64,000 nt of DNA from the NCBI RefSeq assembly GCF_900099775.1, contig NZ_FMTM01000013.1, forward strand, positions 1-64,000, read 5' to 3'. Shown here piece after piece: positions 1 to 64,000 of this stretch; position 1 is the first letter of the stretch; the number at the start of each line of letters is the position of its first letter. The DNA comes from Rhizobium mongolense subsp. loessense. Lineage in GTDB: Bacteria; Pseudomonadota; Alphaproteobacteria; Rhizobiales; Rhizobiaceae. The notes under the pieces were generated by a model, which saw only the letters and a program-made list of their open reading frames with translations, ran no database searches and was not told the origin of the DNA. The position numbers and the translations under genes were made by a program.

Positions 1-1
1 C

Positions 2-181
2 ACCAATGGCCGGGTTCGCAAATGGCTTTCGCGAGAGGTGGATCCCCTGTCGATCAGCGACGGCGAGCTGAGAGACATCTGCGACCGGCTCAACTCGACG
101 CCGCGGAAGTGCCTGGGCTACCGAACGCCCGCGGAAGTCTTCCGCAAGAAACTGCTCGCGCAAATGCGACGTGTCGGTTAG
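2..181 (+). CDS. IS30-family transposase, C-terminal part (cut by window start)
   Basis: The open frame enters from the left edge and ends with TAG at 179-181, giving 59 residues. The stretch DRLNSTPRKCLGYRTPAEVF is the typical C-terminal signature of IS30-family DDE transposases, just after the catalytic Glu region. The rest of the gene lies outside the window, so I cannot tell whether the copy is intact. It directly abuts the left end of a second, unrelated insertion sequence, so this is a nested or tandem IS landing zone. The family assignment is firm; activity is unknown. Confidence 0.8.
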   Translation, partial: TNGRVRKWLSREVDPLSISDGELRDICDRLNSTPRKCLGYRTPAEVFRKKLLAQMRRVG

Positions 182-221
182 CGTCACACGTGCAGGTCGC
201 AATTCGGCTTGAACTCACACC

Positions 222-261
222 GCAAAGTTAAAGTGTCCTGTTTCTGCAAAGTAAGAATGTC
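222..261 (+). repeat. Two direct repeats at the left end of the ISNCY-type element
   Basis: A 16-base unit GCAAAGTTAAAGTGTC at 222-237 recurs as GCAAAGTAAGAATGTC at 246-261 (13 of 16 identical, 24 bases apart). They lie 37 bases before the transposase start. Spaced subterminal repeats of this kind are common transposase-binding sites, so they probably mark the left end of the element. The exact outer boundary and any target duplication cannot be fixed from this copy. Confidence 0.5.
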
Positions 262-297
262 ACTCTCCCCGGGTTTTGATGACCTGGGAGATTGCGG

Positions 298-1524
298 ATG
301 GGACTGATTGCGATGAGCGAGCGTGATCTGCAGCGGATCGAGATTTTGTTGAAAGTGATCGACGGCCGCATGACGCTGGTGTCGGCGGCGCATGTGCTGG
401 ATCTGAGTACGCGCCAGGTGCGTCGTCTGCTGGAGCGGATCAGCACTGGCGGTGCGGCATCGATCCGGCACAAGGCGATCGGTCGGCCGTCGAACAACCG
501 GATCAGCGACGGTGTTCGGGATTACGCCGTGACGCTGGTGCGCGAACGGTATGCGGATTTCGGTCCGACGCTGGTGGCCGAGAAGCTTGCCGAACGCGAT
601 GGATTGCGGGTGTCGCGCGAGACGCTGCGCACATGGATGGTGGATGCTGGCCTGTGGCTATCACGCAAGCAGCGGCGGACGTTTCATCAGCCGCGCTTGC
701 GGCGTGAAGCCTATGGCGAACTGGTACAGATCGACGGGTCCGAGCATCGCTGGTTCGAGGATCGTGGTGATCCGTGCTCGCTGCTGGTGTTCGTCGACGA
801 TGCGACCGGCAGGTTGATGCAGTTGCGCTTTGTCCGCTCGGAAAGCGCCTTCAGCTATTTCGAGGCGCTGGCGCTTTATCTGAAGCATCACGGCGCGCCT
901 GTGGCCTTCTATTCCGACAAGCATTCGGTGTTTCGGGTGGCGAAGAAGGACGCCAAGGGTGGCCAGGGCATGACCCAGTTCGGGCGTGCGCTTTCAGAGT
1001 TAAACATCGAGATTCTTTGTGCAAATTCGAGTCAGGCCAAAGGTCGCGTCGAGCGGATGAACCGGACGCTGCAGGATCGGCTGGTCAAGGAATTACGGCT
1101 GGCGGGCATCTGCGACATGGAGACTGGCAATGCGTTTTTGCCTGGTTTCATGGAGTACTATAACCAACGCTTCGCAATCGTCCCTGCCCGGTCCGAAGAC
1201 CTGCACCGGCCGATGAATCTGGCACCGGAGCGGCTACAGGAGATCCTGTGCAAGCGTGAGCAGCGTTATGTCGGAGCGCAGCTGACGTTCTCGTTCGAGC
1301 GCCAGCGGATCATGCTGGAAGAGACCGAGGTGACGCGCGGCCTGGCGGGTCGCTATGTCGAGACCTATGCCTATGCCGATGGTCGATTGGATGTGCGCTG
1401 GAAGGGGCATTCCCTGCCCTACACGACATTCGACAAGGACCAGCGGGTGACACATGCGGCGATCACCGGGCAGGCTGATGAGCGGATCATCGCTCATCGC
1501 GTCGACGCGTTTTGTTGGTCGTGA
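298..1524 (+). CDS. ISNCY-type DDE transposase, C-terminus probably truncated
   Basis: This 408-residue integrase-core transposase catalyses excision and insertion of its own element. The N-terminal third is a helix-turn-helix region (LSTRQVRRLLERI). The catalytic core has Asp in LVQIDGSEHRW, Asp in FYSDKHSVFR and Glu in KGRVERMNRTLQDRL, which makes a complete DDE triad. The start is ATG 298 with GGGAG seven to eight bases upstream; a TTG at 292 and an ATG at 313 are alternatives. The last residues (VDAFCWS, then TGA) do not look like a natural C-terminus. Only one base separates the stop from the convergent toxin gene, so there is no room for a right terminal repeat. I infer that the right end was lost and the protein is probably inactive. 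Confidence 0.8.
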   Translation: MGLIAMSERDLQRIEILLKVIDGRMTLVSAAHVLDLSTRQVRRLLERISTGGAASIRHKAIGRPSNNRISDGVRDYAVTLVRERYADFGPTLVAEKLAERDGLRVSRETLRTWMVDAGLWLSRKQRRTFHQPRLRREAYGELVQIDGSEHRWFEDRGDPCSLLVFVDDATGRLMQLRFVRSESAFSYFEALALYLKHHGAPVAFYSDKHSVFRVAKKDAKGGQGMTQFGRALSELNIEILCANSSQAKGRVERMNRTLQDRLVKELRLAGICDMETGNAFLPGFMEYYNQRFAIVPARSEDLHRPMNLAPERLQEILCKREQRYVGAQLTFSFERQRIMLEETEVTRGLAGRYVETYAYADGRLDVRWKGHSLPYTTFDKDQRVTHAAITGQADERIIAHRVDAFCWS

Positions 1525-1809
1525 CTAGAGAACCTGCGGCCATTGCTGGTGGGCGTGCATGACGGTGAGGATCTCGACGTCTCGACTTATGCGGTAGGGA
1601 ATGATGTAGGGAATGTCGGCCAGCACGAGCTCGCGCGTGCTCTTGATACGACCAGGCCGCCCACTGGTAGGGTACTCCGTTAACGCATCCACGGCAGTGA
1701 CAATCCGCGCCACGACGCGAGCCGCCGGATCCGGATCGTCTTTCTCGATATACGCGCCGATCTCATCAAGTCGCCGCAACGCCCGCAGCGTCCAACGAAT
1801 ACGCTTCAT
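1525..1809 (-). CDS. parE: RelE/ParE-family toxin
   Basis: The 94-residue protein has the compact RelE/ParE fold signature: an N-terminal helix with ALRRLDEIGAYI, then SGRPGRIKSTREL, then the C-terminal strand PYIIPYRISRDVEILTVMHA ending in QQWP. In type II toxin-antitoxin modules such proteins poison DNA gyrase or cleave mRNA; the ParE-like C-terminus favours gyrase, but this is inference. Its ATG overlaps the antitoxin stop in an ATGA junction, as expected for translationally coupled antitoxin-toxin pairs. Its stop abuts the truncated IS on the other strand, so the IS decay may have reached this point without breaking the toxin. Confidence 0.85.
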   Translation of the reverse strand: MKRIRWTLRALRRLDEIGAYIEKDDPDPAARVVARIVTAVDALTEYPTSGRPGRIKSTRELVLADIPYIIPYRISRDVEILTVMHAHQQWPQVL

Positions 1810-2054
1810 GATTGGCGGGCAAATTTGACGTACTTCCTGACGACTTTCGCCACATCTTCATCGCTGGCGAACTCACCCCGGTCGGCATCGGTCAACCCGG
1901 CTTCAATCTCGGCAAGCTGCCATTCCTGCTGCTCAACGAAAGCTTCGATGGCCTCTGCAGCCATATAAGAGCGGGACCGATCCAGCTTCTCAGCGAGCTG
2001 ATCCAGCTTGCTCGCGGTTTCATCTTTTACACGCACGGTAAACGCAGCGGTCAT
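1806..2054 (-). CDS. parD: ParD/CopG-like ribbon-helix-helix antitoxin
   Basis: The 82-residue antitoxin neutralises the downstream ParE-like toxin and probably represses its own promoter. The N-terminus FTVRVKDETASKLDQLAEKLDRSRSYMAAEAIEAFVE is a typical ribbon-helix-helix DNA-binding segment (strand, then two helices); the acidic C-terminal half would wrap the toxin. The frame extends 19 codons further upstream, but ATG 2054 has AAGGAAGG about nine bases before it and starts right at the RHH strand, so it is preferred. It overlaps the toxin by four bases. Confidence 0.85.
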   Translation of the reverse strand: MTAAFTVRVKDETASKLDQLAEKLDRSRSYMAAEAIEAFVEQQEWQLAEIEAGLTDADRGEFASDEDVAKVVRKYVKFARQS

Positions 2055-2183
2055 GGGATCTAACCTTCCTTGGTTCACTTTGATTATCGATGAACCGCAC
2101 TGGTGCGTCAAGGTTCAAAACACTTCTTCAAAGCATCCGCTACGCGACTGATCCGGTTTTTCTGTGCTTAGAAACGTGCTGGT

Positions 2184-2209
2184 GGGGCCTGTAGCTCAAT
2201 GGTTAGAGC
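2184..2209 (+). other. tRNA-like 5' fragment (acceptor strand plus D-arm)
   Basis: The 26 bases read GGGGCCT, then GTAGCTCAATGGTTAGAGC: a tRNA acceptor 5' strand followed by a complete D-stem and D-loop. The anticodon arm, variable loop, T-arm and 3' acceptor do not follow, so this is not a functional tRNA. Fragments like this are often left by integration or excision at tRNA genes. It lies beside tiny ORFs on the opposite strand that may be element debris. Confidence 0.5.
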
Positions 2210-2316
2210 CGTCGGTCGCTTTCATTGAGCACCTTGTTCATGCTGTAGAGGTCGTCGGCTGTGAATCCTGGCCAGAGGAAGTGCACAGCGGCCCAATGCA
2301 CGAACTTGCGGTTCAT
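2203..2316 (-). CDS. Tiny ORF, 37 residues, possible element remnant
   Basis: The ORF begins MNRKFVHWAAVHFLWPGF and ends in ESDRRL at a TAA inside the tRNA-like fragment. It has a credible protein-like composition (aromatic-rich, then TADDLYSMNKVLN) but no recognisable family and no clear ribosome binding site. It may be a short phage-type protein or a decayed gene end. It follows another tiny ORF on the same strand with 20 bases between. Confidence 0.3.
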   Translation of the reverse strand: MNRKFVHWAAVHFLWPGFTADDLYSMNKVLNESDRRL

Positions 2317-2336
2317 GGCGCCGGTCGCCGTCAAAC

Positions 2337-2444
2337 CTATGCCACCTCTTCGTCAGCATAGGCCACCGAAAGAAGCATGCCGCGAAGAAGTGGTGACAGC
2401 GCGGCGACATCGACGTCACCTTGCAGGTTGATTTCCGGAAGCAT
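2337..2444 (-). CDS. Tiny ORF, 35 residues, possible element remnant
   Basis: The ORF starts MLPEINLQGDVDVAALSPLL and ends AYADEEVA before TAG. The composition is acidic and helical, like small structural or regulatory phage proteins, but I do not recognise it. It lies directly upstream of the other tiny ORF, in the same direction. No strong Shine-Dalgarno sequence is visible. Confidence 0.3.
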   Translation of the reverse strand: MLPEINLQGDVDVAALSPLLRGMLLSVAYADEEVA

Positions 2445-2768
2445 CGTGCGGCTTTGTTCCTACCCCGCCCCATTCAGGTGGAAGTGAGTATCAACCGGCG
2501 ACGGAACAATTGCTACTGAGAAAGCTAAAGCCGAAGGGGTGCCTCTCACCCGCCCCCGCTCCGCCCTTTCAACCCGGCCCAGCCGGTCGGATCGGGGGCT
2601 GACCGGCAGAGCGAGCCGCGTGCCAGTGTCGCGTTTCTAACTGGCTGGCGAACTCGCAGCCCTATTCAGCCTTGACATGGGTGTAGCCAAAAAAAAGATA
2701 GTGTGCTCAGTTCGCCAAACTTGTTAGTTGATAGCGCCCAAGCTCGGCCAGATTCGCATGCGAATGTC
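2445..2768. other. Intergenic stretch with no recognised gene
   Basis: This is GC-rich non-coding sequence with a short A-run near 2690. No convincing ORF, hairpin terminator or operator was found. Confidence 0.5.
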
Positions 2769-4625
2769 CTACGGACTACTCGGAAGACCGGCGCGCGCAA
2801 GGTCTGCGGCGGCTTGATCGAGAATGGAAGTATCTCGGAAGTTCCAGGTCTGCCGCCACGACTGGATCGTCGCCCCCGGAGCTAACTTGAGCATCTTCTC
2901 GACGGCAGCTCGAGCGTCCGCTTGGCGCCCGAGACGCATGTACGCGATGGCTAGTTGCAATGGAGCGTCAGCGAATTCCGTGGTCTTCAGCGCCTCAACT
3001 GCGTCTTCGTTCTTACCAAGCACGATAAAGATGAAACCTCGCACGTAATTAACGAACCACGACAATCCCGGATCCCGCGCGGCGGCAGCGGCAGTCAACT
3101 CCAATGCCTTTTCCGGCTGACCGGCCTGTAAAAAAATGCTTCCTCCATCCGTGAGCGTGAAGGCGTTATACGGTGCCGCCGCGATGGCCCTGTTCATTGC
3201 CACAACGGCCCCGTCATGATCCCGCTTCAGCGTCAGGAGCCAAGCGTTGAGCCAGTTTGCCAGTCTCGTTACCTGCGGGCTTAGGTTCTTGTTTGCGAGG
3301 ACTTTGTTCACTAACCGCTCCGCCTCCTGAAGATCTTCCTGCGGGTTAGCACTGTGGAGCAACGCAACTTTTAACCAGTGAGACCAACCCAGCTCCACGG
3401 TCAGCAAGGGGGAGCCTGGGAACGCCTGCAGCCCCTGGCGTGAAATTTCACCTGATCGCTCGAGACCTTCCTTCGTGTAAAGGTTCAACTGGCTTTCGGC
3501 GCGCAGGTAGTAGTCGTATTCCGCGAGGTTGGTGCTGTCCTTACCCCAAGCCTGACTGTAATCCGCTTTGCGAATGGCTCCGAATTCACCCGTCATCGCC
3601 CCCACGATCTTGCCGGTCAACTCATCCTGGAGCGCCCACGGGTCGGTTCCGGACTTGTCGAACCGGTCTGCCCAGACATGGTCCCCAGTCTTGGCGTTGA
3701 CGAGTTGCGCAACAATGCGCACCCTATCGCCTTCCTTGCGCACACTGCCCTCGACGACATAGCCAACGCCCAACTCCTTGCCGATCTGGCGGATGTCGCC
3801 TTCCTTGTCCTCATATGCAAACGACGACGTTCGCGAGACCACGGCAATGTCAGAAAAGCGCGAGAGGATGGCGATGACGTCGTTCGCCACTCCTTCACCC
3901 AAGTAAGCTAGGCTCTTGTCGGCACTCAGATCCTTGAAGGGAAGCACAGCGACAGATGGGATCGTACTGGAAACTGGAGGAGAGCTCACTGTCCGCGGAT
4001 AGTACAGCGCCATCCAGGCGGCCAGCACGACCACGATGGCTGCCGGGACTCCAAGTGCCCACCACAATCGGCTGATCCCGCGCTTGTGCAGAATGCGTCG
4101 GCGGGACGGGGCGTCGATGCGGACGTGGTAGACGTCGATAGGTTCCTCGATGTTCTTAACCTTCTGTCGCCCTGCGGAGTCGAAACGAAACGCGAGTTTT
4201 TTCTCAACCTCCTTCGCCACCTTACCTGAAATACAGATTCCGCCTGGAAGCGCGAGTTGCTCCAGTCTGGCCGCGACGTTCACGCCTTCGCCATACCGGT
4301 CGTCGCCATCCACGATCACTTCGCCGATGTTAATGCCAATGCGGACGTTGAACCTCTCCGCCTCGGCTACAGAAGCGTTGCGCTCTGCCATTCCGCGCTG
4401 GAGAGACACGGCACATTCGACAGCGTCGACCACGCTTCCGAATTCCGCGAGGAGGCCGTCACCCATGAGCTTGAAGACCCGCCCATGATGGCTCGCAATC
4501 TCGGGCTCAAAAAGCTCAGTGCGTCGCGCTCGAAGACGGTCAAAGGTGCCCGCTTCATCTCGCTCCATAAGTCTGGAGTATCCGACCACGTCGGCGGCCA
4601 GGATTGCAGACAATCTGCGCTCCAT
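2769..4625 (-). CDS. Class III adenylate/guanylate cyclase with TolB-like and TPR domains
   Basis: The 618-residue membrane protein should make cAMP (or cGMP) from NTP. Residues 1-170 are a class III cyclase domain: metal-binding Asp12 in LAADVVGYS and Asp56 in FKLMGDGLLAEF, then RIGINIGEVI and GEGVNVAARLE. A single membrane segment lies near 187-208. Next comes a TolB-N-like module (PSVAVLPFKDLSADK through EGSVRKEGDRVRI), then TPR-like helices to the C-terminus. This cyclase/TolB/TPR layout is widespread in rhizobia, often in many copies. ATG 4625 is preferred over an upstream frame extension because GGTGGGAG sits about nine bases before it. It is a single-gene unit with no obvious partner. 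Confidence 0.9.
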   Translation of the reverse strand: MERRLSAILAADVVGYSRLMERDEAGTFDRLRARRTELFEPEIASHHGRVFKLMGDGLLAEFGSVVDAVECAVSLQRGMAERNASVAEAERFNVRIGINIGEVIVDGDDRYGEGVNVAARLEQLALPGGICISGKVAKEVEKKLAFRFDSAGRQKVKNIEEPIDVYHVRIDAPSRRRILHKRGISRLWWALGVPAAIVVVLAAWMALYYPRTVSSPPVSSTIPSVAVLPFKDLSADKSLAYLGEGVANDVIAILSRFSDIAVVSRTSSFAYEDKEGDIRQIGKELGVGYVVEGSVRKEGDRVRIVAQLVNAKTGDHVWADRFDKSGTDPWALQDELTGKIVGAMTGEFGAIRKADYSQAWGKDSTNLAEYDYYLRAESQLNLYTKEGLERSGEISRQGLQAFPGSPLLTVELGWSHWLKVALLHSANPQEDLQEAERLVNKVLANKNLSPQVTRLANWLNAWLLTLKRDHDGAVVAMNRAIAAAPYNAFTLTDGGSIFLQAGQPEKALELTAAAAARDPGLSWFVNYVRGFIFIVLGKNEDAVEALKTTEFADAPLQLAIAYMRLGRQADARAAVEKMLKLAPGATIQSWRQTWNFRDTSILDQAAADLARAGLPSSP

Positions 4626-5100
4626 GACTTGGCTCCCACCATGAATTGTGCGGCAAACACTATACATGAATTCGTCCCATGTTTCACGCGAGCTACAGAG
4701 TAGTTAATGGCTGCTTCGCAGAGGACTTTATTCTTTTGAGGACTGCTATGCCGCCGTGGGATCGCGATCCGATGGTCTTTCTGGATCAACCCAGGGACGA
4801 AAAATCTTTCTGCTGGAAATTCTACGAACATTCTCAGCGGCCGACTTTGATAAACTGGCAAGTCTAAACTCACTGCCTGGAGCTCGGCCATCTCTTTCGA
4901 GTTCGTAGATGTCCGATGGCAACCACGTCACAACAAGACCAGATAGGGTATGCTACCTCCCACTCGAGAAGACGTAACACGACGATATGGCCATCCGCAT
5001 CAGGCTACGCTCGACGAATATTTGCCACCAGAGTGCAGATGCCATTCTTATGTCGGGCAAATCTGACAGTGATCGTCTTCGCCAACCTGGGGTGGTTCCT
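4626..5100. other. Intergenic region upstream of the cyclase gene
   Basis: This 475-base stretch has no ORF with believable codon use or family match on either strand. It must carry the cyclase promoter, but I could not pick a clear -35/-10 pair. No repeat or terminator stands out. Confidence 0.45.
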
Positions 5101-6381
5101 TTATCGCGTGTCGTCTTCCTCCAAGTGGCCATGTCTGATATTCCGCACGACAAGCGAAATTCCCAAGACGACGACAGGCACGGAGATTGCCGTCACAATT
5201 TCTGATCCAAACTCGATGCCAAACAAGTGTACTCCTTTGGCGACATATCCAATCAGTCCGACGACATAGTACGATATGGCAGCAACGGAGAGGCCCTCAA
5301 CGGTCTGCTGCAGGCGTAATTGCATTTTTGCCCTGCGGTCCATGGAGTTTAGCAGCGTCATGTTGATCCGCTCCAGCTCAACATCGATCCAGCTCCTTAG
5401 CAAGGATGTGGCACGAGCCAGTTTGCGCGAGAGATTTGCCTGACGCTCCTCTATGGATTGGCAGGTTCGCATCGCCGGTGCCAGGCGCCGCTCCAAGAAA
5501 GCACCAAGGCTCTCGCTCCCGGATGTCGCTGTTTCGGCAAGCGCCCGAATGCGCTCCTGGACAATTTCGTAGTAGGCCCGGCTGGCACCGAACCGGTAAA
5601 GACTCATCGCAGCATTCGCTTCGAGTTCGGCCGCCAGACGGGTAATTTCGGCAAGCAGTGGATCGGCTTCGTCGCGAGCGTGCTGCTTCATCCGCTGAGT
5701 GACCGCCGTCAGGCTAGCTTCTATCCGGCGGATCTCGGGTGACAGCGATTGTGCTAAAGGCAATGCCATCATTGCAAGTGTTCTATAGGTCTCAATGTCC
5801 AGAAGCTTCTGAACGAGCGCGCCACGCGAGCTGTCGGATAGACCGCGGTCAATAACGAGGATCTTTGTCAGGCCATCCCCATCTGGACGGAAATCCGTAA
5901 GAATGGTGGCCTCCCCGCTTCTGAGGTCACTGCGGCAAAGGCTCGTCCGATCGAAAACGGCGAGGTCCTTCTGTGTCTCTTCAGTGTCAGGTCTGATCTC
6001 CAGTCGTATTCCCGAGATGAAGGGTCCGGGTTGCGAAAATCCGTCACCGAATGGATGCACGGGGATCTCAGCCCCGAACTTTTCCGGAGCGGGGCTGTCC
6101 CAGAAATAGGTCGAGAATTCCGTGTGGCGTTCCCATCTCAGCGTTCCTTGTCCCCAGCTGATCGCATGGTGATTGGTTTCGTGAGACGGAGGCGGCGATC
6201 CGCTCGATTGGGAGAGCCGCTTTACGATATCATGATCCTGTTCGGGCCCGCTGTCCGTCAAGAAAGCAAGCTGAAAGATGACGCGAGGCACCGAAATAAG
6301 GGCGTATGGCCGAGCGTGGATTTCGCCCACCGCTCTTTCACGAAGAGCGGCCGGTCTGAAAGCAAAAACACCCCTGCTCAT
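5101..6381 (-). CDS. DUF3422 family membrane-anchored protein
   Basis: The 426-residue protein has the DUF3422 layout: an N-terminal region with REIHARP-like sequence (VGEIHARPYALI), an HTEFSTYFW motif, a long helical middle and two C-terminal membrane segments near 367-388 and 399-417, followed by a short basic then acidic tail. DUF3422 proteins are common in alpha- and betaproteobacteria and have no established function. ATG 6381 is chosen because GGGGGTCAA precedes it; a TTG 15 bases upstream is possible. It stands alone, so context gives no role. Confidence 0.85.
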   Translation of the reverse strand: MSRGVFAFRPAALRERAVGEIHARPYALISVPRVIFQLAFLTDSGPEQDHDIVKRLSQSSGSPPPSHETNHHAISWGQGTLRWERHTEFSTYFWDSPAPEKFGAEIPVHPFGDGFSQPGPFISGIRLEIRPDTEETQKDLAVFDRTSLCRSDLRSGEATILTDFRPDGDGLTKILVIDRGLSDSSRGALVQKLLDIETYRTLAMMALPLAQSLSPEIRRIEASLTAVTQRMKQHARDEADPLLAEITRLAAELEANAAMSLYRFGASRAYYEIVQERIRALAETATSGSESLGAFLERRLAPAMRTCQSIEERQANLSRKLARATSLLRSWIDVELERINMTLLNSMDRRAKMQLRLQQTVEGLSVAAISYYVVGLIGYVAKGVHLFGIEFGSEIVTAISVPVVVLGISLVVRNIRHGHLEEDDTR

Positions 6382-6736
6382 TTGACCCCCAGGCAACAGT
6401 TGAGTTTCTCACCCGTTGCCATGCCGCAAATGTCATGTAAATCAATTTGTTAAGCTAGGTCGAGTTTAATCGATTATAGGGCAGCAGTCCGCCTAAACGA
6501 CGAATGTGTAAGCCGCCTCGCGACTTGCCTCCCCCGGCCAACTTCGGCACGCAATGCGGATCATATCAGCCGACCTGCACACGAAGGCCCCAAACGATAT
6601 GCCGGAAGCGGCAGCGGGAGGGCGGCGTCTTCGGGCAGCCGACAGCCACCGTCGCGGCAGGCTCCCGCCCTCCCCTCGCCTACCCAGCTCTCAATACGCC
6701 ACCACACTATGCAGGCGTGCGGCATCTTTGGCCGTT
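6382..6736. other. Intergenic region with a long-loop inverted repeat
   Basis: Between the DUF3422 gene and the end of minE there is no supported gene. A perfect 10-base inverted repeat, GGGAGGGCGG at 6616-6625 and CCGCCCTCCC at 6665-6674, could fold about 63 bases past the minE stop, but the 39-base loop and missing U-tract make it a weak terminator candidate. Confidence 0.35.
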
Positions 6737-6997
6737 TCAAGCAGCTTGCGCAGCTGCCTTCAATGGGATCTCGACGTCGATTTCCAAAATCGACACGTGC
6801 TCATTGCGATCCATCTTTACTTGGACCTTGTCATTGTCGAGCTGTACGTGCTTGGCAATCACCGCAAGGATTTCCTCGCGCAGCAGCGATACAAGGTCTG
6901 AACCCGTCGACGAGCGTTCGTGGGCCAGAAGCACCTGCAGGCGTTCACGGGCCGCAGGAGCGGTTTTCTTCTTGCCGAAAAGACTGAAGATGTTCAT
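6737..6997 (-). CDS. minE: Cell division topological specificity factor MinE
   Basis: The 86-residue protein matches MinE: an N-terminal [11 protein letters not shown] membrane-targeting segment, the anti-MinCD helix with [13 protein letters not shown], then the dimerisation domain ([13 protein letters not shown] through [11 protein letters not shown]). MinE stimulates MinD ATPase at the membrane and confines the MinCD inhibitor to the poles so that the Z ring forms at midcell. Its ATG overlaps the minD stop by four bases, so it is the last gene of a minC-minD-minE operon. Confidence 0.97.
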
Positions 6998-7809
6998 GCG
7001 GCCCTCCGTCCGAATATCTTGCCGAAGAGACCGCGCTTTTCCCCGGGGATTGTGATCGGAACTTCCTCACCGGCAAGCCGGCGGGCGGCATCGAAATATG
7101 CCATCGCGGGTGCACAGCGGCTATCAGCGAGCGTTACAGGTGCGCCAATATTGGAGGCGCGTAGAACATCCATGCTTTCGGGAACAATGCCTAGCAGCGG
7201 AATGGAAAGGATCTCCAGGACGTCATCGACCTTGAGCATATCGCCCCGTTCGGCTCGGTTGGCATCGTAGCGGGTCAGAAGCAGATGCTTCTCCATCCGC
7301 TCGCCGCGTTCTGCCTTGGCTGTCTTGGCGTCCAATAGGCCGATGATGCGGTCCGAATCACGGACCGAAGAAACTTCGGGGTTGGTGACGACAACGGCGA
7401 TATCGGCATGGCGCATCGCAAGGGTCGCCCCACGTTCGATGCCTGCGGGGCTATCGCAGATGATCCAGTCGAAGTGGCGCTTCAGGTCGGTCATGACACG
7501 TTCGACACCCTCAGGCGTCAAATTGTCCTTGTCGCGTGTTTGCGATGCCGGGAGCAGAAACAGCGTCTCGAGTCGCTTGTCGCGTATTAGCGCCTGGGGG
7601 AGCTTGGCATCGCCTTGTATGACGTTGATCAGGTCGTAGACGACCCTTCGCTCCGCACCCATCACGAGATCGAGATTGCGCAGCCCGACGTCAAAATCGA
7701 CGACGACCACTTTTTCGTTCCTCTGCGCCAGAGCCGCTCCAAGCGCGGCGGTAGAAGTTGTCTTGCCAACTCCGCCTTTGCCTGAAGTGACGACGATGAC
7801 TTTCCCCAT
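6994..7809 (-). CDS. minD: Septum site-determining ATPase MinD
   Basis: The 271-residue ParA/MinD-type ATPase binds the membrane when ATP-loaded, recruits MinC and is released by MinE. It has the deviant Walker A motif GKGGVGKTT near residues 10-18, a switch region with DSPAGIERG, and the C-terminal amphipathic helix [10 protein letters not shown] that inserts into the membrane. Size and order are standard. It starts 32 bases after minC with AGGAGAG just before the ATG, and overlaps minE by four bases. Confidence 0.98.
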
Positions 7810-7841
7810 CTTGCTCTCCTGTGTCCTAGCCGGCTTTCGGC

Positions 7842-8564
7842 TCAGATAAGTTTCTCTGCCATGATCGTGTCGTCTTCCAGCCAGAGCTGGACAGCTTGTC
7901 CTCGAAGGTTCGAGGCCATGTCTTCGGCGGTCTTGTAGACGCCATCAATCGCGACTAGCTCTGCCTCGAGCTTTCGGCAGAAGATCCGCGCGGACGCATT
8001 GCCGACCGACCCCGCCATGGCCCGGCCCCGCAAAGTGCCATAAACATGGACCGAACCGCCGGCGATGATCTCCGAACCGGAGGCAACAGAACCGACGATG
8101 GTGACATCGCCTTCCGGGAAAATCACTGACTGACCTGAACGCACGGGCTGCCGAATCACAATGGACTGGAGTGCCGGACGCGCTTCGCTTGCCGGCTGCT
8201 TGCTTTGCAGATCGATGATTGGCTCCGCTTTCGGAAGCTCAAAGTCGGAAACCGGCCGTCCGCCCTTCAGTGCAGGCGGCATGCCGGGCCCAAGGATTGA
8301 CGGCCGCCCGCCCTCGATTCCCATGACGCTCACATTGCGTTGCGTCAATTCCGCAATAAGATCCTTCAGCTGCGATCGGTCGATCTGCAGGTCCGTGACA
8401 TCAAGCACGATGGGCCGGCCCAAAAAGAATCCGGCTGAGCGGGCTGCGAGATCATCCAGCCTCGCCAGCCAATCATCGAGCGGGAGATCTGGAGAAAGCA
8501 TGACCGCGAGGAAAGAGCGGCCCTTGATGCGGATAGAGCGAGCGTCAGTTAGCACTTTGGTCAT
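7842..8564 (-). CDS. minC: Septum site-determining protein MinC
   Basis: The 240-residue FtsZ-assembly inhibitor is recruited to the poles by MinD. An N-terminal FtsZ-interacting domain (residues about 1-105) is joined by a Pro/Gln-rich linker to a C-terminal beta-helix domain: VRSGQSVIFPEGDVTIVGSV, then GGSVHVYGTLRGRAMAG, which is the signature MinC_C repeat. It is the first gene of the min operon. Two CtrA-type boxes lie 6-57 bases before its ATG, suggesting cell-cycle control. Confidence 0.97.
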   Translation of the reverse strand: MTKVLTDARSIRIKGRSFLAVMLSPDLPLDDWLARLDDLAARSAGFFLGRPIVLDVTDLQIDRSQLKDLIAELTQRNVSVMGIEGGRPSILGPGMPPALKGGRPVSDFELPKAEPIIDLQSKQPASEARPALQSIVIRQPVRSGQSVIFPEGDVTIVGSVASGSEIIAGGSVHVYGTLRGRAMAGSVGNASARIFCRKLEAELVAIDGVYKTAEDMASNLRGQAVQLWLEDDTIMAEKLI

Positions 8565-8569
8565 CTATG

Positions 8570-8621
8570 TTAAGAAATCGTTGACCATGTCTACCGCGGC
8601 CATGGTTAACAAAAAGTTAAC
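8570..8621 (-). promoter_or_regulatory. CtrA-type boxes upstream of minC
   Basis: Positions 8606-8621 read TTAA, seven bases, TTAAC, an exact match to the CtrA consensus TTAA-N7-TTAAC. A second near-match (TTAA-N7-TTGAC, one mismatch) covers 8570-8585. CtrA is the cell-cycle master regulator of alphaproteobacteria and has been linked to min genes in Sinorhizobium. Binding here is inferred from sequence only; the position suits direct control of the min promoter. Confidence 0.6.
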
Positions 8622-8657
8622 AGTATTAAGAAAGGTTTGCGCAGCCGCTGGGCAATG

Positions 8658-10787
8658 TCATGCCGCTGGATCTTCTAGACGAAGTCTCTCTGAAATCTCC
8701 CATGCCGACATGGGCTTTCCGACGAGATATCCCTGAAGCTGGTCACATCCTGTATCACGCAATATCGCTGCCTGGCGGGCATTCTCGATGCCCTCGGCGG
8801 TAACGGGAATATTAAGAGCCGTTGCCAAGGAGATGGTCGCGCGAAGTACCTCAATCCCGTTTTCAGCGTCTTCCACACCCGAAACAAGTGATCGATCGAT
8901 CTTCATCCGATCGAAGCCAAATTGCCGCAATGCGCCAATACTCGCATAGCCGCAACCGAAGTCGTCAAGCGCGAACTTGATTCCGACACGTTTCAGCTGG
9001 TCGATGGACCGGCTGGCCTGAGCAGGATTCGTCATGAGGACGCCTTCGGTTATCTCCAAAGTCAGGCGGTTGGCGTCGAAATCATATTCCTGCAGAACCG
9101 CAATCACTTGCGCCCCGAAGTCCGGATTACACAGCTGGATTGGCGAGACATTGACGGACAACGTCAGGCCGGGCCAGGCTCTCGCATGGCAGATCGACGC
9201 ACGCAGCATATGAACGCCGAGAGCGTCTATGAGGCCGGATTTTTCAGCAAGCGGGATGAAAACCTCCGGACTGATCTTTCCGGCGGCGCTTTGCCAGCGC
9301 GCCAAGGCCTCAAGGCCAGTGATCGCACCCGTGGCGGCAGAAACGAGCGGTTGAAAAACGGGTTCGATTGCTCCACTCTTTATGGCGTTTCTCAATTCGC
9401 CTTCCAGTTCGCCGATACGCACCCGTTCGCGGTCGAGTTCGGGATCGTATCCAACAGCTTGACCTCTGCCATTTTCCTTGGCGCGGTAGAGAGCCATGTC
9501 AGCCCGCCGAAGCAGTTCCAGAGGCGCCATGTCCTCGCTTCTGGTCGCGGCTCCGATGCTCGCCCCGACTTCGATCGTTCGCCCGTCGATTTTGAACGGC
9601 CCGGTAAAGAGGTTGAGAATTGCCTGTTCGAAGTCGCCGAGCGCAGCCGATCCGACTTGCACCAGAGCGAATTCGTCGCCACCCAGTCTCGCGGCAGCAA
9701 AGACTTCCTGGTGGCAGGTCGGCAACGCCTTCGCAACGATGCGTATCAGATCATCGCCGACCGCATGGCCCCAAGCATCGTTGACCGCCTTGAAGCCATC
9801 AAGATCAACGAGATAAAGCGACACCTCCGGCGCAGCCGAGCTGCTGAGATGCTCCAGCACATTTAAAAGGCCGTGTCTGTTGAGCAGACCGCTCAGATTG
9901 TCATGATTTGCTTCGAAACGCGCCACATCCGCCAATCGACGCAAGCGCCGCGCCTCGGAGGCGCCGGCGAAAAGGACGGCTGCCAGAAACAGGCAAAGGA
10001 TGACCGCGGCGGCCAGTATGTAGGGATAGACAGTTGTAAAGACCGCGCTTCCAGGCGCTTTGCTGGGCCAGACAAGGTAGGCAACGGCAGCGCCGTCCAT
10101 GTCTTTGATCGGGGCGCTCAGGAGGGCTGGTTCAGCCGCTGCCTGAAGCCGCAGCCCCTCAAGCTCGTGTTCAGTGGAGAACGTGCCTAGAACGTCGGGC
10201 GCGAGTTCCTTGTAGAAGCTCAATACGCTCAGCCTGGGGAGCTCGGCATCTGTTGAGAAGGGCTGAATTGCTTGTGATGCGACCAGCGCGACACCGTTTT
10301 CGGTTTTGAAGAAGTTGACCAGAGGAGCCTTGCTAGCAATCGCGGCAGCTTTGCTCTGTCGCGCGAAGGCCTCGCCAAAATATTCGCGCGGCCGGAAAGA
10401 CTTGCCCTTCGCATAAGAAGAGATCACCCTTCCATCGGGGTCGATGACGATTGCACCGTCATACAGCGGATAGTCCTCGCTGGTCTTTCCCCAGTTGTCG
10501 TAGGCCCAGGCGGCGGCATCGGATGAGGCAATGGCGGCGTAAGCATCATCCCACACGGCATTGTCCGTTACGGTCCCGCTGAGGCGGGCCGCGAATGCTG
10601 CGATCGCGGCACCTGCAGCACGGGTGGCCCGCGCATCGTCGATTTCATTGCCCGACCGGGTCATGGTCGCGACAACGTGGGCCATCAGGCCCGTCAGCAA
10701 AAGAGCGACGGCAAGGAAACAGATGGTTGCAGCAATGATGCAGGACGTTTGAGCGCGAACATATTTCGCTGCAAAGCTGGACGACAT
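8658..10787 (-). CDS. CHASE4-GGDEF-EAL membrane protein (c-di-GMP turnover)
   Basis: The 709-residue protein has an N-terminal membrane segment (about 14-38), a periplasmic CHASE4-like sensor (VTDNAVWDDAYAAI, then DGRVISSYAKGKSF), a second membrane segment (about 250-272), a GGDEF domain with intact GGDEF and an EAL domain. The cyclase domain lacks an RxxD inhibitory site before GGDEF. The EAL domain keeps its catalytic set: EAL in GLEALARW, NVSPIQL, EITEG, DDFGCGY, KIDRSL and TAEGIEN. It should therefore be able to hydrolyse c-di-GMP, and may also make it. It is transcribed away from the next diguanylate cyclase gene, with 274 bases between. Confidence 0.93.
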   Translation of the reverse strand: MSSSFAAKYVRAQTSCIIAATICFLAVALLLTGLMAHVVATMTRSGNEIDDARATRAAGAAIAAFAARLSGTVTDNAVWDDAYAAIASSDAAAWAYDNWGKTSEDYPLYDGAIVIDPDGRVISSYAKGKSFRPREYFGEAFARQSKAAAIASKAPLVNFFKTENGVALVASQAIQPFSTDAELPRLSVLSFYKELAPDVLGTFSTEHELEGLRLQAAAEPALLSAPIKDMDGAAVAYLVWPSKAPGSAVFTTVYPYILAAAVILCLFLAAVLFAGASEARRLRRLADVARFEANHDNLSGLLNRHGLLNVLEHLSSSAAPEVSLYLVDLDGFKAVNDAWGHAVGDDLIRIVAKALPTCHQEVFAAARLGGDEFALVQVGSAALGDFEQAILNLFTGPFKIDGRTIEVGASIGAATRSEDMAPLELLRRADMALYRAKENGRGQAVGYDPELDRERVRIGELEGELRNAIKSGAIEPVFQPLVSAATGAITGLEALARWQSAAGKISPEVFIPLAEKSGLIDALGVHMLRASICHARAWPGLTLSVNVSPIQLCNPDFGAQVIAVLQEYDFDANRLTLEITEGVLMTNPAQASRSIDQLKRVGIKFALDDFGCGYASIGALRQFGFDRMKIDRSLVSGVEDAENGIEVLRATISLATALNIPVTAEGIENARQAAILRDTGCDQLQGYLVGKPMSAWEISERLRLEDPAA

Positions 10788-11061
10788 GAAGGGTCCGAGA
10801 ATCTGTGTTTAAGGATCATGTCAATGTGACGGCAGGAGACATCATGTCCGCAATGCGCTGCATTTCAGGTTTAGCATTCGACGATGTAAGCGCGCTTAAA
10901 GAGCGTGGTTAACGACAGGAGTAACCATCCAACGCAGACAGCGGCGTCGAAATGATAGCCCAGCCACCGGGAACCCAATGCAGACAACGCGTTAAGCTGC
11001 CCGAAAGAAAAAAAGCGTAGAAGTTCAAATTGATCCACGTTCTCGAGCTGCTGAAACGATC

Positions 11062-12975
11062 ATGAGCACAACCTGGCAGATACTGACGGGAAACCTCGCC
11101 GTCGTTGCACTTGTCATGTCGCTGTGGGCTCATTTCTATTATCGATTCCGCGATCTTTCCGCGCTTCAGGCGAGGGTCGCCTTTGGTCTGACAATGGGCC
11201 TTGGCGCGGTTGCGTCGATGTTGCTTTCGATCCCTGTCAACTCCGGCGCATTCATCGATTTAAGATCGTCGCTGATTGCGATCTCCGGGCTGTTTGGCGG
11301 GCCGGTGGCAGCCATTGCCACGATGGCTGTCGCAGGCGCCTTCCGGATATTTGCGGGCGGAGCGGGAACCATCAACGGCGTTGCCGGTATCCTGCTGATC
11401 GGCGCAGTTGGTCTTGGCGCTCACATAGTCGTCCAAAACCGCAAGGTCGGAATCATCGATGTCGTGCTCTTGGCTGCTGCGGTTTGCGTAACACTCGTGG
11501 GGTCGACACTGGTCCTGCTAGGCTACGCCGGTGGCCAAGCACTTACGTCGATCATTGCACCCGCTGTCTTCTTGAATTCCTGCGCCATCATCATCTCCGG
11601 CCTTGTCCTGTTGCAGTTCGAACGCATTGCACTCGAACGTGATCTGTTGACGGCCGCCCTCACCCAGACATCCGACTACCATTACGTCAAGAATAGCCAG
11701 AGCCAGTTTGTCATCGTCAACCGTAATGTCGCCGAACATCATCACTTCAGCTCGCCGGCAGAGATGATCGGCCTCACTGATTTTCAGCTTGCAACGCAAC
11801 GGCGCGCGGAAATCTTGTTTGCCGAAGAGCAAGAGCTCGTGCGCAGCGGCAAACCCGTGATCGATAAGATCGAACAGCTTCGCGAAGGCGAGCAGGAAAA
11901 ATGCTACTCGACGTCCAAGTTTCCTTTGCGCGACGGAAAAGGCGAAATCATCGGTCTTGCTGGCGCCACGCGCGACATCACGGAACAGCGGCGCGTGGAG
12001 CATGAACTGACCGAAAGCCGCAACCTGCTGTCGCACGCGATGGCCGGCATGTCGGATGGATTTGCGATGTTCGGTCCTGATGGCACGCTGCTATTCTGTA
12101 ACGATCAGTACAGGTGCCTTTTCCCCTTATCGGGTCCGGTGCGGATTCCCGGAGCCAACATTAAAGATATTCTGCGGAAGGTCGCGGAGACAGAGGAGCG
12201 GCGCAATCTGCCCAAGGAAGTGACAGACGACTGGCTCGACAACGCCGTCGCGCACCTGCATCAGGACAAGGACGAGGAGATTAACCTCTGTGATGGCCGC
12301 TGGCTCAGCTTGCGGACGCGATTGACGACAGACGGAAAAGCACTTGTTGTCGTATCCGACATCACAGCCATGAAGCAGGCCGAGCACTCGCTGCGTGAAC
12401 TTGCCGAGCAAATGAAGAGTTTGGCGGAAACGGATGCTTTAACGGGGATCGTCAACCGGCGGGCTTTCGACCAGGCGATCGTCATCGAGCTTGCCCGGAG
12501 CACAAGAAACCGGACGCCGCTCAGCCTGCTTTTGATCGATGTCGATCGTTTCAAGGCCTATAACGACACTTATGGTCATGTTGCCGGCGACGAATGTCTC
12601 AAAGCCGTCAGCGATTGTTTACGCCAGGTTGTCAAGCGCCGCACCGATGTCGTCGCCCGCTTTGGTGGTGAGGAGTTCGTCGTTCTGCTGCCCGAAACCG
12701 ACGAAGGCGCAGCCCAAGCGCTTGCCCGCAAATTCCTTGCGGGTCTTCGTGCGCTGGAAATACCGCATGCGGGAAGCGAATTCCGGTACGTCACTGCAAG
12801 TGTCGGCGTTTCGACAAAGCAAAGCTCGTCTTCCGAACTCGTATCGTCGGAACTGATCAAACGCGCGGACGATGCTCTTTACGATGCCAAACGCAACGGG
12901 CGCAACCAGATCAGCACCTGGAGTGCCCCAAAATTCGATGGGCGTCGGCAAAAGGGGCCGTCGTGCTCAAGATGA
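11062..12975 (+). CDS. Membrane diguanylate cyclase with 5TM-LYT, PAS and GGDEF domains
   Basis: The 637-residue protein has an N-terminal multi-pass region of the 5TM-5TMR_LYT type (LytS-like; SMLLSIPVNSGAFIDLRSSL, GGPVAAIATMAVAGAFRIFAGG). Two PAS-like modules follow (around 205-310, ending GATRDITEQRR, and 320-445), then a GGDEF domain. The active motif is GGEEF, and RRTD five residues before it is an intact RxxD inhibitory site, so it should make c-di-GMP with product feedback. It is divergent from the CHASE4-GGDEF-EAL gene and may share its control region. Confidence 0.92.
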   Translation: MSTTWQILTGNLAVVALVMSLWAHFYYRFRDLSALQARVAFGLTMGLGAVASMLLSIPVNSGAFIDLRSSLIAISGLFGGPVAAIATMAVAGAFRIFAGGAGTINGVAGILLIGAVGLGAHIVVQNRKVGIIDVVLLAAAVCVTLVGSTLVLLGYAGGQALTSIIAPAVFLNSCAIIISGLVLLQFERIALERDLLTAALTQTSDYHYVKNSQSQFVIVNRNVAEHHHFSSPAEMIGLTDFQLATQRRAEILFAEEQELVRSGKPVIDKIEQLREGEQEKCYSTSKFPLRDGKGEIIGLAGATRDITEQRRVEHELTESRNLLSHAMAGMSDGFAMFGPDGTLLFCNDQYRCLFPLSGPVRIPGANIKDILRKVAETEERRNLPKEVTDDWLDNAVAHLHQDKDEEINLCDGRWLSLRTRLTTDGKALVVVSDITAMKQAEHSLRELAEQMKSLAETDALTGIVNRRAFDQAIVIELARSTRNRTPLSLLLIDVDRFKAYNDTYGHVAGDECLKAVSDCLRQVVKRRTDVVARFGGEEFVVLLPETDEGAAQALARKFLAGLRALEIPHAGSEFRYVTASVGVSTKQSSSSELVSSELIKRADDALYDAKRNGRNQISTWSAPKFDGRRQKGPSCSR

Positions 12976-12981
12976 TTGCAG

Positions 12982-13160
12982 CTACCAGGGCCTGATGCGC
13001 TTTTCATAGCGCTGCAGGATCTTCCGATGCCCGTTTTCAAGCCAGCGCACGAATTCTGCTCGTCTGTGAGAGCGACGGCTTCCTCACACCGTAAACATAG
13101 CCATTTGGCCCGAATCCCCACTGATCCCTCACGACCGTTGGACGCGTCGCGTTGCGCCTG
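12982..13160 (-). pseudogene. Possible frameshifted 3' gene remnant
   Basis: Two minus-strand frames look like one broken gene. The upstream frame reads VVRDQWGFGPNGYVYGVRK; after a shift near 13085, the other frame reads AEFVRWLENGHRKILQRY and ends in RIRPW at a TAG. Both parts look protein-like, but neither is recognised. The remainder of the 390-base interval shows nothing else. Confidence 0.25.
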
Positions 13161-13333
13161 AATCCAACAATTGGTTTGCGAATGTGAGCTTCCCGTCCTT
13201 GCGAAGGATGGTGATTATATCGCGCCTCTGGCAGCATTACGGCGCGCGAAAGAACCGCTGTCCCTGGACGGGAATCTGCAGGGCCAGCGTGGTGGTCAGA
13301 GGCGGGACCTCGCCGCTGCCGGCATGAATCGCG

Positions 13334-13354
13334 GCCGGCACCTTAGGTGCCGGC
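13334..13354 (-). terminator. Hairpin after the Gly/Asn-rich protein gene
   Basis: GCCGGCACC and GGTGCCGGC form a perfect 9-bp stem around a TTA loop, 13 bases past the stop at 13368. No U-tract follows, so it could be a transcript-end or stability hairpin rather than a classic intrinsic terminator. Confidence 0.5.
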
Positions 13355-13367
13355 GAGTATCCGACCA

Positions 13368-14123
13368 TCAGTTCGCCGGCTCGGCTGGCGTCTCCGTGAC
13401 AATCGTGACTGTTGTCGTTGTTTCCGTGGTTGCTGGCTCCTCAACCGTATCCACAGGCTCCGGATCGGGCAGCGTTTCGCGAATCTCGTCGATCTTGCCG
13501 ACTGCCGGTCCCACGCCGAGGATTTCCTTGGCTTCAGCAAGGGCATCGTCGCTCACCACGCCGCCTTTTGTGAATCCGGTAAGGGCCTCGCGCAACGCCT
13601 CATCACTCAGCGCCGGATCGGTCGGAACCACATCAGGCCCGCTTACCTTTTCGAATTCAGCATATGCCATGACGTAGGCCGCAACGGGAGCAAGTCGCGG
13701 GTCGTTGGAATTCAGGTAGGCGTGATAATTGCGGTTCAACGAACTCAGCCCAACCGTGTCCGATTTGGTGCTCTTCAGGCTTTTCTTTGCAGCGTTGCCG
13801 CTCTTGACGGGCTTATCCGCCTTTGTCGCCTTGCCAGTCTTTTTGTCATGAAAGAAGAGCGATTCGAGCGTCGGCGTGCTTGCACCCGACTTTGAACTCG
13901 TCTTTGAATGCGCATTGCCAGACTTGCCATGGTTCGAGCCCGCGCTGCCGCGGTTGCCTCCATTTCCATTTCCATTTCCGTTTCCACCGCCACCAGAATT
14001 GCCGTTGCCATTTCCGTCCTTGGCGAGAGCCTCGTTCGAGATTCCGACCGTAGCGCCCGCAAGTGGAGCGACGGTCATGGCAAGCGCAAGGATGCCCCGG
14101 CTGATCAGTTTTTTGATAGGCAT
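13368..14123 (-). CDS. Exported Gly/Asn-rich protein, unknown function
   Basis: The 251-residue protein has a clear signal peptide (MPIKKLISRGILALAMTVAP, with cleavage probably after the Ala residues near 30). A low-complexity Gly/Asn tract (residues about 36-60), a Ser/Lys-rich linker, a folded-looking segment (LNRNYHAYLNSNDPRLAPVA, then AYAEFEKVSG) and a Thr/Glu/Pro-rich tail follow. ATG 14123 is supported by GAGGAGAT upstream; an in-frame extension of 13 codons has no such site. I do not recognise a family. A second protein with a similar Gly/Asn tract lies on the other side of the two-component pair, pointing to a shared envelope or surface role. Confidence 0.75.
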   Translation of the reverse strand: MPIKKLISRGILALAMTVAPLAGATVGISNEALAKDGNGNGNSGGGGNGNGNGNGGNRGSAGSNHGKSGNAHSKTSSKSGASTPTLESLFFHDKKTGKATKADKPVKSGNAAKKSLKSTKSDTVGLSSLNRNYHAYLNSNDPRLAPVAAYVMAYAEFEKVSGPDVVPTDPALSDEALREALTGFTKGGVVSDDALAEAKEILGVGPAVGKIDEIRETLPDPEPVDTVEEPATTETTTTVTIVTETPAEPAN

Positions 14124-14401
14124 GCGATATCTCCTCGTTAAAGCGGCGGCGATGAAAATCACGGCCAGCCGCGGGTGAGCGGCTTCAGTGAACGCAACGA
14201 TAGCTTGCGCGGCGGCGCGATTCCATGATCCTCAGACCAATGCCACAGGGGGTAGGACTTAGGTCCGATGGATGGATTCCAAACGTCTGATAGTGGACGC
14301 TTGACAAGCTCGCCATTGACCGCCGCAGCGGAGAAGGTAGGTTATCTGCAAGATCGAAACGGGTCGCCCACGCAAATGCGACCAATCCCCGAGAATTACT
14401 C

Positions 14402-15802
14402 GTGCGTCGGCCCAACCTGATTTCAAAATGGAATTCGCAGTCGCTGGCCAAGCAGTTCCTGGTGATTGGCGGCATTGTCTCAGTTGGAGCGATGCTTCTG
14501 GTCGGGGCGTTCGTCACTCGCTTGATCGAAGACGCCGTTACGCGCAATTCTGCCGCAACGACTGCCCTTTACGTGGACAGTGTCATTGCTCCGCTGCTGC
14601 CTGACATGCAGACGAGCCAGGCGCTTGACGACACGGTCGCACGGGCTCTGGACGAGACGCTGGGGCAAGGTGCGCTCGGCGACCGGCTGTTGTCATTCCG
14701 TTTGTGGCGCTCGGATGGAACTATTCTCTATTCGAACGACAAGACCATGGTCGGAAAGAAGTTCCCGCTCAGTGATGAGCTCAAGACGGCCTTTGCCGGC
14801 AAGATGGCGGCTCAGTTCAACGAGCTGGACGATGTCGAGGATAAGGTGGAACGTCTTGCCGGCAAACCGCTTCTGGAGATCTACAACCCCGTCCTGCAGC
14901 CCTGGTCGGGACAGGTGGTCGCCGTTTCCGAGTTTTACGAAATTGCCAATGACTTCCAGCACAGCCTTAGCCAGGCACGGCTTCACACCTGGCTCGCGGT
15001 GGCGGGTTTTACGCTTGTGTTCTTCGCGACGCTTTCGGCAATTGTTCTAAGGGGTAGCCGAACGATCGAGAATCAGCGTCATGCGTTGAGGCAGCGGATT
15101 GACGATTTGTCCGCTTTGCTTGCCCAGAACGAGGCTCTCCGGGAGCGTGTCCAGCGCGCTTCCGAACGCGTCACCGCGTTGAACGAGAGCTATCTGCGGC
15201 GCATCGGCGCGGATCTTCACGACGGCCCGGCCCAACTCATAGCTTATGCTTCGCTTCGCCTGGATAGCCGCACCGTCGTCAGCGCATCGACCTCTCCTGT
15301 CACCCGCGAGCGGGAGATAGCATCCATCAAGGCCAGTCTCGACGAAGCCATGCGTGAAATCCGTACGATTTGCAGCGGTCTGGTCTTGCCGCAGATCGAG
15401 GCGGCGAGCCTTTCTGAAATATTGGAGCGGGGTGTTCACGCGCATCGCCAGAGAACCGGGACAATCGTCGACCTGGTGACGTCCAGCATACCTGTCTGTC
15501 TGTCGCCGTCGGCGAAAATATGCATCTACCGCTTTGTGCAGGAAGCATTGAATAATGCATATCGTCATGGCGGCGGCGCAGGCCAGCGTGTTATCCAGCG
15601 TCTGCAGGGAAATCGCGTCAGCGTAGAAGTCGCAGACGATGGACCAGGTTTCAGTCCCGACGATGTCGGACCTACCAGCCTTGGACTTGCTGGTCTCAGG
15701 GAACGCGTTGAAAGTCTAGGTGGGACGTTCGAGATCACATTTGCGGCGCCAGGTACGATCGTCAGGATGACACTCAACACCGAGGAGACCGAGCAAGTAT
15801 GA
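14402..15802 (+). CDS. NarX/DegS-type membrane histidine kinase
   Basis: The 466-residue sensor starts at GTG 14402. It has a membrane segment at about 18-40, an extracytoplasmic region with a Cache-like look (LLSFRLWRSDGTILYSND), a second membrane segment at about 195-217, a coiled coil, a HisKA_3 dimerisation domain with phospho-acceptor His in ADLHDGPAQLIAY, and a HATPase domain (QEALNNAYRHG, DDGPGF, GLAGLRERV). This subfamily pairs with LuxR-type regulators, and one follows with a four-base overlap. The signal is unknown. Flanking exported Gly/Asn-rich genes are possible targets. Confidence 0.92.
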   Translation: MRRPNLISKWNSQSLAKQFLVIGGIVSVGAMLLVGAFVTRLIEDAVTRNSAATTALYVDSVIAPLLPDMQTSQALDDTVARALDETLGQGALGDRLLSFRLWRSDGTILYSNDKTMVGKKFPLSDELKTAFAGKMAAQFNELDDVEDKVERLAGKPLLEIYNPVLQPWSGQVVAVSEFYEIANDFQHSLSQARLHTWLAVAGFTLVFFATLSAIVLRGSRTIENQRHALRQRIDDLSALLAQNEALRERVQRASERVTALNESYLRRIGADLHDGPAQLIAYASLRLDSRTVVSASTSPVTREREIASIKASLDEAMREIRTICSGLVLPQIEAASLSEILERGVHAHRQRTGTIVDLVTSSIPVCLSPSAKICIYRFVQEALNNAYRHGGGAGQRVIQRLQGNRVSVEVADDGPGFSPDDVGPTSLGLAGLRERVESLGGTFEITFAAPGTIVRMTLNTEETEQV

Positions 15803-16449
15803 GCGAAACGATAAGGGTCGCGGTTATAGACGATCACCCGCTGTTTAGAGAGGGTGTAACGAGAAGCTTGTCTGAGATCGATGGCTTCGAGGTGATCGCC
15901 GAAGGCGGTTCGAAGGATGACGCGTTGCGAATCGCACAGAATCTGCGGCCCGACATCATCCTCATCGACATTTCCATGCCAGGGGGAGGACTGAACGCGA
16001 TTGGCCCGATCCTTGAAGCATCACCATCGCAGAAGATCATCATGTTGACGGTCTCTGAAGCCAACGATGATGTTACCGGAGCCTTGAAGGCGGGGGCGAA
16101 AGGTTATGTTCTCAAAGGCGTCGGCTCCAGAGCACTCGCCGACATTATCCGCACGGTAGCTGACGGGGACGGATACGTCGCTCCAACGCTGTCTGCCAAG
16201 TTGCTTCACAATCCATCCGAGCCCTCCAACGTTGACGCCATTGCTGCGCTTACCGCCCGCGAACACGAAGTCCTAAAGCTCGTCGCGACGGGCCTTAGCA
16301 ACAAGGAGGTGGCCCGGAAGCTCGATCTGCACGAGAAAACGATCAAGCATCACATGACACAGGTCATGGCGAAACTTGACGTCAATAACAGGACCGAGGC
16401 GGCGATGGTCTTTCGCGATGCGATCGATCGAAAGCCGGTCAGGGACTGA
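15799..16449 (+). CDS. NarL/LuxR-type response regulator
   Basis: The 216-residue regulator has a receiver domain with the acidic pocket AVIDDHPLF, phospho-acceptor Asp in IILIDISMPGGG and Lys in GYVLKGVG, then a LuxR-type helix-turn-helix (LTAREHEVLKLVATGLSNKEVARKL; split here as LTAREHEVLKL and GLSNKEVARKL). It overlaps the kinase gene by four bases, so the two form a cognate pair. Its 3' end overlaps the convergent Gly/Asn-rich gene by 11 bases. Confidence 0.94.
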   Translation: MSETIRVAVIDDHPLFREGVTRSLSEIDGFEVIAEGGSKDDALRIAQNLRPDIILIDISMPGGGLNAIGPILEASPSQKIIMLTVSEANDDVTGALKAGAKGYVLKGVGSRALADIIRTVADGDGYVAPTLSAKLLHNPSEPSNVDAIAALTAREHEVLKLVATGLSNKEVARKLDLHEKTIKHHMTQVMAKLDVNNRTEAAMVFRDAIDRKPVRD

Positions 16450-16894
16450 ATGATTGAAGCCGCTTCACATCATCAAAAGTAGCGCGCCGATTGACGATCG
16501 TGCGTCCTTTCGCATCCTTCATAATGTAGCGTCCCCTTTTGACTTCCTCGCTCATTCCATCGACGTGAAGCACTTCGAGCGAGGAATTGACATCGCCGCT
16601 TTTTGCCGACGCACCAGAGCTTTTTCCGGAAGAGCTGTTGCTCGAGCCGCTCTTCCCGTTGCCACCGCCACCGTTGCCGCCGCCGTTGCCGCCTCCGTTG
16701 CCGCCGCCATTGCCATTGCCGCCGCCATTGCCGTTCCCGCCGCCATTGCCGTTGTTTCCACTCTTGGCCAGGGCAGACTGGCTGGCCACGTCGAACGCGG
16801 ATCCCGATATTTCAATCTTGTAGGGAAGGATTGAAAGGGAGACACCAACCAAACCCCAACACAACGTGGCTAGAAGATTCCGACGCGTAGTCAT
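16439..16894 (-). CDS. Exported Gly/Asn-repeat protein, unknown function
   Basis: The 151-residue protein begins with a signal-anchor-like stretch (TTRRNLLATLCWGLVGVSLS), followed by a run of GNGGG-type repeats (about residues 45-80), a Ser/Gly linker and a charged C-terminal segment (LEVLHVDGMSEEVKRGRYIM, then KDAKGRTIVNRRATFDDVKRL). ATG 16894 is chosen because the signal region starts there; an upstream frame extension is not signal-like. The underlying DNA is strongly repetitive (GCCGCC/GTTGCC units), which makes it prone to slippage. It resembles the exported protein at 13368 in its repeat tract but not in its C-terminus. Confidence 0.7.
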   Translation of the reverse strand: MTTRRNLLATLCWGLVGVSLSILPYKIEISGSAFDVASQSALAKSGNNGNGGGNGNGGGNGNGGGNGGGNGGGNGGGGNGKSGSSNSSSGKSSGASAKSGDVNSSLEVLHVDGMSEEVKRGRYIMKDAKGRTIVNRRATFDDVKRLQSFSP

Positions 16895-17276
16895 CGCTGT
16901 TACCTGACGCGGGGTCAGCGCCCAACGTCCTTTGTCAATTAAAGAGCGCACCTGGAGGATGGCGAATATTCGGCTCGGAGGCGGTGGGCAAAACCTGCGA
17001 AGCAAATTTACATGCAGCACCCAAGATCCGAAGCCTAGAAGGCCAGTCCAAGTTCTTGAGATTGCTCATGACGCATGCCGGCCGTCAACCCTGGAAGCGC
17101 CTGATAAAGGAAGATCAGACCTTTCCTGCGCACGGGATCCGACCTTCGTCGGCTTGCGGATAGGACCAAAGTCCGAGGACAGATGAGGACTGGGAGGGCA
17201 TGATCAACCCACGAGAGATATGTGCTCGCGTACTCTCGTTGCTTGCTAATGTCCAGGTTGCGTTCCGGAGACCGTA
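16895..17276. other. Intergenic region with no recognised gene
   Basis: No supported ORF, repeat or terminator was found here. It must carry the promoter of the Gly/Asn-repeat gene on the minus strand, and perhaps one for the hypothetical ORF to the right. Confidence 0.4.
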
Positions 17277-17864
17277 ATGATCCCTCAATGGCTGACGATT
17301 CTAAACCGGACCCACCCCCCGGGCGCGGTTAAGAGTTTCTCGGCTGCTGCATTTGAGCTTACGGCCGCAATTAACCTGCGCCTCGCCTTGAGGCTCATCA
17401 AACCGACAGCGGAGTGTCTGGCCAAAGCCGAAGAGGTTTACGAGCGAGCAAAGCTCTATTGCGAATTACGCGAAGCCGGTTCGGCAACGACCGTCAATGC
17501 GGAAAGGCAATTGGCCGACGCTTTAAAACTGCTGACAGCGGAAATGCGGGCGTGTGATCCTGGGCGAAGTGCCGATGCCATTCTCGCAGGACATATCTTG
17601 ACGGACGAGCGTACCAATTCGTTCAACCATGCCAGGAGACCAGAACCGCCTGACACGGATCGGGAGGGCATTCCGCATGAAGTTGGAGGTTCCGATAATC
17701 TCCGCTTAACATCGTGCTGGTTAGATGGAGTTGCCGCGACAGTTGCGACTTCCGGCGACTCCGACGACCATCTACTCGCTCCGGTTCATGCGCCGGTGCC
17801 GAAACCGGACCCGCAGGCTTCGTGCATCCTCCACATGCCACAATCTAGACAAGAAATTACCTAG
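17277..17864 (+). CDS. Hypothetical protein
   Basis: This 195-residue ORF has GGAG six bases before the ATG. Residues 20-115 are Ala/Leu/Glu-rich and helical (AAFELTAAINLRLALRLIKP, ECLAKAEEVYERAKLY) with codon use like its neighbours. The remainder is Pro/Asp-rich and looks less like a folded protein. No family is recognised. It may be a genuine lineage-specific gene or a chance frame; I would not assign a role. Confidence 0.4.
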   Translation: MIPQWLTILNRTHPPGAVKSFSAAAFELTAAINLRLALRLIKPTAECLAKAEEVYERAKLYCELREAGSATTVNAERQLADALKLLTAEMRACDPGRSADAILAGHILTDERTNSFNHARRPEPPDTDREGIPHEVGGSDNLRLTSCWLDGVAATVATSGDSDDHLLAPVHAPVPKPDPQASCILHMPQSRQEIT

Positions 17865-18111
17865 AGAATGGCCTAAACAGGATCATCGGCAGAATCAGAC
17901 CAGTTCCTGATCGGGTCGACCGCACGGTCGGAGGTAGCAAGCTTGAAAATCAGACGCGGCCGGTTCGGGCCTCGCAGACTGGAACGCCTCAAGAGATGGC
18001 ACGCTGCCGAGCCGGCCAGTGCTGTGCGGTCGTTGGAGGGGATAGCGTTCTCCGTCCCTTTCGGCGGATCCGGCGACAAAAACAGGTTTGGGGTGACTAT
18101 TTAGCGCTGTC

Positions 18112-19326
18112 ATGACGCCAGTTCGGGGGACCAGATTGTCAGATAATCGACGCAAAGAACCATCCGTACCCCCTGGTGCCGAAACCGAAAATGGCGAGCG
18201 GGAAGACGATACTGCGCCGGTAAAGGTCGAACGCCGTCGTTATCCGCGTTCGGCACAACCAAGCAATGAAGGGCCCCCGGCTACGCCAGCGTTGGAACCA
18301 TTGCTGTTTTCCACACGCAGGCTGGAACCGGCAGATCAATTTGCGGCCTGGCAAGCCTATGTCGCTCCCCTTATAGACATCCGGCGTCCGGATTCCGCAT
18401 CGCAAGAAGCGGAGTTTGTAGCCGATCATGCGGCCTGGAATCTCGGCGGCATGCTGGTCGTTCAACAAAGCACACCTGCCCACAGCTATATGCGATCGGA
18501 GGCAAAGGTGCGGTCAAATCTCATCGATCATTGGCACATATCAGTCCTGCGCAACGGCCGGACATGGACGGAAGTTGATGGGCATGTCTCGGAGGGCGAG
18601 CCGGGAAAGGTGGAGCTGCGTTCTTTGGGCCATCCCTTTCGAGGCCGATCAACCGAGGCACGTGTCCTTTCGCTTTATTTGCCGCGCGAACTGCTTTTCG
18701 ATGTTCCCGCTTCCAGCGAAATCAAAAACAATATCGCCTTGTCGGGAACCTACACCAAACTGCTGATCGAATATCTGGATGGTGTCGAGGCAAACCTTTC
18801 ACGTCTGGCTGCTGTGGACCTTCCCCACGTCGTCCAGACCACACGTGACATGATTTTGACCTGCGTTTCAGCATCGGCTTCGAATATCGCGGTACCCGAG
18901 CAACACAGCACCTTAGCTTTGATGGAGCGCGTGCGCCGCTTCGTCCAGCGCAATTTGATGTCGCCAGATCTCACGACGGATCGAATATGCCGGGAACTCG
19001 GTGTTTCGCGCACCCGCCTCTATCAGGTGTTCGAGCCGGATGGCGGAGTTCATCACTATATTCAGCGCCGGCGGCTTTTGTCTGCTCACGCCGCCCTGAG
19101 TGACGTCAGCAATCGGCAGCAAATCGTCGATATCGCCTTTGCTGTCGGCTTTTCTTCTGCTGCCCATTTCAGCCGGGCATTCAGCAAGGAGTTTGGTTAC
19201 AGTCCGCGTGAGGCGAGAAATGTAGCCGTTCCGCTCTATCTTGGGCATGCTGTTGCGCCAATGTCAGAAGTCGAGAGCGCTCCTTCCTTCAACAAATGGT
19301 TAAAGACGCTCGGCCATAGTCGCTAG
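18112..19326 (+). CDS. AraC-family transcriptional regulator
   Basis: The 404-residue protein has a long polar N-terminal extension (about 60 residues), an AraC_binding_2-type sensing domain (around 65-260, with FAAWQAYVAPLIDIRRP) and a C-terminal AraC/XylS double helix-turn-helix (TDRICRELGVSRTRLYQVF, then IVDIAFAVGFSSAAHFSRAF). It should bind DNA as a local or global activator. Neighbouring genes are hypothetical, so its inducer and targets are unknown. An internal later start is possible because no strong ribosome site precedes ATG 18112. Confidence 0.88.
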   Translation: MTPVRGTRLSDNRRKEPSVPPGAETENGEREDDTAPVKVERRRYPRSAQPSNEGPPATPALEPLLFSTRRLEPADQFAAWQAYVAPLIDIRRPDSASQEAEFVADHAAWNLGGMLVVQQSTPAHSYMRSEAKVRSNLIDHWHISVLRNGRTWTEVDGHVSEGEPGKVELRSLGHPFRGRSTEARVLSLYLPRELLFDVPASSEIKNNIALSGTYTKLLIEYLDGVEANLSRLAAVDLPHVVQTTRDMILTCVSASASNIAVPEQHSTLALMERVRRFVQRNLMSPDLTTDRICRELGVSRTRLYQVFEPDGGVHHYIQRRRLLSAHAALSDVSNRQQIVDIAFAVGFSSAAHFSRAFSKEFGYSPREARNVAVPLYLGHAVAPMSEVESAPSFNKWLKTLGHSR

Positions 19327-19746
19327 TCCAGGGCTCGTTTTAATCAGAGCAGGCGACCTGTGGCATTGATGATCTGATATGTCTTGGCGCACAACGTCGA
19401 TCGTGTGCCGCCACATAAACGAATGCTCCGTTGTCCAGCCGATTTAGGTCCAAAACAGCCCGGCGGCCTCCTCGCGATCAAGCCTTTTTACTGGTCGCCC
19501 GCCCCGCCGCGGGACCGTCGGCATCTTTGCTTGACAGAATATCATCGCCAGCGAGGGTAAAATTCCGGATCGACGATCGTTGATTGCAAAAATGGACGCT
19601 GCTGCAAGTTTCGGGATGCGTGGCTAACGACACGCGACACTTAAGTTATTAGAAATGAAGCATAATAGCAGCTCAGACGAGAGAAGCCGGGTACATGAAC
19701 AAATGTACTCTCCATGCAAATAGCGCAACCTACAGGGGGCATATCA
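19327..19746. other. Intergenic region before the small hypothetical gene
   Basis: No supported gene was found in these 420 bases. The right end holds a perfect inverted repeat listed separately. Confidence 0.45.
19691..19708. promoter_or_regulatory. Inverted repeat, candidate operator
   Basis: GTACAT, six bases, ATGTAC forms a perfect 18-base dyad ending 38 bases before ATG 19747. Its size and place suit a dimeric regulator of the small gene that follows. The AraC protein upstream is a possible but unproven ligand. Confidence 0.4.
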
Positions 19747-19968
19747 ATGGAATTTACCCGTCCGACAATACAGATCAGCAACCCGCAACATGGCGCAAGT
19801 GATCCATATCGAGCCGTCGAGCGCGAGGAGGTCCTTGCAGCGGCATTTCAAGATTTCGTGCAAAGGGCTCTTGCTGCGGGGTGGAAGGAGCCGGAGGTCG
19901 CTTTGACCTTGGCCGACATCGCCGATGACTATGTGATGGCGCTCGCGCGAAGAGTTGCGGCAAATTAG
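19747..19968 (+). CDS. Small conserved-looking hypothetical protein
   Basis: The 73-residue cytoplasmic protein has an N-terminal polar stretch, then two predicted helices (REEVLAAAFQDFVQRALAAG and VALTLADIADDYVMALARRV). AGGGGG seven bases before ATG 19747 supports this start over one 33 bases upstream. The helical half resembles small rhizobial proteins of unknown role, but I cannot name a family. It has its own promoter region with an inverted repeat. Confidence 0.6.
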   Translation: MEFTRPTIQISNPQHGASDPYRAVEREEVLAAAFQDFVQRALAAGWKEPEVALTLADIADDYVMALARRVAAN

Positions 19969-20113
19969 TATCGAGTATCCGTTCGCGTTTCGCACGACGA
20001 CAAGCGCGAAATGGTGCCAGCAATTCTTCGGCAAGCCCGCCGGCGCTGCTGCTTCACGACGAAGCGGCTCGCCGGCGGCGTGCGTGGTCTGGGACCGGCT
20101 ATTGGCTGCGGGA

Positions 20114-20776
20114 TCATTTGCCGGGATCGATCCGCGAGAAGGCGGCGAGAACTGTGCGCTCAGACTGCATCAGATACTCTTCGAGCGCCGTAGAAGCTTC
20201 GGCCGTCAATCCCGCCTCGAGCTTTTCGAGAATAGCGCCATTGAGGTCGACATAGGGGGCGTGCAACAATTCGGGATCGGCGAGAAGGCCGAAGCTGAGA
20301 CGCAGCTCTGCGGCGATCTGCGCATAGAAAGCATTGAGGCGCTGACTGTCGGCAAGATCGACGATCGCAGCGTGAAAGACCATGTTTTCGCTGCCGACCA
20401 TTGCCCAATCCTTGCGATCTCGCGCGACCCTGGCGCGCTCGACCGCCGAGCGCATGCGCGCCACCGCCGGATGCTTGGGATAGGCCTTTGCAAGCGCCTG
20501 GCATTCGATCATGCGGCGCACACGGTAGATGTCGATGATTGAGGCCATGCTCGGCGTGGCGACAAAGACGCCGCGATTGGGCTCGTGGCGCAAGAGATTT
20601 TCCTTGGTCAAGAGCCGGAAGGCTTCGCGCAGTGAGTTGCGCGACACATCCAGGCCGGCGCTGAGCGCTGCCTCCGACAGCCGCTGCCCCGGCTTCAATT
20701 CGCCCGCGATCAGCATGTCGCGGATCTCCTCCGCCAGACGCGGCGCAAGCGCCGATATGGTATCCTGTTCTGCCAT
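20114..20776 (-). CDS. GntR-family (FCD subfamily) transcriptional regulator
   Basis: The 220-residue repressor-type protein has an N-terminal winged helix (RLAEEIRDMLIAGELKPGQR, SRNSLREAFRLLTKENLLRH, RGVFVATPS) and a C-terminal FCD helical bundle whose metal/ligand-binding residues include Asp in DIYRVRRMIE and His in MVFHAAIVDLA. ATG 20776 is preceded by AAGGGGC; the longer frame upstream is not supported. It is divergent from the transporter-pxp operon and is the probable regulator of that operon, with a 5-oxoproline-related or organic acid effector as a guess. Confidence 0.9.
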   Translation of the reverse strand: MAEQDTISALAPRLAEEIRDMLIAGELKPGQRLSEAALSAGLDVSRNSLREAFRLLTKENLLRHEPNRGVFVATPSMASIIDIYRVRRMIECQALAKAYPKHPAVARMRSAVERARVARDRKDWAMVGSENMVFHAAIVDLADSQRLNAFYAQIAAELRLSFGLLADPELLHAPYVDLNGAILEKLEAGLTAEASTALEEYLMQSERTVLAAFSRIDPGK

Positions 20777-21036
20777 CAAAGCCCCTTGTGCGTGGAAATG
20801 GATGGAGCATCCGTTTCCTTGCGCATCGATATAGCGGTTCTCGCTCAATGGGAACAATGGGGTAAACGACACGGCCAATCGGGCCACCCGACAAACGTCG
20901 ATCGCGGCCAGTCAGACATTTTCCTTATTGGCACGAAAAGTGACAAGCGCGCAGGCAGGCGTTGCAAAATTGGGTCTGGGGACTGGCCATCGCTCATTAA
21001 ATGCTCAGATTGCTCAACACTTCAGCAGTATAGTAG

Positions 21037-21056
21037 AACGATAAGTTAATATCGTT
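21037..21056. promoter_or_regulatory. Inverted repeat, candidate GntR operator
   Basis: AACGAT, eight bases (AAGTTAAT), ATCGTT is a perfect 6-base dyad about 100 bases before the transporter ATG and 260 bases from the GntR start. The divergent regulator is the natural candidate to bind it; this is inference. Confidence 0.4.
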
Positions 21057-21159
21057 GAACAATCTTGACATCTTAAAGAAACCCGACGACGCTGGCTCGT
21101 GTCAAAACTCACATGGCCCGCCCGAGGAACTGCGGGAGGGCCGCATAAGGAGAGGGTTT

Positions 21160-22425
21160 ATGGAACAGCTATCTATTTCATCCACAAAGGGCGCATCGGC
21201 CGCATCGTCTGGCATGTCGCTCAAGTCGCGGCGCGCAGCACTAACGGCTGCGGTCTTCCTGATGGCTACCTCGGCCATTGGCCCGGGATTCATCACCCAG
21301 ACGGCAACGTTTACCACCAAACTCGGCGCGGCCTTCGCTTTTGCCATCCTCTCCTCGATTGTCATTGATTTCGTCGTGCAGCTGAACATCTGGCGAATCG
21401 TGACACTTACGCGCATGCGTGCCTCCGATCTCGCCAATGCGGCAATCCCGGGCGCTGGCTATCTGCTTGCTGTTCTGGTGATCGTCGGCGGATTATTCTT
21501 CAATATTGGAAATATCGGGGGCACGGGTCTTGGTATCAATGCGATGATCGGGCTTGATCCGAAAATTGGCGGCGCAATCAGCGCGGTTCTTTCGATCGGC
21601 ATCTTTTTATCGAAGCGCGCCGGCATGGCCGTCGACCGCTTCATCATCTTCGCCGGTATCCTGATGATCGCATTGACGCTCTATGTGGCCATCGTATCGG
21701 CCCCTCCGGTTGGCGAAGCACTATTCCAGACCTTTTTGCCGGCAACCGTCGATTTCGCCACGATCACCACCATCGTCGGTGGCACGGTCGGTGGCTACAT
21801 CACCTATTCCGGAGCCCATCGCCTCCTCGACAAGGGCACGGTCGGCATCGAAAACCTCGGCGCCGTCAACCGCGCAGCGCTCACCGGCATCGCCGTCACC
21901 GGCGTCATGCGCTACGTCCTCTTTCTCGCTGTGCTCGGCGTAGTGGCCAGCGGTGTCGTCATCGATGTCTCAGGCAAGGGTGCCAATCCGGCCGCCCAAG
22001 CCTTTGAGGCCGCCGCCGGCGATGTGGGCATGCGCATCTTCGGCATTATCCTGTGGGCTGCCGCCATCACCTCGGTTATCGGCGCTGCCTATACGTCGGT
22101 TTCCTTCCTCACGATCTTCAAGCGGGACCTTAGTGAGAGAGCCCGCAATATCGCGACCGTGATCTTCATCGCGGTATCGCTGTTCTTCTATGTGATTATC
22201 ACCACCCCGCCGGCTCAGATGCTGGTCTTCGTCGGCGGCCTGAACGGTCTCATTCTGCCGATCGGCCTGTCGATTTTCATCTATGCTGCCTGGGCTCGCT
22301 CTGACCTGATGGGTGGTTATCGCTATCCGCGCTGGCTGCTGGTGCTCGGCGTGCTGGCTTGCATACTCACCTGGTACATGGGCTACAAGTCAATCGGCCC
22401 GATCTTCGCGCTTCTGACCGCTTAA
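21160..22425 (+). CDS. NRAMP-like (YcsG-type) membrane transporter
   Basis: The 421-residue protein has about eleven membrane segments and the NRAMP-family start [16 protein letters not shown]. In Bacillus the related ycsG sits next to ycsF (pxpA) and ycsI, the same neighbours as here, so a role in uptake of 5-oxoproline or a related compound is more likely than metal transport; this is inference from context. ATG 21160 has AAGGAGAG just before it, whereas the in-frame TTG at 21055 has none. It is the first gene of a five-gene operon; pxpA follows after 11 bases. Confidence 0.85.
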
Positions 22426-22436
22426 GGAGACCTGAT

Positions 22437-23201
22437 ATGACTGCCATCGATCTGAACAGCGATCTCGGCGAAAGCTATGGCGCATGGGGCATGGGCGACG
22501 ACGCCGCGATGCTCGCCCTCGTCTCCAGCGCCAATGTCGCCTGCGGCTTTCATGCCGGCGACCCGCTCGGTATTCTAAGAACCGTCAGGGCCGCAGCTGA
22601 AAAGGGCGTTTTGATCGGCGCGCATGTCTCCTATCCTGATCGCGTCGGCTTCGGCCGGCGCGACATGGATGTCGCAAGCGACGAACTGACCGCCGACGTC
22701 ATCTATCAGATCGGCGCACTGAAGGGCATTGCAGCGGCAGCGGGTGTCACCGTCGGTTACGTCAAGCCGCACGGCGCTCTCTACAACCGCATCGCTCGCG
22801 ACCCGAAGCAAGGCCAGGCTGTGATCGACGCCATCAAGGCGGTGGATCCCTCCTTGGTGCTGATGGGCCTTGCAAATACGCCAATTCTCAAGCTCGCCCG
22901 CGACTGCGGCTTGAAGGCCGTGGCGGAAGCCTTTGCCGACCGGGCCTATACGCCCGATGGCGACCTCGTCTCACGCCGTGAACCGGGTGCCGTCCTGCAC
23001 GATCCCCAGCTGATCGCTCGCCGCATGCTGCAGCTTGCCCATGAAGGTACGCTCGAAGCGATCGACGGCTCAACCATCAAGATCGACGCCCAGTCGATCT
23101 GCGTGCATGGCGACAGCCCCAGCGCTGTCTCCATCGCCAAGGAGATCCGCCACGTCTTCGAAGTCGACGGGATTGCCGTCCGCTCCTTCCTGTCCGCCTG
23201 A
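22437..23201 (+). CDS. pxpA: 5-oxoprolinase subunit A (LamB/YcsF family)
   Basis: The 254-residue protein is a LamB/YcsF-family member: the N-terminus [47 protein letters not shown] and KPHGALYNR are family signatures. With PxpB and PxpC it forms the bacterial ATP-dependent 5-oxoprolinase that opens pyroglutamate to glutamate. ATG 22437 follows AAGGAGACC. The frame runs back into the transporter gene, but that extension is not coding for this protein. Confidence 0.93.
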
Positions 23202-23222
23202 CCGACCTGCGCGAGACATGCA

Positions 23223-24029
23223 ATGATCGCCATCGAACATCTTCGCCATATCAATGCTGGGCCGGCTCAAAAGGCCCGCGAACGCTATCGGGCAGGCAGT
23301 ATCGAGCCGACTTCGGGCGTCGCGCCGGGCTTCACCCAGGCCAATATGATCGTGCTGCCGCGCGACTGGGCCTTCGATTTCCTGCTCTATGCGCAGCGCA
23401 ATCCAAAGGCTTGCCCGTTGCTCGACGTCTCCGATCCGGGTTCGCATGCGACCCTGCTTGCATCCGGTGCCGACCTTCGCACCGATCTGCCGCTCTATCG
23501 CATCTGGCTAGATGGAAAACTCGCCGAAGAGACAGCGGATGCGACGGCGGCCTGGGCCGAATATCCCGACCTCGTCAGCTTCCTGATCGGCTGCAGCTTC
23601 ACCTTCGAGACACCGATGGCGGAGGCCGGGATCGAGATCCGCCACATCACGGACAAGTCCAATGTGCCGATGTATCTGACCAACATGCCCTGCCGGCCGG
23701 CCGGCCGCCTGCATGGGAACATGGTCGTTTCCATGCGGCCGATCCAAGCGTCGCGCGTGGCAGACGCCGCGACCATCTCGGGACGCTTCCCGGCAGTGCA
23801 TGGCGCACCCGTGCATGTCGGCACGCCGGAAGCGATCGGAATCAAGGATCTCGCCACGCCCGAATTTGGCGATCCGGTGCGCATCGAGCCGGGCGAGGTC
23901 CCGGTCTTCTGGGCCTGCGGCGTCACCCCGCAGGCGGCGGTGATGGCCTCCCGTGTCCCCTTTGCGATCACCCATGCGCCAGGACACATGTTCATCACCG
24001 ACATCCCCGATTCCGCCTATCACGCTTGA
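23223..24029 (+). CDS. Putative hydro-lyase, DUF1445 (YcsI / D-glutamate cyclase-like)
   Basis: The 268-residue protein matches the DUF1445 family: [52 protein letters not shown] and [20 protein letters not shown] (given here in pieces). The mitochondrial relative is a D-glutamate cyclase that makes 5-oxo-D-proline, which fits its placement between pxpA and pxpBC. The reaction in this organism is inferred. It lies 21 bases after pxpA and seven before the pxpBC fusion, so it is part of the same transcript. Confidence 0.88.
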
Positions 24030-24036
24030 GGTTCCC

Positions 24037-25662
24037 ATGCGTTTCCTGCCTGTCAGCCTGACAACCATGCTTGTCGAACTCGCCGATCTCGACGAGACGC
24101 TGGCGCTGTTTGCCTCGCTCAACGCTGATCCTTTGGAAGGTATCGAGGACATGGTGCCTGCGGCCCGCACGCTGATGATCCGCTTGCGGCCGGAAAAGCT
24201 GACGCCGGAAAAGCTGGCCGGCGAGATCGCGACACGCGATCTGTCGATGCGCGCGGCACCCTCCGACAAGCTCGTCGAAATCCCCGTTTGCTACGATGGC
24301 GAGGACTTGGCAGATGTCGCGGACCTTACGGGCTTGTCGATCGAGGACGTCATCCGCCGCCATACCCAAAGCGAATTCACCGTCGCATTTTGCGGCTTTG
24401 CGCCCGGCTTCGGCTATCTCACCGGCGGCGATCCGGCACTACAGGTGCCGCGCCGCCAGAGCCCGCGCACCAGGATCCCGGCCGGCTCGGTCGCTTTGGC
24501 CGGCGCCTTCAGCGGTGTCTATCCGCAGGCGAGCCCCGGCGGCTGGCAAATCCTCGGCACGACGCCGGAAAAGATGTGGGACCTATCGCGCGATCCGCCA
24601 GCACTTCTTCAGCCGGGCTACCGAGTGCACTTCTTCGAACTCAAAAAGAAAGCAGTCTCAACGACCAGGACCATCACCAAGACCCTGGTCGCCCGCCCAC
24701 CAGTCGTCGCGTCGGACAGCCTTACGCTCAAGGTTCGTGCCGCCCCGATGCCGGCACTGTTCCAGGACCTCGGCCGCTTCGGCAAGACCGGCCAGGGGGT
24801 CTCATCTTCCGGGGCGCTTGACCAGGGTGCCCTCAAGGCGGCCAATCGCGTGGTCGGCAATCCGGCCGGCATGCCCTGCCTCGAAATCACGCTTGGCGGT
24901 TTTTCCTTCGAGGTTTCTGGCCGCACCGTCATGGCGCTCACCGGCGCGCCCTGCCCGATCGCCATCCGCGACGCAGCTGACCGCACGATTAGCGCCCGGA
25001 CCTATCAGCCAATCTCGCTTGAACCGGGCGATGTCGTGACGCTCGGCCATGCACCGAGAGGCACGCGCAGCTATCTCGCCGTCCGCGGCGGATTTGCCGT
25101 TAGGCCGATACTCGGCAGCGCTTCGACCGATACGCTGGCCGTTGTCGGTCCCGATCCTGTCGCCGCAGGCGCAGTGCTGGCCATCAACAACGATAGCTCG
25201 GTCCTGACCAGCGTTTCGCTTCATGAAGCGCAAGCCTTCGACCATCCGGCAGCGGACGAAACCATCACGCTCGACGTGATCATGGGGCCGCGCAGCGACT
25301 GGTTCACCGAGGCTGGGATCGCCACCCTCTCCGGCCAACTCTGGCAGGTGACACCGCAGTCCAACCGCGTCGGCATCCGCCTTTGCGGCGATGTCCCGTT
25401 GGAGCGCAAGGACAAGGCGGAATTGCCGAGCGAGGGTACGGCGACCGGCGCAATCCAGGTGCCGCACAGCGGCCAGCCGGTCCTCTTCCTCGCCGACCAT
25501 CCGCTGACTGGCGGCTATCCGGTCATCGGCACGGTCGCCGAATACCATCTCGATCTCGCCGGACAGATCCCCGTCTATGCCAAAATTCGGTTCCGGCCCG
25601 TGACGGCTTTCGCCGATATTCAGCCCGCAGGCTCGCGATCGGCGACGACTAAAATCAAGTGA
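24037..25662 (+). CDS. pxpBC: Fused 5-oxoprolinase subunits PxpB-PxpC (KipI-KipA)
   Basis: The 541-residue protein joins two subunits that are usually separate. Residues 1-225 are PxpB/KipI-like (CGFAPGFGYLTGGDPALQVP, RIPAGSVALAGAFSGVYP, SPGGWQILGTT). Residues about 240-530 are PxpC/KipA-like (LFQDLGRFGKTGQGVSSSGA, SYLAVRGGF, MGPRSDWFT, LPSEGTATGAIQVP). PxpBC phosphorylates 5-oxoproline bound by PxpA for ring opening. The same fold pair occurs in urea carboxylase, which matters because a biotin carboxylase gene follows. No frameshift is seen at the junction, so this is a genuine fusion. Confidence 0.92.
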   Translation: MRFLPVSLTTMLVELADLDETLALFASLNADPLEGIEDMVPAARTLMIRLRPEKLTPEKLAGEIATRDLSMRAAPSDKLVEIPVCYDGEDLADVADLTGLSIEDVIRRHTQSEFTVAFCGFAPGFGYLTGGDPALQVPRRQSPRTRIPAGSVALAGAFSGVYPQASPGGWQILGTTPEKMWDLSRDPPALLQPGYRVHFFELKKKAVSTTRTITKTLVARPPVVASDSLTLKVRAAPMPALFQDLGRFGKTGQGVSSSGALDQGALKAANRVVGNPAGMPCLEITLGGFSFEVSGRTVMALTGAPCPIAIRDAADRTISARTYQPISLEPGDVVTLGHAPRGTRSYLAVRGGFAVRPILGSASTDTLAVVGPDPVAAGAVLAINNDSSVLTSVSLHEAQAFDHPAADETITLDVIMGPRSDWFTEAGIATLSGQLWQVTPQSNRVGIRLCGDVPLERKDKAELPSEGTATGAIQVPHSGQPVLFLADHPLTGGYPVIGTVAEYHLDLAGQIPVYAKIRFRPVTAFADIQPAGSRSATTKIK

Positions 25663-25671
25663 GGAGACATC

Positions 25672-27417
25672 ATGAAGAAAGTCCTGATCGCCAATCGCGG
25701 CGAGATCGCCGTGCGCATCATCCGGGCTTGTCGCGATCACGGCCTGCAATCTGTCGCTGTCTATGCCAATCCAGACATGGAGGCGCTCTTCGTCAAGCTG
25801 GCCGACGAGGCCTATGGGCTCGTCGGCGCCCGTCCGGACGAGACCTACCTCGACATCGACAAATTGATCACCATTGCCAAGCGCTCCGGGGCAGATGCAG
25901 TGCATCCGGGCTATGGGTTTTTGTCCGAACGGGCCGAATTCGCCCGTGCGGTGATCGATGCTGGCCTCACCTGGATCGGGCCCGATCCGCATGTCATTGA
26001 GGCATTGGGCGACAAAGTCGAGGCGCGGCGGATCGCGACCGTCGTCGGCGCGCCGCTGGTCGCCGGTAGCGACGGCCCGGTCAAGACGGCAGCCGAGGTG
26101 ATCGCCTTTGCCGAAGCGCATGGGTTGCCTGTTGCCATCAAGGCTGCCCACGGCGGCGGCGGCCGAGGCCTGAAGGTCGCTTGGAGGATGGAGGAAGTAG
26201 CAGAGCTTTATGAATCTGCAGTGCGCGAGGCCAAGGCCGCCTTCGGCCGTGGCGAGTGTTTCCTCGAGCGCTTCCTCGACCGCCCGCGCCACGTCGAAGC
26301 GCAGGTGTTGGCCGACAAACACGGCAATGTGCTGGTGCTTGGCACCCGTGATTGCTCTTTGCAGCGGCGCAATCAGAAGCTGGTCGAGGAGGCCCCCGCC
26401 CCTTTCCTCAGCGACACCCAACGCCAATCGATCCACGATGCTGCGAGGAAGATCTGCGCTGCCGCCGGCTATTCTGGCGCGGGTACGGTCGAATTCCTGC
26501 TCGGCGGCGACGGCACGATCTCCTTCCTTGAAGTGAACACCCGCCTGCAGGTCGAGCATCCGGTAACCGAGGAGACCACCGGCATCGACCTCGTCATCGA
26601 ACAGTTCCGTATCGCCGACGGCCTGCCGCTGCGGGTCACCGAGACGCCTGTCCCGCGTGGCCATTCGATCGAGTTCCGCATCAATGCCGAGGATCCAGGC
26701 CGAGGCTTCCTGCCAACCCCGGGTACAATCACTGTCTTCGACCCTCCCGCCGGGCCTGGCATCCGTGTTGACAGCGGCGTCGTCTCCGGCTCGACGGTGC
26801 CTGGCACCTTCGATTCGCTCATGGCGAAACTGATCGTCACCGGCGCCACTCGCGATGAGGCGCTAAGACGCGCCCGCCGCGCGCTCAGAGAATTCAGGAT
26901 CGACGGCATCGCGACAGTTCTGCCCTTCCATCGCGCCGCGATCGAGACGAAGGCTTTTACGGGCGAAAACGGCTTCAAGGTGCATACGCGCTGGATCGAG
27001 ACCGATTTTGCCAATCGTCTTGAAGCAGAAGCCCGGCCAGAGCCGGTTGCCGATCCCTCGGTAATCCGCACCCATATGGAAATCGACGGCAGGCGCCATG
27101 AGATCGGCATTCCGGTCGCACTGCTGGCCGGTCTCGGCGGGCTTGCCGGCCAGGGCACCGGGCCGGTGACTGCTGCGAGGGCGGAAGACACCTTGAGCGT
27201 GACTACGCCGATCTCAGGTACGCTGCAGGCCTTCAAGGTCGAGGATGGCGCGGAAGTGGCGGCAGGTGACCTGATTGCGGTGATCGAAGCGATGAAGATG
27301 GAAACCAGGGTGACGGCATTGCGGGCCGGCAAGATCCGGATCAAGGCCCAAGCCGGCGCCTATCTGCAAGCCGGTGCCGAGATCGCCCGCTTCGAGATCC
27401 CACCGTCTGTCAGATAG
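25672..27417 (+). CDS. Biotin carboxylase fused to a biotin carboxyl carrier domain
   Basis: The 581-residue protein has the biotin carboxylase N-domain ([20 protein letters not shown]), ATP-grasp domain ([33 protein letters not shown]) and C-domain ([11 protein letters not shown]). A C-terminal biotinyl domain carries the acceptor Lys in VIEAMKMET near residue 542. It charges its own biotin with CO2 using ATP. No carboxyltransferase gene is present, but the KipI/KipA folds in the preceding gene are those of urea carboxylase carboxyltransferase, so the two may act together. GAGGAG precedes the ATG, nine bases after pxpBC. Confidence 0.92.
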
Positions 27418-27706
27418 GCCCGCGAATTGAGCCGATATCGGGTGGCCGATCGGATGGTTGTCCAAAGGCAGGAACAGCAAGGCTTAAGCGCACCCAGTAT
27501 GTGACTGGCTACCCCTGCCATGCCGGAGCGGATCAGCATACTAGCCGGGTGGCGGCCTCTCCGCCTGCGCCGGCGCGACCGGAGTCCAAAGCGCGCCTGT
27601 GGCACGTTCGACAGCGCGGTGCCCTTGTCTTGTGCGCGACGGCTGCCATCTATCGATGATCATTTGAAATCACGTACCGATATCATCGGACATTTAACGA
27701 AGAAGC

Positions 27707-28801
27707 ATGGAAATCAGCGAAATCGTCGCCGCTTACATACGTGTCCTGGCGTTGGCCGTCCTAGTCGTTTATGGCTATGCTTGGGTCATTCGCACCATCA
27801 GCCAAAGATTGATGAGGGGCGTTGCGGCAGGCCTTTTGTTTGGCCTCGGCGGCATTCTTTCCATGAACGATCCGATCGTGATGAGACCGGGGCTCATCTA
27901 TGACGCCCGGTCCATACTTCTCATTCTCTCCCCCCTCTACACGGGAGCGATTGGCACCATCATTGCCGCAGCAATGATGGGGACGCACCGTTTGGTTCTT
28001 GGCGGCGTCGGCGCGATGGGCGGCGCGGTGAGCGTCATCCTTGTGGCGCTCTGCGGCTACGCCAGCACGTTCATACCCCGTCACCGAGTCGGCACCGGCT
28101 GGCTGAGGTCGCTGTTGCTCGGTCTTGCAACGATTTCTTCATTCATCGTCCTTGTCTTTCTGCCTCCGGAGGTCGCCTGGGACCTGCTTCTGAGCGCTGC
28201 GGCTCCCGTCATGCTTGCCAACATCCTCGGCGTCCTCCTCCTTGCCGATCTGCTTGAGCGCGAAAAGCAGCGGGTCCGGATGGTGCGGGTGCTTGAGAAT
28301 GAGGCGAGCGTCGACCCTTTGACGAAGCTGCCTAATCGCCGCGTCTTCCAGCGGGCCGCCGACCGCTGCGCCGAGGAGGCGAGCAATCGCGGGCGGCCTT
28401 TCTCGATCGTTATGCTCGACGTCGACCACTTCAAAAAGATCAACGATACCTGGGGACACAATGTGGGCGACACCGTGCTTTCACGGGTCGCCGACATCAT
28501 TCGCCGGGCCGTGCGCAAGACCGATGTCGCGGCTCGCTACGGGGGCGAAGAGATCATCATTCTGCTTCCAAATACCGAAGAGGGCGACGCCTCAACCGTT
28601 GCCGAGAAGATCCGCCATGCAATCGAGTCAGAAGATTTGGTCGTCGGTGTTACCGCAATCAAGGTTACTGTCAGCATCGGCGTCGCGGTTGTCGATTCCA
28701 GCGGTACCAATATTCGTGCAACAATCGAGGCCGCAGACAGAGCGCTCTATCGCGCCAAGACGGCTGGCCGAAACCGCGTCGAACTCGCAAGAGCTGCGTG
28801 A
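27707..28801 (+). CDS. Membrane diguanylate cyclase with 5TM-LYT sensor
   Basis: The 364-residue protein has about six N-terminal membrane segments with a 5TM-5TMR_LYT pattern (SILLILSPLYTGAIGTIIAA, AMMGTHRLVLGG), then a GGDEF domain from about 200. The catalytic motif is GGEEI rather than GGEEF, a mild change at the last position. RKTD five residues before it gives an intact inhibitory site. It should produce c-di-GMP. Its sensor layout recalls the larger cyclase at 11062. It converges on the cellulose gene cluster, ending 52 bases from it. Confidence 0.9.
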   Translation: MEISEIVAAYIRVLALAVLVVYGYAWVIRTISQRLMRGVAAGLLFGLGGILSMNDPIVMRPGLIYDARSILLILSPLYTGAIGTIIAAAMMGTHRLVLGGVGAMGGAVSVILVALCGYASTFIPRHRVGTGWLRSLLLGLATISSFIVLVFLPPEVAWDLLLSAAAPVMLANILGVLLLADLLEREKQRVRMVRVLENEASVDPLTKLPNRRVFQRAADRCAEEASNRGRPFSIVMLDVDHFKKINDTWGHNVGDTVLSRVADIIRRAVRKTDVAARYGGEEIIILLPNTEEGDASTVAEKIRHAIESEDLVVGVTAIKVTVSIGVAVVDSSGTNIRATIEAADRALYRAKTAGRNRVELARAA

Positions 28802-28853
28802 GGACGATGGTTCTGCCGGGACGCCGACAGCGGCGCTGCGTGCAAAAGCGGTA

Positions 28854-31121
28854 TCAGCCCGACGTCTCTGGGCGCGTGGCTCGCTTCAGGTCGGCAAGCC
28901 CTCTGTTGGCATCCTTACTGCCAGTGGCGGCGGCCGCGTTGAATATCCGTGCGGCATCGCCAAACATTTCGAGATTCAGATAGCAATAGCCGCGCAACAC
29001 CATGAGATCGATCGTCTCGCGTTTGATCTGCGCTCGCTGATCGAGGTAGATCAGCGTCTCGCGATACCGCTTGGCTCCATAAGCGGCAAGTGCCCTGTCA
29101 GCAAGGATTGAAACCTGGAGTTCGGCTGCGCGCTCACGGCTCTGAGGCGCACGCGTTGCCGCAACGGCTGCATTATTGGACAGGCCGGCGCGCAGATAGG
29201 CGAGACTCTGTCCATAGGCGGCGTCTTCGCGCGTCTGCCGCGCAGACCCCTTCAAGGCTCTTTCGAAAGCGGCAACAGCTTCCATCGGACGATTGAGATC
29301 CATCAGGCACCAGCCGCGGCTGAGCGCGGCGTCGGGGCTGAGGAGGCTCGCATCCTTCGTGGTCGAGCAGCCGCGCGGCTTGCGGGTGCCTCGCTGCACA
29401 GTCACTGTCTCCATTGCTTCGGTTCGCACGGCCAAGCCCGGAGGCTCGGCTGCGCCTCCTCCGTAAGCCGGTTGAGTTGGCACAGCCGCACGCGCAACGC
29501 TTTGTGGAAGCCGGGCGGGCGGTTGAAGCGATGCCCCGACGGAGGACGCCGAGGGCGATGTCTCGTCAAGCGTGGCGATACGCTGAGAGCGGCCCGCCCA
29601 CAGCCGCTGGACCTCCGCGACTCCCCTGCGATCGTTCAATTGCTCACGGGTGATGGCAAGACCATAGGCGGAAGGTTCGTCGTCCGGTTTCCAACGAAGT
29701 GCCGTTTCAAACCAGCGCGCTGCAGTCTGCGGTTGATTGAGCGCGCGCGCATACCAGCCGAACTGCTGCGCGGCCGGCACGTATTTCTGCGCAATGACCT
29801 CCTTTGCCATGCGACCAAGTACGTCTTCGCTTATATTGGCGGGCGGCTGCAAAGCCATCAGATTGGCAGCAGCGGCAAGATAGGTATCGGTGGCATCCTT
29901 GGAATCGCTGCGCCACCTGTACATCACATCCTCGGCCTCTTGAGGCGCCTTGCGGGCGACAAGCGCCAGTGCCAGGCCCTGTGAGGCGGATGCCGAATCC
30001 TCCTTGGCACGGGCTGCGCGAAACCACGTCTCCGCCTCCGGCGCGTTCTCGCGTCGAAGCTGATACCAGCCGAGCAAGAGCGCATCAGAAGCGAGCCCTT
30101 GAGTTTCCGCGAGACGCGCAACACGCGATACATAGTCTGCCGCGACATCAAGCTTCGGATCGGCGTTGCCGTCAGCGACGAAGCGGCGAGCGAGCTCGTC
30201 ACGGATGCCATCGAACTCGCGCGCGCCGCTCACGGCGGGCTGCTCAAGGGCAAGCAGCCGCTGCATGGCCTGATAGGGCAGCAACGCCGAAGCCTTCTGG
30301 ACGCTCGCAAGGCGTTCCTGCGGGTTCGTGCAGTTCTTCAGGATGTAGCTGTAGGCATCTACGCTGCGCGGTTCTTTCCCTGTATGGACGAAGGCTTCGG
30401 CGACGCGCCACAAGACATCGATATCGCTGCAGGCCAGAAGGCTCGGGGTCGCAGCGCCGATCTCGATAACTGTCGCGTACTGTTTGAGGTCGGACGCATT
30501 CACAAGCCGCGCCCGGGCTTCCGCGACATCCAGGCGATCGAGCAGGTCAGCGGGCGGCTGCCAGCCGGTATCAGCCGTCCGGCGGTCGGCGATAGCTTTG
30601 CGAAGCTCTGCATAGCGCCCCTCCGCATAAAGCTGCCACATGGTTTCGAGCTGCTTATCGCCGCTTTGCGGCACAGCCAGCGGATCGGCGGGCGGCACCC
30701 AGTTCGGATAAAGCGCTTGAAGACGGGAGATTTCGGCCTGCAGGCGGACCTTGTCGCCGCGGCTTGCAAAATACCGCAGCGCGCTTTCGTCGACCTTCGG
30801 CTCAGCTGCCGGTTGCGGCGCTGTCGGCTGATCGGCCGGCTGCCCCTTATCGGCAGGCTGCGGCTGAGCCGGGGGGACGGGCGCCTGCTGAGGTTGAGGC
30901 GCCTGAGCCGTCAGCACCGGTGCCGCCTCCTGAAGACGGTCGGCGACCGCCTGGACGTCGATCGGCGGGCTGCTGGGCGTGTCCGGTTGCATCTGACGGT
31001 CCGTGTGAAGGTTCGAGCGTCCGATGCCGAATTTCTCCACCAGCGCGGCACGGTCCTTCACCCCGGTTATTACGATGGCCACCACCGCTGCAGCCGATAA
31101 TGCGATGAGGGACGACTTCAC
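28854..31121 (-). CDS. TPR protein of the cellulose synthesis cluster
   Basis: The 755-residue protein has an N-terminal membrane anchor (LIALSAAAVVAIVITGV), a Pro/Gln/Ala-rich linker (about 45-110) and many TPR-like helical repeats. In position it replaces BcsC, but it lacks a C-terminal outer-membrane barrel, so it may be a periplasmic scaffold with the export pore encoded elsewhere. The GTG at 31121 overlaps the bcsZ stop by four bases and has GGAG five bases upstream; a GTG six bases earlier is possible. It is last in the bcs operon. Confidence 0.8.
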   Translation of the reverse strand: MKSSLIALSAAAVVAIVITGVKDRAALVEKFGIGRSNLHTDRQMQPDTPSSPPIDVQAVADRLQEAAPVLTAQAPQPQQAPVPPAQPQPADKGQPADQPTAPQPAAEPKVDESALRYFASRGDKVRLQAEISRLQALYPNWVPPADPLAVPQSGDKQLETMWQLYAEGRYAELRKAIADRRTADTGWQPPADLLDRLDVAEARARLVNASDLKQYATVIEIGAATPSLLACSDIDVLWRVAEAFVHTGKEPRSVDAYSYILKNCTNPQERLASVQKASALLPYQAMQRLLALEQPAVSGAREFDGIRDELARRFVADGNADPKLDVAADYVSRVARLAETQGLASDALLLGWYQLRRENAPEAETWFRAARAKEDSASASQGLALALVARKAPQEAEDVMYRWRSDSKDATDTYLAAAANLMALQPPANISEDVLGRMAKEVIAQKYVPAAQQFGWYARALNQPQTAARWFETALRWKPDDEPSAYGLAITREQLNDRRGVAEVQRLWAGRSQRIATLDETSPSASSVGASLQPPARLPQSVARAAVPTQPAYGGGAAEPPGLAVRTEAMETVTVQRGTRKPRGCSTTKDASLLSPDAALSRGWCLMDLNRPMEAVAAFERALKGSARQTREDAAYGQSLAYLRAGLSNNAAVAATRAPQSRERAAELQVSILADRALAAYGAKRYRETLIYLDQRAQIKRETIDLMVLRGYCYLNLEMFGDAARIFNAAAATGSKDANRGLADLKRATRPETSG

Positions 31122-32164
31122 AGACACTCCGGATGTTTCTTCACGACAAGGGCCAGCCCGAGCAACTGCAGCGTGGACGGATAATAGAGCGCAGGCGAAA
31201 ACTGCCGGGCAGTCGGAGGCAATCTCTTGCCGTTGACCACACAGGCCACAACATCGTTAACAATTCGATAACCCGGGTCGGCAAGCACCGTCTTCACGCT
31301 ACCCGTGGCAAGATCGATTGTCGCCGGAGCACCATCTGCGGTCATTCCATGTTGCAGCCTGGAAAGCAGGACCTTGTCGGTAATCCCTGCCCTTGCGAGA
31401 TATAGCGGGATGCGAACAGCGTTGTAGGCGAATTCCGCATCAAAACCTTCGGCTGGTGCGGGCCGGCGGGCAAGGCTTACCCATTCAGCAGGTAGTTTGC
31501 GCGGGCCGAATTGCAGGGATTTCACGAGTGCAAGGCCGTCATCGGACAGCTTCTGCCATCGGTCCGACGGCGCAAGCAGCGCCATCACCGGGATCGCCTC
31601 GAAGATCCAGTAGGAGGGGTTGACCACCGGCCCATCCCTGCGGCCGGGTGGTGTAAAACCTTCGACGCCGGGCAACAGCAGCGTACGGCCACCGGCCTCC
31701 ACCACTGCTTCGGAAAGGAGCGCCTGGGCCATTCTGGCAGCGGCCTCAATATAATCGCTCCTGTTCCAGGAGGTGCCAGCGAGCGCAAGCGCATAGGCAA
31801 TCAGCATGTCGCCGTCCGAGGCGTTGTTGGTGTCCGTCACATGCGGTTTGGCCAAAGGGTCCCATTTCCATACAGCAAGCCCATCATCGCGCAGCAGAAG
31901 CTCAGTGCGGGTGAAATACCATATCTGCTCGAAATCGGCGGGGCTGTTGGCGAGATAGGCAAGCAACAGACCGTAACCCTGGCCCTCGCTGTGGCTGATG
32001 TTGCCGTTGCCGTTGTCGACGACACGGCCGCTCGGATCGAGAAACTGCACCTTGTAGGCGGACCATGCCTTTGGATCGACGAGCACCTGTTGGGCCTGAA
32101 GGGGTTCGACAGCAATCGCAAAAGCGAGTGCACCAGCCAGCACCGTTGCCACGATCCTCTTCAT
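31118..32164 (-). CDS. bcsZ: Cellulase of the cellulose synthase cluster (GH8)
   Basis: The 348-residue periplasmic endo-beta-1,4-glucanase has a signal peptide ending in PLQAQQ. It has the GH8 catalytic acid Glu60 in NISHSEGQGYGLLLAY and the Asp residues of ASDGDMLIAYAL near 117-119. It trims or edits nascent cellulose and is needed for proper fibril formation in related bacteria, including rhizobia (CelC). ATG 32164 overlaps the bcsB stop by four bases; the longer frame upstream belongs to bcsB sequence. Confidence 0.93.
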   Translation of the reverse strand: MKRIVATVLAGALAFAIAVEPLQAQQVLVDPKAWSAYKVQFLDPSGRVVDNGNGNISHSEGQGYGLLLAYLANSPADFEQIWYFTRTELLLRDDGLAVWKWDPLAKPHVTDTNNASDGDMLIAYALALAGTSWNRSDYIEAAARMAQALLSEAVVEAGGRTLLLPGVEGFTPPGRRDGPVVNPSYWIFEAIPVMALLAPSDRWQKLSDDGLALVKSLQFGPRKLPAEWVSLARRPAPAEGFDAEFAYNAVRIPLYLARAGITDKVLLSRLQHGMTADGAPATIDLATGSVKTVLADPGYRIVNDVVACVVNGKRLPPTARQFSPALYYPSTLQLLGLALVVKKHPECL

Positions 32165-34602
32165 TTGCCCCTGCCCAGTCTGCTCAGCATGCCCGACGTC
32201 GCCATGCCGAGGAGAATCGAAAGAACGACAAGCAGAAAGGCATAGGAGAGGATATTGGTGGAGAGCCAATTTGCGGCGATCAACCTGAAATTCGCAAGCG
32301 ACCAAGGCTGCGAGGGCACGAAGTCGAAACGCGAGACCGGCACGGTTTCGATCTCACCGGTCTTGCCCGAATAGGTGGTGATGTGTCCGGAAATTTGCGG
32401 CCAGTTGCGCTGCTCCGTCACAGCATCGATACCCTCGCGCAGGTCTCTTGCCGAGGGGGCCGTTACGACTGTCCAGGTCCCGTCGCCGGTCGGGCTGGCG
32501 CCTTGCGCAATCATCAGGCTCGCCACATTGGAGGGAGTGAAAACGGCTTCTGCTCTCGGTACAAATTGCAGCGAACTCAGCGAGATGTCGAAGTTCTCGC
32601 GCAACCACTCCTGGAACGCCGTGACCTGACCGCGCCACGCGCCGCTGCTCACCTTCGAGCGCCATTGGTCGAAAGCGGAATTGGTGTCTGGCTGGACCAC
32701 CTGCTTATCCGGCACCGGGCGCCAAGTGGCCTGGCTTGCCGTGGAGATATTCAGTTGGGACAAGACCGCCGCCGGTAATTGCGAGATGGAACCGATGAAT
32801 ACGGCCTCCTGATCACCGATCGTGCCTGGCGAAGCCGTCGGCTCGATGTTCATCGGGCGACCGGAAACAACCGCCATCTGACCAAGCAGCGTGGCCGCGG
32901 CAGAAAGCGTGTCGGCATCGATGCGGTCTATAAAGAGCGGCATCGGACCGGCAAGCCGTCCATAGGGATAGGCGGTACCGGCCATGGCGGCAAGATTGGG
33001 ACGCTGCCCGACGCGGGCGAAATCCGGCATGCGGAACTCAGTCGTATCGAACAAGGCAAAGCGCGCCGTGGTCGAGGCGGTCGCACCGGGCACACATATC
33101 TTGTCATCGCTCGTCGTGAGGATTGCTTCAAGACTGAGTGAATTGAGGCCCGGCTTGAAGTGGCGCATGGCCACGCGGATCGGCAGGTGACGGAGGATGC
33201 CGCCGCCGGTCCCGGTAATCGGCATCGTCGAGGCGATATTGCCGTTGACATAGATGTCGATATGGCTGCCGGGAAGGACGCTGCCGGTATAGGCTGCGTC
33301 CAGCAGAACCGTCGCTTCCCCATAGGCATTCGCATAGAAGTCGGAAGGAACCGCGACATTGAAGTTCGTCCGAAAACGCCGACCGGAAAACTCTGTCGTC
33401 TTCACGCCCAGATCGGCAAATGTAAGCTGCGTGTCCTGGAGTATCAACGGTGCGTTGGGCGCGCTCCAGCGCTCGGTGGTCAGCGCATCGCGCCTGATGC
33501 CCGGGGCACGATCAGTCGGGGAGACGATGGTATCGATGGCCGAGGAGATTGCCTGCCACGAAGGGCCACTAATCAGGAGCACGGGCGAGCCAGTACGCGG
33601 GTCGGTGACGAATGTCGCAAGAGCTGCGGACTGAGCCGCCGGTGGCAGGTCTGGAAAATAGGGCTGCAGCTCGGAAGTCGTGCCGACGAGAACGGTAAGC
33701 TTGCCGGGACCGGCTGCCGGCAGCGTGTCGACGCTGAAGGAGATGGATTGGTTCGGCATACCACTCAGCACGGAGAGCCCCTGTGCGAGGCGAAGCAGCG
33801 GCTTCGTCGTGCCAGGCTGCTCAAGGGCTGGAACGAGGAGGTCGAATTCCGTTCTACCGGATCCGTCGACGCCGACCGCACGGATGGCATCCGTGCTTGA
33901 CAGCTTTGCAGCGTCTTGCCCTTCGAAGCTCAGATGGGTCTGCGCAGGATCGATATTGGACCAGAGCTCATAAGTCGACTGGATCGTGCAATCCGTGCGG
34001 TGGCGCTGGCTTGCCTCGAAGGTCAAAAGATTTGCGCCGGGCTGTAACAGACCACGCGGAACATCGAAGCTGACTTGGGAGGGTGCGTCGGGTGAGCCGA
34101 TCTGCTTTTGACCGATCGGACGGTTGTTGATGAGCACGGTGATCTGCGAGGATTCCGGCGCAACGACGATGGAATTCTGGTAGGCGAAATTGAATTTTGC
34201 CGGCGCGCCTGCCTGTTCTGGAGTGAGGTAGACGCTCCACGACTTTCGGTCGAATTCGCCCTCCAGACCGAATTTGTCGAAGGGAACGACGTAGCGGCGC
34301 ATGCCGCCGGCCGTCCCCGCCGGGGTGCCGGCAAACTGGGCGGCTTGCGGCCGAGCGGAATTTGCAGAGCCGCGAAAAGATGGGGAAGGTATCGGCGGAG
34401 CGGCAGGGATGGACGGTGCGGCTGGAACCGTAACAGGCGGTGTCACCGTCGGAGCAGGCAATGTCAGGCGCGGCACCATGGGATGAAGACCGGCCGGGCG
34501 CTCAGGCGACATGTCAAAGGGCGCAGGCGCCTGTGCAGTCTGAGCCCAGGTGAGCGGCGAGGTGCTGATGAGAAACAGTGCAGCGGCAAGACCCGTCCTC
34601 AT
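32161..34602 (-). CDS. bcsB: Cellulose synthase regulatory/periplasmic subunit BcsB
   Basis: The 813-residue protein has a signal peptide (LAAALFLISTSPLTWAQTAQ), a Pro-rich N-terminal segment, two carbohydrate-binding-like domains (for example NRPIGQKQIG and VPRGLLQPGANLLTFEA) and a C-terminal membrane anchor (about 785-805) that packs against BcsA. BcsB guides the emerging glucan through the periplasm and is required for catalysis. Its ATG overlaps the bcsA stop by one base (TGATG) and its own stop overlaps bcsZ, so translation is coupled along the operon. Confidence 0.95.
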   Translation of the reverse strand: MRTGLAAALFLISTSPLTWAQTAQAPAPFDMSPERPAGLHPMVPRLTLPAPTVTPPVTVPAAPSIPAAPPIPSPSFRGSANSARPQAAQFAGTPAGTAGGMRRYVVPFDKFGLEGEFDRKSWSVYLTPEQAGAPAKFNFAYQNSIVVAPESSQITVLINNRPIGQKQIGSPDAPSQVSFDVPRGLLQPGANLLTFEASQRHRTDCTIQSTYELWSNIDPAQTHLSFEGQDAAKLSSTDAIRAVGVDGSGRTEFDLLVPALEQPGTTKPLLRLAQGLSVLSGMPNQSISFSVDTLPAAGPGKLTVLVGTTSELQPYFPDLPPAAQSAALATFVTDPRTGSPVLLISGPSWQAISSAIDTIVSPTDRAPGIRRDALTTERWSAPNAPLILQDTQLTFADLGVKTTEFSGRRFRTNFNVAVPSDFYANAYGEATVLLDAAYTGSVLPGSHIDIYVNGNIASTMPITGTGGGILRHLPIRVAMRHFKPGLNSLSLEAILTTSDDKICVPGATASTTARFALFDTTEFRMPDFARVGQRPNLAAMAGTAYPYGRLAGPMPLFIDRIDADTLSAAATLLGQMAVVSGRPMNIEPTASPGTIGDQEAVFIGSISQLPAAVLSQLNISTASQATWRPVPDKQVVQPDTNSAFDQWRSKVSSGAWRGQVTAFQEWLRENFDISLSSLQFVPRAEAVFTPSNVASLMIAQGASPTGDGTWTVVTAPSARDLREGIDAVTEQRNWPQISGHITTYSGKTGEIETVPVSRFDFVPSQPWSLANFRLIAANWLSTNILSYAFLLVVLSILLGMATSGMLSRLGRGK

Positions 34603-36791
34603 CAGCCGTTCGCCTTTGCCATCTGCTGCTGCGCTTCGCGCTCCGGCCGCATGCTGCGGAAGAAATAAATGAGCCCGCGGCTTGTCTGATACAGCGATAG
34701 GCCAAGGAACCAGATGGTACCGCGGATGAGGCCCGGATTACGGCGGCGCGATTCCTGAAACTGCGCCCATTGATCGGAATTGGCAAAGATCAAATCGGCG
34801 ATCAGGCGATGATCAAGCGCGCTCTTCGGGATATACTGGCAGCCGACAGCCATGATATCGCCGTCCTGTTCCATGTTGCGAACGACGAGCGGCAGAGTTT
34901 CGAGGTCAGCACCGCTGTAAGGGCGGAAGCGGATTTCGCCTTCGGCGCCGATCGTCATGGGGTCGAGCTGCTTGTTGAAGACATGGAGACGCGCTCCGTG
35001 AACCGAGACGTCCTCGATCGAGGCGGTATGCCATTTGCCGTTGACGCCGAATTCGCAGCGCCGATTGACTCGCACACGCCGCGAAGCGGCACGCTCGCCG
35101 CGCTCCGACACCACGCCAAGCGCGCAGCCTGCCATGATGAGATTGATAAGGTTCCACCCGCCGACAACGAGCGTGACATCCGCCTTGTAGGGCTCGGCAT
35201 AGATGCGATAGATCGTGATGGCGAGCGCAATGAGCTGCACGGCAAATATAACGAAAAAGGGCCTGCTGATTTCCGAAAGGCGGCTGACCGAAATCGATTC
35301 GTCCTTTGCCGTGACCTTGAAGGTTGGTTTTCGTGGATTGATCATGACGGAAATGACGGCAGGTAAGAGGTGGACTGTCTGCACATACTCGTAAAGTTCC
35401 GAAATCCACGGCCAGCGGAACGAACCATAAAGATAGTTCTGCATCATCAGGTTCACGAGCATATAGGCAAGCGTATAGGCCAGAAACTCGCCGCCGGAGG
35501 CTGTGAATATTTCAAGGTCGAAGAACAGATAGAAGAGCGGCGCGAACAGGAAGATCGTCCGCGGGAACGGGAAGAGCCAGAACAGCGTCGAGGACATGTA
35601 ACAAAGGCGCTGGGGAATCGACAGGCCGCGCTTTAAGAGCGGAAACCGAAAGCGCAGGATCTGCATCATGCCTTGCGCCCAGCGGCTGCGTTGGCCGATG
35701 AAACTTGCGAAGGTGGCGGGCTGCAGACCGGCGATCAGCGGCTTGTCGACATAAATGCTGTTCCAGCCCGCGCCATGCAACGCCAATGCGGTCTCACAGT
35801 CTTCAGTGATGCTGATGCCGCTAAAGCCATTGGTGGATTGCAGGGCGCGACGGCTGAGAACTGCGGCCGAGCCACAGAAGAAGGCAGCGTTCCATTTATC
35901 GAGACCCCGCTGGATGATGCCGTAAAACATCTCATTTTCACTCGGCATCCTGTCGAAAGTGCGCAAATTGCGCTCCAACGGATCCGGATTGATGAAGAAG
36001 TGCGGCGTTTGCACGAGGAAGAGCTTCGGGTCGTCGTCGAAATAGCCGACCGTCTCGCGCAGGAAGTCCCGGGCGGGCGCGTGGTCAGCGTCGAAGACAG
36101 CGATGAGCTCGCCCGTCGAATGCTGCATGCCGTTGTTGAGATTGCCCGCCTTGGCATGTTCATTGCGCTCGCGCGTCAGGTAATTGACGCTGAGTGCCTC
36201 GCAGAGCTGCCTCAGTTCATTGTGCCGCGCAATGGCGGCCTGGGCTTCGAGCAACTTGTTGGAGTTGCGTTTTTGCAGCGTGCCGCCATCATCCAGGAGC
36301 CAGACATGCAGTTTATCGGCCGGATAATCCATTGCTTTTGCGGCAGCGAGCGTATTGCCGAGGAGATGGGCGTCTTCGTTATAGGTAGGCACGAAGACGT
36401 CGACATGCGGAAACCGCCCTTCCTTGACAGGGCGCGACCGGCGCGGCGGAAGTGGAGTCGCGACGATGAAGAGGCTGAGCGCCAGCATGGCGATGCTGTA
36501 CATTTCGGCAAGATAGAGCAGCAGCCCGGGAATGAAGTTTTCGAGCTGATTGATGGGTGGCAGCGTATTCGTCGTGCGCCAATAGGCATAGCGCAGAACG
36601 ACGGCAGTGCCGAAGGCAAGCGCGATCAGGCGCCATGTGCCCTCCCCCTTCAAGATCTTGATTATCGCCATGATCGTGACGACGGTGATACTGGCAATAA
36701 GCTGAGTCTGCAGGTTCACCGGCAACGTGATCAATACGAAGACGCAGAGCGAAACGATCGCCCAGGTGAAGATGCTTCGAGCCTTATGCAT
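34602..36791 (-). CDS. bcsA: Cellulose synthase catalytic subunit BcsA with PilZ domain
   Basis: The 729-residue processive GT2 glycosyltransferase makes beta-1,4-glucan from UDP-glucose and exports it. The motifs are VFVPTYNED, DADHAP (near 234), TEDCETAL (near 327) and QRSRW (near 367), with about eight membrane segments. A C-terminal PilZ domain (RVNRR near 573, DVSVHGARL) binds c-di-GMP and releases autoinhibition. ATG 36791 has AAGGG seven bases before it; the frame opens ten codons earlier without such a site. It follows bcsN by 53 bases. Confidence 0.96.
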   Translation of the reverse strand: MHKARSIFTWAIVSLCVFVLITLPVNLQTQLIASITVVTIMAIIKILKGEGTWRLIALAFGTAVVLRYAYWRTTNTLPPINQLENFIPGLLLYLAEMYSIAMLALSLFIVATPLPPRRSRPVKEGRFPHVDVFVPTYNEDAHLLGNTLAAAKAMDYPADKLHVWLLDDGGTLQKRNSNKLLEAQAAIARHNELRQLCEALSVNYLTRERNEHAKAGNLNNGMQHSTGELIAVFDADHAPARDFLRETVGYFDDDPKLFLVQTPHFFINPDPLERNLRTFDRMPSENEMFYGIIQRGLDKWNAAFFCGSAAVLSRRALQSTNGFSGISITEDCETALALHGAGWNSIYVDKPLIAGLQPATFASFIGQRSRWAQGMMQILRFRFPLLKRGLSIPQRLCYMSSTLFWLFPFPRTIFLFAPLFYLFFDLEIFTASGGEFLAYTLAYMLVNLMMQNYLYGSFRWPWISELYEYVQTVHLLPAVISVMINPRKPTFKVTAKDESISVSRLSEISRPFFVIFAVQLIALAITIYRIYAEPYKADVTLVVGGWNLINLIMAGCALGVVSERGERAASRRVRVNRRCEFGVNGKWHTASIEDVSVHGARLHVFNKQLDPMTIGAEGEIRFRPYSGADLETLPLVVRNMEQDGDIMAVGCQYIPKSALDHRLIADLIFANSDQWAQFQESRRRNPGLIRGTIWFLGLSLYQTSRGLIYFFRSMRPEREAQQQMAKANG

Positions 36792-36844
36792 CGACGTCCC
36801 TTCAAAAGCATGGCCGGGCATTGCGGCGCCGGGCTATGCGTTTC

Positions 36845-37807
36845 CTATCTTCGGCACGCGGCCGTCATGGCCGCATCGCCTATGCAGTCGGGGGAAGGCA
36901 CGGTGATGCCTGCCTTCGCCGCTTGTTGAACGGGGCCCGGAGCGGGCATCGGATCGGTATTGGCCCCTGGCGTTTCGATCGCTGGGTCCGGCAGCGGTAC
37001 GCGCACCCCAATCGGCGCGGGCACAGGCGCTATTGCCGGCGCCTTGACCTGACGTGGCTGACGGCGGAGGGCCGCCGGGGCCGGTTCGTAGCCGATCTCA
37101 ATGGCGCCAGCGCGGTGGCCGCCGTCGTCCGGGTAAACAGGGCTGCCGGCGCGGCCGAGAACTTCATCGGCGCCTTTTACCTCGCCGTAAGGATTCCATA
37201 TCTCGCCATTGAGCGTGCCGGTGACCGTATAGCCATACATGACGCTTAAGAGCTGACGCTCGCTGGCGCGCGCGTCGCAAAGGCGAAGCCGCACCTGGAT
37301 CATACCGAAATTGCGCGCTTGCGTATGTGCCGCCTGGCTCGATCGGATCTGCTGCCAGCCATAAAGGCAGGTATCGCCGGCGCTGCTGCGACCCGAGGCA
37401 TAGGCGAACGGCCCATAGCTGTTTTGCAAGAAGGTGTTGTTCCTCGCCATCGCAACACCCGGCGCAGCCGCGAATGCTTCGCGAGAAATTCCCCTTTCGC
37501 TGATCATCTTGTAGGCGGCGCCTCCCGCCCCCGGATTGGACCCACTTGCCCCATAGAATTGCACTTTCAGGAAATTCTGCCCCCGCACGGAAGAGGACGT
37601 ATAGAGCGAAAGCATCTGCTCCACGCCATTGCCGCGCCTGGTTTCGACGACACTTACGATGGCCGGGCCACCGGGGGGCGGAAGAATGAGTGCCTTTTCA
37701 CTGGCCACCGTCTCGGGCGCCGAGGGCTGCCTGACGCTGCCGCTCGTCGACGCACAGCCAGCCAACAAGGCCGCGGTGACCACCGATATCAACCCCAGCA
37801 AGCGCAT
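36845..37807 (-). CDS. bcsN: Cellulose biosynthesis lipoprotein BcsN
   Basis: The 320-residue protein has a lipoprotein signal (MRLLGLISVVTAALLAGC) with the lipobox LAGC, a core with YTSSSVRGQNFLKVQFYG and TCLYGWQQI, and a Pro-rich C-terminus. BcsN is found at the head of rhizobial cellulose clusters; its precise role is not established, although an envelope location is clear. I chose the start at the lipoprotein signal; in-frame ATG 37846 and TTG 37861 would add a polar extension. It is first in the bcsN-A-B-Z-TPR operon. Confidence 0.85.
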   Translation of the reverse strand: MRLLGLISVVTAALLAGCASTSGSVRQPSAPETVASEKALILPPPGGPAIVSVVETRRGNGVEQMLSLYTSSSVRGQNFLKVQFYGASGSNPGAGGAAYKMISERGISREAFAAAPGVAMARNNTFLQNSYGPFAYASGRSSAGDTCLYGWQQIRSSQAAHTQARNFGMIQVRLRLCDARASERQLLSVMYGYTVTGTLNGEIWNPYGEVKGADEVLGRAGSPVYPDDGGHRAGAIEIGYEPAPAALRRQPRQVKAPAIAPVPAPIGVRVPLPDPAIETPGANTDPMPAPGPVQQAAKAGITVPSPDCIGDAAMTAACRR

Positions 37808-37891
37808 TTTAGGTGCCGCCGCAAAATCGTCTTTCCAGATATCCATCGGCACTGCGCGCAATGGATGTTCGAATCAACGACCGCCCGGCCG

Positions 37892-37933
37892 TTAACGAGG
37901 AATAAACGGCGGATACGGTTAATCGAACGTTAA
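37892..37933 (-). promoter_or_regulatory. CtrA-type boxes upstream of bcsN
   Basis: On the minus strand, 37918-37933 reads TTAA, seven bases, TTAAC, an exact CtrA consensus, 111-126 bases before the bcsN ATG. A weaker match on the plus strand lies at 37892-37907 (TTAA-N7-TAAAC). Direct CtrA control of cellulose synthesis would link attachment to the cell cycle; this rests on sequence alone. The rest of the 508-base interval to the divergent operon has no supported gene. Confidence 0.45.
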
Positions 37934-38315
37934 AATCGGGCACCCTTGCGACAGTCAGCCGGCCGCAATGACACAGCAAGTTCCATAAACGCCTTTGCGT
38001 CTTCTCATGGTGCGGCGCGCCTGTTTTGCGCCGCCCGGTGAGATTGATCCTCAGGACTGACCGCGAAGATCTCAGCATTTTCGCCGCCCCGCGCCGCTAC
38101 GGTCCAAAGTTGGTTTGTTATTATTTAGATAAGCTTTCTGTCATATACGGTCGAAAACCCGGTCGTCACACGGCCGCAAGATAGCGCGTTCTGGTAGAGC
38201 TCTGCGTTGACTGCAACGAGGCTCGCTCTAGTTCTGATACGGAACAGGTGTCGGTTCGGCAGGATGTATCGATAACGGACCACGTAAAGCGAGGCGGGTT
38301 AAGGAGGGTGACCCC

Positions 38316-40007
38316 ATGCCGGAAAATCGTGCGAATTGGCCTGAGCCGGCTCCGCAGAAGTCCGAATTCGGCAGCCGCGCCGAGGGGCTGTTTTCGCTGT
38401 GGGATCACGATCTCAGGCTTATCGACTGGTCTGAAATGCTCAAGGAGCGCCTGAACCTTTCTGACGAGGCGCCCATAATTTTGGGGAATGTATACCCCGA
38501 CCTGGCAAATCCCGATCTCGCTGCCCTCGTTCAGCTCGTCGTCAATAGCGGCAAACCGCGGACCATTCGTCTCGGGGCGAGCGAATCCGACCGGCGCAAT
38601 CTGCTATTGTTCCAGGCCAGGGCCGGCCTTGCGATCGTCGAATTTGGCGGCGCTGACAATAATGAGACCGCAAGAGCGCAAGAGCTGGACCGGGCGTTAC
38701 TCCTTCACCAGGCGACCCATGACGTTTTGACCGGGCTTCCCAATCGCCGCCAATTCAGCGACAAACTGGGAAATATTCTCCCAGTTCATGCAAAGGCGGG
38801 CCTTGCACTGATGCAGATCGATCTGGACGATTTCAAACCCGTCAACGATACGCTGGGCCATGGAGCCGGGGATATCGTCCTAAAACTTGCGGCCGAGAGG
38901 ATTCGAAAGGCGCTTGGTAAAGACGAGACCGCCTACCGCCTTGCAGGCGACGAGTTCGCCGTCATACAGATCGCCCGCGAGCAGCCGGATGAAGCCGAAA
39001 GACTAGCAGAATCGCTGATCAGCGAATTTCGCAAGCCCTTCACGGTGGACGGAATTACCGTATTTGTCGGTGCCAGTATCGGCGTTGCAATTGCACCTCG
39101 CGACGGCAATGAGAGCGAGCAGTTGATGAAGGCTGCCGATGTTGCCCTTTATGCCGCCAAGAAGGACGGACGCCGGCGCGCGCGGACCTTTAATCCGAGC
39201 ATGCTGCAGGTGCTGGAACAGCGAGAAGTGTTGAGACGGAGCCTTCGGGTCGCGCTGCAACACCGTGAATTCTTTATCGAATATCAGCCGCTGGTCGATC
39301 GGTCGTTGGCGATAGCCGGCTTCGAAGCACTGCTGCGCTGGCGCCACCCGATCCTCGGAGTGATCTCACCGATCGCTTTTATCCCGATGGCGGAATCAGA
39401 CGGCCTTATGAGCGAAATAGGTCAATGGGTACTGGAAGAGGCGTGCCGGGAGGCTTTGACCTGGCCGGCCCACTATACTCTTGCGGTAAACCTATCTCCC
39501 GCCGAATTTTTAACCCCAGGTCTGACCGACCGAGTGTCCCAAACCCTCGACGTCGTTGGACTGCCCTCGGAGCGCTTGGAGCTCGAGATCACCGAAACCG
39601 TGCTGCTGGAGCGCACGATCAACAATCTTGATACCCTGAACACGCTCAACGTGCTTGGCATCCAGATTTCCCTCGATGACTTCGGGACCGAGTATTCCTC
39701 TTTGAGTTATCTGAAGAACTTCCCCTTCGATAACATCAAGATAGACAAGTACTTTATCAACGACCTGCCTGATGATCAGAAGAGCCAGACCATCGTGCGC
39801 TTCGTCATCGCGATGGCCCATGGGCTTGGCATGCGCGTGACTGCCGAAGGCGTCGAGACGGCCGAACAGGCCGCCTGGCTGCAGGCAGAGGGATGTGACC
39901 GGTTGCAAGGCTATTTCCTGAGCCCTCCTTTGGGGGCCGACATGGTTGATGAATTTATTCGCAAGCACGCTGACACGGGACCCGATAATGATCAGGTCAA
40001 ATCCTGA
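38316..40007 (+). CDS. PAS-like GGDEF-EAL protein, probable c-di-GMP phosphodiesterase
   Basis: The 563-residue soluble protein has an N-terminal PAS-like segment (LFSLWDHDLRLIDWSEML), a GGDEF domain whose motif is AGDEF, and a complete EAL domain (GFEALLRWRHP, NLSPAEF, LEITETVLLE, LDDFGTEYSS, NIKIDKYFI, TAEGVETAEQ). The EAL half should hydrolyse c-di-GMP. The altered GGDEF motif may be weak or serve as a GTP sensor. AAGGAGGG precedes the ATG. It leads the partner-switching operon (34 bases to the next gene) and is divergent from the c-di-GMP-activated cellulose cluster, so it may lower the signal for that pathway. Confidence 0.92.
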   Translation: MPENRANWPEPAPQKSEFGSRAEGLFSLWDHDLRLIDWSEMLKERLNLSDEAPIILGNVYPDLANPDLAALVQLVVNSGKPRTIRLGASESDRRNLLLFQARAGLAIVEFGGADNNETARAQELDRALLLHQATHDVLTGLPNRRQFSDKLGNILPVHAKAGLALMQIDLDDFKPVNDTLGHGAGDIVLKLAAERIRKALGKDETAYRLAGDEFAVIQIAREQPDEAERLAESLISEFRKPFTVDGITVFVGASIGVAIAPRDGNESEQLMKAADVALYAAKKDGRRRARTFNPSMLQVLEQREVLRRSLRVALQHREFFIEYQPLVDRSLAIAGFEALLRWRHPILGVISPIAFIPMAESDGLMSEIGQWVLEEACREALTWPAHYTLAVNLSPAEFLTPGLTDRVSQTLDVVGLPSERLELEITETVLLERTINNLDTLNTLNVLGIQISLDDFGTEYSSLSYLKNFPFDNIKIDKYFINDLPDDQKSQTIVRFVIAMAHGLGMRVTAEGVETAEQAAWLQAEGCDRLQGYFLSPPLGADMVDEFIRKHADTGPDNDQVKS

Positions 40008-40041
40008 AAAGTGAAGCGGCAATTCGCCGAGGAGGTGTCGG

Positions 40042-40557
40042 TTGACGAACCAAGAAGCGGCAATTGGCCCTACATTTGACCAGTTGCTCAGTCTGAAGAT
40101 GGACATGGCGAGCTTTACCGCCGACTGGCTGCATTGCGATCAGTTGTCCAACTATGTCGCTCGAATGGTCAGCCATGACCGTCGCGATCCCGTGCGCCAT
40201 TCCAACCTGCTGTCCTCAGCCCTTAACGAGCTCCTGGAGATGTCGTTTCGCTCAGAGGCGGATGATGGTGACTTCGTATGTAATTTTTATCGCTGTCAGC
40301 AGACCGAGCGCATCGAGCTGATCTTTCCTTGCCCGCCAGAACAGCGACAATTCTACAAGAAGATTGTCCTGGGACTAAAAACCGGCCAGGCCCTTAAAAA
40401 TTATTGCAACTTGATCACCAGCGATGCCGCCTCCGATGGCCAGGCGATCCTGCTTGGCCTGGTTGTGAACTATGACGCGGAAATCCAGATCCGCGATTTT
40501 GGTATCGGCGCACTTGCATTCATTGTGGATCTGCCGCTCGAAAGGCTACTGAATTGA
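40042..40557 (+). CDS. Degenerate HATPase-like partner-switching protein
   Basis: The 171-residue protein starts at TTG 40042 after a strong GAGGAGGTG. It aligns by eye with the HATPase-like protein at 44094: NELLEMSF (62-69) matches that protein's [10 protein letters not shown], and SDGQAILLGLVVNYDAEI (131-148) matches its [19 protein letters not shown]. The second Asn of the N-box is Met and the glycine loop is lost, so ATP binding is doubtful. I infer a pseudokinase that binds a STAS partner without phosphorylating it. It overlaps the STAS-methyltransferase gene by four bases (TTGA). Confidence 0.7.
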   Translation: MTNQEAAIGPTFDQLLSLKMDMASFTADWLHCDQLSNYVARMVSHDRRDPVRHSNLLSSALNELLEMSFRSEADDGDFVCNFYRCQQTERIELIFPCPPEQRQFYKKIVLGLKTGQALKNYCNLITSDAASDGQAILLGLVVNYDAEIQIRDFGIGALAFIVDLPLERLLN

Positions 40558-41732
40558 CTGCACAAAGTCCTTCGCCTGTCTTTACAGCGCAATTCAACAT
40601 CAACGATCAGGAATTCTCCCTCGCTGGCGTGCTTCGCCCTCATTCCACGGCTGAAATTGCCGACGATCTCTTGTTGCTGCGAAATGGAATCGAGACCGTC
40701 AGCGGTGTTTTATACGTCAATCTAAAGCGCGTTACGCATATGAACAGCACGGCATTTCGTGCCTTGACGCGGGTTTTGGTCGATGCTTCGCGTTCAAGGC
40801 CCGAAATCAAATTCGTGGTCGTCGCATCAAGCGTTGTCGCCTGGGCGGCACGGATGTTCCGGCATTTGAGCGATCTATCGCCGAACATTGCGATCGAGAT
40901 CTACGACTCGGCTTTTTATCCCGGCCAGACATTCGTTGAAAACCAAAGCTTCATTCCAATCCTCAGAACGCAGACGAAGATGACGTGGCGGCATGAGCGA
41001 GAGATATTGCCGCGCCATGGGCTTCGCAACGGCATGGTGATTGCCGACATCTGTTGCGGCATTGGCGATTTCGCGATGCTGGTCAGAAAGGAGTTCGGCC
41101 CAGCAAGGATCGTTGCGCTAGATCATTCCTCGCCAAGCCTCGACTATGCCCGTGATGTTGCCGAAAGGTTCGATGTCCGCGATATTGAATACACCTACGG
41201 CGATGCATCGCAGATGCTGTTTGAAAGCGACCAGTTCGATTTCGTGACCTGCCGGCACTCGTTGCAAATCTTCGATCGCCCCGAAATGCTGCTCAGGGAG
41301 CTCTATCGGATCTGCAAACCTGGCGGCCGGGTTTACATCACCAACGAGAAAAACTCCCATTGCCTCGGAGAACCGCGCGCCGACAGCATCCAATGGACCT
41401 ATAACGAGGTTGCCAAGCTCTTCAGTTATTTCGACATGGACGTCGAAATGGGACCAAAGAACTTGCGTCTTTTGCTGGATGCGGGCTTCGAGGCGGTGAA
41501 AATGGAAAGCTTCATGGTCACCAACCTCGACGGCGATCCCCAGGAGTTCGCAGACGTCATCGCGGCATGGCGAGATGTCTACGCAGGCGAAATGTCTGTC
41601 CGTAGAGGCGATTCGGCGGAATTCATCGAACGTTTCAGACAAGGATTCGCCGACCATATCTTTGCGGCGCTTCATCCAAAGGGCTACGCCGGCTGGCCCA
41701 TTTGGGCAGCGTCCGGGCGAAAGCCGCTATGA
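40554..41732 (+). CDS. STAS domain fused to a SAM-dependent methyltransferase
   Basis: The 392-residue protein combines an anti-sigma-antagonist-like STAS domain (about 1-125) and a class I methyltransferase (about 145-300). The STAS segment VNLKRVTHMNSTAFRALTRV places Ser65/Thr66 where SpoIIAA-type proteins are phosphorylated. The methyltransferase shows motif I (ADICCGIGDFAM, 164-175), an acidic motif II end (VALDHSS) and the post-I region FDFVTCRHSLQIFDRPE. A phospho-switch could therefore gate a methylation reaction; the substrate is unknown. The start is TTG 40554, inside the stop of the previous gene; the stop overlaps the PP2C gene by four bases. Confidence 0.85.
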   Translation: MTAQSPSPVFTAQFNINDQEFSLAGVLRPHSTAEIADDLLLLRNGIETVSGVLYVNLKRVTHMNSTAFRALTRVLVDASRSRPEIKFVVVASSVVAWAARMFRHLSDLSPNIAIEIYDSAFYPGQTFVENQSFIPILRTQTKMTWRHEREILPRHGLRNGMVIADICCGIGDFAMLVRKEFGPARIVALDHSSPSLDYARDVAERFDVRDIEYTYGDASQMLFESDQFDFVTCRHSLQIFDRPEMLLRELYRICKPGGRVYITNEKNSHCLGEPRADSIQWTYNEVAKLFSYFDMDVEMGPKNLRLLLDAGFEAVKMESFMVTNLDGDPQEFADVIAAWRDVYAGEMSVRRGDSAEFIERFRQGFADHIFAALHPKGYAGWPIWAASGRKPL

Positions 41733-44089
41733 TGACCGCGCCGATCAGGAAGCCAAGCCTCGGTTTGCGCTCTTTTCGCGCGAAATTCATGATCGTTGTC
41801 GGTGGGGCGGTCCTATTTGACCTGCTTGTCAGCGGCGGTCTCGCCCTTTGGAATGTCCAGCGACTTTCTCGGGATGCGACGGCCGAAGTGGGTCACGGCC
41901 TTGAACGGGCAAGCCAAGACTATATCCGCTCGTATACCGATTCCACCGCCGCGCAGGTTGGCTTGCTTCTCCATCAGGTCCATTCCGACGTCAAGGCGTT
42001 GACAGGCGTGCTTCAGGGTCAGATCGATCAACCAACGAGGAACGGAGAGATTGGAGCCGCCATGGCAAGGGCAGCTCCAGGTGCGGTGACCGTAAGATTC
42101 GACCCCAAAGGTCAATGGGCGCAGAACCTTCCAGGGGCGCCGTCGGTCGTCAGCGTATGGGGCTACCTCCTGGACAAGGATCGCCATCCGCTGCCGCAGG
42201 TGCAGACCGATATCGAGACGAGTGCGGTCCTTGATCTTGTCGCCCCCGACCTCCTGAAAAACGGTGCATCGAAGCTGCAGATGTACTATATCGGGCCGAA
42301 AGAGCGCCCGATCTTCAGGACGGCACCTTATACAGATCAAGCACAGACGTTCGATCGGCTTTATCCCGGTCACAACAGCGCAGACTTTTGGGATTTCTTC
42401 TTTCCCGGTCTTTATGAATCCTGGCAGAAATGGGCAAGCGACCCTTCCTTGCGGCCGGTACCTGACAATATCACCCAGACCGCTCCCTATACCGACGCAA
42501 TCACGGGAAAACTGATCGTCAGCTTCTTCCATCCGCTTTGGACTGCCGATCGGCGTAGCGTGGCGGGGGCTGCCGGAGCAGACATCACGCTTGACCAGCT
42601 CGCCGAAATTGTCGAGCGCGTGAAGGTCGCCGAAAGCGGCTTTGGCTTTCTAACCATGTCGGACGGCAACGTCGTTGCAATCAACCCTGCCGGGGAAAAA
42701 ATTATCGGTCTTCGCTCGGCGAGCGACGCCACGAACAAGGGCGTGACCGGCCTTGACCGCTCTTTACGCAACAGTTCGCAAAAGGAGGTCGCCTCACTCC
42801 CGCTTGATGCCGATGGCGTCATAAGGCACATTTCGCTGAAGGAGAACGGCGAAGACGTTCCTTATCTTGTCGTTACAAAACAGCTAAACGCAACCAATCT
42901 TTGGATAAACGGACCGGTTCAGCGCGAGGTCATGTCGCTCGGCATCGTTGTCCCCGAGCGTGAAATCTATGCCTCCCTCACTGCCGCCAGGGATCAAATA
43001 TCGCGGGCAACCAACCGAATTCTGATTTATCAGATCCTCGCGGTTCTCGTGTCGATGCTCGTCGTCACGGGGGCGGTCTTTGCGGCGTCAAAGCGTATTA
43101 CAAGCGGGATCAGTGCACTGGCGGGTGCCGCCAAGCGCATACAGGCAAAGGATTATTCTGTCAGAGTCGATATACCCACCAAGGACGAAGTTGGCGAGGC
43201 TGGTCACGCGTTCAACCGCATGGCCGAGGAGATCAGCTTCCATACCGAAAATCTCGAGAACCTGGTTGCTGAGCGCACGCAGGAAATTGAGGCGGCCAAA
43301 GAAGAAATCTCGATCCTGAACGGCCAGTTGACGAGCGAGAACCTGCGCCTCGGTGCCGAACTGGATGTGGCTCGGCAGATTCAGCTTATGGTGCTGCCAC
43401 GGGCGAAAGAGCTTGCGGCCATCGAGCAGTTGGAGATTGCCGCCTATATGCGCCCCGCCGACGAGGTCGGCGGCGACTACTACGACATCCTGCAAAACGG
43501 AGATCACCTGAAGATAGGCATCGGCGACGTGACCGGTCACGGCCTCGAAAGCGGTGTTTTGATGCTTATGGTGCAGTCCGTCGCCCGCGCGCTGCAGGAA
43601 GCCGGCGAAACGAATCCCTCAAGGTTCCTCAGTTACCTCAACCGCACGATCTACAAGAACATCGAGCGCACGAAAACCGACAAGCACGTCACGCTGTCAT
43701 TTCTGGACTATGATGGCGAGCGATTGACGATTTCGGGCCAGCATGAGGATCTGATCGTCATTCGTCATTCCGGTGCGGTCGAACGGATCGACACCAGCGA
43801 CCTCGGCCTACCAGTGGGACTTGAATCTGATATATCGTCTTTCATCGATACCCGCGAAATACCCTTTCACAAGGGCGATTTGATTGTTCTTCATACCGAT
43901 GGCGTCACCGAGGCTGAAAATCCCGAAGGAGAACTGTACGGCATCGAGCGGCTTTGCGAAAACGCCCGCCGCCTGCACGGTCAAACAGCTGAGCAGGTGA
44001 TGAACGGCATTCTCGAAAGCCTCATGGCCTATATCGGAACGCAAAAGATACATGATGACATTACGCTCGTCGTAGTGCGGCACAGGTGA
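41729..44089 (+). CDS. Membrane PP2C (SpoIIE/RsbU-type) phosphatase with dCache and HAMP
   Basis: The 786-residue receptor has a membrane segment (about 20-41), a large extracellular dCache-like sensor (45-430), a second membrane segment (430-452), a HAMP domain and coiled coil (to about 540), and a PP2C/SpoIIE domain. Metal-binding residues are present: DEVGGDYYD (near 577-585), GDVTGHG (near 599), LHTDGVTEAE (near 721) and HDDITLVVV (near 775). It should dephosphorylate the STAS proteins of this operon when its ligand is sensed. ATG 41729 overlaps the previous stop in an ATGA junction; an adjacent ATG 41732 is equivalent. Confidence 0.92.
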   Translation: MMTAPIRKPSLGLRSFRAKFMIVVGGAVLFDLLVSGGLALWNVQRLSRDATAEVGHGLERASQDYIRSYTDSTAAQVGLLLHQVHSDVKALTGVLQGQIDQPTRNGEIGAAMARAAPGAVTVRFDPKGQWAQNLPGAPSVVSVWGYLLDKDRHPLPQVQTDIETSAVLDLVAPDLLKNGASKLQMYYIGPKERPIFRTAPYTDQAQTFDRLYPGHNSADFWDFFFPGLYESWQKWASDPSLRPVPDNITQTAPYTDAITGKLIVSFFHPLWTADRRSVAGAAGADITLDQLAEIVERVKVAESGFGFLTMSDGNVVAINPAGEKIIGLRSASDATNKGVTGLDRSLRNSSQKEVASLPLDADGVIRHISLKENGEDVPYLVVTKQLNATNLWINGPVQREVMSLGIVVPEREIYASLTAARDQISRATNRILIYQILAVLVSMLVVTGAVFAASKRITSGISALAGAAKRIQAKDYSVRVDIPTKDEVGEAGHAFNRMAEEISFHTENLENLVAERTQEIEAAKEEISILNGQLTSENLRLGAELDVARQIQLMVLPRAKELAAIEQLEIAAYMRPADEVGGDYYDILQNGDHLKIGIGDVTGHGLESGVLMLMVQSVARALQEAGETNPSRFLSYLNRTIYKNIERTKTDKHVTLSFLDYDGERLTISGQHEDLIVIRHSGAVERIDTSDLGLPVGLESDISSFIDTREIPFHKGDLIVLHTDGVTEAENPEGELYGIERLCENARRLHGQTAEQVMNGILESLMAYIGTQKIHDDITLVVVRHR

Positions 44090-44093
44090 TGAC

Positions 44094-44648
44094 ATGACAA
44101 CGGTCCTTTATGGCCAAGAGCATCTCGCTTCGTTTGACGCGACGCACGCCGTTCAGCTGCGGCTGCTCGATGGCCCGCTTGAACTTGCCTGGAAACACTC
44201 CAGTATGACGTCGGATTTCATCGCCGAGATGATGGCGCTCCGATTTCGACCTTCGAAGCGGCGCTATAATCAGGTCCGACAGGATATCGGCTACCTGACG
44301 AACGAACTGATCGAAAACGCCATCAAGTTTCGTGCTCCAGGCGAGATCGCGATCGAAGCCATGGCGGAAGACGACAACTTTAAGATGAGGATATCGAATT
44401 TTATCGACAGGCAGACGGCAGCCAGGTTCCAGCGGTTGCTGTCGAGCATAACGCAAGGAGACCCGAGCGATCTTCTCATCCAGCAGATCGAGGCGAGCGC
44501 TAAAACGGCCGGCAGCGGTTCCGGATTAGGATTGCTGACCTTGATGAGCGACTACAAGGCAGACCTGGCTTGGCTCTTCGAGGAGGACCGCCCCCACAAC
44601 CGCGCAAAACTTGAAACATACGCCGCAATGCCAATTTCACCGTCATGA
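44094..44648 (+). CDS. HATPase-like anti-sigma-type kinase (slr1658-like)
   Basis: The 184-residue protein has the histidine-kinase-type ATP fold used by SpoIIAB/RsbW-like serine kinases: N-box [14 protein letters not shown] (Glu71, Asn75) and glycine box GSGSGLGLL (140-148). Proteins of this type, named after cyanobacterial slr1658, occur beside STAS proteins. It is the probable kinase that phosphorylates the STAS protein encoded next and perhaps the STAS-methyltransferase. It starts four bases after the PP2C gene ends and overlaps the next gene by four bases. Confidence 0.8.
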
Positions 44649-45004
44649 ACCGCGAGAAAAGTGCTATGGAAATCAGAGAAGAAGCGTTCCGCGTCTGGTC
44701 CGAGGGCGGTACCGTTTATTTTGACGGAACCATGCGGCTGGCAGGCCCGGATGCCTACGCACCCATTCATGCTTTGGCCATGAAAGCGCTCGAAGAGGGG
44801 GCCGGTAAGGCCACTTTCGACGTGACCGGACTTCAATTCTTGAACTCGTCAGGTATAAACCTGCTTGCCAAATTGACGATCGAGGCTCGCAACCACCCGG
44901 ACATTCATTTGACCGTACGCGGTTCTTCCCAAGTCCCGTGGCAGATCAAATCATTGCCCAACCTCAAGAAGTTGCATCCAGGCGTGGATCTGCGGCTGAC
45001 CTGA
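44645..45004 (+). CDS. STAS-domain anti-sigma-antagonist-like protein (slr1659-like)
   Basis: The 119-residue protein is a single STAS domain: [16 protein letters not shown], then [20 protein letters not shown]. Ser68/Ser69 lie at the usual phosphorylation site (NSSG in place of the common DSSG). It would be phosphorylated by the upstream kinase-like protein and reactivated by the PP2C receptor. ATG 44645 sits in the ATGA overlap; an in-frame ATG 21 bases later is possible. It is the last gene of the operon; the following 250 bases show no gene. Confidence 0.82.
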
Positions 45005-45254
45005 CATGTGTGCATCAGACCTATTCGACGCCCCGAGTGATCGATGGATACTCGCCTTCACCGTGCGGCTTGCTTAGCTGCGTTCATTCGGCGCTGTCGG
45101 GCAAGACAGATGCAAGCTCTGGCCTTGGCAAAGGCTGGAGCAACCATGTCATCACGGTGGCGACGAGGTGATGCCCCTTCAGAACGGTTCTGATGGCCAA
45201 TTCGGGTGAAGTCGTGTTGGCTATCTGACAGATTTCGCCGCTATATCGGCAGGA

Positions 45255-46133
45255 TTAGCGTCCGCCGAAGCCGGAGCCGATGGTGATGCCCCGATAGATC
45301 ACCTTCTGCAGCACGATGGCCAGGACGATGCCTGGCAGCATTGAGATCGCTGCGCCGGCCATGATGTAGTTCCACGAGGTCCCTTGCTGTGTCTGGAACA
45401 AAGTGAGCCCCAGCGGCAGCGTGGCTTTTTCCATGCCGTTGGTGACGATCAGCGGCCACAGAAAACTATTCCACTGCCCCATGAAGGCGAAAAGCGCGAG
45501 CAGGCCGATGGCCGGCATGGCTAGCGGAACGATGATCGTAACCAGGATACGCAGTCGCGACGCCCCGTCGATCATCGCCGCCTCGTCGAGATCCTTGGGA
45601 ATGGCGAGGAAGAACTGCCGCAGCAAAAACGTGCCGAAGGAGCCGAAAGCCACCGGCAGGATCATGCCATGGTAGGTGTTGACCCAGCCGAGCTTGCTGA
45701 CCACCAGGAAGAGCGGGATGACCAGCATGACCTGCGGGATCATTAGCGTGCCGAGATAAGCAAGCAGCAGACCCTCCCGGCCAGGAAATTTCAGTCGGGC
45801 GAACGCGTAGGCGGAAAGACACGATACAGCAATCACGATCGCCGTGACGCCGCTGGCGACTACGAAGGAATTGAACAAGAAGGTACCAAACGGCAGGGAA
45901 ACCAGGGCTTCGACGAAGGTTCCCCATTGATATTCCTGCGGCAGGATGCGGACCGGCACGGCCAGCACTTCCGCATTGGAGCGCACCGCGTTCGATACCA
46001 TCCAGAAGAACGGAAAGAGGAAAAGCAAAGCGATCAGCGAAAGCGCTGCGTAACTGATGGCCGTGCCAATGCGCCGCAAGGGTCTGTTGCGCAATACAGA
46101 ATGCGAATGCAACGGATCCTGCCTAATCGTCAT
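45255..46133 (-). CDS. Sugar ABC transporter permease (MalG-like)
   Basis: The 292-residue inner-membrane permease has six segments and the EAA loop EAAMIDGASRLRILVTIIVP that docks the ATPase. With the neighbouring permease it forms the channel of a CUT1-type importer. It overlaps the upstream permease gene by 11 bases. No ATP-binding gene follows; 250 bases of empty sequence separate it from the partner-switching operon. Confidence 0.92.
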   Translation of the reverse strand: MTIRQDPLHSHSVLRNRPLRRIGTAISYAALSLIALLFLFPFFWMVSNAVRSNAEVLAVPVRILPQEYQWGTFVEALVSLPFGTFLFNSFVVASGVTAIVIAVSCLSAYAFARLKFPGREGLLLAYLGTLMIPQVMLVIPLFLVVSKLGWVNTYHGMILPVAFGSFGTFLLRQFFLAIPKDLDEAAMIDGASRLRILVTIIVPLAMPAIGLLALFAFMGQWNSFLWPLIVTNGMEKATLPLGLTLFQTQQGTSWNYIMAGAAISMLPGIVLAIVLQKVIYRGITIGSGFGGR

Positions 46134-47061
46134 AGTGCACCCATTTGCGCTGCATGCGGAACTGCAGGATGGTCAAGGCCATGATCATGATGAACATCAC
46201 CCAGGCCAACGCCGAGGCATAGCCCATCTGGAAGTTGGCAAAACCCTTCTGGTAGATGGCAAAGCCGAGCGTGGCCGTCGCCGAACCCGGGCCGCCGCGA
46301 GTCATCGCATAGATCTCGTCGAACACCTGCAGCGAGGTGATGGCCGTCATCACGGTGGCGAAGAAGATCGTCGGCGAGATCAGTGGCAGGCGGACACGCC
46401 AGAAACGCTGCCAGGCGTTGGCACCGTCGATCGTCGCAGCCTCCAGATAGTGTTTCGGCACAAGGTCGAGTGCGGCGTTGAACATTACGACATTGTAGCC
46501 GACATTCGCCCACAGAGTGACGAGCACGATCGCCTGCATGGCCCAGGTGGTGCTGAGCAGGAAATTCGGAAGGCCGAGACCAACGGTGCGGACGAGGCTG
46601 TCGGCCAGCCCATCAGGCGTGAAAATGAGCAACCACACCACCGACGCCGCAATCGTGGGTGTGAAGGTCGGCAGGAAGAAGATGACCCGGAAGATCGCCT
46701 TGCCGAACTTCAGGCTCGATATCCAGACGGCAAGCGACAGCGAGACGATGATGTTCAGCGTCAGGTACTCGACAGCGAAGAATAAAGTGTTGCGCAATAC
46801 GGTGTAAAAAGCCGGATCGACGGTGAAGAGGCGTACGTAATTCTGGAGACCGGCGAAGGACGGCGTCGAAATCAATTGCCAGTTCGTGAAGCTGAGCGCC
46901 AGCGACGCCAAGATCGGCAAGGCCATGAAGGCCATGAAGCCCAGGAAGCTTGGCAGCAGGAATAGCATGGCCGTCTGCGTATCTGGCGTGAGAAAGCGCC
47001 GCGGCAGGGCGCGCTGTACGGGTACTTCGGCGAGGACGCTTTCCGACACATCTTCCTCCAT
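46123..47061 (-). CDS. Sugar ABC transporter permease (MalF/UgpA-like)
   Basis: The 312-residue inner-membrane permease has six segments, the CUT1 N-terminal pattern MLFLLPSFLGFMAFMALPIL and the EAA loop EAATIDGANAWQRFWRVRLP. It partners with the MalG-like permease downstream. ATG 47061 is preferred to a TTG nine bases earlier. It lies 27 bases after the binding-protein gene, within one operon. Confidence 0.92.
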   Translation of the reverse strand: MEEDVSESVLAEVPVQRALPRRFLTPDTQTAMLFLLPSFLGFMAFMALPILASLALSFTNWQLISTPSFAGLQNYVRLFTVDPAFYTVLRNTLFFAVEYLTLNIIVSLSLAVWISSLKFGKAIFRVIFFLPTFTPTIAASVVWLLIFTPDGLADSLVRTVGLGLPNFLLSTTWAMQAIVLVTLWANVGYNVVMFNAALDLVPKHYLEAATIDGANAWQRFWRVRLPLISPTIFFATVMTAITSLQVFDEIYAMTRGGPGSATATLGFAIYQKGFANFQMGYASALAWVMFIMIMALTILQFRMQRKWVHYDD

Positions 47062-47088
47062 GCGCGGCAATTCCTGCCACAGCGAGAG

Positions 47089-48309
47089 CTATTGTTGTGC
47101 GAGGCTCTGGATGGTCTCCATCGTCTGCTTGGCGTCGGCGCTGCCGGCGAAGGCGGGCGGAAAATACTGGTTGAAGAGGTTTTCCACCGCTGCCCAGTTA
47201 TTGGTGATTGCGTAGGGAATGGAATGCGCCAGGGAGTAGTCGAGGGCCTCGCCGCCGTTGGTGATGTCTTTGGCGGCCACCTGGTACCAGGACGATTGGG
47301 CGGCCGTGCGTGCCGGCAACGCACGCCCCTTCTCGGCAAGGTACGACAGCGCTTCGGGACTGGTGAGCACCTGAATTGCCTTCCACGCCGCATCCTTATG
47401 CTGGCTGGTGGTCGAAATGCCGAAACCGGAGCCTGCCGTAACGGCCGCCAGTTCGCCCTCGTCACGGGGCAAAGTGGTCAGACCGACCTTGAACTTGACC
47501 TGGTCCTTCATGCCGATGATCGACCAGGGGCCGTCGACATACATAGCGATGTTGCCCGAATTGAACCGGCCCTGGATCACCGTGCCGGCATCGTTGCCAG
47601 ACGGCACGAGCGGTGCAATCTTATCATTGGCCGCAAAGCCGATCAGTCTGTCGGCTGCGGCAATCGCATCAGGATTGACGAGATCGAGCTGGCCGGCATC
47701 GTTAACGTATTTGTCGCCCCAGGCGGACGCCAGGACCGAGTAGTTGACCGGGGCGACGCCGAAGCCGTAGACGCCATCCTTGGTAAGCCTCTTGGCCGCG
47801 CCGGTGAACTCCGCAAGCGTCCAGCCCGGTTTCGGCAATGGAAGGCCGGCGGCCTCGAAAGCGTCCTGGTTGTAATAAATGACCCATGGACCGACGTCGT
47901 AAGGTAGGCCGTAAAGCTCTTTGTCGACCGACATGCCGCCGATGATCGAAGGGGTGAAGGCGCCAATATCGAACTTGTCTGCCTCAATCCTGGCATTGAG
48001 GGGTTCCAGCAGTGAATAGAAATTCGGCATGCGCAGCGACTGCATGGACACGATGTCGGCCAGTTGGCCGGACGCCGCCAAAACCGGCAATCTGGTCCAA
48101 TAGTCGACCCAGCCGCTGGTCTGCAGCGTCACTTTGATATCTGGGTGCTTGGCGCTCACCATGTCGGCCAGGTGCTGCCAGGTCTTGGTGTCGGTTTCGG
48201 AGGCGGACCACATCTGCCAGGTCAAATTGACCTCGTCGGCTGATGCAGCCGTAACAAAGAGGCTGCCGCCGATTGCTGCAAGCAACAGCGCTTTCTTCAC
48301 AACCTTCAT
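47089..48309 (-). CDS. Sugar ABC transporter substrate-binding protein
   Basis: The 406-residue periplasmic protein of the CUT1 (extracellular solute-binding family 1) type has a signal peptide MKVVKKALLLAAIGGSLFVT ending near ASA. Family hallmarks are YGLPYDVGPWVIYYNQDAF, GNIAMYVDGPW and FGISTTSQHKDAAWKAIQVL. It captures the sugar and delivers it to the two permeases. Next to a GH29 fucosidase, fucose or a fucosylated oligosaccharide is the likely ligand; this is inference. GGAGGAGAA precedes the ATG; a longer frame upstream is not coding for it. Confidence 0.92.
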   Translation of the reverse strand: MKVVKKALLLAAIGGSLFVTAASADEVNLTWQMWSASETDTKTWQHLADMVSAKHPDIKVTLQTSGWVDYWTRLPVLAASGQLADIVSMQSLRMPNFYSLLEPLNARIEADKFDIGAFTPSIIGGMSVDKELYGLPYDVGPWVIYYNQDAFEAAGLPLPKPGWTLAEFTGAAKRLTKDGVYGFGVAPVNYSVLASAWGDKYVNDAGQLDLVNPDAIAAADRLIGFAANDKIAPLVPSGNDAGTVIQGRFNSGNIAMYVDGPWSIIGMKDQVKFKVGLTTLPRDEGELAAVTAGSGFGISTTSQHKDAAWKAIQVLTSPEALSYLAEKGRALPARTAAQSSWYQVAAKDITNGGEALDYSLAHSIPYAITNNWAAVENLFNQYFPPAFAGSADAKQTMETIQSLAQQ

Positions 48310-48359
48310 GGGATTCTCCTCCCTCCATGAATGCAATGGACAATGAGTGGGATCGAAGG

Positions 48360-49694
48360 CTACGGCTTCAGGACAATTTCGATCACCGGAACAGTAACTT
48401 CCGGCCGTCGCACCGGCAGTTCGAGCGTGATCATGCCTTCCGGCACCATCACGCCGACATTGGAATCCACTTCCTTGATGGGGCTTAGCCAGCGCACCTC
48501 GCTGGCGTCGTGCAGGAACTGCGCATAGGCGATTTTGTCGGCGATGCCGTCGATGTGGATGTGGCGATAGGGCCAGTTGTAGACGTGCAGGTAAAGGCGG
48601 TTGCCGCGCTGGGTGTAGCGGCAACCAAACGGCGCCGGATAGGCCGACGGCCCTGCCCCATAGATCGAACGTCCGTTCACTGCCATCCAGTTCTGGTAAA
48701 CCTCAAGTGCGGTAATGGCACGCGCATCGAGCGTACCGCGGCCGGTCGGACCGACATTCATCAGGAGGTTGCCCCCCAAGGCGACGGAATCGATGAGCAG
48801 CTTGATGATCTGTTCCGGGCTCTTCCAGGTGTCCTCGTCACGATGATAACCCCAAGAACCGCTGAAGGTATGGCAAGCCTCCCAGCGCACGGGCCGGCCA
48901 GCGATGGTGGGCGCGACGCGCGGTGTGTACTGCTCCGGCGTCACCATGTCTGGCAAGTGATCGCCATCGAGCGGCAAATCGAGACGGTTGTTGACGATGA
49001 TGTCTGGCTGCAGTTCTCGCACCAGTTCAACCAGACGCTCGCTCTCCCAGTCGGCGCGCCCCTTGCCCGGCAGACCGCGATACTCCCGGCGCGGATAGCT
49101 GAAATCGAACCACATGATGTCGATGCGGCCGAAACCAGTCAAAAGCTCGCGCACCTGTTCGCGCATATAGGCGGTGTAATTGGCCATGCTGCGGTCGGCA
49201 TTCAGCGCCTTCGCATCAGAGTGGTTGCGCAGGGGATGATGCGCGTCGATCGGAAAGTCCGGGTGATGCCAGTCGATCAACGAATAGTAGAAGCCAATTC
49301 TCAGTCCTTCGGCCCGGAATGCATCGACCAGCGGAGTCAAAAGGTCCTTGCCACAAGGCGTGTTCGTCGCCTTGTAGTCGCTCACCTTGCTATCCCATAG
49401 GCAAAAGCCCTCGTGATGCTTGGTCGTCACCACGACATATTTCATGCCGGCGAGACGGGCCCGGCGAGCCCATTCCTTGGGCTCATAGAGATCGGGATCG
49501 AAATTGTCGAAGTAGCGCTGGTACTGTTCATCGGTCAATTCCTCGCGGTTTTTCAACCACTCGTGACGTGCCCCAAGAGCGTAGAGCCCCCAGTGAATGA
49601 ACAGACCCAGACGGTCGCGGCTGAACCAAGCATGCTTGTCCGCCTCTGCGGGTTCCAGATCTCCCGACTGACGCATCGAAATCGTCACAGGCAT
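48360..49694 (-). CDS. GH29 alpha-L-fucosidase
   Basis: The 444-residue enzyme removes terminal alpha-L-fucose from glycans with retention. Family motifs are GLFIHWGLYALGARHEWL, KYVVVTTKHHEGFCLWDS, and the nucleophile Asp in DIMWFDFSYP. There is no signal peptide, so it acts in the cytoplasm on imported oligosaccharides, which fits the importer genes that follow. GAGGGAGGAG before ATG 49694 sets the start. It is first in the operon, and its promoter carries a LacI-type operator. Confidence 0.93.
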   Translation of the reverse strand: MPVTISMRQSGDLEPAEADKHAWFSRDRLGLFIHWGLYALGARHEWLKNREELTDEQYQRYFDNFDPDLYEPKEWARRARLAGMKYVVVTTKHHEGFCLWDSKVSDYKATNTPCGKDLLTPLVDAFRAEGLRIGFYYSLIDWHHPDFPIDAHHPLRNHSDAKALNADRSMANYTAYMREQVRELLTGFGRIDIMWFDFSYPRREYRGLPGKGRADWESERLVELVRELQPDIIVNNRLDLPLDGDHLPDMVTPEQYTPRVAPTIAGRPVRWEACHTFSGSWGYHRDEDTWKSPEQIIKLLIDSVALGGNLLMNVGPTGRGTLDARAITALEVYQNWMAVNGRSIYGAGPSAYPAPFGCRYTQRGNRLYLHVYNWPYRHIHIDGIADKIAYAQFLHDASEVRWLSPIKEVDSNVGVMVPEGMITLELPVRRPEVTVPVIEIVLKP

Positions 49695-49725
49695 CTCCTC
49701 CCTCGTTCTTCGGTTCGACGTAGGA

Positions 49726-49739
49726 TCGAACCGGTTCGA
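49726..49739. promoter_or_regulatory. LacI-type operator before the fucosidase operon
   Basis: TCGAACCGGTTCGA is a perfect 14-base palindrome with the central CG typical of LacI-family operators, 32 bases before the fucosidase ATG. Its 10-base core GAACCGGTTC recurs in front of the lacI-type gene. Confidence 0.7.
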
Positions 49740-49875
49740 CATCGATCATCTTCCTTGATCTTCTAGCTGTCAAGCAGGAATCAAGGATCACTTAATCAGA
49801 GAAACTGCCCAATTCTATGGAAATCGCCTGGCCTACCAGTTGCAGAGGCGGTTAGAATCTGACACAAGACGCTTA

Positions 49876-49889
49876 TAGAACCGGTTCGA
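49876..49889. promoter_or_regulatory. LacI-type operator before the regulator gene
   Basis: TAGAACCGGTTCGA shares the core palindrome GAACCGGTTC with the site at 49726, exactly 150 bases away, and ends four bases before the regulator ATG. This indicates autoregulation, and possibly looping between the two sites. Confidence 0.7.
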
Positions 49890-49893
49890 TCAC

Positions 49894-50901
49894 ATGGCTA
49901 CCATACGAGATGTCGCGCGCCTTGCGGGGGTTTCAATCTCGACTGTCTCGCTCGCGCTCAACAGCCCGAAGCGGGTGGGCGCCGAGACGCTTGACCGCAT
50001 CCAGCAGGCGGTACGGTCAACCGGTTATCGCGTCGATCCGGTGGCACAGACGTTGGCGCGCGGACGCAGCTCGCTGATCGGCTTTGTTTCAGCCAATCTG
50101 GGGAACATGTTTTTTGGCGACATCCGCCGCGAGCTGGAACACCAGGCGCTGGAAAACGGCTATTTCGTCTTGATTGCCGATTCCTCGGGCAAAGCCGAGC
50201 TCGAACGGGCGCTGCTGGAGCGGCTGGAAGCGCAGAAGATGGCCGGCATCGTCCTGGCGGCAAACGGGCGCGGCGAGGACTACGCGGAATTCCTGCGGAA
50301 CTTCAAAACTCCGATCGTGATGTTCGACCAGAAGGTGGAGGGCGCCGAGCGCGATTTCGTGGGCTCTGACAACCCGCTCACCACCGCCATCTTGACGGAG
50401 CACCTGCTGCAGCTCGGTCACAGGCGAATCGCCTTCATCTCCGGTCCTGCCGGCCTTTACACCGCCGACGAGCGCCTGAAGGGCTACATGGAAACGATGG
50501 CCGGTGCCGGCGTTGAGGTCGACCTTTCACTCGTGGTCGAAGGCGGCTATACGCGGGCCGGCGGCTATACGCAAGCAATGCGCCTGCTCGCCCGCCGTGA
50601 TCGACCGACCGCCATCATCGGCGCCAACAACATGATGGGCCTCGCGGCGCTGCAGGTGATGCAGGAGATGGGCTTCCGCTGCCCGGACGACGTGTCGCTG
50701 GCGATGGTTGACGACGTTCCCTGGAGCAGCGTGATCACGCCTCGCGTCACGATGGTGGTGCAGGACGCCCAAAAGCTTGGCGAACTGGCCGCACAGCGCC
50801 TGCTGGCAAGAATCCAGAGCCCTGAGGGGGCGGCCGCGCCGCCGCAAGACATCATCCTGACGCCGACATTTGTGCGCGGTGAATCAACCAAGCGCCGCTA
50901 G
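49894..50901 (+). CDS. LacI-family transcriptional regulator
   Basis: The 335-residue repressor has the N-terminal helix-turn-helix TIRDVARLAGVSISTVSLAL, the hinge VAQTLARGRSSLIGFV and a periplasmic-binding-protein-like effector domain. Divergent orientation and matching operators indicate that it controls the fucosidase-importer operon and itself, most likely responding to fucose or a derivative. The ATG directly follows one operator, so binding would block its own transcription or translation start. Confidence 0.93.
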   Translation: MATIRDVARLAGVSISTVSLALNSPKRVGAETLDRIQQAVRSTGYRVDPVAQTLARGRSSLIGFVSANLGNMFFGDIRRELEHQALENGYFVLIADSSGKAELERALLERLEAQKMAGIVLAANGRGEDYAEFLRNFKTPIVMFDQKVEGAERDFVGSDNPLTTAILTEHLLQLGHRRIAFISGPAGLYTADERLKGYMETMAGAGVEVDLSLVVEGGYTRAGGYTQAMRLLARRDRPTAIIGANNMMGLAALQVMQEMGFRCPDDVSLAMVDDVPWSSVITPRVTMVVQDAQKLGELAAQRLLARIQSPEGAAAPPQDIILTPTFVRGESTKRR

Positions 50902-50991
50902 GTAACCGGAGGACCGGCCCCATCCTTTCGTCATCGAAACAAGCATGCCCGCGCAACGGCCGACGGCTCGATCGTTTGGCAGCCCAGGTGG

Positions 50992-52329
50992 CTAGATGTC
51001 TGGACGTGAGGGTATGACGATCTCCGCCGCCAGTCCGCCTTCGCTGCGATTATAGAGCCTGAGTGATCCGCCAATCGCGCCCGTCAACTGCTGCGCGATG
51101 GCAAGGCCGAGACCGGTTCCGCCGGTTTCCCGGTTGCGGGACTGCTCGAGCCGGAAAAAGGGTTGAATCGCCGCCTCAAGCATATTGTCCGGGATGCCCG
51201 GCCCGCGATCCATAACTGTGATGGCGATATGGCCGTGCTCTTTCCGTTCGACGCCGATTTCGGCGGCGCCGGCGAATTTCAGCGCATTGTCGATGAAGTT
51301 CGACAGGATGCGGCGAAGAGCGTGCGGCTTGGTGAGAACGGTCCCCTGGACCACGCTGACGACAGTCACGGACTTTCCAGTATCCTGGTAGTCGTAAAAA
51401 AGGCTCTCGACGAACGATGCGAGATCGATGCGGGTGGTCTTTTCGCCACGGACATGCGCGCTGCGGGCATAGGCGATGCCATCCTGGACAAGGCGCTCGA
51501 TCTCTCCCAGATCCTTCAAGAGCTTGCCCTTCTCGGGAGAATCCTCCGCCATGTCGGCGCGCAGCCGCATGCGGGTGATCGGCGTTTGGAGATCGTGGGA
51601 AATTGCCGCCAGGATCTGCACCCGTTCTTCGAGGTAATGGGCGATCCGTTCGCGCATCGCGTTAAAAGCCCTTGCAGCATGAGCGACCTCGCTCGGACCG
51701 GCTTCGCTCAACGGAGGCTCCTTTTTGTTCGGATTCAGCGCATCGGCGGCTGCGGCAAACTCAGCCAAAGGGCGTGTTGCCTGCCGCACCGCAAACCACG
51801 TGCAAAAAACGAGAAGCCCCATCTGGATCGCCAGCACATAAGGCAGCCAGTCGGCAATTGGCATAACGCCCCTCGGCGTTACATCGATTGTCAGCGGGGC
51901 GCCATCGCTCAGCGTCAAGTGGGCCTGCAAGCGCTTGCCCTCGCCGGGAACGGATTCGAGGCGCAGCGGGAAGCGATGGCCGACTGCCTCTTCGATCCTT
52001 CCGGCGATCTCGGCGCTGCGGCCAGACATGTCCGGTACACCGGGAAGGCCTGGTCCAAGCACCAGGCGGTAACTGCCGCGGCTTAGGCGATTCAGCCATT
52101 CGGCCCTTTCGCCCGCCGGCAGCCGGTCCAGGACGGCAATCGAGGTAGCAATATCGGTTTCGAGGGTGCCAAGCATCACAGCCTTTGCCGACATGTAGCG
52201 TTCGAGAAAAAGGACGCTGAAGGACAGACCATAGGCAATCACCAAACCCGACAGAAGGATGAGAAAAAGCCTGGCCCGCAGGGTCCTTGGCCATAGGCGG
52301 CCAAGAGGAGCGATGATTTGCCCATTCAT
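50992..52329 (-). CDS. EnvZ-type membrane histidine kinase
   Basis: The 445-residue sensor has two membrane segments (about 20-42 and 162-182) around a periplasmic domain, a HAMP domain, a HisKA domain with phospho-acceptor His in AAISHDLQTPITRMRLRAD, and a HATPase with NFIDNALKFA, DRGPGIP and GGTGLGLAI. ATG 52329 overlaps the stop of the response regulator gene by four bases. The stimulus is unknown; the alpha/beta hydrolase upstream is the nearest candidate target. Confidence 0.94.
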   Translation of the reverse strand: MNGQIIAPLGRLWPRTLRARLFLILLSGLVIAYGLSFSVLFLERYMSAKAVMLGTLETDIATSIAVLDRLPAGERAEWLNRLSRGSYRLVLGPGLPGVPDMSGRSAEIAGRIEEAVGHRFPLRLESVPGEGKRLQAHLTLSDGAPLTIDVTPRGVMPIADWLPYVLAIQMGLLVFCTWFAVRQATRPLAEFAAAADALNPNKKEPPLSEAGPSEVAHAARAFNAMRERIAHYLEERVQILAAISHDLQTPITRMRLRADMAEDSPEKGKLLKDLGEIERLVQDGIAYARSAHVRGEKTTRIDLASFVESLFYDYQDTGKSVTVVSVVQGTVLTKPHALRRILSNFIDNALKFAGAAEIGVERKEHGHIAITVMDRGPGIPDNMLEAAIQPFFRLEQSRNRETGGTGLGLAIAQQLTGAIGGSLRLYNRSEGGLAAEIVIPSRPDI

Positions 52330-53066
52330 CGCCGCAGCTCCACGATCTCAACGGGAACGGAGAAGACATAGCCTTCGCTGCGCACCGTCTTGATATAGGT
52401 GGATTCCCGCGCGTCATCGCCAAGTCTCTGGCGCAGGCGGCTCACCAGCAGATCGATCGAGCGGTCGAAAAGCTCCGCCTCACGGCCCTGCGTCAGATTG
52501 AGAAGCTGGTCGCGGTTTAGGACGCGCTGCGGGTGGTCGACAAAGACGCGCAGCAGCCGGTATTCGGCCCCGCTCAAAGCGATTTCCGTCCCCTGCCTGT
52601 CGAGAAGGTGGCGGCCCACCGTGTCGAGCCGCCAGTCGCCGAAGGCCAGCAACTGGCCGGCCTCGCTGATCTGAAGGTTTGGTGGCAACATCCGGGTCCG
52701 CCGCAACACGGCCTTGATGCGGGCAAGCAGTTCGCGCGCGGCAAACGGCTTCGGCAGGTAGTCGTCTGCCCCCATCTCCAGTCCGATGATCCTGTCCATC
52801 TCGTCGCTGCGAGCAGTCAGCATCAGGATCGGCGTCGCCTTGTGCTTGCCGGCTCTGAGCTCCCGGCACAGGACGAGCCCGTCGTCGCCGGGCATCATCA
52901 CGTCGAGCACGATCAGATCGACCGCATTGGCCTCCAGAAAACTGCGCATCTGTCGGCCGTCTGCTGCGGCCGTTGCCCGGAGGCCGTTCTTTTTCAGATA
53001 GCCTGACAGCAGCTCGCGGATTTCACGATCGTCATCGACGATCAGGATATGGTCGACGTGGTCCAT
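52326..53066 (-). CDS. OmpR-family response regulator
   Basis: The 246-residue regulator has a receiver domain (ILIVDDDREI, phospho-acceptor Asp in LIVLDVMMPGDDG, Lys in YLPKPF) and a winged-helix output domain (LSGAEYRLLRVFVDHPQRVL, LLVSRLRQRLGDD, VRSEGYVF). It is the cognate partner of the kinase downstream. The frame is open for 105 codons before ATG 53066, but the receiver starts there, which fixes the start; the ribosome site is weak. Confidence 0.94.
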   Translation of the reverse strand: MDHVDHILIVDDDREIRELLSGYLKKNGLRATAAADGRQMRSFLEANAVDLIVLDVMMPGDDGLVLCRELRAGKHKATPILMLTARSDEMDRIIGLEMGADDYLPKPFAARELLARIKAVLRRTRMLPPNLQISEAGQLLAFGDWRLDTVGRHLLDRQGTEIALSGAEYRLLRVFVDHPQRVLNRDQLLNLTQGREAELFDRSIDLLVSRLRQRLGDDARESTYIKTVRSEGYVFSVPVEIVELRR

Positions 53067-53193
53067 GTTGGGACTTTCAAATGCTCTATCGATATCAGCG
53101 GCATTCGGATGCCGGTTCTTCTTTAGACCCTGAGATCGCTGCCGCGAAGCCAAGAAAATATCATAGACGGTCTTTGCGGCAGCTATTGCCGGT

Positions 53194-54246
53194 CTAAAGG
53201 CGGTCGACATCCAGAACGGCTTGCGCAAACGCCTGCGGCGCTTCCTGCGCCAGGTTGTGGCCGATCCCGCCGGTGATGGTGCGATGAGCGTATTTTCCAG
53301 AAAATTTTCCGGCATAGGCGGCCGGCTCTGGATGCGGCGCGCCGTTTGCGTCCCCTTCCAGTGTGATCGTCGGCACGGCAATCACCGGTCGGGTGGAAAG
53401 CTGCCTTTCATAAGCATCATATCGGGACTCGCCTTCTGCAAGCCCGAGCCGCCAGCGATAGTTATGGATCACGATCTCCACGTGATCAGGATTGTCGAAG
53501 GCATCGGCCGACCTTTCAAACGTCGCGTCGTCGAAGTTCCACGTCGGTGACGCAGTTTGCCAGATCAATTTTGCGAAGTCCCGACGATTGGCCTCGTAGC
53601 CCAGTCGTCCGCGTTCGGTTGCGAAATAGAACTGATACCACCAGGCAAGCTCGGCTTTCGGCGACAGTGGTTGCTTGTTGACCTCCTGGCTGCCGATCAG
53701 ATAGCCGCTCACCGAGACCATCGCCTTGCACCGCTCGGGCCACAACGCGGCCATGATGTTGGCGGTTCTGGCGCCCCAGTCGTAACCGGCAACAATCGCC
53801 TTCTCTATCGCGAGCGCATCCATGAGCGCGATTGCATCAGCGGCGATCGCCGCCTGCTGACCGTTGCGGGGCGTGTCGTTGGAAAGGAATCTGGTGGTGC
53901 CATAGCCCCGCAAGTAGGGGATGATCACGCGATAGCCTGCAGAAGACAGAAGCGGGGCGACATCGACGAAGCTGTAGATGTCATAGGGCCAGCCATGCAG
54001 CAGCAGGACGGCGGAACCGTTTGCCGGCCCCGCTTCCGCGTAGCCGACATCCAAGACGCCGGCCTTGATCTGCTTCAGCGCCCCAAAGGACGTGTTCGCC
54101 CCCGTTTCGACAGCGGGCCCCTTTGCAGCAGACGTCTGTGCCGGCTGCGCGTTGACGGCTCCGCCGATGCCGAATTCCACCGCAGCGACGGTCATGGCGG
54201 CCACGCCGAAGAACCTGCGGCGTTGGTGGTTGACTTCTTCGGACAT
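53194..54246 (-). CDS. Tat-exported alpha/beta hydrolase (epoxide hydrolase-like)
   Basis: The 350-residue protein has a twin-arginine-like signal (NHQRRRFFGVAAMTVAAV) and a hydrolase fold: oxyanion region LLLHGWPYDIYSF, nucleophile Asp in VAGYDWGARTA near 153, and His in GGIGHNLAQEAP near 328. An Asp nucleophile is typical of epoxide hydrolases and haloalkane dehalogenases rather than esterases; the substrate is not predictable. ATG 54246 has GGAGGGACAA upstream. The nearest genes are a two-component system and a divergent redox protein. Confidence 0.85.
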   Translation of the reverse strand: MSEEVNHQRRRFFGVAAMTVAAVEFGIGGAVNAQPAQTSAAKGPAVETGANTSFGALKQIKAGVLDVGYAEAGPANGSAVLLLHGWPYDIYSFVDVAPLLSSAGYRVIIPYLRGYGTTRFLSNDTPRNGQQAAIAADAIALMDALAIEKAIVAGYDWGARTANIMAALWPERCKAMVSVSGYLIGSQEVNKQPLSPKAELAWWYQFYFATERGRLGYEANRRDFAKLIWQTASPTWNFDDATFERSADAFDNPDHVEIVIHNYRWRLGLAEGESRYDAYERQLSTRPVIAVPTITLEGDANGAPHPEPAAYAGKFSGKYAHRTITGGIGHNLAQEAPQAFAQAVLDVDRL

Positions 54247-54590
54247 TTGTCCCTCCGTTTGAATTGATCGCGATCGTAGAAGGCCGGCAGCATGTGTCAC
54301 TGTTGTGTCCCGAACCAGCCGCTTTTGAATGTGGATGTAGCTTTCAGCGACACAGATACGTTCAGATACAAATGCGACCCGCACCGGATGGCCCCGGTGA
54401 TATCAGTGTGAAACTCCTCCTCGGCGTCGATTTTGTCCTTTATCGCCCCCACGGGGACGATTCCTACATTTCGGTACATTTCCCCTCAAAGCCCGACATA
54501 TTCGAGATACCTCACATCGGCCAGATTGCCTCTTGCTGGTCCAGGCACATCACCGTGCAGAGCCTGACCAAATGGTTTCAAAGGAAAACG

Positions 54591-56369
54591 ATGATGACGA
54601 TTCTTATCATTGCCTATCTCGGAGGCGTGCTGACGATCCTCAGCCCATGCATCCTCCCCATCCTTCCCTTCGTCTTTGCCCGCACCGGATGGCCATTCGC
54701 TAGAAGCACTTTGCCCATGCTGGCGAGCATGGCCGTCAGTTTTGCGCTTGTCGCCACGCTCGCGGCGGTCGGCGGCAGCTGGGCTGTCCGTGCCAATGAA
54801 TATGGTCGCCTCGCCGCCGTCATGCTGCTTGCAGCTTTCGGAGTGAGCCTGCTTTCGCCACGTGTCGCATACCTCCTCGCGCGGCCGGCTGTGGACCTCG
54901 GAAACCGGCTGACCACCTCAGCAGGAAGCGCTCGTTCCGCGCCGACAATAGCAAGTTCGCTCGTCCTCGGCGCGGCGACCGGTCTGCTTTGGGCGCCTTG
55001 CGCCGGGCCTATCCTCGGTCTCGTTCTGACGGGAGCGGCGCTGCAAGGCGCCAATCTTGAGACGACATTCCTCCTCTTTGCCTTTGCTGCAGGCGCAGCC
55101 ACCTCTCTCGCCGTTGCTCTGCTTGTGGGTGGAAAGGTCTTTGCCGTCATGAAGCGGTCGCTTGGCGTCGGCGAGCGAATCCGTCGGTGCCTGGGTGCAG
55201 CCGTTCTGGCCGGTCTCGCCGCAATCGCCCTCGGCCTCGATACCGGCGTGCTGGCGCAGCTCTCCTATGCCAGCACCGCGTCCTTCGAACAGGCCGTGCT
55301 CGAAAGGTTCCATGAGAGGCCGGCAGCAGGTGCGCCGTCAATGGTCGCCGGCAACGATGCAATCCAGCGGGCAGCCGATAGCAAGCGGCCGTTCCGCAGT
55401 GGGCTACCGGCGGAAGGCCGCGCGCCGGCGCTCAATGGAGCAGTCGAATGGCTCAATGCCGCGCCGCTCACCAACGAGCAGCTGCGTGGAAAAGTGGTGC
55501 TTGTCAACTTCTGGACCTATTCCTGCATCAACTGCATCCGTACCATCCCCTATGTCCGTGCCTGGGCTGAAAAATATAAGGACAAGGGCCTTGTGGTCGT
55601 CGGCGTCCACACCCCGGAATTCGCCTTCGAAAAGAGGATCGACAATGTCAGACAAGCGCTCGGCGGCTTCAACATCGGCTATCCGGTCGCCATCGATAAC
55701 GACTACCGCATCTGGCGTGCCTTTGAAAATAGCTACTGGCCGGCCAATTACCTGATCGATGCCAAGGGCGAGATCCGCTACCACCGGTTCGGCGAGGGCA
55801 ACTATCCGCAGACCGAGAAGGCGATCCAGGATCTGCTGCGCGAGGCCGGTAGCGAGACGGCCGCGAGCGCACCGGTCGTGCCAGACGCAAAGGGGGCTGA
55901 AGTCGGTCCCGACTTAAGCAATATCGGCTCCGGCGAAACCTATCTCGGCTACCGGCGCGCCGCGAATTTCGCTTCTCCCGAAGGGCTGCAGGCCGACGCC
56001 GCGCATCACTACTCTTTCGCTAAACCGACCCTCAATGAATGGAGTCTTTCGGGCACCTGGACGATCGGCGCGCAACAGGCGACGCTCACCCAACCGGGCG
56101 GCGGCATTTCCTACCGGTTCAGCGCCCGCGACCTGCATCTCGTCCTCGGGCCTGGCGCCGCCGGAAAACCGATCCGCTTCCGGGTGACGATCGACGGAAA
56201 GGACCCGGGCAACGATCGCGGCTCGGATATCGATGCGAGTGGAAACGGCACCGTCACGGCGACGAAGCTCTACCAACTCGTCCGGCAGTCTGCAGACGTC
56301 ACGGTTCGCAACTTCGAGATCAGGTTCCTCGACCGGGGCGTGGAAGCCTTCGCTTTCACCTTCGGCTGA
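54591..56369 (+). CDS. DipZ-like CcdA-thioredoxin fusion protein
   Basis: The 592-residue protein has a CcdA/DsbD-type membrane domain (about 1-225) with conserved Cys in LSPCILPILPF and WAPCAGPILG, which carries electrons across the membrane. A TlpA/thioredoxin-like domain follows (FWTYSCINCIRTIPYVRAW, CxxC near 313-316), then a C-terminal beta-rich domain (about 455-592) as in DipZ proteins. It probably keeps periplasmic thiols reduced. The frame is open further upstream to 54264, but AAAGGAAAACG before ATG 54591 and the membrane start favour this site. Confidence 0.88.
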   Translation: MMTILIIAYLGGVLTILSPCILPILPFVFARTGWPFARSTLPMLASMAVSFALVATLAAVGGSWAVRANEYGRLAAVMLLAAFGVSLLSPRVAYLLARPAVDLGNRLTTSAGSARSAPTIASSLVLGAATGLLWAPCAGPILGLVLTGAALQGANLETTFLLFAFAAGAATSLAVALLVGGKVFAVMKRSLGVGERIRRCLGAAVLAGLAAIALGLDTGVLAQLSYASTASFEQAVLERFHERPAAGAPSMVAGNDAIQRAADSKRPFRSGLPAEGRAPALNGAVEWLNAAPLTNEQLRGKVVLVNFWTYSCINCIRTIPYVRAWAEKYKDKGLVVVGVHTPEFAFEKRIDNVRQALGGFNIGYPVAIDNDYRIWRAFENSYWPANYLIDAKGEIRYHRFGEGNYPQTEKAIQDLLREAGSETAASAPVVPDAKGAEVGPDLSNIGSGETYLGYRRAANFASPEGLQADAAHHYSFAKPTLNEWSLSGTWTIGAQQATLTQPGGGISYRFSARDLHLVLGPGAAGKPIRFRVTIDGKDPGNDRGSDIDASGNGTVTATKLYQLVRQSADVTVRNFEIRFLDRGVEAFAFTFG

Positions 56370-56634
56370 AGCCTCGAAACCACATCAATGCCTTCGTCCA
56401 CAGAGTTAGCTTGTAGGCGTAGTTATATGAATTAACGTGAACTTTTTAAGGCTCGTAGCTTTCTCCCATTACTCGTCGCAGACTCATAAGGTGCGCAGCC
56501 ACAGGCGGATTGAGGTGGGTTGGACCATACGAGGAGATTGGTTGCGCACTTGGCTAAAGACGACGGAAACCCTCGAAAAGCCACGCATATGCGGTTTCAA
56601 CGCCCCGGCCGGCCTGCAGAACAAAGCGGCAAGT
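56370..56634. other. Intergenic region downstream of the dipZ-like gene
   Basis: No supported gene, repeat or terminator was found. The larger plus-strand frame that begins at 56437 looks like a chance opening. Confidence 0.35.
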
Positions 56635-56715
56635 CTAGCCAAATTCATAGACCAGTGCCGCGATGCCGATGAGGCAAAGCAAGGCGAGAATGATGCGCTC
56701 TGTCCTCGGCGTCAT
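56635..56715 (-). CDS. Tiny single-pass membrane protein, 26 residues
   Basis: The ORF encodes MTPRTERIILALLCLIGIAA followed by LVYEFG: a basic N-terminus and one hydrophobic helix, the look of a genuine small membrane protein. Its ATG overlaps the stop of a second hydrophobic ORF (ATGA), which suggests translational coupling. It is too short for a family call. Confidence 0.45.
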   Translation of the reverse strand: MTPRTERIILALLCLIGIAALVYEFG

Positions 56716-56810
56716 AGCAGCCACCACATTGGCAGTGATCCCATTAAAAAGATCAGCGCTACCAGAGCGAGGTAAATTGCCCAGCCGAGACCTGGATGAA
56801 GGCCAGCCAT
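56712..56810 (-). CDS. Tiny hydrophobic membrane ORF, 32 residues
   Basis: The ORF encodes MAGLHPGLGWAIYLALVALI followed by FLMGSLPMWWLL, one clear membrane helix. The frame extends back to ATG 56900 (62 residues) with a charged N-terminus. No strong ribosome site marks either start. It is coupled to the 26-residue ORF by a four-base overlap. Confidence 0.4.
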   Translation of the reverse strand: MAGLHPGLGWAIYLALVALIFLMGSLPMWWLL

Positions 56811-57089
56811 CACATTACGCAAATATTGTAAAATGTCTGGGCTTGGGCGAGCCTTGTCTCCCTTGTCCTTTCCGCTTCGATCACTGCGTGGGCCAACCAT
56901 TGAATTAACCCGGGCCCCGTGTTGCCTGTGACCGGCGCTCTACCAGCCACGAATATAGGCATGGGCAATTGGGTAAACGCACAACAAGCCTGTTTGTTTG
57001 ACGTTGTGGTCTGATTGCGCCAATCGCCGGCATCGGGCACGGGTTTTGCAACGCGTGCTGGTACGGCGGTTTAACGGAGGCAAAGTGTT

Positions 57090-57368
57090 ATGAAAGGCAA
57101 CGGTTTGGCGTTTCGGCCGGTCGGTTTGGCGATGCATCGCATCGGCGAGTATCGGGTCGTTAACTCTGTGGGTCGTGCAGCCGATACGCTACTGCAGCAC
57201 TGGCCGACCGATGACGGAGAGGATTTTTCTGAGGCCGTCATGGCATGCCTTGACGGATTAAACGACCGGATACCTCCGGAAGACGTGCGGGCAGCATTTA
57301 TCAAGGCTGCCCATGAAGCGAACATTGTCGTCATCGAGTTGGTGAGACCCGCGCACTCGCGCAACTGA
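57090..57368 (+). CDS. DUF982 family protein
   Basis: The 92-residue protein matches the small rhizobial DUF982 family: IGEYRVVNSVGRAADTLLQHW, then AVMACLDGLN and the basic-helix end AAFIKAAHEANIVV. These proteins are abundant in Rhizobium, often in several copies and on plasmids, and have no known function. GGAGGC precedes the ATG. It is convergent with the diguanylate cyclase gene. Confidence 0.85.
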   Translation: MKGNGLAFRPVGLAMHRIGEYRVVNSVGRAADTLLQHWPTDDGEDFSEAVMACLDGLNDRIPPEDVRAAFIKAAHEANIVVIELVRPAHSRN

Positions 57369-57456
57369 TGCCCCCGCATGAAAGGACGAGCTGGCAGTAG
57401 AAAGCCGTGCGCAGCCTTATGTTGCCAGGACTGGTGAAACTGCAGTTGAAAGACGC

Positions 57457-58827
57457 TCAGCCCGCTTTTGAAATTCCCATATCGAGCGATGCGACCTGAA
57501 CATTGTTGCGTCCGTTTTTCTTCGCGGTGTAGAGGGCACGATCTGCTCTTGCGACTATGTCTGGCGGCTGATCGGAAACACTGTTCGCGACAGCGACGCC
57601 CACGCTGGCGGTCAATCTCAGAAATGGCCCTGTTCCTGTCTCAATGTTGAGCTCCTGTACAGAACGCCTCAGCCACTCCGCGCGCTCAATCGCTTGCTCG
57701 AGCGAACACTCCTCCAAGACGACCACGAACTCTTCCCCGCCGTATCGCGCTGCAAGATGGTTGTGCCATGGCACCGATGTCAGCACATTCGCGACAGCCA
57801 CAAGAGACCTGTCGCCTGCAAGGTGACCGAAAGTGTCGTTGACGGATTTGAAGTGGTCGATATCGATCATCATGATCGCAACGCCGGGCGAGCTTATTGC
57901 AGGACGGGTTAGGACTGCCGCCAAATAGCTTTCAAAGGTCCGTCGGTTCGCCAAGCCCGTCAAAGGATCTTTTTCAGCCAATCCTTGGAGGATCGAATTG
58001 GTGCGGTGCAAATCGTCGGATACTTGGCCGTAGGCAACGATCGCCGCATCAATCATCGCGAGTTCCGAAATGAGTGGAAGGCGTTCCAGCGTCAGGACCG
58101 CTTCGTTCCTGCCAATGCGTTCCAAGTTCTTAATCGCAGCGCCGATGGGTGCAGCAAGATGATGCTTGGCAGCAATGAGTATTGTGACGGCGAAAAGGCC
58201 GGGAACAATCAGGATGAGGAGCCAGCCAACCTGCATGTAGCCCGCACTGTTTTGGATTTCGCTGGCGATATTGTCCGCCACGACGGCAGCATCGCCGCTC
58301 AACTGGGTCCCCATCGCATCAAGGTCGCGTATGGCCCTCTCATAGGCCTGCGTCGCCAGCCGGTCGAGTTCATCAATGACGCGTGCGTCAATAGGATTGG
58401 CGGAGGGCGACGGTTGCGCCGAGCTTCCTTTGTCGCGGGCCTGCTGGCGAAGCTTGGCGATCGTCTTGGCTTCATCGGCGACTTTTTGAGATCTCTCAAC
58501 CAGAAAACCGTTGTGATCGAACGAAAAGCCTTGCGCGAGAGCCTGGATTTGCAACTGGATCTGGCGCTCCAGTCTGCGGTCTTTCGCCAAGAAAATCGAT
58601 CGAACAAGAGAAGAGAGACGCTCGATTTTTACCGCATTGCGCGTTTGCGTCAGGATCAGGGGGATCTGTACATCGCGCGTAAAGTTCGCCTGTGTCTCGA
58701 TCCTTTTCAGAAAGACGAACGAAAAAACCGCTGCAATCAGCGTATATGCCACGACGCCAAGCAGAAGAAATCTTGCAACAGCGCTGAGTGAGAACTGACG
58801 CCGTTTCGGGGCGCTATTTTCTTCCAT
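57457..58827 (-). CDS. Membrane diguanylate cyclase
   Basis: The 456-residue protein has two membrane segments (about 20-42 and 203-222) enclosing a helical periplasmic domain of about 160 residues, then a HAMP-like/coiled linker and a GGDEF domain with intact GGEEF near 362. The residues before the motif (HNHLAARY) do not form an RxxD inhibitory site, so feedback control is probably absent. It starts nine bases after a periplasmic amino-acid-binding-type protein gene and is probably co-transcribed with it. Confidence 0.92.
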   Translation of the reverse strand: MEENSAPKRRQFSLSAVARFLLLGVVAYTLIAAVFSFVFLKRIETQANFTRDVQIPLILTQTRNAVKIERLSSLVRSIFLAKDRRLERQIQLQIQALAQGFSFDHNGFLVERSQKVADEAKTIAKLRQQARDKGSSAQPSPSANPIDARVIDELDRLATQAYERAIRDLDAMGTQLSGDAAVVADNIASEIQNSAGYMQVGWLLILIVPGLFAVTILIAAKHHLAAPIGAAIKNLERIGRNEAVLTLERLPLISELAMIDAAIVAYGQVSDDLHRTNSILQGLAEKDPLTGLANRRTFESYLAAVLTRPAISSPGVAIMMIDIDHFKSVNDTFGHLAGDRSLVAVANVLTSVPWHNHLAARYGGEEFVVVLEECSLEQAIERAEWLRRSVQELNIETGTGPFLRLTASVGVAVANSVSDQPPDIVARADRALYTAKKNGRNNVQVASLDMGISKAG

Positions 58828-58836
58828 TCCATCGGC

Positions 58837-59607
58837 TCAATAAATGCTGAACGGGAAATAAGCGTCGTTGATGCGGTCGTAGACACCGTTGAGTTTGATC
58901 TGCTTCAGTGCGGCATTCACCTTCTGGATCAGGGCCGAGTTTCCCTTCTTCGCGGTGATGTGCGCCGAACTTTGAAGAAACTCGCTGGAGATTGGATCTC
59001 CCACATATCCAAAGCGCGCACCTTCCGTGGTCTGCAGGAAGCTCAAAAGTTCAATGGCATCGCCGATCAAGAGATCGGCCTGGTTGTCCAGAAGAAGACG
59101 TTGCGCACCGGGCTGATCCTTGGCCAGTACGGCCTTGCTTGCACCATAGGCCTTTTGCAAATACTCCGCCTGGATGGTGTCCTGTGCTGCCGCAATCCGG
59201 ACACCGGAGAGGGCTGCCGGTGCACTATCCTGGAACTTTTCAGCGTCGCCGACCAGAACCGAATGAGAACGGTAGTATGGAGCGGAGAACTCCATTTTTT
59301 TAGCGCGTTCTTCGGTAAACGCCATGCTTGCGACGATCATGTCGTATTTATCATCCGACAAGCCTTGAACGATCTCGGTCCAGGGGACGGCGACAAACGT
59401 GCAATCAACCACCATTTGCTGGCAGAGCGCTTTGGCGATATCGACGTCGAAACCAGCAAGCTGACCGGATGCATCCTGAAAATTAAATGGTGGGTATGCG
59501 CCCTCGGTCGCGACCCGGAGCTTTTCGTTCGCCGTCGCGAGATCAATCGAGCCTGCAAAAAAAAGTACTGCTGCAAGTGCGAACCGGCCGATCATCTGTT
59601 CCCCCAT
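58837..59607 (-). CDS. Periplasmic solute-binding protein, family 3
   Basis: The 256-residue protein has a signal peptide (IGRFALAAVLFFAGSIDLAT) and a bacterial SBP family 3 core: LRVATEGAYPPFNFQDASGQ, GFDVDIAKALCQQM and YDMIVASMAFTEERAKKMEF (split at 20). Such proteins bind amino acids or related cations. No permease or ATPase is nearby; instead a membrane diguanylate cyclase follows, so the protein may deliver a ligand signal to that cyclase. ATG 59607 is chosen with AAGGA upstream; ATG 59595 is an alternative. Confidence 0.9.
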   Translation of the reverse strand: MGEQMIGRFALAAVLFFAGSIDLATANEKLRVATEGAYPPFNFQDASGQLAGFDVDIAKALCQQMVVDCTFVAVPWTEIVQGLSDDKYDMIVASMAFTEERAKKMEFSAPYYRSHSVLVGDAEKFQDSAPAALSGVRIAAAQDTIQAEYLQKAYGASKAVLAKDQPGAQRLLLDNQADLLIGDAIELLSFLQTTEGARFGYVGDPISSEFLQSSAHITAKKGNSALIQKVNAALKQIKLNGVYDRINDAYFPFSIY

Positions 59608-60011
59608 CTTCCGTCCTTTGAACATATTAGAAGGAAATAGATAACAAACGATGATGGCATCCCATCGATTTCAACGAATTTGAGGCCAAATCCGAGGCCC
59701 CATTCGTCGCAAAAGACGCAGGCGACGGAGCTGATCGCTGCCCCCGGCCGCTTTGCACAGCGACACCCTTATGCTGTTGCGCACAGTGCGACTTGCGCGA
59801 TTGGACGCATTCGAGACTGCCGTCACGCCGGAAACGCTTCGCCGGGTTTATGGAATCGTGGCCAAATTCGTCTCCTCCCGGTCCGGCACGCCGCTTTCGC
59901 GCCATCAACCAACTCAACCGAGCCTGGCAACGTTCGCCGCTCCGGAACAATCAGGCAGATGTGGCGTCATCGCCCCAATGACGCTGCGCCGGATGGACCC
60001 AGAGCACCAAC
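59608..60011. other. Intergenic region with no supported gene
   Basis: Two overlapping plus-strand frames are open here, but neither has believable composition. The stretch carries the promoters for the binding-protein gene (left) and the GAF-Fis regulator (right). Confidence 0.4.
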
Positions 60012-60029
60012 TGTCGCACGACTGCGACA
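60012..60029. promoter_or_regulatory. Inverted repeat before the GAF-Fis regulator gene
   Basis: TGTCGCA, four bases, TGCGACA is a perfect dyad, extended by one further C/G pair, about 97 bases before the regulator ATG. The same arms and spacing recur before the aldehyde dehydrogenase gene. Confidence 0.65.
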
Positions 60030-60125
60030 GTTCGACCGAGCCATGCGACAATCTTCATATTTCAGAAGCATTGCAGAAACCCCAGATTTCCGACAGATTG
60101 CTCTTGCGTTCCGTGGGAGGAGCCG

Positions 60126-61085
60126 ATGCACGAACAATCCGCACATGCGGGTCATGTCTACACATCCGCGCAGCAGAAATCAGCGGCGGCAAGTTCACCA
60201 ATTGTGGCTTCATGGCGGCGTTGCATGACCATGCATCAGCTGGCGCCGGAAGATGTGCGCACACCTTTGCGGCTCACCGATCACGAGTTTAGGCAGGCAC
60301 GCGAACAATCGGAACAACTGATCAAGGATGCTGCAGACGAGCTCGACCGGCTTTTTACGACAGTCGGCAAGGCGGGCTGCTGCTTGTTGCTCACGGACCG
60401 CAACGGCATTGCGCTGGAACGGCGGGGCAACGCCGGCGACGACAAGGAGTTTTACGATCTCGGCCTCTGGACCGGATCGATTTGGACGGAGGCAAGCATT
60501 GGAACGAACGGCATCGGAACCGCGCTGGCCGACGAGCGCGCCGTTGCGATCTTCCGTGACCAGCATTTCTTCTGCTCGAATATCCGGCTCAGCTGTACGA
60601 CCGCGCCTATCCGCGATCATCGCGGCCAGCTCGCAGCCGCACTCGACATTTCCACCTGCCGCGACGATGTCAACGAGATGACGCTGTCGATCCTCTCGCA
60701 GACCGTGCGCGACGCAGCCCTTCGCATCGAGCTCAATATCTTCCGGAGCGCCTTTACCGGCGCGCGTTTCCTGATGGTCCCCTCAGGCGTGAATTCGGCG
60801 GCCGCCTTGCTTGCCGTGGACAAGCACGACCTCGTGCTCGGAGCTACTCGCGCGGCGCGGCTGGCGCTGAAGCTCGACGACCGGCAGATTGCGGCGGGCG
60901 TTCCCGCAGCCGATGCGCTTCATGAAAGCTGCGCCGCAAACGGCGACGCGCTTCTGGAAGCAGAGCGTGCGGCGCTTTTGCGCGCCCTCACCCGAACCAA
61001 CGGCAACGTCTCGCGGGCTGCGATGGATCTTGGCATGAGCCGGGCAACCCTCCATCGCAAGATGAAGAAGCTCGATCTCCACTGA
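60126..61085 (+). CDS. AcoR-like GAF-Fis regulator lacking the AAA+ domain
   Basis: The 319-residue regulator has an N-terminal helical segment ([20 protein letters not shown]), a GAF-type sensing domain (about 75-205; [20 protein letters not shown]) and a C-terminal Fis-type helix-turn-helix ([20 protein letters not shown] near 290). AcoR relatives have a central sigma-54-activating AAA+ domain with a GAFTGA loop; here the GAF end is joined to the HTH with only about 80 residues between, and no Walker motifs are seen. It should therefore act on ordinary promoters. It precedes the aldehyde dehydrogenase gene by 155 bases, with the same inverted repeat at both promoters. Confidence 0.88.
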
Positions 61086-61116
61086 ACGCCTTGTTCTTTC
61101 CGAAGTGCGATAATCA

Positions 61117-61134
61117 TGTCGCAAAGCTGCGACA
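61117..61134. promoter_or_regulatory. Inverted repeat before the aldehyde dehydrogenase gene
   Basis: TGTCGCA, AAGC, TGCGACA matches the dyad at 60012 in both arms and spacing, about 107 bases before the enzyme ATG. A further loose half-copy (TGCGA) lies just to its left near 61107. Confidence 0.65.
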
Positions 61135-61240
61135 CTGTGCACTGCAACAATACCCCGCCAGTCTGGTTCGTTCGGCAAAAGGCGCGCAGATTTCCTCCAC
61201 TGGTTCACTCCTGAACCTGGCTCATTCTAGGGAGGATGAC

Positions 61241-62749
61241 ATGCTGCATCAGAAGATCGTCGAATCGCCGTTCAAGTTGAAATACGGCAATTTCATCGGG
61301 GGCGAGTGGCGCGAACCGATCGAAGGAAAATATTTCGACAACATCACGCCGGTGACAGGCGGCAAGCTTTGCGAAATTGCACGTTCCGACGAAAAGGACG
61401 TCAACGCGGCGCTCGATGCGGCCCATGGGGCGAAGGACAAATGGGCGAAGACTTCACCAGCCGAACGCTCGAATATCCTGATGAAGATCGCCGAGCGCAT
61501 GGAGGACAAGCTTGAATTGCTCGCCCAGGCCGAGACGTGGGACAACGGCAAACCGATCCGCGAGACGATGGCGGCCGACATTCCGCTGGCCATCGACCAC
61601 TTCCGTTATTTTGCGGCCTGCATACGTGCACAGGAAGGCTCTATCGGCGAAATCGACCACGACACCGTCGCTTATCATTTCCACGAGCCGCTTGGCGTCG
61701 TCGGCCAGATCATTCCTTGGAACTTCCCGATCCTGATGGCAGCCTGGAAGCTTGCTCCGGCCCTTGCGGCCGGCAATTGCGTGGTTCTCAAGCCGGCCGA
61801 ACAGACACCGGCGTCGATCCTCGTGTGGGCCGAACTCGTCGGCGATCTGCTGCCGCCAGGCGTCCTCAATATCGTCAACGGTTTCGGCCTGGAAGCCGGC
61901 AAGCCGCTTGCGACCAGCCCGCGCATCGCCAAGATCGCCTTCACTGGGGAGACTTCGACCGGCCGACTGATCATGCAATATGCCAGCCAGAACCTCATTC
62001 CCGTTACCCTCGAACTCGGCGGCAAGTCGCCAAATATCTTCTTTGCCGACGTCATGGCCGAAGACGACGATTTCCTTGACAAGGCGTTGGAAGGTTTTGC
62101 GATGTTTGCGCTTAACCAGGGCGAAGTCTGCACCTGCCCCAGCCGCGCCCTGATTGAGGAATCGATCTATGACCGCTTCATGGAAAAGGCCGTCAAGCGT
62201 GTCGAAGCGATCAAGCAGGGCAACCCGCTCGACAGCGCGACGATGATCGGCGCGCAGGCATCGAATGAACAGTTGGAGAAGATCCTCGCCTATCTCGACA
62301 TCGGCAAGCAGGAAGGCGCCGAGGTCCTGGCCGGGGGCGCGCGCAACGATCTGGGCGGCGAACTTGCCAACGGCTATTACGTCAAGCCGACGATCTTCAA
62401 GGGCCACAACAGGATGCGCATCTTCCAGGAAGAGATTTTCGGCCCCGTGGTATCGGTCACGAGCTTCAAGAACGAGAAGGAAGCGCTGGAGATCGCCAAT
62501 GACACGCTTTACGGCCTGGGAGCAGGCGTTTGGACGCGTGACGGAAACCGCGCATACCGCTTCGGCCGCGAGATCCAGGCGGGCCGCGTCTGGACGAATT
62601 GCTACCACGCCTATCCGGCCCATGCAGCATTCGGCGGCTACAAGCAGTCTGGTATCGGCCGCGAAACGCATAAGATGATGCTTGACCATTACCAGCAGAC
62701 CAAGAACATGCTCGTGAGCTACAGCCCGAAGGCTCTCGGCTTCTTCTGA
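61241..62749 (+). CDS. NAD-dependent aldehyde dehydrogenase
   Basis: The 502-residue enzyme oxidises aldehydes to acids. It has the NAD-binding signature [18 protein letters not shown], catalytic Glu in [13 protein letters not shown] near 257 and catalytic Cys in [11 protein letters not shown] near 297. It resembles the acetaldehyde/ExaC type that is frequently controlled by AcoR-like regulators and followed by a DUF779 gene, both true here. GGGAGGATGAC precedes ATG 61241; the frame is open 50 codons further back without a ribosome site. Confidence 0.93.
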
Positions 62750-62821
62750 GGAACGGGTTGATCACAAACTACTGCCTTTTCCCTATTCGGGGAGGAGGCT
62801 TTTCGGCATGAAGGAACCAGC

Positions 62822-63208
62822 ATGGAACCGACCGTTTCCGGTGAACCGCGCGTGCTTGCAACCGATGCGGCACTCGTTCTCATTGGCGAGATCCGCCGCG
62901 ACCATCCCGATATCCTCTTTCACCAGTCCGGCGGCTGCTGCGACGGGTCGTCGCCGATGTGTTACCCGTCAAATGAATTCCGCGTCGGGGAGACCGATGT
63001 GAAACTGGGCGAGATCGGGGGCGTGCCTGTCTATATCAGCGCCCGCCAGTTCGAGGTCTGGAAGCATACGCAACTGATCATCGATGTTGTGCCCGGTCGC
63101 GGCGGCATGTTTTCGCTCGACAACGGGCGCGAGCAGCGTTTTCTCACCCGCTCGCGCCTTTTCGGCGGCGAGACCTGCGCCATCCCGGATACCAAGCGCG
63201 CCAGGTGA
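62822..63208 (+). CDS. DUF779 family protein
   Basis: The 128-residue protein matches DUF779, with Cys clusters in FHQSGGCCDGSSPMCYP and the C-terminal LFGGETCAIPD. The family is regularly found directly downstream of aldehyde dehydrogenase genes, as here (72 bases). The conserved cysteines suggest metal binding or a redox role, but the function is not established. GAAGGAACC before ATG 62822 supports the start over an overlapping frame at 62808. Confidence 0.88.
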   Translation: MEPTVSGEPRVLATDAALVLIGEIRRDHPDILFHQSGGCCDGSSPMCYPSNEFRVGETDVKLGEIGGVPVYISARQFEVWKHTQLIIDVVPGRGGMFSLDNGREQRFLTRSRLFGGETCAIPDTKRAR

Positions 63209-63275
63209 TCAGCGCATCAAGCGCTCCCGGTGTCCCTGGCATGAGACCTCTATCGGCCGGGCATGTTGGCAAAGC

Positions 63276-63659
63276 TCATTTCTTCGACGCTTCGAACAGT
63301 TCGATCGGATTTCCCGCGGGGTCGTCGAGAAGAATCTGCTTGCCGCCCATTCCTTGCACGATTTCGTTCCGGAACCGTGCGCCGGCTTGGCGCAATGCTG
63401 CGACCTGCGCCTCTAAATCTGCAACTTCGATCTGAATGCGATTCCAGCCGCCGGGCTCCGGCTTGCGCCCATCCGGCATCGCCTGTGGCGCTCCGCCTGG
63501 TCCGGTCATTGCGCTGACGAGAAGGCGAAACCCATCCTTGGTGAGAATGGCAAAGCCTGGCGCGGGACGAAACGCGACAGAGAAGCCGAGATGCTGTTGG
63601 TAGAAATTGACTGCTGCGTCGACGTCGTCAACGATGTAACGCACGCTGATACCTGACAT
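63276..63659 (-). CDS. VOC-superfamily (glyoxalase/dioxygenase fold) protein
   Basis: The 127-residue protein has the vicinal oxygen chelate pattern: VRYIVDDVDAAVNFYQQHLG at the N-terminus and GGKQILLDDPAGNPIELFE at the C-terminus. Such proteins include glyoxalases, dioxygenases and resistance proteins; the particular reaction is not predictable. GGAGGAAAGTTCC before ATG 63659 fixes the start; the longer upstream frame is rejected. Confidence 0.88.
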   Translation of the reverse strand: MSGISVRYIVDDVDAAVNFYQQHLGFSVAFRPAPGFAILTKDGFRLLVSAMTGPGGAPQAMPDGRKPEPGGWNRIQIEVADLEAQVAALRQAGARFRNEIVQGMGGKQILLDDPAGNPIELFEASKK

Positions 63660-63735
63660 GGAACTTTCCTCCGTTATAGTTCTCGTTGCTTCACCCCCGA
63701 TACTTTGGAAAATGCTTGCCCTTGCCCAAGGGCCT

Positions 63736-64000
63736 TCAAATGGGATGGAGGAGCCCACCGCCTGCTGCCAGCAGCAAGACGACGATCCAAGGTGGCATTT
63801 TCCAGACGACAAGCAAGAGGAACCCTGCGAGTGCGAGTGCAAAATCCACGGGCGAAAGTACGGCGTTCGTCCAGACCGGGCTGTAGAGCGCAGCACCAAG
63901 GATCCCGACGACGGCTGCGTTCGCGCCGCGCATGGCGGCCTGTGCCGCGGGCCGCAGCCGAAGCGCGTCCCAGAACGGCAGCATGCCGTAGACCAGCAGC
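63736..64000 (-). CDS. chrA: Chromate transporter ChrA, C-terminal part (cut by window end)
   Basis: The frame enters from the right edge and ends at 63736. The visible 88 residues read LLVYGMLPFWDALRLRPAAQ, then AAMRGANAAVVGILGAALY, then two membrane helices (FALALAGFLLLVVW and PPWIVVLLLAAGGGLL), the typical C-terminal end of CHR-family chromate efflux proteins. The catalytic N-terminal half is outside the window. Confidence 0.8.
   Translation of the reverse strand, partial: LLVYGMLPFWDALRLRPAAQAAMRGANAAVVGILGAALYSPVWTNAVLSPVDFALALAGFLLLVVWKMPPWIVVLLLAAGGGLLHPI

Follow-up and report, generated by a model that had tools for sequence, protein, structure and literature searches.

Gene content of the cluster

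The window analysed here, a stretch of 64,000 nucleotides at the start of contig NZ_FMTM01000013.1 of Rhizobium mongolense subsp. loessense, contains a cluster of six plus-strand genes and, divergent from it on the minus strand, a cellulose operon (bcsN-bcsA-bcsB-bcsZ-TPR) whose BcsA carries a PilZ domain. The relevant features are as follows.

27707-28801, plus strand: diguanylate cyclase of the 5TM-GGDEF type at the far end of the cellulose operon (GGDEF 170 bits)
28854..36821, minus strand: bcsA, bcsB, bcsZ and a TPR gene of the cellulose synthase operon (CelA 945 bits over cut-off, PilZ 40, BcsB 212, Glyco_hydro_8 155 bits)
36845..37861, minus strand: bcsN, the divergent neighbour and start of the cellulose operon (PF17038 253 bits)
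38316..40007, plus strand: GGDEF-EAL protein, probable BgrR, first gene of the cluster (Pfam GGDEF 143 bits, EAL 246 bits)
40042..40557, plus strand: A, probable BgrS, kinase-fold protein without an ATP site, a pseudokinase-like adaptor
40554..41732, plus strand: B, probable BgrT, N-terminal STAS domain (about residues 1-115) and class I SAM methyltransferase (about 140-392)
41729..44089, plus strand: C, probable BgrU, membrane dCache-HAMP-PP2C phosphatase (SpoIIE 141.5 bits, HAMP 46.7 bits)
44094..44648, plus strand: D, probable BgrW, slr1658-superfamily kinase with intact N-box and SGLGL box (NF047703 180 bits)
44645..45004, plus strand: E, probable BgrV, slr1659-superfamily STAS protein with the conserved NSSG motif (NF047705 125 bits)

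The region 40042-45004 comprises five plus-strand ORFs in the ORF listing, with 4-base overlaps between A and B, B and C, and D and E. The original prediction of five overlapping genes is thus accurate for these junctions but not for C and D, which lie 4 bases apart, and it missed the sixth member, the GGDEF-EAL gene, which ends 34 bp before A. The start of C is probably ATG 41729, forming an ATGA overlap with the stop codon of B, rather than TTG 41702, and the conserved part of E begins at an inner ATG (MEI..., about 44666). Terminator and promoter scans of the cluster gave nothing better than shuffled sequences. None of the six proteins has a Pfam match to a sigma factor at E up to 1; a sigma-factor client of the RsbUVW/SpoIIAB type is absent from the six genes, as had been stated before.

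Phosphatase, kinase and STAS components

The predicted sensor PP2C phosphatase, C, was confirmed as a membrane HAMP-PP2C protein in which the PP2C motifs are kept and the dCache_1 match is weak (31.4 bits, below the cut-off of 45). Its best PDB sequence match is 6k4e, 'Putative serine phosphatase', which, SiaC being 6K4F, we infer to be SiaA; the score of C against the SiaA model is 129.9 bits, under the cut-off of 700.

Kinase D reaches 180.1 bits against the slr1658 model NF047703 (cut-off 100) and 21.7 bits against the SiaB family, under the cut-off of 85; the best hit of its PDB sequence search had E 0.15. Residue N75 of D is present in all 80 rows aligned, and the N-box Asn is found in 8 of 8 and 17 of 17 loci of two more distant sets; the SGLGL box reads SRLGL in locus L110 and SGLGI in L168, L173 and L175. 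E scores 124.6 bits against NF047705 (cut-off 100), has no Pfam match at E up to 1 other than two STAS models, both below cut-off, and retrieves STAS proteins from PDB (best E 0.011). Its NSS motif occurs in all 77 rows that reach it, three further rows being trimmed before it, and in all 8 and all 17 loci of the two distant sets.

Two HATPase-like proteins had been predicted. D is one of them, while A has the fold but not the motifs. The predicted structure of A is of the SiaB/SpoIIAB/RsbW-like HATPase type, with a structural match to the SiaB chain, so a GHKL kinase fold is likely on the basis of the model. The N-box Asn, expected for Mg-ATP binding, is missing from every one of the 81 rows, from all loci of the two distant sets (8 and 17) and from all 120 homologues, and the G2 box is missing as well. 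With 33.8 bits against a cut-off of 100, A is a weak relative of the slr1658 superfamily, and a PDB sequence search with it returned 0 matches. Public records name A (40042-40557) and its homologues 'ubiquinone biosynthesis methyltransferase UbiE', a label that neither its sequence nor its predicted fold supports. A methyltransferase function of A was rejected, given the kinase-type predicted fold and no Pfam methyltransferase match at E up to 1.

Protein B, the second of the two predicted STAS proteins, is a genuine STAS-methyltransferase fusion. The enzyme domain scores 68.9 bits against PF13649 (cut-off 27) and, by family score and SAM-site residues, is assigned to the class I SAM methyltransferases: D165, G169, G171, D190, D217 and H235 are each kept in 239-240 of 240 homologues, and the site is unchanged in all but one of these proteins. 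The STAS domain gives 38.4 bits with the slr1659 model, below its cut-off of 100, and is related to E by profile comparison (hhalign 96.6%). A and D are also related (hhalign), and the two comparisons together suggest duplication of a kinase-STAS pair, giving A/D and B-STAS/E.

Relationship to known partner switches

A BgrRSTUWV partner-switching system of Sinorhizobium meliloti was reportedly described by Baena et al. in 2019 (doi 10.1111/1462-2920.14624). On pSymB of S. meliloti 1021 (458865-465606) all six genes of the present cluster are found in the same order with 50-76% identity, the GGDEF-EAL protein being 64% identical to its counterpart. A search for SpoIIE-type phosphatase genes, covering the S. 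meliloti 4H41 genome and pSymB of 1021, found one in 4H41, within the orthologous cluster, and one on pSymB. According to the accessible text of PMC8457831 and PMC7647112, BgrSTUWV controls the cyclase BgrR, with BgrU and BgrW acting as a phosphatase/kinase couple on BgrV and thereby on BgrR, which governs mixed-linkage beta-glucan. These roles (phosphatase U, kinase W, STAS protein V, diguanylate cyclase R) probably correspond to C, D, E and the GGDEF-EAL protein; the letters R-S-T-U-W-V fit six genes, S probably being A and T probably B. Judged by gene order and identity, the cluster is very probably the Rhizobium orthologue of the Bgr system, and, since this fit leaves little room for another locus, the window is filed as a Rhizobium bgr operon. 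The earlier view that the operon matches no characterised system does not hold. One difference is that here the cluster is divergent from a cellulose operon, whereas pSymB of S. meliloti 1021 carries the bgsA homologue at a distance of about 53 kb from its copy of the cluster. An operon thought to be new is hereby linked to a characterised rhizobial c-di-GMP switch and placed beside cellulose genes. The tag SMb20447 had no match in combination with c-di-GMP in S. meliloti in the searchable part of the open-licence literature.

Other phospho-switched systems share some of this organisation. SiaABCD of Pseudomonas aeruginosa likewise combines a phosphatase, a kinase, a small phospho-switched protein and a GGDEF protein, as far as the excerpts of PMC7647112 and PMC8457831 go; A resembles the SiaB chain in its predicted structure, and 6k4e is the closest PDB entry to C. 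However, E is a STAS protein whereas SiaC is DUF1987, and the word methyltransferase has 0 occurrences in the available text of PMC7647112. Membership of SiaABCD was rejected, D and C falling under the SiaB and SiaA cut-offs and E being STAS rather than DUF1987. D and E exceed both superfamily cut-offs of the slr1658/slr1659 regulators of Synechocystis (NCBIfam; PMC7555055), but the portion of PMC7555055 available reports no STAS-methyltransferase for them. In HsbR-HsbA-HsbD of P. aeruginosa the phosphorylation state of a STAS-type protein also influences a cyclase and connects two partner switches, but it runs via the response regulator HsbR, and the accessible passages of PMC6482189, PMC8457831 and PMC7647112 contain no methyltransferase. 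Among the open-licence texts, as far as they could be searched, none combined partner switching or an anti-sigma antagonist with a methyltransferase in such a fusion. The same literature gave no match for SiaC and SiaD with partner switching.

Conservation and distribution

A scan of the genome collection with B yielded 188 relatives, and the 80 best were retained as loci. The nearest named record is R. mongolense USDA 1844 (L008), 99% identical over B. A to E are complete in 79 of the 80 loci, the other (L028) reaching its contig end inside C, and in 78 the six genes share strand and order, the exceptions being L028 and L054, where the GGDEF-EAL gene is inverted. Conservation of A-E is far beyond chance. 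Ensifer aridi LMR001 has two copies of the cluster (L053 and L054), and a Rhizobium jaguaris plasmid (H17) has two places matching B.

B is under strong purifying selection, with dN/dS of 0.04-0.08 in three pairs and 0.03-0.07 for its methyltransferase part, compared with 0.15-0.20 for A, synonymous sites being near saturation in the L011 pair. By dN/dS and invariant alignment columns, few parts of the cluster are as constrained as the methyltransferase domain, and this holds for the C-terminal region of the domain too.

Of the 249 genomes in the order sample, 9 contained B. The slr1658 model exceeded its cut-off in 3 of 289 genomes of the class sample, and these three are also the ones with full-length B, whereas 12 of 289 gave some match at E up to 0.001; around the one methyltransferase-only match in this sample (G154, L111), 18 kb of sequence held nothing that matched the remaining switch proteins. 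In the phylum sample 7 of 398 genomes exceeded the slr1658 cut-off, of which 6 are the 6 with B. The seventh, another pseudomonadote (L139:4485-9140), encodes a GGDEF protein, slr1658 and slr1659 proteins, a PstS-like periplasmic protein and a PP2C phosphatase, with no B match; its GGDEF protein scores 148 bits against the SiaD model, under the cut-off of 290. Two further sets contained B in 24 of 81 and 7 of 28 genomes, the context being viewed for 13 of the 24 and all 7.

The GGDEF-EAL protein and loci that lack its gene

The GGDEF motif reads AGDEF in each of the 81 rows, one for the window and 80 for near loci, and the EAL signature residues are mostly kept, so that a dual or phosphodiesterase role is possible by sequence. 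The gap between this gene and A has a median of about 100 bp in 78 loci, as judged from tblastn matches. Of eight more distant loci (L103-L110), five contain A-E without a homologue of the GGDEF-EAL gene within 17-19.5 kb (E up to 0.01). In all 17 further loci (L168-L184) A-E are in order, with no GGDEF-EAL match in the fetched stretch at E up to 1e-4; 12 of these come from family f199 and five from family f76, the latter outside the order, and from their names f199 and f76 would be Roseibium-like and Rhodospirillales-like. With 22 such loci, the idea that the GGDEF-EAL gene is essential to the module was dropped. Their D, E and C kinase, STAS and phosphatase motifs stay, those of C having been viewed in 5 of the 22, and no other enzyme of the conserved cluster than the methyltransferase is a candidate output.

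All 18 rows with the GGDEF-EAL gene fall on one side of a 99* branch in a tree of B and C (40 rows, quick method, unrooted), so a single change is enough to account for its presence and absence. Gain rather than loss is only suggested, rows from outside the order being among those without the gene and the tree being unrooted. Upstream of A, on the opposite strand, a second PP2C-like gene accompanies the clusters that lack GGDEF-EAL in L103, L104, L105, L107 and 12 of the 17 loci L168-L184; that of L103 scores 129 bits with SpoIIE.

Proposed mechanism and the place of the methyltransferase

The methyltransferase had been taken for the output of the switch, and the obvious output, the GGDEF-EAL protein, was overlooked. 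The model that we favour, and consider rather probable as a whole, is that of a Bgr orthologue in which C and D set the state of E, E sets the GGDEF-EAL protein, and A and B form a side branch. A periplasmic signal would be read by phosphatase C, which would remove phosphate from E, while kinase D would add it; the state of E would then set the activity of the GGDEF-EAL protein. The c-di-GMP would in turn activate a beta-glucan synthase, here probably that of the divergent cellulose operon, where in S. meliloti the product is mixed-linkage glucan. The duplicated pair of A and the STAS domain of B would provide the side branch, with A, a dead kinase of SiaB/RsbW-type fold, gripping the STAS domain of the methyltransferase. 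E would compete for A (or D), and its phosphorylation state would decide how much B is free to act on a putative methyl substrate. In support of this model stand the orthology with Bgr, the relatedness of A to D and of B-STAS to E, the predicted fold of A with its missing N-box Asn, and the bgsA or cellulose genes near some of the loci; the L139 cluster, moreover, combines GGDEF, slr1658, slr1659 and PP2C genes without a B match. Against it stand the small share of loci with adjacent bgs or bcs genes and residue Thr66 of B, aligned with Ser69 of E, which is Thr in 120 of 120 near homologues (the best 120 of 974); direct phosphorylation of B could occur in Rhizobiaceae.

That residue speaks for the phospho-gated methylation of the original prediction, in which D would phosphorylate the STAS domain of B, C would reverse this, and the phosphate would switch methylation. 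Thr66 is kept in 79 of 81 rows as well as in the distant locus L108. Because the proven phosphosite of SiaC is the residue following Asn (T68 in LLYLNTSSIK, according to the part of PMC7647112 available), both canonical positions of B were counted; the one aligned with Ser68 of E is Asn in 93 of 120 near and 118 of 120 distant homologues (the best 120 of 949, with B of L103 as query). The distant homologues have Ile, Val or Leu in 117 cases and Thr in three at the Thr66 position, and only 5 of 120 carry Ser or Thr at one or the other position, against 120 of 120 near ones. An acceptor is found in 0 of the 22 loci without the GGDEF-EAL gene, though their D, E and C motifs stay. Its loss is not strictly coupled to loss of that gene, since L033 (Met), L081 (Ala), L106 (Leu) and L110 (Ala) have GGDEF-EAL and no acceptor. 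Phosphorylation of the STAS domain of B as a general switch was rejected on the count of 5 in 120 distant homologues, and the phospho-gated reading of the present operon, which the near homologues alone would favour, is improbable.

Alternatively, the methyltransferase may act upstream: B or A-B would be a second input, sensing a metabolite or SAM and, via its STAS domain, sequestering D or acting on the GGDEF-EAL protein. An unphosphorylatable STAS domain would compete with E for D permanently, and the near-invariant SAM-site residues fit ligand binding as well as catalysis. The constraint on the whole methyltransferase domain suggests catalysis without proving it, and we regard an upstream role as rather unlikely. 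A switch that controls a sigma factor encoded elsewhere, with the local genes as accessories, is very improbable.

The methyltransferase is still a candidate for a regulated output, and its branch is the under-explained part of a system that otherwise belongs with the known Bgr-type switch: a methyltransferase under strong constraint and a dead kinase accompany a c-di-GMP partner switch, and relatives of the cluster keep both without an adjacent GGDEF-EAL gene. We regard it as a serious, if tentative, possibility that control of the methyltransferase is the ancestral and still general job of the module. The dead anti-sigma-type kinase A would hold B, whose STAS domain would be locked in an unphosphorylatable and binding-competent form, until a STAS protein of the phosphorylated type, E, displaced it; the enzyme would replace the sigma factor, and the c-di-GMP branch would have been added once in the Rhizobiaceae/Phyllobacteriaceae line. 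If the methyltransferase is indeed the core client, methylation would be under the control of a partner switch, an arrangement of which the open-licence literature, where searchable, gave no description.

Cellulose and beta-glucan genes near the cluster

Homologues of bgsA, encoding the mixed-linkage glucan synthase (tag SM_b20391 in the accessible text of PMC9495663), occur in the fetched flanks of 14 of the 80 loci in four arrangements: upstream and divergent in 10, upstream on the same strand in L055, downstream on the opposite strand in L031 and L054, and downstream on the same strand in L079. The query was the S. fredii gene of L045, to which the other 13 homologues are 78-94% identical; it is assigned to BgsA on the grounds that it is 87% identical to a pSymB gene and has an HlyD-type gene next to it. 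Orthologues of the window's bcs genes, intact or broken, were found in 2 of 80 loci (L008 and L009). In Rhizobium sullae (L009:4402-5304) nothing more than fragments that match bcsN and the TPR gene was found beside the cluster. Most of the 80 loci have other neighbours, bgs or bcs genes being adjacent in a minority only. Curlin-like genes and an HD-GYP gene each occur in 2 of 80 loci, and both are present in the plasmid locus L144.
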